From Chromera velia (taxonomy: Eukaryota; Sar; Chromeraceae), in the NCBI GenBank assembly GCA_018398765.1, contig JAHBMJ010001327.1:1-32546 (forward strand): a stretch of 32,546 nucleotides of DNA. The letters run 5' to 3'. Of the stretch, positions 1 through 32,546 are shown piece after piece (the stretch's first letter is position 1; each line of letters opens with the position of its first letter). The notes beneath the pieces are model-generated. The model worked only from the letters and a program-made list of their open reading frames with translations, made no database searches and was not told where the DNA came from. A program made the position numbers and the translations under genes.

Positions 1-2604
1 ATCGTAGCTACCGATGAGTCCCTCCGCCCCCAACGGACCACCGCATCGCCTCACCAGCTCCGTCCAGCCGTCCGCCCTGTCCCATCTGGCATCATACGCA
101 CACAACCCAATCCCCAAGGTGCTACTCTGGCCGAACGCGCAGGGTGGAAAGATTCCGCCTCGCTTCCTTCCTCCGCTGATGCTGCTCTGACTCTGCTTCA
201 GGAACAGGAGACAGCAACCTTTGTCCCCCTCTTTGGTCCCGACCCAATGACTGAGTCCCCCCCCAACACCCTGACGTCCCCTTCCCCTTTGCCCCCTGCT
301 GACTTGCCTGCTGTCCATGCAACGGACCCGTCTCTATCCTCGCAGCCCACTCAGCAGCCGATCCCCGAGTCTGCCCCGCCGGCAACTCCCCCTCTCGCCT
401 CTCCTTTCCCCGTCACGCCTGCCCCGCTGCAGCCAGGCACGATGGTGATTGGTCGTTCCCCCGAGCATTCACTCCTGTGGGTAGGAGAAATCCTTGGTGT
501 CCTGCCGAGTGATGGAGCAGCAGAGGGTGATGTCCGGTATGAGGTCCATGCGTGGGGTTCCCACCAGCGATGTGCTCTGTCCCGCAGGCAGTGGGCACCG
601 GGCTACTATTCCTCGGGAGGGGGGTATGTCTCGTACGATAAGCGCGCTTCCAAGCGTGCGGCAGAGATAGTTGAACTGTCGCACGGTCAGATCGCGGCAG
701 CAGGCTTCGAGATGGAGCGTTCGCGGGGCAATCGCGGGTCTCGTCTTCCCCCTTCTCTCTGCTCTCATTTTGCCTCTGGCTCGGATGGGTGTCATTTCTA
801 TGAGTATCCAGGTGCTCGTTTGTCTGACCCTTCTGTCGCATCTGCTGTTGCTTTTCTTGCTTCTATTGATCTGTCGGTGCGTGCTGCAACCACGCACCGA
901 CCAGTGAGTTTGAAACATCTGTGTCCTGCTTCCCGTCAGCTTGTCTGTTTCGCAGACCAGAAGGAGGATCAGGGATGGATCGATCGGGAGGTCTACATCA
1001 GGACTCCGATCTCTGAGGTCCCGAGGAACGTTCCTCGCGTCCCTCTCCTCCGTGTGCGCACCGAGAAGCTTCAGGACGACGGCACGCGCAAGTTCAAGAC
1101 GCGCACCGTCATCAACGGCAAGCAGGTCCCTCGGGAGGGTTTGAGCGTCGCCACCCGACTCTGCCCCCCCGAAGCTGTGCGCATTGTCCTGCAGATTGCG
1201 TTGGACGCTTGCAAGCGTCGAGGCGTCGACCTTTCCCTTCAGAAGGCCGATGTCGTGCAGGCGTACCTACAAGCCCTGTTGCCTCCTGATCGCCCCCCCC
1301 TCGCTGCCATCCCCCCTTCCGACCACCCAGACCATGGGCAGTTTCTCTGGGTCCGCAAGGCCGTCTACGGCTTGCCCGACGTAGGCAAGGTCTTCGAGGA
1401 TTTTCTTACCTCCGTCCTCCACTCCCTTGGATGGGAGCCAACGCTCTTTCCGGGTGTGTGGGTGTTGCGTAGTGCCGATGGTGAGCTTCGTGCTCTTATG
1501 GCCACCTACTGTGACGATCTGCTCATTCTAGGCATCGGGGAGGATGCGGCAGCTACCATTGACCCCCTCAAGGACATCATGACGTGCGGCGATTACACCG
1601 ATCTCTCGGAGGGTCGTTTTGTTGGTGTACAGTTCGACGTCTCCACCACCGGCGTGTTCTGCCACCAACATGACTACGTCGCCTCCCTTGTCCTCCCTCC
1701 TGATATGGCCGGCTCTGACCGACGTGCAGACAAGCCTCTCCCTGTCGGGTCTACGCATGAGGACGACACCTCTCCTCTGCTGTCTGCCGCAGGTGTGAAG
1801 GTCTTCCGAACCCTGCTTGGGCAGGTAGGCTATGTGGCGAGCTGCACACGGCCAGATGTCGCTCTCGCGCACTCGTACCTGTCACGTTTTCTGGCGTCTC
1901 CGACCGAGAGGGCTCTTCGTCTTCTCCTCCAAACGGTGCGCTACCTCCGTTCGCACCCATCTCTCGGGATCCACATCCGTCCTTCCTCCGACCCGACCAA
2001 GCTGACTGCCATCAAGCATGGGGACTCATCGTTTGGCAACGCCGCCTCCCCATATCCTCAGACGGGCTGGGTTGTTTTTATCAACAACTCACCTCTCATT
2101 TGAAAAAGCAGGAGGCAGTCCCGTGTAGCAAGATCAACTACAAGAGCAGAAGTGCTTGCCCTGGAGGAAGGCATCGACGCCGCGCTGTATTTTGCGAACT
2201 GCACCGCCCCCTTCTACTCCAACATCCGTGTCGGAATTGGCTGCGATGCAGCGAACGTTTTGTCTCTGCTGTTGTCTGGCGCCTCTTCTTCTGCCGAGCG
2301 TGCCTTCCTCCCCATTATCCGGGAGATACAGGACAAGGCTTGTGTCGTTCCCCTCCAGGCCGCCACTGACTTGGTCGAGCAACATAGGATTAGCATCTTC
2401 AAGATCCCCACCGATTCCAACCTCTCTGACCTCCTCACGAAGGCGCTCGACCTTGGCGCTCTGACTCGTCTCATAAGTCCCTCTCCCTCTCTTTCTCCGG
2501 TGTTTGGGAGCGAGATTGTGTCTTCTCTTCCTCCTCTTGCTCTGCGTGACCGCTCGACGATGGAGAAGGAAAGAAGGGGGGATGGGGAGGAGCTGACCGT
2601 ATGA
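1..2604 (+). pseudogene. Ty1/copia-type pol polyprotein, 3' part, interrupted by an in-frame TGA
   Basis: The frame is open from base 1, so the N-terminal part (gag, protease, most of integrase) lies outside the window. A Pro/Ser-rich linker comes first, then a reverse transcriptase. Its first catalytic Asp is in a K-A-D-V-V-Q-A-Y block near 1246-1270 and its Y-C-D-D box is at 1507-1518. An RNase H follows, with G-D-S-S near 2020, A-E-V-L-A-L near 2140 and C-D-A-A near 2245. This order is typical of copia-type elements. A TGA at 2101-2103 interrupts the RNase H, exactly where copia proteins usually have Trp in a W-K-S motif. The same frame then runs on to a TGA at 2602-2604 with no frameshift. 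One nonsense change is therefore the only visible lesion, and the copy looks recently inactivated. The RT domain itself is intact. Confidence 0.9.
2562..2590 (+). other. Candidate polypurine tract of the copia element
   Basis: An all-purine stretch apart from one T, ending in runs of G, lies just before the end of the pol frame. This is where plus-strand priming of an LTR element is expected. It overlaps the last pol codons. A 3' LTR would start a few bases downstream, but the matching 5' LTR is outside the window, so the boundary cannot be fixed. Confidence 0.45.
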
Positions 2605-3140
2605 GAGCGTTTTGTTTGTTTCCCGGTTTTGTCAGCTACCGCTGTAGAAAGAAGAAGCCACGTAATGTTCCAAAAGCATGCTGCTCCTGTTTTTTTGCTT
2701 GTCGATGCGCACTTTTTTTCTCTCTTTCCATTTGGTAAGGGGTGCATGTCGAGCGAATTGATTTTTAAGCGCGTAAGTCCCCATCCGGATCCTTAAATAC
2801 TGCGCGCGCCATCATTGTTTCGGCTCGCTTCACGCATGATATTCATCTTTCCATGTGCTTCTCTCTCTTTCACTGATCCCGGCTCACCTCTCCTGTCAGT
2901 GATTGCACGTTGAGTGACGCACGCTGAGTCCCAATTGTTTATGCAACTGATTGCCATCCCTGGAACTCTTTCACTTCTCGTTTGGGGCTTTCCGGGGTTC
3001 TCGTACGCAGAAACTCTGTCAAGCGTCTCCTCTCGCATGTATTTTGACTCACAAAATTTCTCATTGCTTCATCTTGATCGATTGCTAGAATTGAACGTTT
3101 TTTCCTCTGGGAGTGGCTCTCTGCTTGCCACTCAGTAACG
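2605..3140 (+). mobile_element. Possible 3' LTR of the copia element (boundaries unknown)
   Basis: No protein-coding signal is visible. The stretch follows the polypurine tract directly and has a TATA-like TTAAATA near 2793-2799, as an LTR promoter might. Base composition changes abruptly to very AT-rich after about 3140-3200, which could mark the element edge. No second copy is available to define the ends, so this is inference from position. Confidence 0.3.
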
Positions 3141-3919
3141 ACTTTCTCTGGAGTAAGGACCTACAGATCGATTTCATCGTGAGTCTTTATTTCTGTCTTC
3201 GTGTGTAGCTAGATATTCGTTCTTATAGTCTAGCAAACATCTCGGTTTATGAATTCATTTTCCATCAACTAGTCTGTCAAGAAGAACCGTACTAGCCTGA
3301 GGAATAATTCAACAGTTATCATCATTTTCCTATCATTCACTTAATTTTAGGCTTTCTCAATTTACTTAAATCCATATGGATTCATTTACGTTTACCTATA
3401 AATTGAGTTAGCGCACTAATTAAATCACTATATCTATCATACTATAAGAATTTAAATTCATTAATTTGTCGCATGACAAATTTATCAAAATTTATTTGCA
3501 AATTAATTCACTTAATTTTACGTAAATTCAGCGTAAAGTCACTCCTTAAATCTAGGCTTAAATTCACCTGTCAATGAATTCATTTAATTCATTTGAGTTC
3601 ACGTGTTATTTCTTTAGAGGTTGCGGGGTAGTCTCATAGGCTAATATGAGTCATAGCTAGAAATAGGCTGACGGCAATGACGTATTAAAAAAAAGATGAA
3701 GCCTGTGCAATTTTGAACCGTGCACGGTCCGTGGCAGCACGCACAGATTATATTCCACTTGAGGTGCTCTTTACTCGATGACAGCGGCGAGAGTCAGTCG
3801 AACTGTACGGCATTTCCCTCTCTACTGAATATCATATGCACACATGCGCAGCCTAAAATACACTCCCTCCTGGAGCCCCGGTCGCTTTCAAGATCATACT
3901 GCTGTCTTATCTCTGCCAC
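3141..3919. other. AT-rich intergenic DNA
   Basis: Strongly AT-rich, with many short AATT/TTAA words between about 3290 and 3610 and no convincing exon on either strand. It probably includes the 3' flank of the minus-strand AP2-SET gene. Confidence 0.5.
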
Positions 3920-4095
3920 CAGAAGCTCCTGGGGCCTTTTCGTTCTCCACAAAAGTTCTCAGCATGTGGTCGGACGATATGGAAGCAAAAATGGAAGCAC
4001 CCCAACTAGCAGGCTCCCTTTCACACAAACCATTCACGAGACACACTGCATGCACTCACGACGGAAAAAGAATAAATACAGGCGACAAGGCTCTC
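3920..4095 (+). repeat. Imperfect direct repeat, copy 1
   Basis: Pairs with 4212-4405, with an offset of about 310 bases in the best-matching core. Shared blocks in the same order include GAAGCACCCCAACTAGCAGG (3993 versus 4303), CCTTTCACACAA, CACTCACGACGGAAAA and ATAAATACAGGCGAC. The open frames across this region are by-products of the repeat and have no recognisable product. Confidence 0.85.
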
Positions 4096-4211
4096 AGGAG
4101 GAAAATTAAAGAAACACAGCGACACCCTGCAACGCATTCATCGTGCAACGCATTCATCGATCGATCCGTCGGTCGGTCCGTCTCTCCTGTTGTGCATCCA
4201 CTGCTGACAGC

Positions 4212-4405
4212 GGACGCTCCTGGCGTAGGAGGAGGAAGGCATTTTCGTTCCTCTGCAAAGATGGTCTGTCGGCATCTGTCGGACGACGTGCAAGGAAAAA
4301 TTGAAGCACCCCAACTAGCAGGTCTCCTTTCACACAACGTATTCAGGAAACTCTCTGCAAGCACTCACGACGGAAAACGAATATTGATAAATACAGGCGA
4401 CGGGG
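4212..4405 (+). repeat. Imperfect direct repeat, copy 2
   Basis: Second copy of the 3920-4095 unit, with small insertions and substitutions. It lies just beyond the stop codon of the minus-strand AP2-SET gene, so it may be part of that gene's 3' UTR or flank. Confidence 0.85.
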
Positions 4406-4499
4406 GAAAGAACACACACGAACCCCCCCCTCCAAGTCCACCCCAGCCCCTCAACTCCTTCCTTCATCGATCGATCGAGGGATCGGAGTCCCTTTCTGC

Positions 4500-6192
4500 T
4501 CAGAGTGACTGGCCGCCCAGCCAGTAGCCCTTGTCGTACCTGCAGGAGGGCAGAAGGGGGGCGATGCCTGACTACAGGAAGGGAAGACACGGAAGAAGAA
4601 GAAGAAGAAGAAGAAGAAGAAGAAGAAGAAGAAGACACATGAAAGAAGACGAAACTCCCTGTGACCTCCCTCAGATCAATGAAAGCAAACGGCGACTCAG
4701 TGAAAGAGCAAAACGATGAAGCAAAAGAAGCAGCGTTCTGTTCTGAAAGAAATCTTCACGCTCTGCTGACGCGATCGAAGGGCCCTCCTTTTCAGCCTTT
4801 TCCTCCTAGGTTTCCTGAGTGACGGACGGACTGACAGACTGACGGACGGACGGCCCGACTGACAGACGGACGGACTTGACTTACTGAGTGACTGACTGAC
4901 GGACTGACTGACGGACGGCCCAACTGACGGACTGACTGACAGACGGACGGACTTGACTTACTGAGTGACTGACTGACGGACGGCCCAACTGACGGACTGA
5001 CTGACAGACGGACGGACTTGACTTACTGAGTGACTGACTGACGGACAGACTGACGGACGGCCCAACTGACGGACTGACTGACAGACGGACGGACTTGACT
5101 TACTGAGTGACTGACTGACGGACGGCCCAACTGACGGACTGACTGACAGACGGACGGACTTGACTTACTGAGTGACTGACTGACGGACAGACTGAGTAAC
5201 TGACAGACTGACTGACAGACAGGCTGATTGATAGACTGACTCTCAGACTGGCAGACTGACTGACTGACAAACTCACGAACTGACTAACTGACTGACAGAC
5301 TGACGAGTTCAGGATCTCCCTTCCCTTCTCAATCCGCCTGGTTGCCTTCAAGAAGACTCTTGTGTCTCCCTGCAAGGAGAGACACGAACAGGCAGGCGAG
5401 CACACGAATAAGTTCCTTTTGTCTCGAGAAGAAGAGACAGACTATTTGGGTTCCTTTTGTCTTTTGTTTTCTTTCCAAAGGGACAGACAGGCAAACAGAC
5501 GGAGAGACAAACGATGTCAGGGCGGGTGGGAATCTGGTCGGAACAGCAGGCAGACAGGCAGGTAGGAATCATCGTGCAGCATCAGCAATGAGCGAAAGAC
5601 AGAGAACTGCACCTTCACCGTAGTACCGCAAAGCAAAATAGAAAATCTCCGACGGGAGGTGAGACCGATGCGTACTTCCGGTCAACATGACTAATTGATG
5701 GACAGTACCAGAATCACCCAAGCAAGGTAGGGGCCAACGCTCAATCGCCATGCAATTCCCCCAACAGAGTGCGGACCTAGTGCAACACAAAAGAAGAAGG
5801 ACTCTTCAGCGGGAGCAGGCACATTCACACGCACGTGCCTCTATATCAATTGCGACCAAGCACAACCGGCAAATGAGAGCAACGCCTACATAGACTCACA
5901 ATGCGTTTGTCGTCCATCCACGTGGTTTGCGCGTTGGCCCCCGGAGCCTCCCGACCGTCGATCACCACATTCCCGTCGTTTGCAAACTGTGCCGCCCCCA
6001 GTCCAGGGATCACCTTTTTCTGCATGGTAGCATGGGGAGAAAAGAGGGGGGGGGGGGAAGTGAATTGCAAGTACATGTGAGAAGGAGTGGAACAAAATCG
6101 ACCCAGAACCATGTCAAAAGGTGGCGCGTAGAAAAAATACCGAGACAGGGAGCTGGGGAGTTTGTAAAGCAATAGAACAAGACGGATCGAGA

Positions 6193-6233
<41 letters not shown>

Positions 6234-6472
6234 AAATGGAGCCACATCCAGAGGACCTGTGAGGGAATTTAGAAAAGAAGGGAGAAAAACAGATCATTCC
6301 GTGCCCGCGTTGGGAACAAAGGAAGAGTGCCATACAAAACAGTTTGACAGAAGAACGGGCAAAAACAAAAAGGAACTATGTGCTTTAGACAGAACAAGAG
6401 CAAATACATAGAGTGAGAAATGAACAGACACAGCGAATCATACGAACGGATGAATGAACACACACACACAGA

Positions 6473-6504
<32 letters not shown>

Positions 6505-6684
6505 CACAATAAACAGACAGTCAGACAGACCCACCAGTCCATCCAGACATCTGAGGCCCTTGCTCAGAGACACAGTGTGCGAATCCTCTCCCTTTTCCCT
6601 CAGTCTCTTCGCAGTCTCTCGATCGATCGGGTTTCCCACATACTCGGTGATGATGTCACCCTTTTCGAAATCCCTGCACGCACG

Positions 6685-6724
<40 letters not shown>

Positions 6725-9700
6725 TTCATGAGAACGGACAGCCGATTGAATGGAGAGGCACGGCTTTTCGTACCTGCTAGACGCACTAGAACACGAACAG
6801 CCGAAAGAGAAAGGGGTACGCAGACGCATGCAGTCAGGCGGCCCAATGCAAACGCAGACATATTCGCCCCACACAGTCGCAAGATACGAAAGGTCGATTC
6901 ATCTGTCCCATCCACCCCCCGTCTATGCATCCAACCAGGGAGCGTCTCACGTCAGAGCACTCACCAGCAGGCAAACAGCCCATTGCCTACATGAGGCCCC
7001 AGAGACGAACTGCAAGCATAAATTTACAGCACCAGAGAAGACAAGAGAGGACCAAAAGGGACAAACATGTGGAGACAAGCAAGAGACAGATTGTGGAGAA
7101 GCAAGAGACAGCATAGATCCGACGTCGCGTATGCCGTCCTCTTGTCTTTTCCCCTGGGTATCCACGGACGGACTGACAGACTGGTCTGACGCATAGTTAG
7201 ACAGACAAAGAGACTGATGGACAGGGTGACAGGTAGACAGGTGGACAACTACACAGACCATATGTTTCTCTCTTCTCCGTCCTTGTCATGTGCCCCCAGA
7301 CCACTAGACTGTAGGGCTTTCCGAGCCCCCCCCCTTTCCTTTTTACGTATCGACAAAGGACAAACAAATGACAGGTTTGAGTCAAAACTCGCGTATGCAT
7401 TGCAATGAAGGCACAAACAGCATGCTTCTCTCTGATGGATTCCTGAAGGGTGGAAAGGAGAAAAGCATGCTCACAAGATTTGTTCACACCATGAGCCTCT
7501 TTTGAGTGAAACACATTTGCCGTGCTCACACCAAGGAGCTCTCCATTCATTGAAATTGAATTGCTCTTCACTCATTGAAATTCAAACACACGCCCCGAGA
7601 AGTCTGCAATGCTGTCTGCCTGTGTGCCTGACTGTCGGTCCCCCTCCCTCCTTCCCTGCCTGTCTACCTGACTGACTGACGGGGCAACACGGACGCCGTC
7701 CCCCACAACAGCCACGAGCTTCTTGTTGATCACCACGGGCTCGCACCACCTCTTCTTGACGAACTTTTTCTTCTCCTTCTCCACAGTCGTGCCATCCCTC
7801 ACCGCCCCCGCAAGGTCAACTGCAGTGAAAACGCAATGACAAAACAGACAGCATCACAGAGGCTTCCATTTTTTCTTTCCACCTCCATTTCCCTCTTTCT
7901 TCTGTGCCGTTTCCTCTTCTGCTTTCCTTTGTCTCTTTGAGAGGTGTTCCCAGTCGCATCCTGCCGAATAGATTATTTGCATGCACCAATTTCTTCGAAG
8001 AAAGCATCAGCGCTCAGTTCACCATCTCTCTGTCATCACACAATGTCCATAGATGCATCAGCTGACTGACGGAACAACCAATCGACTCAAAACGACTCAT
8101 TCATTCATTCATTTTACCCCGGAATCACCAAATTTCCCTTCGTCAGTCAGATCAAGTCGCTTCAAGAATCTGGACCAAACAGCCACGACTGACTGACGTT
8201 TGCTTCGGGTCTCAGACGGGACCTTCTCGGTGTCCTCCCCTCTCCACAACCCTGGAAGAGCATCCAGGACCACTTCCTTCCTGCAGGCAGGCAGGCAGGC
8301 ACACACCGTGACGACACGTTAGACAATTGAGCACTTGCACGCTTCAGCAGTAAAGAATTTCCAGCGAAAAAATCCTCAGCACGCTGAAAGAAGCGCGCAA
8401 AGAAAACTAAAACAAGAGGAGCCCTCAAAAGCTGAAGCCCCGATCGAGTCACCACAGCTGGAGGTAAAACACTCCCTCCCTTTCACTCCATGCATCCCCG
8501 ACTCACTGAAAGCTGCGGTGAAGGGTGCAGACACAAACTGAGGTACACGCAGAGGCGGAAAGAAACAAAGACGCAAGCGGAGAAGAAGAAAAGATCCGAA
8601 AGCTTTGCACTCGTCCAAAGTCACTGCTCCCATGGGGGCACACAAAAATAAAATAACTGACGTACATCATCTCCTTCCTCCGACGAGTAGCTTCCTCCAC
8701 CAGATCCCTGACTGATCTGCTGTCTCTCTGGAGTCCCCCCCCTCCGTTCGTCTCCTCCTCTGCCTCCGCTCTTTGAAATTCCTTGGAAGAAGCGGAAGAG
8801 GAAGAAGGGAAGCGAGGCGCACGGGGGGCACGAGGGAAGGCAGTGGCAGGGGAGGGGTCGTTCTCTCCCCCCTCTCCAACCCCCCATCTCTCACTGCTGT
8901 CTGAGGCGCAGAAAACTTGTACGCCGGGACCCCTCCGCTTCATTGACACTCCCTCCCCCCCGCCCTCCCCATCCTCGTCACGGCGTCTCTTCAAAGTCAA
9001 CAGCGGGTCCCCCGAATCCCCAGCAGAGGCAGAGGCAGAGGACGGGCGCCCCCCCCCCTTGAGCCCCCCTTTCGCTTCGGCGCCCCGTCTCGCAGCGGCA
9101 GCACCGGAAACGAAGGAGACGGAATTGCCCATTCGGAGTGATGGACCCTCACAGTCACGGGACACAGGGGGCGCATTCCCTCTGCTGGGAGCACGAGGGT
9201 CGGCAGAGCTGCTGGAGGAGGCAAGCAGAGGGCCTGCCGATGGCACACCCTCCTTCTGTCTCCGTCTCAACTCCCCCTCTTTTGTGGTCGCATGCATCAT
9301 CCATTGGCGCTCTGCCGTGTCCTTCGCTCCCTCAAAGCCGTGCTCGTTCGCAGAGAAGCTCTCATGCGTTTCTTCCCCGTCTAACTGCTTAAAACGAACC
9401 AACCAGGAGTTCTGCGAGGAACTGTATGTGACTCCTGGAAACATGCTGGTGGCGTCTGCTGCTGCTGCGTCCAAACGGCGGGACTTGGGGTGCGAGCGGG
9501 AACCGCTGGAGGAAGAGGTGGCTCCCTCCTCTGTCTCTTTCTCTTTCTCCCTCTTTCTCTTCGCCCGTCTCTCATTGGGAGAGAGGTGCTCCTCCTCGAG
9601 CTTCTTACGGTGCGCAATCGCTTTCTTCTTCGCCCCCTCTTTTCCGTGGCAGGAAACAGAAAAGTCTCTCACGTACTTTTGACCTCTGACTGTCAGCTGG

Positions 9701-12700
9701 GCCCTCCATTTATGGAGTGACTCGACCCAGAAGACACCAGGAATCGACCTGTCCCCCCCCTCTGCGGTGGGCACAGGGGACGGACCTCCGGAGGCCCCCC
9801 CCCTCCCGGGGCCGTGCTCCCTCTCCAGCTTCTTCCTATGTGCAATGGCCTTCTCAAGAGCCCCCGATTCCCCGTGGACGCTCACGGAAAACGAACGAAT
9901 CCACTTTTTTCGTAAACCGGCCACCCAGGCCCGATTTTGCACATTCCAGTAGACCCCTGGAACCCCGCTATCTCGGTGCTGCACTCGCTTCTGCTGCTGC
10001 TGCTGCTTTTTGAAGGCAGGACTGAGCCGCAACCCCCCTTTCTGTTGTTTGTGTTTCGAGGAAGACAAGGAAGACGAAGAGGAAGGGAGAGAAGAACGAA
10101 CTCTCTTTCCCCCAACCCCCCTTGGCAGGTGTTTCTTTTCCATCTCCTCGCGGAAAGAGATTGCCTCTCTGAGGGATTGGTCTCTTCCCAATCTGCTGAC
10201 AGAGAAAAGTTTAAAGTACTGTCTCTCTCCGACGTGCAGCCTGGATTCCCACCCATTCTTCTGATCGCGCCAGGAAACCCCAACCACACCGCTGGCGGGC
10301 CTCCCACTTGACGCACACACTCCCTCTTCCTCCTCGCCCTCTTCTTCTCCCTCCTCCTCTTCAGCAGGTTCTGCTGACGATTCTCGGCTCCCTCTCTGGC
10401 CAGAGGAGGAGGAAAGGGAAAGAGGTGCATTTGGGAAAGGGCTTTTGTTGCCCTGGAATTTCTCTTTCAGTTCGCTTTCCATTCGAGACAGATCAGTTGT
10501 TCCACTTTCTTTCATTTTCTCCATCTCTGTTCGACACCCCTCTGCCCTCTGCAACGCTGTGTCTCCGAACTTCGACAGAGGGAAGTGAAGACGCAGACGA
10601 CCGTCACCCACTCTGATACCAGTCTCCCAGCTGCTGATATTCCTGTTCCATCTGACACCGAACAGATGTCCCCCTTCCCCTACTGCTGCTGCCTCCCCAT
10701 CTTCCTCTTCCTCTTCCTCGGAAGGAGACGTCGGGAGGGATATACTCATGGATGGGCGGTTGATTGGACGAGGGGCATTCTGTCTCTCCATGTTTCTTCG
10801 GTACAAAATCGCCTTCTTAAGAGCCCCATCTTTTCCGTGGACGCTGACGGAAAAAGAACGAGAGGGCTTGTTGGGGAAATAACCCACCCAAGCCTGGTTG
10901 GTTGCATTCCAGTGAACCCCCACCACCCCATTCGGTCTGTGCGTCTCCCTGTGCTGCTGCTGCTGCTGCTGCTGCTTCTGTTTGAAGTTTTTACTGACTC
11001 GCAACCCCCCCTTCACTTTCTTTTTCGTGGAAGAGGCGGAACAGGAAGAAGAGACACCAGCAGCAGCAGCAGCAGAAGAAGAAGAAGAAGGGCGAGAAGG
11101 ACGCAGTGTCTTTCTCGCACCCCCTCCTGACAGGTACTTCCTTTCCATTCTCTGACGGAAGTCCTTCGCCTTTTGCAAGGCTCCCTCCTCCCCATGAACA
11201 GAAACAGAAAAATAACGACAGTACGGATGCCCCCCCACGTTCAGTCGAGAGTTCCAACCCCTTTTTGAGCTCCACGAAACACCCACCACTCCGCTGGAGC
11301 GCGTGGTCGCGGGGACACGGGAATCACCCGTACAAACCTCTCCGTCTTCCTGTTCGCCACCCTTCTCTTCCTTTTCCTTTTCCAAATCACCGTTGTCATT
11401 CTCTGTCTCCGTCTCTGTTCCATTACCACTCTCTTTCGCTATACCGCTTCCTTTGTGCTGCTCCTCCCGACACACGTTCGAGCTAGACACTCGACCCCTG
11501 CCACGCCCTTTCTGCACGCGTGAAGAGGAAGCGGAGGGCAAGACGGAAACGGGGCCTGCCGAAGCCCCGTGATGATCAGCTAGGAATTTTTTTTTCAGTT
11601 CGTCTTTCATCTCATCAAAGTCCGTCCTCCCCTGATCTTTCATTTCTTCCATTACCTTCCGGCACTCCTTTGCCCTCCGCAAGGCCTCTTCCTCCCCGAA
11701 CCTGCACACAGGAAAACGAATGTACATCTCAGGTTGCCGGGACATTTTCATCTTGCACTCCCACCTTTGAAGGTACTTGTTCCAGGTGACTCCAACCATT
11801 CCGCTCTCTCGCCTCCCCTCAGACTGCCCCAGGCTGACCTTTCCCGTCTCACCCGGGGGGCACTGCTCACCTTCACTTTTCTCCTCCCCTCCTTCCGACT
11901 CACTTCCACTGTCTGCCTGTGCCCCCCCCTCCTCACTCACAGGCCCACACTCGGAGTCAGGCAGATGCTTTCTCTCCATCTCTTGGCGAGCGGCGATCGC
12001 CAACTCACGTGCTATTTCATCCCCGTGAACAGCAACGGGAAAGTTCTCACGGTACGTGTGGGCTCCTACTGTGAGGTTGGCACGCCACCGGCTGTTTTCT
12101 GAATCCCAGCTGACTCCTACCTTCTCACAAAACCTTCTTCCTTTCCCTGCACGCGTCTTTTCTGCAGCAAGAGAGCCAGACTGTCGAGTCTCTGCAAAAT
12201 CCCCTTGCGCTTCTTTCCCTCCTTCTTTCTCCTTCTGACTCTTTGGAACAGGGGGACCTGATTTTGATGTGAGGATGAGGGGCCTTTTCTGTTTCTCTTC
12301 CTCCTCCTTCCTCACACGCTTCACGTACACTTTCGCTGCACGTAGGGCGGCTTCACGATCCCCATACTCAGAGAGGGAGAAAGACGAGGAACACGAACGA
12401 CCGTCTACCCGCACCCTCACCACCCACTGGTCCCCACCCTCGTCCCAACTGACTCCCTCAACCCCGCTCGGCCACATTGTGCATGGGTTCGGAGACTTCC
12501 TTTTCCTCTTCGCCTGCACGGGCCCTCCAGGAGCACACGCAGCTGCAGAGGAGGCAGAGGGAACCTCCTTTTCCTCATCCCCCCCGCTGTTCATCTCCCC
12601 CTCTTCTACCCCTCTTTCCTTCTCCTTCTCTTCCCTCTCCTCTCTTTCTACCCTTCTTTTTTTCTCCTTTTCCTCCTTCTGCTCTTCTTCCAGCCTTTTT

Positions 12701-13953
12701 TCCTTCTCCTTCTCTTCCCCCTCCTCTCTTTCTACCCCTCTTTCCTTCTCCTTCTCTTCCCTCTCCTCTCTTTCTACCCTTCTTTTTTTCTCCTTTTCCT
12801 CCTTCTCCTCTTCTTCCAGCCTTCTTTCCTTCTCCTTCTCTTCCCCCTCCTCTCTTTCCACCCTTCTTTCTTTCTCCTTCTCTTTCTTCTCCTCTTCTTC
12901 CAGCCTTCTCCTTTTCTCCTTCTCTTCCCTCTCTTTCTCCATCTCCCCGTCCGTTCCCTCCCCTACACCCTCCTCCGGTCCCCTCTGTGAGAAAGGACCA
13001 TCACGGTGACGCAAAGGGCCGTGGAGGACGGGGGGGGAGACGGCGGGCATCGGGTGTGAGTCTGGGCACCGAGGTCTGTTTTGGGGGGCTGAGAACAGAA
13101 ACGAGGCCGGTCTGATGCCGTCTCCTCTGTCTCTTTGTCTGTCTCCGTCGCGAAAAGCTCGGGAGACCCCCCCCATGGAGAAGTGTTGGCACAGAGGCTG
13201 ACTGAGAGAGGCGGGGCGCAAGTGAGCGACAGGGGTTGCACTCGATCTACCGCCAGATGGGGTCGTTTGCGCCTGCGAAGCCACTCGGGGAAGGCTGTGA
13301 GGGGCAGCAGAAACACCCGCAGAGGGCAGGAAACGAGTGAGGCCGTCTCCTGCTCCACTGCCTCCTTCCCTATCTCTGTTCTGTCCTTCACGCTCATTGA
13401 GGCGATCCTGTTGTCCGAGACGGCTGCTGCTTTGAAAAAATGAGGGGCTTCTCCCGGCCTGCTCTGGTCGGCTGGTCTCTCTGCCTCCCCCTTGGCTGTG
13501 CAGGAAGGAAGAAAAGGACTGTGCACGTCTCTGTCTTCCCCCGTCTCCACTCTCTCCCCTCTCACCGTCCCGTCCCGCACTGATGCCGGTCCTCCCCTCT
13601 GAGGGAGGCGGGGGGGCAGAGCCTGTGCCGAAAGAGGAGGAGACGGCGGACGAGGAGACGGAAACCCCAGCGGCTCTTTGCGGACGGGCGCGGTTCCAGG
13701 AAAAGCCCGTGACCATCACCTCATCGTCATCTTCATCTGCAGCAAAGGGGACGGGTGCAGTGAAGTGCCCAGTATGGCTGTAGGCGGCTGCGGCGGAGAA
13801 GGGAGGCTGGCGGGGGGCTGCCGCACTGCTGGAACTCGCGCTCGCGTGTTCCGCAGTCTCCTGAGGTCTCTCTTCCTCCTCGTCGTCTTCCACGTTGATG
13901 ACCTCCTCCAGGTCGCTCATGGGAGCTTCCTCAGCAGGGGGCTGCGGGTCTTC
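4500..13953 (-). CDS. Predicted AP2/ERF (x10) - SET domain fusion protein, seven exons
   Basis: Exons on the minus strand: 13953-8666, 8280-8129, 7819-7681, 6673-6535, 6019-5900, 5369-5305 and 4539-4500. The first acceptor (TTCCTATTGCAG) precedes 13953, so a 5' exon, probably untranslated, lies upstream. The first in-frame ATG at 13920 gives 1,969 aa. The N-terminus is acidic, Ser-rich and disordered. A Lys/Glu repeat covers residues ~325-440. AP2 domains start near residues 482, 598, 705, 873, 993, 1083, 1207, 1313, 1390 and 1490, each with a G-V-x-W strand, an F-S/F-P strand and a final helix. The SET domain covers ~1830-1963: G-D-G (1842-1844), E-Y-V-G (1859-1862), F-A-N-D-G-N (1907-1912), I-E-K-G-R-E, and Y-D-K-G-Y-W (1958-1963). 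There is no post-SET cysteine cluster. SET proteins transfer methyl groups from AdoMet to lysine. AP2 domains bind DNA, so a nuclear chromatin role is inferred. Junction phases all agree. Two adjacent genes remain possible. Confidence 0.82.
4592..4635 (+). repeat. (GAA)n microsatellite in the last AP2-SET intron
   Basis: About 14 perfect GAA units, lying between the last exon (ends at 4539) and the GACT minisatellite. The serine-run and arginine-run open frames here are repeat translations. Confidence 0.95.
4808..5303 (+). repeat. GACT/GACG minisatellite with alternating 77- and 65-bp units
   Basis: Tetranucleotide-based DNA (GACT, GACG, GACA) with a higher-order repeat. The marker ACTTGACTTACTGAGTGACT recurs at 4874, 4951, 5016, 5093 and 5158, at spacings of 77, 65, 77 and 65 bases. 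The pair is therefore a 142-bp unit, and the longer form carries 12 extra bases (three tetranucleotides). It lies inside the last intron of the AP2-SET gene and touches the 5' splice site at 5304. Confidence 0.95.
6190..6229 (+). repeat. (GA)n microsatellite
   Basis: A GAGA run of about 40 bases inside the AP2-SET intron between exons 4 and 5. It is read as CTCT on the transcribed strand. Confidence 0.95.
6459..6508 (+). repeat. (CA)n microsatellite, downstream of the SET exon
   Basis: A CA repeat with a few substitutions, which is GU-rich in the transcript. It begins about 25 bases into the intron after exon 4 of the AP2-SET gene. Confidence 0.95.
6675..6722 (+). repeat. (CA)n/(CGCA)n microsatellite forming the SET exon acceptor region
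   Basis: On the transcribed strand this is (GU)n followed by (GCGU)n, running directly into the GCAG acceptor of exon 4 at 6674-6675. It replaces the usual polypyrimidine tract. Confidence 0.95.
9815..11805 (-). repeat. Duplicated three-AP2-domain module inside the AP2-SET gene
   Basis: AP2 domains 3-4-5 (about 11805-10775) and 6-7-8 (about 10670-9815) are paralogous blocks. Domains 3 and 6 share a D/S-x-M-x-x-E-L-K-x-K-F tail. Domains 4 and 7 share S-G-V-V-G-V-S-W. Both blocks then have a Ser-rich linker, a K-G-G-L-R motif and a poly-Gln run before domains 5 and 8. The shared linkers show duplication of a whole three-domain unit, not of single domains. Confidence 0.85.
12600..12945 (-). repeat. 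126-bp coding tandem repeat, Lys/Glu-rich
   Basis: The plus-strand block TCTACCCCTCTTTCCTTCTC recurs at about 12604 and 12730, with a degenerate third copy near 12856. The period is 126 bases, or 42 residues. It encodes a highly charged E-K-E-K-E/R-R-V-E-R-E-E pattern, probably a long single helix or coiled coil in front of the first AP2 domain. The period is a multiple of three, so copy-number change would keep the frame. Confidence 0.9.
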
Positions 13954-14579
13954 CTGCAATAGGAAGAAATATTCAAATGCATATCCGAAAAGAGAGTGAG
14001 TGCAAAATTCCGAAGGAAAAATGGAATTAAGGAGAGGTCTGAATTCAAATGACTGAAGAGCAACTATTCGCTTTTTAAGTGCATCGCAGTGTTACCCATC
14101 CAAAATACTGTAGCCCATCGTCTCGTTTCACTCTCTGCATCTCCCAAAGAGCCGGCAAGGCCACACAATGTCAAAAAGGCCAAATTCCACCCTCCCTGTC
14201 TCCTCTCCACTGACCTCCCCGATCAAGCCCAGAAAATTGTGTCCTGCATCCATCTTCAAAGGAGACCACCTGCTTGCTGGCCTTCTCAGTGGGATCTACC
14301 AAAAGTTCAATGTGCTGTCAGAGAAGATGCCTGCACACCTCTCTGCTTTACCAAAAGGTTAAATACTCCTCCCTCGCAAAAAGGTCGGGAAAAACTATTA
14401 GTAAGAGTTGGGAAGCAAAAATAGTGTGCAGGCTGAAAAGTCAGACTGCGCTGAAGCCCATCAGACGGAAGCGATTCACTGAAGTCGTGCCTTGGAACGT
14501 CAGTGGCAGTGCGGTTGTAGTTTTTGCACGTGAGAGACAGATTACCGAAGAAGGACATTGAACGTCGGACGAGTCGATT

Positions 14580-14760
14580 CGTCACGCCCGCACGGAGACG
14601 GCGGCGCGACTGAAACTCGGACGGGCCGGCCAGGCCGGGCCCCGCGGGGCCGCGCGCGTACGTATACATATAGATCCCCTCAGCGCCCCGGCGGTTCCCA
14701 GGCCCACACGGACTGCCACGTCGCACTCCGCGGGCTCACTGGGCCACCGTCGGCCCACCG
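14580..14760. promoter_or_regulatory. GC-rich block with TATA-like motif, candidate AP2-SET promoter
   Basis: A GC-rich, CpG-rich segment contains GGCCGGCC and CCCCGCGGGG palindromes next to ATACATATAGAT at 14664-14675. The same 12 bases occur at 19827-19838, just before the ankyrin gene. Read on the minus strand, the motif is a TATA-like element upstream of the AP2-SET gene. Promoter function is inferred from composition and position only. Confidence 0.4.
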
Positions 14761-15409
14761 AGTCTACTACCGAGACCTGAAACCTTCGATCACAGCCTCC
14801 CGTTTTGAAAACAGTTCTTTTTCATCATTGTCAAGTTGTTTTTTAATTGCATTTTTTTTAAAATTAATTTTAACATACATAGTTCTTGCATAATTCGAGT
14901 ACAAATTCATGATGGAGGTTTTTGTTATGCATATCGCGTCCCCAGATATGAAGAGACACAAATTCACTGTTAGTCTGCTTAGAGTCCGGTTTAAGTTCAT
15001 TTCTGCACATAAATTCGATAAGACGTTTTGCCCCGATCAGCTCTAATCCTCATTATTCTTTAAATAGTCTTTTTCATTTTTTTTTAGTTTTTTTGTAACT
15101 AGAACGCAATATAACCCGAGAAACATTAATTAAATTTGATTGACTATCTTTACAAAAATAAGAACTTATCAAGAACAAACAAAAAAAAACCAGAAAAACA
15201 TACAGAAGGGTATAGAGAAGAGAGAAAAGAAAACATGAAGAAAATGAGAGGGGGAAAAAAGATTAAATAAGAAAAAATTTCAAATCATTTAGAATCACAC
15301 TCCAATTCATCAAGGATTTAAACATATTTATAGAGACACACTAGTGGGTAAACTTGGGTAAACTTTTACAACTATCTGTATGACAATTATTTTTCACAGT
15401 TTCACTTCA

Positions 15410-15415
15410 TTTATT
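15410..15415 (-). terminator. Candidate polyadenylation signal of gyrA
   Basis: AATAAA on the minus strand, about 72 bases after the gyrA stop codon. Confidence 0.4.
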
Positions 15416-15486
15416 CATGCAGCAATGGTAAACCAAATCTTAAAAGATGTTCATAAATTTTTTGAATTCAACACATTGTTTCTCTC

Positions 15487-18400
15487 TCAAGTTGTTCTTT
15501 CATCTAAAGAGGGCTCTTCATTTGCATCTGTGTCTTCTGCATCCTCCTGAGGTATTCCCACACCTTTTGGAACAAAAGCTACAGAAGCAACAGCGTCCCC
15601 TGCAGGCAGTTTCTGCACACGCACTCCCTTGGCCATGCGGCCCTGTACAGATATGGGGTCAGTGCTTTGTCGCACCATTCGACCTTTCCGCGTCCCCACA
15701 AGAATATCCGTCTCGGGAGGACACGTCCGAAGACAAGTCAGGAAATCCTCTGAGCCTTTTTTGAATTTCATTGCGATTGAACCCATACCCGCCCGTGCTT
15801 GTACTCTCAAGTCACTTGCACGCAACCTCTTCCCAATTCCATTGCTTGTCAAACACAAAAGACTGCTTTCTTCATTACCTTCTTCCCCCTTCTCCCCCCC
15901 CGGCAACACCTCCATGTCCTCCACCAGATCCCCCGGCCTCAATCGGATCGCGCGCACACCGCGCGAAGTTCTCCCGGTTACTCTCAGATCAGATCCAGAC
16001 GCAGAGAACCTCAAAGCCCTCCCCCCTCTGGTTCCCACGACAATCGAGTCTGCCTCACTGCACACCCGCGCAAATTTCAACGAGTCTCCCTCGTTCACCG
16101 TCATCACACGGAGACCTCTCGCAGTCACCCTTCTGAGGGCAGAGAGCTTGCATCTCTTCATCAACCCCGCGTTGGTCATCAGGACCAGAAAACTCTCTTC
16201 AGCCTCGTCCTCTCTGCCTGCTGCCTCTTCCCCCTTCGTCTTGCTGGGCTCTGCTGGCAGTGTCAGAACCGCAGCCACCTTTGTCTCTGCCGAGATGGGA
16301 AGCACAGAGGGTGCAGGCACCCCCCTGGCTGTTCTGCCGGCCATGGGCACGATTGCAGGGGGGAGATCGAAGGCAAAACCGTCGGAAGTGAAAACGAGAA
16401 CCCTGTCTTTCTCGGAACACACACAAAAAAGACGGAGGTAATCATTCTCACTCAACCGCCCCACTCCCGCCTTCCCACCCGTCCCCCGCCCCTGCATGGC
16501 GAAGTCTGAGAGCGACAGTCGCTTCACATACCCCTTCGCTGTCAGCATCAACGCCGACACCTCGTCTGCCTCATCCTGTCCATCCGCCCCCCCCAACAGA
16601 ATCCCCCCACTTGCATCGCCCTGCCGCTGAGACCACTGCTTGTCCTTCCCCCCTCCCCCGAAAGCTATGGGCCCTGCAGGCTCTCCGTTCTCGTCTATCT
16701 CCACAATCAACGATCTGCGCGGTCGCGCGTGCTTCGCTGCAACTTCCTTCAATTCTTCCTTGATCACATCCCACACTTTCTGGTCTTCTTTCATCAATTC
16801 GTTCAGCTCCTCAATGCGTTTTCTGACTCCCTCGAGCTCCTCGCGAAGGGCAGACTCCTCAAGAGAAGTCAAACGGCCCAAGGTCAGACGCAGCACTGCC
16901 TGCGCCTGTTCTGCAGACAGCCTGAAGGGCTCTTTCGAGAGCGCATCCCGCGCCGCCCCCTGGTCGCTAGAGGCTCGGATGACGTCCACCACATCATCAA
17001 TCCGTCTGAGGGCAGAGAGGAGTCCTTCTATCACGTGGGCACGCGCCTCCCTCCTCAGAAGCTCCGCCGCCGCCATTCTCCGAACAGTGGAGAAACGGAA
17101 GTCCAGCCAGAACAGCAGAGCAGCCCTGTGAAAAGAGGACATGGAGCACGAGAGGAAGAAAGGGGCATCAACATTCATCAATCAATCAATCAATCAATCA
17201 AGAAAGCAAGAAGGAAAACAAGCAAGATTGAACGAACGAAGGAACACAGCAGCAGACCCAGGCAGTCTCACCTCCCACCCTCTTGCTTGTGGAAACAGAC
17301 CAAATCTTTTTTTCTTCCTCTCTTCCTTCCTTTGCTTGAATAGAAGCATTCATGGACAGAAAAAAGAGAGAGACAACCGACGGACTCATGTTGGGAGAGA
17401 CATCGAAAGCGCAGAAGGAGGGGAAAGACAACGAGAAGAAGAAACGAGAGCCGGGCAGCCATTCCAGAAGAGCCAGTATGTGATTTCGGATTTCTGACAA
17501 GACAAAAGGCACAACCAGCCAGCCAGCCAGGAGGGGAGGTGATCCTTCCTGCCGCATAGATAGACCGTCTGCCTGTCTAGCGGCCTACCCCTTCCAGAGA
17601 AGAGAAAAGAAGAAACACGAGAAGACCGCCGGGGAGGGAGGAAGGAAGGAGGGAAGAAAGAAAAGAAGAAACGAGTAAACGAAATGTGAAAAAGGCATAA
17701 CCAAAAAAGGGTAAGAAGAAAGAGAGGGAAAGAACAAAGGAGAATGAGATCAAGGCCCAAAAAACCAGAAAAAAGAAGAAAAGAAAGAGAGGTAGATCAA
17801 GGGACCAGCAAATCAAATGAACAAAGCAGCAGCACCAAAATCGATCCACCCACCGGAGTGTGAGCCTCACAGGTTGTTTACCATTCTCACCAATTGCTAC
17901 CAAATTTCCGGAGAAAGACGACTCCAAATTCGTCAGCTTCCACATTTTCTGTAACACCCGTGAAGGAATTGCCCCTCTCTTGATCTCTATAACCACCCTC
18001 ATGCCGTCTCTGTCACTTTCATCCCGAACATCCGCAATGCCCTCCAACTTCTTCTCAGTTGCAAGCGCGGCTATTCTCTCCAACAGAAGAGCCTTGTTCA
18101 CAGAGAACGGAAGTTCAGTAACCACAAGAGCTGACCCCTCCCTCCCCCGACCCTTCTGGATTTCCTCCACGTGCACACGCGCACGCACACGAACGCCCCC
18201 CCCTGATGTGGTGTACAGCTTCCTTGCCCCCTGAGTGCCCAGAATGATCCCCCCTGTTGGAAAATCTGGCCCCGGCACTAATTGGAACAAATCGTCGTCT
18301 GGCAACTCTCTCTCGTCGATCAACGCGATACACGCACTGACCAACTCTCCCAGATTGTGGGGGGGAATATTCGTTGCCATTCCCACGGCAATGCCTGTTG

Positions 18401-19169
18401 CACCATTCAGCAGCAAATTCGGCACACGGGCTGGAAGCACGGTGGGTTCTTTCTCATTCCCATCGAAATTCGGAAGGAAATCCACGGCCGCACTGCGGTC
18501 CTTCTCTCCTGAGGACGAGAGGTCCCGAAGCAACGCGTCAGTCGCGAAGCCTGTCAGTCTGCTCTCAGTGTACCTCATGGCTGCTGCCGGGTCTCCATCG
18601 ACAGACCCAAAGTTGCCGTGCCCGTCCACCAGGGGGGCCTGCATGACGAAGTCCTGGGCCATTCGCACAAGGGCGTCGTACACAGCCACATCGCCGTGGG
18701 GATGGTATTTTCCCAACACCTCCCCGACAACCCTGGCGCACTTTCGAAAAGACGAAGAGGGACTAAGGCCAAGTTCGCTCATCGCCCACAAAATTCTTCT
18801 GTGCACTGGTTTCAGACCGTCTCTGGCATCTGGAAGGGCCCTGCCAAGGATGATGGACATGGCATATGACATGAAGGAGGTCGATAGCTCGGTCTCCAAC
18901 TCGATCTGTATGACGTTGTTTCCGGGAGACGGGGGCACGAGGGAGGCCGTCTCTGTCTCTGTCCCCAGGGGCGGGGCCTTGAAGAGTGACGTGGAAGGTT
19001 GCGATGAGTGGGGGGGGGCATGACCGGGTCTGTCTTTCAATCGGGGTCTGTGCGGTGTCCCTCTCAAGTTTTGTCCGAGGAAGGCACCAACAGACATTTT
19101 AGAACAGGAGACGGCAGCTGATGAAAAGAAGGAAAGGAAAATAAATAAACGCACACGTAAAGACACCAT
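15487..19169 (-). CDS. gyrA: DNA gyrase subunit A, predicted plastid-targeted, two exons
   Basis: Exons are 19169-17854 and 17125-15487. Donor CCG|GTGGGT and acceptor TTTCACAG join CG+G into one Arg codon, giving 984 aa. Gyrase A cuts and rejoins DNA through its active-site Tyr and, with gyrase B and ATP, introduces negative supercoils. Residues 1-~22 look like a signal peptide (hydrophobic L-F-I-F-L-S-F-F) and ~23-85 resemble a transit peptide. This is the two-part signal used for import into complex plastids. The core starts near residue 90 with [10 protein letters not shown]. The active-site Tyr is residue 200 (A-A-M-R-Y-T-E). The quinolone-region motif reads [10 protein letters not shown], with Val161 at the Ser83 position of E. 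coli numbering. The C-terminal part has a gyrase-box-like Q-G-R-G-T-G-G-K and several G-R-x-x-R-G-V-R blade motifs, favouring gyrase over ParC. Confidence 0.95.
17176..17200 (+). repeat. (AATC)n microsatellite in the gyrA intron
   Basis: Six ATCA-type units just inside the acceptor end of the 728-base gyrA intron (17126-17853). The rest of the intron is purine-rich on the plus strand, so the transcript is pyrimidine-rich, and it has no coding signal. Confidence 0.9.
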
Positions 19170-19877
19170 TCTCGGGAAAGCTTTGCGATATCACTTTGTA
19201 CAGGAACAGCTTGAAAGGACGATTATGTTTTGCATACACGTGGAGCCTCTCTCCAGTGCGCCAACTACAACGTCAACCACCTTCTCGCGCAACAACGACT
19301 ATGTAGAACGTTAGAGGTCACTCAGTGATTCGAGAAGAACTGATGCGATGCAACCGTTGGCTACGTTTCCCCATGTTCACGCACTCTTGCCCACTTTTGC
19401 TGGCGCTCCATAAATGGAAGGAGAAGCCTCTCAGTGATCGAAGGATGTACGTGTGAAAGCTGTTGATCGGGAAGATTCGGGAAGGTAACGGATGGTAACG
19501 GGCGATTCGAGATGATTCGAGTCTTTTAGCTCGGCATTCGTTGCGCGCGGCGGCGCGCACGCGTTCGCGGCCCCCGGCCGGCGGCGGGCCGCGCCGCGCC
19601 GCATGCTCTTACAAAGGTCAGACGTCCCACAGAGATTGTACACGCCGGGTAGACGTACCATATGTATAGCACACAGACCGCAGTGACAACACACTGTCCC
19701 CTAGTGATATGGAGCAGGACTGATCGACCGTAGCAACATCTTTAGAACGATCGTGTGCCACATCTTGCGTAAGAACATGCAGAGTGGCTCTGTCTGCATG
19801 CGTGCGGTTCAATACGGACTACTCCGATACATATAGATGCCGGATTCAAGCTCCAGCGAGTAAGCACACACGCAAAA
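19170..19877. promoter_or_regulatory. Divergent intergenic region between gyrA and the ankyrin gene
   Basis: About 700 bases separate two divergently transcribed genes, so both promoters should be here. A very GC-rich block occupies about 19541-19602 (GCGCGCGGCGGCGCGC and GGCCGGCGGCGG words). It resembles the GC block at 14580-14760. No ORF or RNA gene was recognised. Confidence 0.5.
19827..19838 (+). promoter_or_regulatory. TATA-like ATACATATAGAT motif of the ankyrin gene
   Basis: The motif lies about 40 bases before the ankyrin ATG. The identical 12-mer occurs at 14664-14675 and a similar TATATATAG at 22995-23003, upstream of the tetraspan gene. A core promoter role is inferred. The spacing to the ATG implies a very short 5' UTR. 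Confidence 0.4.
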
Positions 19878-20810
19878 ATGTTCCAGCTCACCCCTCTCAT
19901 CCTCAGACATGTGCGTCGTTTGCAGCCTGTGTCTGCTGAGTGCCTTCGGACCTCTGTGAAGACCTTCATAGAAAAGGAGAACAAGGCAGACTTGCTTTTC
20001 CTTCTCCGTCTGGGTGTTCATGTAGACGGACTGGTGGAGGTTCCGGACGGGGACTCCACTGTTGACTTTCGGGGGCCCTTCAAGGAGACTGCTCTCCACC
20101 TGGCGTCACGGCTCGGCTCTCTGGAGGTTGTGCTCAGGCTTCTTGCTTTCGGTGCTGGTCCCAATGTGAAGGCGTCTCGAGATTGCAGAGCGCTCATCTG
20201 GGCGGCAGCCGGGGGACATGTCGAGATCGTGAAAGCACTGCTGGATGCAAAGGCGAAGGTGGACGACCAGCAGTTTTGGGGTTGGACGGCGCTCATGAAA
20301 GCCGCAGAGGGGGGTCATGATGGGACTGTGCAGGTCCTCCTGGAGGCAAACGCGTCTGTCCACGCCTGCCAGGGTCATGGGAGGACCGCACTGATTGGTG
20401 CAGCTGAGTACGGTCACACCGGCATCGTGAAGCGTCTGCTGGATGCAGGAGCGCGGGTTGATGTGGTGGTGAGGACGGGCCCTAAGGGTACAGGCAGGAC
20501 GGCACTTCTCTGGGCCTCTGAAGATGGGCACAGTGACGTTGCGCGGCTGCTTCTGAGAGCGAATGCGAATGTGAATGCAACAGATGGTGCAGGAGCAACA
20601 GCGTTGATCAGAGCAGCGGAGAACGATCATTTTGAGGTTGTGGAAGCACTCATAGAGGCCCAGGCCGATGTGGAAGCCCAAGACATTCATGGCCACACAG
20701 CGCTGCACTATGCGAAGTTGAACGAATCTCGGGATATTGTCAGCGTTATCGAGAAGGCCGCGATTTCAAGGAGCCAGAACCCCAGCAAGACAGACAAAGG
20801 GAAGCCTTAG
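19878..20810 (+). CDS. Ankyrin-repeat protein, intronless
   Basis: A 310-aa protein with seven recognisable ankyrin repeats. The T-A-L or R-A-L starts fall near residues 71, 104, 137, 170, 208, 241 and 274. Most have the classic A-A-x-x-G-H-x-x-I/V-V-x-x-L-L helix pair. The spacing is 33 residues, with one 38-residue step where a G-P-K-G-T-G insert extends a loop. Residues 37-60 look like a degenerate capping repeat. There is no signal peptide, membrane segment or catalytic domain, so it is probably a soluble protein-binding scaffold. The partner is unknown. It diverges from gyrA. The ATG is the first in frame and follows a TATA-like motif closely. The basic C-terminal tail (about 20 residues) is not ankyrin. 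Confidence 0.92.
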   Translation: MFQLTPLILRHVRRLQPVSAECLRTSVKTFIEKENKADLLFLLRLGVHVDGLVEVPDGDSTVDFRGPFKETALHLASRLGSLEVVLRLLAFGAGPNVKASRDCRALIWAAAGGHVEIVKALLDAKAKVDDQQFWGWTALMKAAEGGHDGTVQVLLEANASVHACQGHGRTALIGAAEYGHTGIVKRLLDAGARVDVVVRTGPKGTGRTALLWASEDGHSDVARLLLRANANVNATDGAGATALIRAAENDHFEVVEALIEAQADVEAQDIHGHTALHYAKLNESRDIVSVIEKAAISRSQNPSKTDKGKP

Positions 20811-20884
20811 ACCGTGGATACAGTGACCTTGCGTGCATTGCTTGAATGCACCGATACAAACTACGCAGATATTGTACGAGTGTG

Positions 20885-20890
20885 AATAAA
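20885..20890 (+). terminator. Candidate polyadenylation signal of the ankyrin gene
   Basis: AATAAA, 75 bases after the TAG stop, at a normal distance for a 3' UTR signal. Confidence 0.5.
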
Positions 20891-23142
20891 TTTGCGAGAA
20901 TGACATTCAAACGGTCACTCGTCCTTTCGTGACTCTGCTTGACGCTTGCTCAACACCTTTTGGGCGCGTGTTTCCTAGCTTTTCCCTTCTCTCTTCCTTT
21001 TTTGCGTTTTGTCCATCACACGTCTTCTCACTCACTCATTTTCTCTCAGTGTCTATCTCTCTTTCGGTCTCCGGGCCCACATATTCTACTGTGGCTTTTT
21101 TGTCCATGGACGGTTCCCTCTCCTTAATTGCCAGTATGTATGCTCATGCATGCATGTGTGTGTCTCTCCGTCCGGGTTGCCCTGAGTGACCGGAAAGAAG
21201 CGAAACGACAAACGGGACAGCGAAGACAGAAATACCCCTGACTTCCCTTCAGGCTGCAGGCATCCCCTCCTCTTCTCCCCCCTGCCTGTCAGCCATTCAC
21301 TCGGTCTAGATTCCTGTCTGTCTGTATGCTTGTTGGCTATGACGGTATACATGAATGAGTGAATCAACAGGAAAGAATAAACTGAGGGCGTGTCTGCTTT
21401 TGTGTCTGTCTGTCTGACTGACTGTCTGTCTGTCAGCTCTGCTTGTCTCTTTGTCTATTTGTTGTGTTTTTTTTTTGTGCTTGTCAATTCGCTGTCTGTT
21501 TGCCTTTCGTCTTTATGTCTGCCTGTTTCTCTGTCTCTCTGTCTCACTGTCTGTCTATCTGTCTGTCTGTCTGCCTGCCTGTCTGTCTGTTTCACTGTCT
21601 GTCTGTCTGTCTGTCCGTCCGTCTACATACATTCAATTTTGTCCGTTTTCTTTGTACATGCTTGTAGTTGGGTTTCTGTCTCTTAAACTCTCTTTACTGT
21701 TTCTTTTTCTTTGTTCTGTGAAATGATGCGTAACGTCTGACTTCGTGACACATGATCAGGGGGAGCAAATGTCCATAGCGTTTAAGTGAGTTTCGGACTG
21801 TTTTCTATAAAGTCAGAAAGTGAGCGAAAAGGTCTCTTCAAGACTCTTTTTTGGAAATTTAGCGGGCTTAGGTAGGCTTAAAGTTCTTTTCTCGATTTTA
21901 ATTTTTTTTGTCTGTTTCAGTTTTTAGATCTGTTTGACCGTTAAGAGTCTTTCCGTCTGTTTTTTGATTGATTTATGAAGCCTGCACCATTTAAACTAAC
22001 GGCTTTGGCGGTTGAAGCGATCCGAAGCAGCGGACTTAATCTAAGACTTGATTAGCAGCGTTCAGATACTTTTTCTTACAAAAAAAAATGATAACGTTAA
22101 AATTGATGAACGTATTTCAAAAAGGGCTATACAATTCAATAAAAAACGATTAAACTAGATTAAACTTAAGTTTTAAAAAAATGATAATGATTACTACTTG
22201 TTTCCGGTCATCAAAAAAATTTTGTTGTGACCATTTGGGTTGTAACTCCCCCCTATATTGTTTAAAATGGAAGGGGGAAGGGGAGCTAAGGGGAGCCGCC
22301 CCCCCTATATCCCCCTTTAAGGATTATATAAGGAGTTATAAAGAGAATGAATAAGCATGAACTACCGACCTCCACCCCTTCTTTAGAAAATCCTGACTTG
22401 CTAACAAGATTTTAACATGCATAGTCACAGATTTGATCTTCAAAAAATTTAAAGTGTCTTTGTGATGCAGAAATATGCAGAAGGCCGTGAAAAACGAAGA
22501 CCCATTCACACGTACACATTAAATTCTTCTTCGTACTTCCGCGCGCAAAACGCGCGCACCCATGCACTTGTATATATATACAAAAAAAATGAAACGGACA
22601 TGTATATATATGCATGCATGCATGCACGAATGTTCTTATCGCCTCTCCGGGCGTGTATTGGTCCGGTATGCATAGGTTTGGCCACGAATGAATGGCAGAG
22701 ATCGAGACATGCCAGAGAAATCACAGTCACAACTTACAAAGTATTAAATTAACTTGACTTACATAGAGAAGCATCTCAGCGACTGAAGGAAGTAGTACCG
22801 AAGTACGGCTACGGACCACCCTTTGCCGGATGCTCGCATGGGAGGTCTTTGTCATCTCTACCCTTGTGATCTGTCAGACAAACCCGATCAGATCAAGCTT
22901 TGAGATAATGCACCTCGCTTGATCCCCTTTCCCCATGGCCGTCTCCAGTCACTTTACTCAAATTTAAACCAAACGATCGACTTAGTGCTCTCTGTATATA
23001 TAGGTGTTTTGTACCAGAAGTGAAAGCGAGGCCTAATTTACATGCCACACTGTAGCGCCGAGCTGCAATCGTTGCTGTGAAAGGGATTTTCGACCAGTCT
23101 ACTTCTTACTTTGCAAACACGCCGACCCTTTTGCCAATCAAA
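20891..23142. other. Intergenic, repeat- and AT-rich
   Basis: No supported gene on either strand. It contains pyrimidine-rich DNA (20960-21100), a CTGT microsatellite (21400-21626), AT-rich DNA (21800-22230), a short C-run/G-run island (22245-22325), alternating TATA and GCAT words (22570-22630) and a TATATATAG motif (22995-23003) that may belong to the tetraspan gene promoter. Confidence 0.5.
21400..21626 (+). repeat. (CTGT)n microsatellite
   Basis: A tetranucleotide CTGT/CTGC array with interruptions. It yields Cys/Leu/Ser/Val-rich open frames in all three frames, which are artefacts. Confidence 0.95.
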
Positions 23143-23808
23143 ATGACTTGCCGCATATTTTCGGCAGCGTCCCTTGTCCTGTTCACCACCGCGTTGATCC
23201 TTTTGGTGATTGTTTGTCTTCAGACTGACCTCCTCATCCAAACGTACACAGAAGATTGTTCGGAAGAAAAGGGACTGCCGAAAGTGGAGCACCAGGCAAC
23301 GCTTGGACCCTTCAAAGGTTGTCTTGACTCGGGAGGAATGGGATCGCAGTGCGGCCGGGTAGACGGGAACTGCAACATCCAGGGCGTGAGCAAATACAAT
23401 TTCACCGAATGCGACGACAAGTCTCTGCAACCCCAAGAAAATGAAGGCGGAGTCTACCCGTACGGCCAACTGTGCAGGTCCGTTTGCTTTTTCGTCTTCC
23501 CCTTGTTACCTTGGACTCTGATATACATGTGTATGTAAGTATCTACATGCAGCCACGCGTAGAGGTTCCATGCAACTAAAGAAGCTGCCAAAGAAGGATG
23601 CAGTCTGCATGCATGGTGCAAAAGCATGAGCATAAATGAGGACAGCCGCTCTGAGGTGTTCTTCCTTGTATACGTCAAAGAAGAACGAAGTCCTGTTGTC
23701 CCTGTGTTCTGTAGGTGCTTCCTGCATATAGCCGAATTTGTAGGTATCATTGCTTGCTTGTCTGCGTCTCTGTCTCTGTCTCTGTCTCTCTGTCTCTCAG
23801 TCTCTCTG

Positions 23809-23880
<72 letters not shown>

Positions 23881-25932
23881 CTCACTGTGTTTGAATTGAA
23901 ATTTCAGTTCACAAACCCGTCTATTGCACACCCTCTGTCTTTGGCTGGCATCCATGAGTGGTTGCCCAAAGGTTTTGCTTCCACTGTCAATGCTGAGCGT
24001 ACACTGATGAGATCATGGTGCACAAAGAAAGATGTTTACATGCACCGTTCATTTGGTTTATGCGCACTGCGTGCAGGGTGCACATCTCGATGGAGGTCAT
24101 AGTCATCGTTGCCTGCGTTTTCCTCTTTGTTTGCGTGGTGCTTCAAGCTCTGTCACTTTCCAACATCAGTGCAAAGCAGTGCGACAGGCTGACGGTCATA
24201 TTTGGGGCAGTGGGAGGTGTCTGCGCCCTCGTGTTCTTGGCCTTCTTCGGTGCCCTTCCGGAACTTGCAAAGAATCTGGGGGCAGAATCGGTCAGCAATC
24301 GATATGAAAAGTCAGACACGGAAGGATGGAAGGACGTCGACACCAGAAAGATAGAGACAGACAGACAGTTCTGAGTTATGTGGTAGTGTGTGATCAACTA
24401 TTCAGTTGATTGATTTGGTGATCAAGTAATCAGCTGATTGATTTGGCGAGAAAGCGATCTAATTGGACTGTTTGACCATCGGACCCACCCACTCACTCAC
24501 AGACTCACTGAAAGGCTCATGCACTCACTAAGAGAGAGAGATGTGTAGATGAATGGACAAGAATGGAGGCATCGATTGGGGTTGGTGGAAGAATGGATCG
24601 ACAGACTGACTCATGGATGGACTGGTAGGGGCAGACAATGGGCAGATAGAGAGATAGATAGATAGATAGATAGAGAGGGAGAGCGAGAGCGAGAGGAAGA
24701 GAAAGAGAGAGGTTGAAAGGTGTCTCTTTACCGAAGGAACGAGAGAAGGAAAGCCTCTTCCAGTGGGCTGGAGAGTGCTTGCTGTATTTAAAGAATTCTC
24801 CTTGAATGTCCTTTTTTTTCGCTCATCTGGTTCTTCGTCTTCTCCTTTTTCTTCTCCTTCTCCTTCTTCTTCTTTTTTCTTCTTTCCCTTCTTTTTCGAA
24901 TTTTCTTTTGTTTCTGCTCGTGCGTGTCCGTGTCCTAGTTGTGTGGGACTCTCTTGATTCTTTCGAACCGCATCATGTACGTTGAGCAGAGAATCAAGAA
25001 ATACTTCGACCATGCTGAAGGCCAAAGATGAGATGAGATGAAATGACGCGCTTAATTCCTTCAAGCACATGCATGCAGTCTTCCTTTCTTGACCGGCCAT
25101 TATCGTGTCATGCGTCATACATACTATGCATGGATTCGTTGTATGCGTGCAGATCGGAGATTACGTCAGCTTCAGCTACGAGAGGGGCGGAATGTTCTGG
25201 CAGACTCTCGTTGCTGTAGGCGCGATCTGGGTTGCAGTTGTGTCTGTCTGTGTGTGCGGCTGCTGCTGCCGCAAGGATTCTTACAACGAGAGCTCTGGGG
25301 GGGAACGGGGCGGGAAGGGCAACAAGAACAGACAGGACAAGGTCGAGGAGATTGATCCCGAGAAGGGGGACACGGAGGACGAGATAGACCAGAGCCAAAA
25401 GAAGGAAAAGGGAAGCGAAAAGGAAAAGCAGGAGGAAAAACCAGAAGACAACAGACCCAATCAGGTAGAGGTGCCGGAGAAGGAAAAGGACGAGGAAGAC
25501 AAAAGAAGAAAGGGCAGTCCTGAAGAAGACGACCAAGAGGCTCCTTTGCCTGTCATTGCCTCTCTTCCGCTCATGTTGGCAGCAGGCACAAAAAGTGTCA
25601 AAGAGACACACGCGTACGGCTGGTACGGCTACGATGACCCGAGGAGGAAAGGCGAGAAAGGTGAGATGAGCTTCGCCACTTTCTCTATCACATCGGCGAA
25701 GATCTCGGGGGCTGGGAGGGACGTGGTGGGTCCGTTCACGATTTCTGGGACTGTTGTTCAGAGTGGCGACGGAGCTGTCTGCAAGTTTCTGAAAAAGTAC
25801 GAGGGGAAGCACAACGTGGACTATGAGGGGAGTATCTCAGAAAACACCTCGCAGATTGCCATCGCAGGAAAGTGGAGACTGTCCAACGACCCGGGGTATG
25901 CAGGCGCGTTTGAGCTTTTCTGCTTGAAGTGA
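23143..25932 (+). CDS. Four-pass membrane protein with C-terminal beta-type domain, three exons
   Basis: Exons are 23143-23477, 24077-24290 and 25153-25932. AG+G forms Arg112 and the second junction is phase 0, giving 442 aa. The frame is open upstream with no other ATG, so 23143 is the likely start. TM1 is ~5-27. An outer loop holds about eight Cys and N-glycosylation-type sites. TM2 is ~116-136, TM3 ~152-174 and TM4 ~199-218, followed by C-G-C-C-C, a possible palmitoylation site. A large first loop with small later loops recalls claudin/PMP22 or tetraspanin architecture, but neither the claudin W-x-x-W nor the tetraspanin C-C-G motif is present. A Lys/Glu-rich linker (~230-325) leads to a domain at ~332-442 with W-Y-G-Y, G-P-F-x-I-S-G, K-K-Y-E-G-K-H, Y-E-G, I-A-G-K-W and G-A-F-E-L-F. 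This looks like repeated beta-hairpins facing the cytosol. I cannot name the family. Confidence 0.8.
23758..23880 (+). repeat. (CTGT)n/(CT)n/(GT)n compound microsatellite
   Basis: Located in intron 1 of the tetraspan gene. CTGTCT runs pass into CT and then GT repeats. Confidence 0.95.
24644..24674 (+). repeat. (GATA)n microsatellite
   Basis: About seven GATA units in intron 2 of the tetraspan gene. The 863-base intron also has GA-rich and TTC-rich stretches and no coding signal. Confidence 0.9.
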
Positions 25933-26557
25933 ACAACTCGTCCATGACACCTCTGATTCAGACTTCTAGTTGTGTTCACTTTAAAAATTTGATATCATAC
26001 ACTCGCAATCCTAGTCACGAATCTAGTGACAATGTTTTTCACAATATTTTTATTTTTTTTATAACTATAAAGAATTTAAAAGAATTATAGAAGGTCTGAT
26101 AAACTCACAACGTTAAATTACCAGTGAACTATTATTAGTGATGCTGGTAGTGATGATCTTGATCTATTAACATGCTCAGTATGATCGAGCTCCTAATTTT
26201 TTATACTTATTAATAAAAAAAGATAAAAAAATTAAAGCTTACTTTAAAACTGCCATCAAACTTGATGGTTTTAATATGGCCGATGCAGCTCCATTCATTA
26301 TGTGACCTTATACGTAAGGGACTAGTCATGAACATATCAATATAAAAATATACATCAAAAACACGTCTAGCATTTTTTTTTTCAGATTATGATAAGTTGT
26401 GTAGCTAGCTAGGCAGCTAGTGCATGCTAGTGCAGGGCTAAGGGCCTAATATGTTGCTGGGCTAAAACATTGTATTTTTTCTTTTCAACGTTGGTTCGTT
26501 TTGTGGCCTGACTTTGGTCGTTTGCTTTCCTTCGTTTATAACGCTGACCTACAACAG
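25933..26557. other. AT-rich intergenic DNA after the tetraspan gene
   Basis: Rich in A/T runs with no exon recognised. AATAAA at 26212-26217 is a possible but distant polyadenylation signal for the tetraspan gene. Short GCTAG words cluster at 26398-26440. Confidence 0.5.
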
Positions 26558-26905
26558 GCAGAAACAATTCACTGGATTAGACCACCAGATTCCTGAAGCG
26601 TTGGGGGAGATGGCTGAGCCAAAGATCTTCAAGTCGAGTCTCAAGTGGTTTGGAACATCGTGAGTATGTCGTTTGCGAATTCAATGCAATCCTGCATGAA
26701 AAGGAAGTTGAATCAAAATAGAAGCAGAAAACGAGAATACACAGAGTTGTATAGATTTTTGTACAACAGAAACAGGGTCAGAGGGAGAGAGAAAAAGGGA
26801 AGAGGGGGGAGTCCCGGAATGGGAGAAGGAACTTTTCTTCAATGCTTCAGAGAGTTTTTGGCGCTGAGTACGTTTATCATGCCAGGACTACAAGAACTCT
26901 TCTAA
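26558..26905 (+). CDS. Two candidate terminal exons of an unknown gene
   Basis: Exon 26558-26659 has an acceptor (ACAACAG after a pyrimidine-rich stretch) and a consensus donor (TC|GTGAGT). It encodes about 34 residues, including L-D-H-Q-I-P-E-A and F-K-S-S-L-K-W-F. Exon 26851-26905 follows an acceptor (CAATGCTTCAG), joins in phase (TC+A) and ends at TAA after F-I-M-P-G-L-Q-E-L-F. No family is recognised. No convincing upstream exon was found in the AT-rich DNA to the left, so either the gene is a relic or the strand assignment is wrong. The minus strand is also partly open here. Confidence 0.3.
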
Positions 26906-27224
26906 ATTGGGGCTTGATTCCATTTTCCATTCCATTCCGGCATGCAAGACGCGGCAGGCGTGCCGAGACTTTTGAATCCAGAACACTTAACATATGGCCG
27001 ATGCAAGCAATGAGAATCTTAGAACTACCATACAGGTGGTCGGCAGTCGTGATACTTACTGTCTTTAGATTTAGGGTTCTGGCATTCCGAAAAAGCAAAC
27101 ACGTGACCGCTGATCCCTATTCGTTTTGATCCGAGTTTATCGGGCATCTCTTTTTTCCCAGTGCTGGATTCTCAGCACCCGTAACTTTATGCAATGATCG
27201 ACTTCCTTCCTGTACGCATTTGAC

Positions 27225-28105
27225 AGAGATGACCGACCTCTTCAATCAGAACTGGGCCCCAGTTGAACAAAAAATCAGTTTCGGGCTCCGGACGTGGAAT
27301 TTTCGGCATCTCCAGAATCCTCTGTACTTTGTCCAGTCCACCCAGCTGCAGAGTCGCGTGGATGATGCAGCAGAGATATCAATATATACAGGTGAAGGTT
27401 TGACTACGCCAGAATGTATTTGAATAAAACCATGCCGACTGCTCACTCAGTCGTCTGCAGTTACTGTGCAGTGCTAGAAGCGACAGGAATTTGAAAGATT
27501 GATAGACATAAGGCAAAACGGAAGGAAAAGAATGAAAAACAAATGCTGAACGGCATCCTGCCTTTCATGCACCGACTTTCCGCATTTCGTTCGATGTGTT
27601 TGCATGGAGGCAAGACTGAGTTTCTCTCAATTCATCATGAAGGTCAAAACTGTCCTCGCAGCATGACTCTTTCACAGCTAGAGATGCAGGCCGTCCATAG
27701 CTAATAGCTGATTTGTCCTTCTATGGCTGGGTGCTGCCAACAGACCTGACGGAACTCCTTCCCCCAGGTTCCGTCGGCGTCGTGTCTGCAGGCAGACAAT
27801 GTATGAGGATAGCTGCTGTATGGGTTTTCTTTTGTTCGAAGGACGGCGGAATGCATGGACAACATTTTTCTGTTTCTTTCTCTTGCCTTCTCCCTCTTTC
27901 TTGGTCTTTCTTTGTTTGTTTATTTGTTTCTTTCTTTCTTTCTTTCCTTCTGTCGTTCTTTCTTTCTGTCGTTCTTTCTTTCTGTTGTTCTTTCTTTCTG
28001 TCGTTCTTTCTTTCTTTCGTTCTGTCGTTTTTTCTTTCGGTCGTTCTTTCTTTCTTTCTTTCTTTCTTTCTTTCGTTCATTCGTTCTTTCGTTCTTTCTT
28101 CCTTC

Positions 28106-28136
<31 letters not shown>

Positions 28137-29029
28137 TCGTTCGTTCGTCCTTTCGTTCGTCCGTCCCTCCGTCCGTCCGTCCGTCCGTTCGTTCGTTCGT
28201 TCTTTCTTTCTTTCTTTCTTTCGTTCGTTCGTTCGGTCGTTCGTTCGTCCGTCCGTTCGTTCGTCGTTCGTTTGGTCGTTCGATTGTCCGTCCGTTCGTT
28301 CGTCCGTCCGTTCCGTCTGTTCCGTTCGTCCGTTCGTCCGTCCGTTCGTCCGTTCGTCCGTCCGTTCGTCCGTTCGTTCGTTCTTTCTTTCTTTCTTTCT
28401 TCCTTTCTTTCGGCTGACAAAAGGGACAACAAAGGGATAGCAAAAAGTCAATCGGTCGTTCTTTTTCTTTTGGGTTCATGATTCTTCCGTCTCATTATTC
28501 AAGGGCTCAACTGATATACAGATTTTTTCCACGATGCAGACGGAAAGCGACCGAAAGGTTTATTGTCACTGGGCTTCGTGTGTGAAAAGATGTTCCCAAG
28601 AAAGCAACTTGAATTGAAGAATGATGATATTCTATGTTGGTTTGGGCACATCATTGAGTTGACTGGCCCCAGGTGAGCACCATTCACGCACTACTTTCAG
28701 GACAAACACTGACCGTAGAAGTGTCTGCAAGCCAAGAAGGCACTGTCTGAGGATCTCCAAGTCCTCACTCGACACAATCACCCCAGACAGCAATCTGAGG
28801 GCCCCAGCCTTCACAAATTCCTGAATCTGCAATTTTGGATGCGTCATAAGCATGCAGAAATACTTGTGTTGCCTGCGTGGTCAACTACGTTCACGATCGA
28901 TCACGGAACCTTGACCGTGGCCGTTGCAGAATGGTAAAATGAAGCACTTGATGAAAAAAAGTACCTACTTCCTGAAACGTTGCAGGCAAACACTTTTATG
29001 TGCTCGTTTTGACACTTGAGTGTGAGTGG
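27225..29029 (-). CDS. Fes1/HSPBP1-like armadillo-repeat protein, partial gene model
   Basis: Minus-strand exons 29029-28994, 28826-28714, 28607-28533, 27785-27746 and 27345-27225 chain with matching phases. The product has Q-N-E-H-I-K, then I-Q-E-F-V-K-A-G-A-L-R-L-L, a second helix ending L-L-R, a loop with T-W-G-K-E-F, and L-G-G-L-D-K-V-Q-R-I-L. The order Q-N / I-Q-E / G-A-L-R-x-L / L-R / F-L-x-L-x-G matches the armadillo core of Hsp70 nucleotide-exchange factors (HSPBP1, Fes1, SIL1). That family assignment comes from the remembered motif pattern. The last exon ends in phase 1, so more exons lie at lower coordinates, and the N-terminus lies above 29029. The first donor (AAA|GTGTTT) and the acceptor of 28607 are weak. 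The loop between the two armadillo helices is longer than in HSPBP1. Confidence 0.55.
27901..28400 (+). repeat. (TTTC)n/(GTTC)n/(GTCC)n microsatellite
   Basis: About 500 bases of tetranucleotide repeats that drift from CTTT to CGTT to CCGT. They give open frames of over 200 codons in several frames on both strands, all repeat artefacts. The array lies in the intron between exons 28533 and 27785 of the armadillo gene model. Confidence 0.97.
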
Positions 29030-29604
29030 CTGAGATGCATGAATGACTTTTATTTCTGAGCTGCATGTCCTTGCTTATTACTCTTTCCAATGTGAACCCG
29101 AACTAACCTCTCTTCAATGGTATGACACACCACTTAAGCTCATCAATATCACCACAATGAGCGACTTTGCATGTGAAAAATGTCTTTTCTCTGATACATT
29201 CCTCTGTTTCGTCTCTCAGCCATCAAGACTCGTGTCCCTGGTTTACATCAGAAGGAAAAGTCACAGGGGACAAACGATAGGCTTTTTCTTCAGCATTGCA
29301 GACTCAACCTGCATGAGCTTGTATTACAAGATCGAGATCTGACCTTGTTGAAGTGCGAGTATGCCTAGGAAGTGCTTTTTTCAGTGAAAGGTAAACAGGG
29401 CAGACCGTTTTTGCGGGGAAAGTGTCCACGACACAAGTGCACGTCTGAAAACAGCTAGAAGGGATATATAGAGGCGGACTCAAAACAATTAAGACCTTGG
29501 GGGACGCGTGCAGACTCCTAGTGCAGACTCCCACCTCAGCAATAATGCAGTGACGAAAGAGCAGCTTCCTTCTACACACAAACTGTGTTACACAGGGCAC
29601 GCAC

Positions 29605-30056
29605 CTCTTTCTGTTTGTCCCCAGGGGCTCCTCGGGCATACACTTGCCACAGTTGGCACAGAGCTCCTCCCTGAAGGGACAGACAAGATGATTCCGAGAG
29701 CACAGAGGTACTTTTCTGTCGTCTGACTGTACGTATCTGTTGTCCGACCATCTTTCTGAAGCACTTCCCGCCTCCGGTCAGTGTGACAAGTGTCCAAAGG
29801 TTCCGTTGCAATTTTTTTGGATTTTCTGCCTCATTTACAGCGGACGTAGAGATGTACAGAATTGTAGAGACCCAAAGCGGCAAAAGTTTTCGATTCACCC
29901 CCAGAAAACGGCAAAGCGCATGTACCCACAATGATTGAGAAAAGGAGATCGTTTTGAGGCCTGTCATATTCATTCAGAGGTCAATAGAAAAACAGAGATA
30001 AAGGAACAAAGCCACAAGGACAACTCACCACTTCTCCTGTGCCACTGCGTCCGCAT
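29605..30056 (-). CDS. Two candidate upstream exons, cysteine-containing
   Basis: Exon 30056-30029 (acceptor GACTGCAG, donor GTGAGT) and exon 29670-29605 (acceptor CCCTTCAG, donor GTGCGT) join in phase (TG+G). They encode A-V-A-Q-E-K-W then E-E-L-C-A-N-C-G-K-C-M-P. The C-x-x-C-x-x-C pattern suggests a small zinc-binding motif, possibly half of a MYND-type finger. They could be the N-terminal part of the armadillo gene, but the linking exons between 29605 and 29029 were not resolved. Confidence 0.3.
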
Positions 30057-31526
30057 CTGCAGTCGCCTGAGAGGACTCGCTGCATACAGAAACAAAAGCA
30101 TCGCAGGAAAGGGAAAAGCTTTCTTTATCGATCTGCAAGCCGCTGGGCTCACAAGCTTCGCATCTTTAACATTGCGTCTGCATTTGGACGATTTTTTTTT
30201 TGTCGTTCTAGAACTCAATTCATTTCTGCTTTGACCCGGTCTCAGTATTTATTTTTTGCTTGGCTGTGAGAAGAAGACATGTCGGAGTAAGACCCGGGGG
30301 TCTTCTCATTCAGTGGAGGAAGGGAAGCCTTGGGGTCTTCTCATTGAGTGGAGGAAGGGAAGCCTCCGGGACGGCTATGGAGGGGGCCGCTGGGAGCCAG
30401 GGCGGCTATGAAATTAAGCTGGGGGCGTGACGGGGGTCAGTTAGGGGGCCATTGTAGGGCTGCACGGTGGCAGGGCGGCTGCCGGGGGATATATGACGGC
30501 TGTGACAGGTAGGCACAGTCTACATGTTTGTGCGGCCCAAAGATAGAAATCTTGGCGTCACGTTCGCTTCCACACATTTCCAGCTGCACGCTGACGTCTC
30601 CCTTGGAACCTGAGAGCGCAAATATTCATAGATCGCGCATCACCATATGATGCTGACGATGCATGCGGGCATTTCGTTCAGACTCTACGTCTTCGAAAGG
30701 GTTTATCGTGCAGGCTTTCATGTCTTTCGGACGTAGACAGCGAGTGACAAGCGGCTTTGAGAGTGCACGAAGCGAGTAACGGTGAACTACAAACGAAAGG
30801 TCAGAGTTCAGACACGTGGCACTGCAAAAGAACTCTCAGCTAGGAAGATAGGCCCACGAATTAAAGTGGTGAAGGGAAGGGAGAACAGCCCATTGAATTA
30901 AGCAGGGAGGGAGACTCGCCTCTCGACGTCCGGAAGGGTTCCTCTCCGTGCGTGCGGCGACGACAGTAGCGTCGCGTGTGGCATTAGGTTACAAGCTCCA
31001 ATGTCCCCGTACAGTTGATCAGTAGCGACAGGCAATTTCACATAGAAAGAGGGGAACAGAAAAAACAGGGAACAAGTGAGTCATTGGAGATGCCCAGTGC
31101 TTCTCTTTGGCTGTCTGCACATCCATTCATCTGTCTGTCTGATTGCTCTGATGGCTACCAAATTTTCTGTGTATTTCTTTCTGTCACTCTGGCTCAATCA
31201 TAAAAGCCACTTGAGCTGGGAAGCACAGGTTGTCCAAAGTAAGAGACTACGGCATGACCAGATCAGTCAAAAAACATGTATGAGAGAATGAATGAATGAT
31301 TAAGTGAGCAAGAGGATGGGTCCATGCATGAGTGAGCGACTGAGTGAGTAAAGTGAGCGACATGATGCTTGCATGAGGGACAAGCAAGACTGTGAGAAGC
31401 AAAACCGAGGAGGAAGACAAAAAGCATTTCAACTTGATCAGAACAGAAATCACAATGGGGAAACCAGAGCCAACTCATTCTGCCTATTTGTCTGTCTGTC
31501 TGTTATCGATAATAAAGAAAGAATAA
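30057..31526. other. Intergenic DNA with a short duplication and a G-rich tract
   Basis: No supported gene. It includes the 35-base direct repeat (30298-30368) and a G-rich segment (30370-30495). The rest (30500-31526) has no tRNA-like or rRNA-like feature that I can recognise. Part of it may be the 5' UTR of the LINE-type element that follows. Confidence 0.5.
30298..30368 (+). repeat. 35-bp tandem duplication
   Basis: TCTTCTCATT-C/G-AGTGGAGG followed by AAGGGAAGCCT occurs at 30301 and again at 30336, with one substitution. Confidence 0.95.
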
Positions 31527-32546
31527 AATAACGGTAGTCAATATCAGATGAGTCGGTTTGGAGTCTTTCCCGTCTGGGGCAGAGGCTTTGGATCGAACCG
31601 TCGCTTCTCTGAAGAAAAAAGCGGCCCAAACCACGGAGTTCTATGCAACAGTGCTGGACTGGTCTCAGCAAGAGTCTTCTCTCCCCCAGTTAAGCCGTGC
31701 AGAACTGCCCTGAGGCGTCAAGAGCCGCCCTCCTCAGGGAACAAGCATCGCTGCTATGGTAGGCAACCAAAGACACACAGGCAAAGGCAGCAACAGAAAG
31801 TTGGAAGGTGGAAAAAGAGCAACAGGCAAAAAGGAGACGGAAAGAAAGAAAAGCGGCTTAGACAGTGCTGGTTCCTTGGAACCCAAAATTGCCGCACCTT
31901 ACTTGATACAGGAGGAAAGGGAGCACAGGCTCCCCCAAGGAGGACAGCCCACATCGCGGAGGAGTTCCACAGGGCGAGTGTGGACGTTGCGTTCCTGCAG
32001 GAAACCCGTATCCACGGGGAGACGGAATGCCATGAAAGGCAGCGGTTGCTCCTCGCGGGCCCGCCTGCAGGAAGTGCATTACAGGGGCGAAATGGGGTGG
32101 GGTTCTCGTTCAGCAGGAAGGCAGAGAGGCAGAAACCCGGCGTGCTGCAGCAAGCTGGTAATGCAAGCCGCATCGGGCGAGTTGACCTCGAAGCCGTCAC
32201 ACTGATCTCCGCATACGCCCCTACCAGTGGGGCGGGAGACGAGGAAGTGGCTGAGTTTTACAGAGACCTCGGAGAGGCAGTGAGAAAAGTCCCGAACGGA
32301 AACCCAGTCGTCATTGGGGGGGATTTCAATGCGAGGGTGGGAGAAAGAAATGAGGAAACGGCGGCGGTGTTGGGGAGGTTTATGGAGGGGCAGAGATACC
32401 CAAACCGGAATGGGCAGTGCTTGCTCGAGTTCTGCCTTGAGCATGAGCTGGTCGTTGCAAACTCGTTCTTCCAGCACCCCCCACACCACAAAGGATCGTG
32501 GCAGCACCCACGCTCCAAGAAGTGGCATGAGCTTGACTACTTTCTG
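31527..32546 (+). mobile_element. LINE-type retrotransposon ORF with endonuclease domain, 5' part
   Basis: A frame open from 31527 to the window edge (340 codons) encodes an endonuclease of the exonuclease/endonuclease/phosphatase type found in non-LTR retrotransposons. Motifs in order are G-T-Q-N-C-R-T-L (31878-31901, where G-T-W-N-V-R-T-L is common), V-A-F-L-Q-E-T-R (Glu metal ligand, about 31986-32010), I-S-A-Y-A-P-T (about 32204-32224), G-G-D-F-N-A-R-V-G (about 32316-32343), and L-D-Y-F at the edge. The N-terminal region is Lys/Arg/Gln-rich. No in-frame ATG is seen before the domain, so the start may be lost or unusual. Reverse transcriptase would follow outside the window. The domain shows no stop or frameshift. 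Confidence 0.88.

Follow-up and report, generated by a model that had tools for sequence, protein, structure and literature searches.

The window, a stretch of 32,546 nt from Chromera velia, an alga akin to the malaria parasites, raises the question of whether an array of AP2 domains and a SET domain encoded on its minus strand belong to one protein or to two neighbouring genes. We found a spliced gene on the minus strand, between positions 14253 and 4500, that codes for ten AP2 domains followed by a SET domain. The exons proposed in the initial annotation (13953-8666, 8280-8129, 7819-7681, 6673-6535, 6019-5900, 5369-5305 and 4539-4500) have GT/AG borders at all introns and sum to 5,943 nt in a single open frame with a TGA at its end, in agreement with the consistent splice junctions described there. 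The exon beginning at 13953 opens at an acceptor and therefore a 5' exon is needed; on the basis of the window gene, a candidate exon of 39 nt (14253-14215) could contain the start codon, and its addition gives a total of 5,982 nt. The end of exon 2 was the one border that we revised. Both the 8129 end proposed at the outset and an end at 8198 are in phase, and 8198 is the homologous donor position in all three paralogs described below; 8129 was therefore dropped for 8198 (donor GTCAGT at 8197), which is probably the correct end, and 8129 could correspond to a splice variant. The predicted protein, of about 1,970 residues, would begin with a low-complexity region, followed by the ten AP2 domains of apicomplexan type and a linker, and end in a divergent SET domain (Table 1).

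Table 1. Predicted features of the AP2-SET gene in the window
Feature	Coordinates	Strand	Basis
Candidate first exon (probable), start codon MDAGHNFLGLIGE, phase 0	14215..14253	-	in-phase ATG; GTCAGT donor; joins the 13953 exon
5,288-nt exon: Ser/Glu/Arg-rich N-terminus, ten AP2 domains, TLKRR linker, ..RRRKEMM at phase-2 donor	8666..13953	-	open frame; Pfam AP2 E 8.5e-62
AP2 domain 1	12304..12465	-	trained AP2 profile
AP2 domain 2	11968..12126	-	trained AP2 profile
AP2 domain 3	11641..11802	-	trained AP2 profile
AP2 domain 4	11137..11292	-	trained AP2 profile
AP2 domain 5	10780..10929	-	trained AP2 profile
AP2 domain 6	10513..10671	-	trained AP2 profile
AP2 domain 7	10132..10290	-	trained AP2 profile
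AP2 domain 8	9817..9966	-	trained AP2 profile
AP2 domain 9	9589..9747	-	model (9565-9759) with three strands and one helix
AP2 domain 10	9289..9444	-	groups with last AP2 domain of paralog C1232, support 96/87
Exon 2 (SET side), 3' end corrected	8198..8280	-	homologous donor in 3/3 paralogs
139-nt exon, RWC..P...AVVGDGV (SET motif I GxG)	7681..7819	-	length and phase alike in 4/4 genes
139-nt exon, DFEKGDIITEYVG (SET motif II YxG)	6535..6673	-	length and phase alike in 4/4 genes
120-nt exon, GLGAAQFANDGN..N (SET motif III place)	5900..6019	-	length and phase alike in 4/4 genes
65-nt exon, DTRVFLKATRRIEKGREILN (SET motif IV start)	5305..5369	-	length and phase alike in 4/4 genes
Last exon, SYDKGYW..stop (motif IV tyrosine)	4500..4539	-	SY(D/G)xxYW in 4/4 genes

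When the spliced translation was searched with HMMs, AP2 and SET both scored above the Pfam cut-offs. The AP2 family (PF00847) reached 205.7 bits against a cut-off of 33.3 (E 8.5e-62), with nine stretches at E<=1. All ten domains that had been proposed scored 45.3-68.2 bits with a trained profile, which was seeded with ten stretches chosen by eye and trained on the four sister proteins, its scores being circular for these training members; 800 shuffled proteins gave at most 6.6 bits, and one extra match in the window, of 1.1 bits, was discarded. Judged by profile and fold matches, the domains are of the apicomplexan type, which fits better than the AP2/ERF label they had been given. The profile matched Toxoplasma AP2VIIb-2 (E 2.4e-15), AP2IV-1 and AP2IX-6, as well as Plasmodium PF14_0633 (E 1.9e-3). 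An AlphaFold2 model of domain 9, for which the ten window domains served as the alignment, had a three-stranded sheet and a helix (pLDDT 82.6). None of its 731 Foldseek matches reached E 0.001 (best E 2e-3), and the best 12 of them were all apicomplexan, namely seven Toxoplasma mitoribosomal chains, five of which bear AP2 names, and five Plasmodium AP2 chains bound to DNA. By profile and by fold, the solved AP2 chains nearest to the window domains were those of the Toxoplasma mitoribosome.

Three further genes of this genome, on contigs C1232, C1740 and C2407, encode 7-11 AP2 domains ahead of the same SET module; strand and order are kept, and the last Pfam AP2 match precedes the first SET match by 1.6-2.0 kb. 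Between the AP2 exon and the stop codon, all four genes have six introns at homologous positions and in equal phases, and they also share exon lengths of 139, 139, 120 and 65 nt, a basic motif at the end of the AP2 exon with a phase-2 donor, and a short intron 1 (276-448 nt); the TLKRR linker motif is present in three of them. The splice sites of the paralogs were picked by homology. The donors of exon 2 in C1740 and exon 3 in C1232 are the first GTCAGT of a GTCAGTCAGT repeat, the GTCAGT four bases downstream breaks the frame, and the length of 139 nt for exon 3 of C1232 depends on this choice. The exon borders of the window gene had been set before any paralog was compared, and the paralogs match them.

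With three sister genes of equal build, the fusion therefore looks genuine, a gene family of its own rather than a misreading of two neighbours. This family would have at least four genes, and its simplest explanation is that the fusion came first and the AP2-SET gene was then duplicated. In an AP2-domain tree of 36 rows and 53 columns, with few forks resolved and groups chosen after viewing the sequences, the last AP2 domain of the window gene grouped with that of C1232 (support 96/87), as expected if the array and the SET module had been duplicated together. A tree of eight SET members, which left out C4013 (found later) and the fragment C3749, did not place the AP2 carriers in one clade; two changes were needed, and one change was enough in 3% of 200 bootstrap trees.

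Alternatively, a gene for an AP2-array factor and a neighbouring gene for a SET protein could have been joined in error. The initial annotation had named a separate promoter and start codon for the SET exons as a sign of this. Neither the window gene nor C1232 has a start methionine before the SET core, and the read-through upstream contains no ATG; in C1740 and C2407 the read-through does contain an ATG that reads into SET exon 2, and a separate SET start may exist in these two genes. However, all four loci agree in strand and in the order of the two parts, and in each of them intron 1 is short, exon 1 has a basic end and the junction is in phase 2; AP2 and this type of SET domain also co-occur on contigs above chance. 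With 10 SET contigs at E<=0.001 and 27 AP2 contigs, three of the nine SET contigs other than the window also carry AP2, the P value being 2e-5 if contigs are taken as equal, 1e-3 for 1,000 contigs and 9e-3 for 500 contigs. We consider an erroneous junction very improbable, and it was discarded on the gene structure of the paralogs and the absence of start codons in two of the four genes. The gene would be transcribed as one mRNA.

The C-terminal SET domain was confirmed with Pfam (PF00856; 30.1 bits against a cut-off of 22.4, E 6.7e-7), and six of the eight members of the SET family matched at E<=0.1. Beyond AP2 and SET, the Pfam scan of the window gene at E<=1 gave only MinC_N (E 0.032, under the cut-off); it detected no PHD finger beside the SET domain, no zinc-finger family and no pre-SET. 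NCBIfam had no family for the AP2 exon and one irrelevant sub-threshold match for SET. According to the motif definitions given in an excerpt of PMC9487757, motif I (GDG) and the tyrosine of motif IV (SY) are kept in the four AP2-SET genes, and motif II is YVG in the window gene and C1232 and FVG in C1740 and C2407. Motif III (RFINHxCxPN) is absent, ANDG and a later N being invariant in all eight aligned members and F preceding ANDG in seven. By sequence, the domain is divergent, with FANDG in place of the usual F-NH-C. The motif order is that of EZH2, KMT2C/D, KMT5A and NSD, and the family profile matched solved enzymes weakly (best EZH2, E 6e-4); unlike those enzymes, the window SET has the ANDG motif III, no pre-SET by Pfam and no cysteine after motif IV, which is also missing from the three paralogs. 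The SET dN/dS values were 0.18-0.32 in all six pairs among the four AP2-SET genes, so that the SET module is under purifying selection.

What such a protein would do was judged from its domains. We think it probable that a single AP2-SET gene encodes a protein that would act in the nucleus: its AP2 array would bind particular DNA sequences and keep the SET domain at the site, where the SET domain would methylate a lysine of a protein close by, in the simplest case a histone. One polypeptide would then both recognise the sequence and mark the chromatin, functionally similar to PRDM9. Of the original proposal of one protein that targets its own methyltransferase to DNA, the single gene is supported by three paralogs with the same architecture and the same intron positions and phases, and the targeting is plausible, with an atypical motif III and the mitoribosomal occurrence of AP2 weighing against it. 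The fusion might be real and its SET domain catalytically dead, acting as a binding or dimerisation module. Since ANDG replaces NH-C throughout the family and motif II is FxG in two of the four genes, SET activity could be altered or lost, and the similarity to active enzymes is weak. However, GxG and the motif IV tyrosine are intact in all four genes and the motif III asparagine in all eight members, purifying selection acts on the module, and PR/SET domains without NHSC can be active; a dead domain is thus unlikely in our judgement. We give still less credit to an array that binds RNA or a ribonucleoprotein, with a SET domain that methylates a non-histone substrate such as a ribosomal protein. 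Mitoribosomal chains, which account for the best profile matches and for seven of the top 12 by fold, favour it, but the DNA-bound Plasmodium chains make up the other five, and basic stretches of the protein, KRKRK and TLKRR among them, would suit a nuclear location. Because apicomplexan-type AP2 domains occur in mitoribosomes and on DNA, DNA is the likelier ligand but not the sole candidate.

The current view of apicomplexans is that their AP2 factors bring in chromatin enzymes that are proteins of their own. If the AP2-SET protein acts as a DNA-targeted methyltransferase, the way in which an AP2 site is tied to a chromatin mark would be directly testable in a free-living relative, with one protein and no reconstitution of a complex. 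Such a protein would, in addition, parallel PRDM9 independently, as a SET-type domain attached to a repeat array that duplication alters. The PRDM proteins, PRDM9 among them, likewise join a nucleic-acid-binding repeat array to a SET-type domain whose motif III is non-canonical, but their repeats are zinc fingers and their SET domain is N-terminal, and we do not claim a common origin.

An AP2-array-SET protein was not described in the literature searched (titles and abstract openings among the matches listed), which contained two related fusions. The statement that no AP2-SET fusion had been described was overstated, because PMC5725981 names AP2 as an extra domain found in the Class III-3 PHD-SET proteins of Archaeplastida. 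These also have AP2 and SET in one protein, but they contain PHD fingers and are of the Trithorax class, with no array of ten AP2 domains, whereas the window gene has no Pfam PHD, an AP2 array and a SET domain that falls into no named class. The other fusion, in an excerpt of PMC5112689, is that of oomycete histone deacetylases with PHD and two AP2 domains, in which AP2 is likewise joined to a histone-modifying enzyme, though a deacetylase. The ApiAP2 proteins of apicomplexans and chromerids (PF00847) share their AP2 type with the window gene (profile matches; fold matches to SIP2 and PF14_0633), and AP2 duplicates are common in chromerids according to an excerpt of PMC4501334, which mentions no SET partner; the window gene differs in its ten AP2 domains in one exon and its C-terminal SET. 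The same paper reports sequencing of Chromera velia RNA from 36 culture conditions.

Pattern searches for relatives gave 50 matches in viral contigs and 80 in bacterial and archaeal genome contigs, none of them confirmed, in two collections that may omit near kin of the window genome. Within the genome, the long frame of C1754 had no Pfam AP2 and two AP2-like stretches of 7-9 bits, left uncounted, and the fetched DNA of C619 and C3470 gave no AP2 family-profile match better than E 0.1. On C1291 an intron splits an AP2 domain that scores 22.4 bits with Pfam (E 1.5e-4), below the cut-off of 33.3, and this gene was kept out of the four AP2-SET genes. Tentatively, the SET cassette, with ANDG as its private motif III, could serve this lineage as a plug-in writer joined to varied N-terminal readers: AP2 arrays in the four genes and the split AP2 of C1291, a PHD-like cysteine-rich region in C4013, and CEHG-type repeats in the distant relatives C639 and C2021. 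With AP2 arrays that grow and shrink by internal duplication, such proteins might be PRDM9-like self-targeting chromatin writers with a fast-changing address. Contig C3514 has a SET-like match (E 0.00102) just outside the co-occurrence count; its AP2 match lies downstream of the SET match, in the reverse order.

The initial annotation had placed ten AP2 domains and a C-terminal SET domain in a single minus-strand gene, and the seven exons do read in one frame; every intron is bordered by GT and AG, and the exon sum is 5,943 nt. Both domains of the window protein scored above the Pfam cut-off, AP2 with an E-value of 8.5e-62 over nine stretches and SET with 6.7e-7. All ten AP2 domains reached at least 45 bits with a family profile, against a maximum of 6.6 bits for shuffled proteins (n = 800); this profile was started from the ten window stretches, trained on four sister proteins and is circular for its own members.

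When the genome (177.8 Mb, 4,040 contigs, the window being all of contig C1325) was searched with the SET part, SET exons were found besides the window on contigs C1232, C1740 and C2407, each with the last Pfam AP2 match 1.6-2.0 kb upstream of them on the same strand. Gene models were made for all three paralogs. In all four genes the AP2 exon ended in a basic motif at a phase-2 donor (RRKEMM, NRKPLM, KRKML, KRRHLM), intron 1 measured 276-448 nt, exon 2 carried LPG or LPE, the following exons had identical lengths of 139, 139, 120 and 65 nt, the short last exon encoded SY..YW and a stop, and the intron phases were 2,1,2,0,0,2. Pairwise identity over the SET part and 60 linker residues was 40-61%, and dN/dS of the SET part was 0.18-0.32 in all six pairs, rough ratios because dS was 0.87-2.27, showing selection on this part.

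As for the alternative of two adjacent genes, with a separate start codon for the SET exons, an ATG was present in the open read-through upstream of the SET part in C1740 and C2407; none was found there in the window gene and C1232. The first methionine of the window SET part was residue 155 of 194, and the SET part of C1232 contained none. The structure shared with the paralogs argues for one gene rather than two, and the AP2-SET fusion itself is almost certainly real.

Since exon 1 starts at an acceptor, an earlier exon is needed, and a candidate at 14253-14215 fits as the 5' exon (Table). The 3' end of exon 2 lies by homology probably at 8198 and not at 8129, which brings the coding sequence to 5,913 nt, or 1,970 residues; the donor after it is GTCAGT in the window gene, C1740 and C1232, and GTGAGT in C2407. 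Several GTCAGT donors are followed by more GTCAGT repeats, which creates alternative donors spaced four bases apart and is likely to cause errors when genes of this genome are annotated.

Features located in the window and in related contigs (L numbers, fetched DNA pieces)
Feature	Location	Strand	Remarks
Copia-type reverse transcriptase	window 247-2103	plus	RVT_2, E 1.2e-12
Donors with GTCAGT repeats	window 8197, 7680, 5304		also in paralogs
Candidate first exon	window 14253-14215	minus	ATGGATGCAGGACAC.., GTCAGT at end, phase 0
DNA gyrase subunit A	window 15487-19169	minus	two exons, upstream of AP2-SET gene, same strand
Ankyrin-repeat protein	window 19878-20810	plus
Partial, broken copy of window AP2 exon	C1667:19500-22500 (L049)		one search piece 83% identical, stop inside; frame interrupted
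PHD-like region with SET	C4013:40500-48500 (L051), 2399-4940 and 5100-7770
Frame with KKRRGRPPK	C1291 (L045) 3339-4628		between split AP2 and SET exons; motif resembling an AT-hook
CEHGxxRxxCKxCGG repeats, then SET	L050 306-1904; L052 3-1259		single-exon, GYINDPS at motif III place
Fragment like SET exons 5 and 6	C3749:34802-37900 (L036), match 1501-1842		72% identity in one piece, ANDE replaces ANDG, frame ends early

At least 56 AP2 matches were found on 27 contigs of the genome. The window gene has 10 AP2 domains and the stretches read of C1232, C1740 and C2407 have 11, 8 and 7, which are lower bounds with the 5' ends outside the models. In a tree of these domains, the last ones of the window gene and C1232 paired (96/87), and the first-type domains of all four genes fell in a single fork (87/89), also with those last domains. 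The pairs d6/d8 (98/93) and d5/d7 (95/94) of C1232 and d5/d7 of C1740 (98/95) look like internal duplicates, and the simplest reading would be that the array and the SET module were duplicated as one and that the array later changed by internal duplication. The copy on C1667 is apparently a recent duplicate, since decayed.

A predicted model of AP2 domain 9, built on an alignment of the ten window domains, showed three strands and a helix (pLDDT 82.6). Its first 12 structure matches of 731 were all apicomplexan, namely seven Toxoplasma mitoribosomal chains, five of them named AP2 proteins, and five Plasmodium chains of AP2 proteins in complex with DNA (SIP2, PF14_0633); none of the 731 Foldseek matches reached 0.001, the best E-value being 2e-3. 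The ten-domain profile matched Toxoplasma AP2VIIb-2 (E 2.4e-15) and PF14_0633 (E 1.9e-3). The predicted AP2 fold of the array is well supported, and DNA as its ligand less so.

Motif I (GDG) and the motif IV tyrosine were retained in all four SET domains; motif II read YVG in two of them and FVG in the others. Canonical SET enzymes have RFINHxCxPN as motif III, according to a passage of PMC9487757, whereas this family has ANDG..N there, invariant in the eight aligned members. The closest solved enzymes by profile were EZH2 (E 6e-4), KMT2C/D and KMT5A, matches too weak for class assignment. In the simplest reading, the array would read DNA and the SET domain would mark a nearby lysine, a full mechanism that we consider somewhat favoured and that would imply one mRNA, a nuclear location, DNA as ligand, catalysis and a histone substrate. 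Motif III is one chief weak point of the AP2-SET reading.

The claim that no AP2-SET fusion had been described goes too far. No description of an AP2-array-SET protein was found in the literature searched, at the level of titles and abstract openings, and the AP2 section of the chromerid genome paper (PMC4501334) does not mention SET partners; however, according to PMC5725981 some PHD-SET proteins of Archaeplastida carry AP2 as an extra domain, a nearby precedent with AP2 and SET in one protein. A second nearby precedent is found in oomycetes, whose histone deacetylases can contain two AP2 domains (PMC5112689).

The same SET family also occurred behind other N-termini. On C4013 a cysteine-rich PHD-like region (PHD match below threshold, E 0.0021) replaces AP2, the exon end EEAKARRARFL resembles VEEATRRRKEMM of the window, and SET exons 2 and 3 are apparently merged. 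On C1291 an AP2 interrupted by an intron (E 1.5e-4, under the cut-off) precedes the same SET type. More distant single-exon SET proteins with CEHG-type repeats were found on C639 and C2021, GYINDP replacing FANDG, and a family-profile search detected no AP2 in the fetched DNA of C619 and C3470. The C3749 fragment is probably decayed. In a SET tree of eight members the AP2 carriers were not united, which leaves two possible origins, one fusion followed by losses or fusion on several occasions.

The window contains spliced genes, the reverse transcriptase and the gyrase A gene, one exon of which matched DNA_topoisoIV (E 9.4e-117) and the other the C-terminal domain (E 8.7e-58). The hydrophobic N-terminus of this gyrase suggests a targeting signal, perhaps to the plastid.
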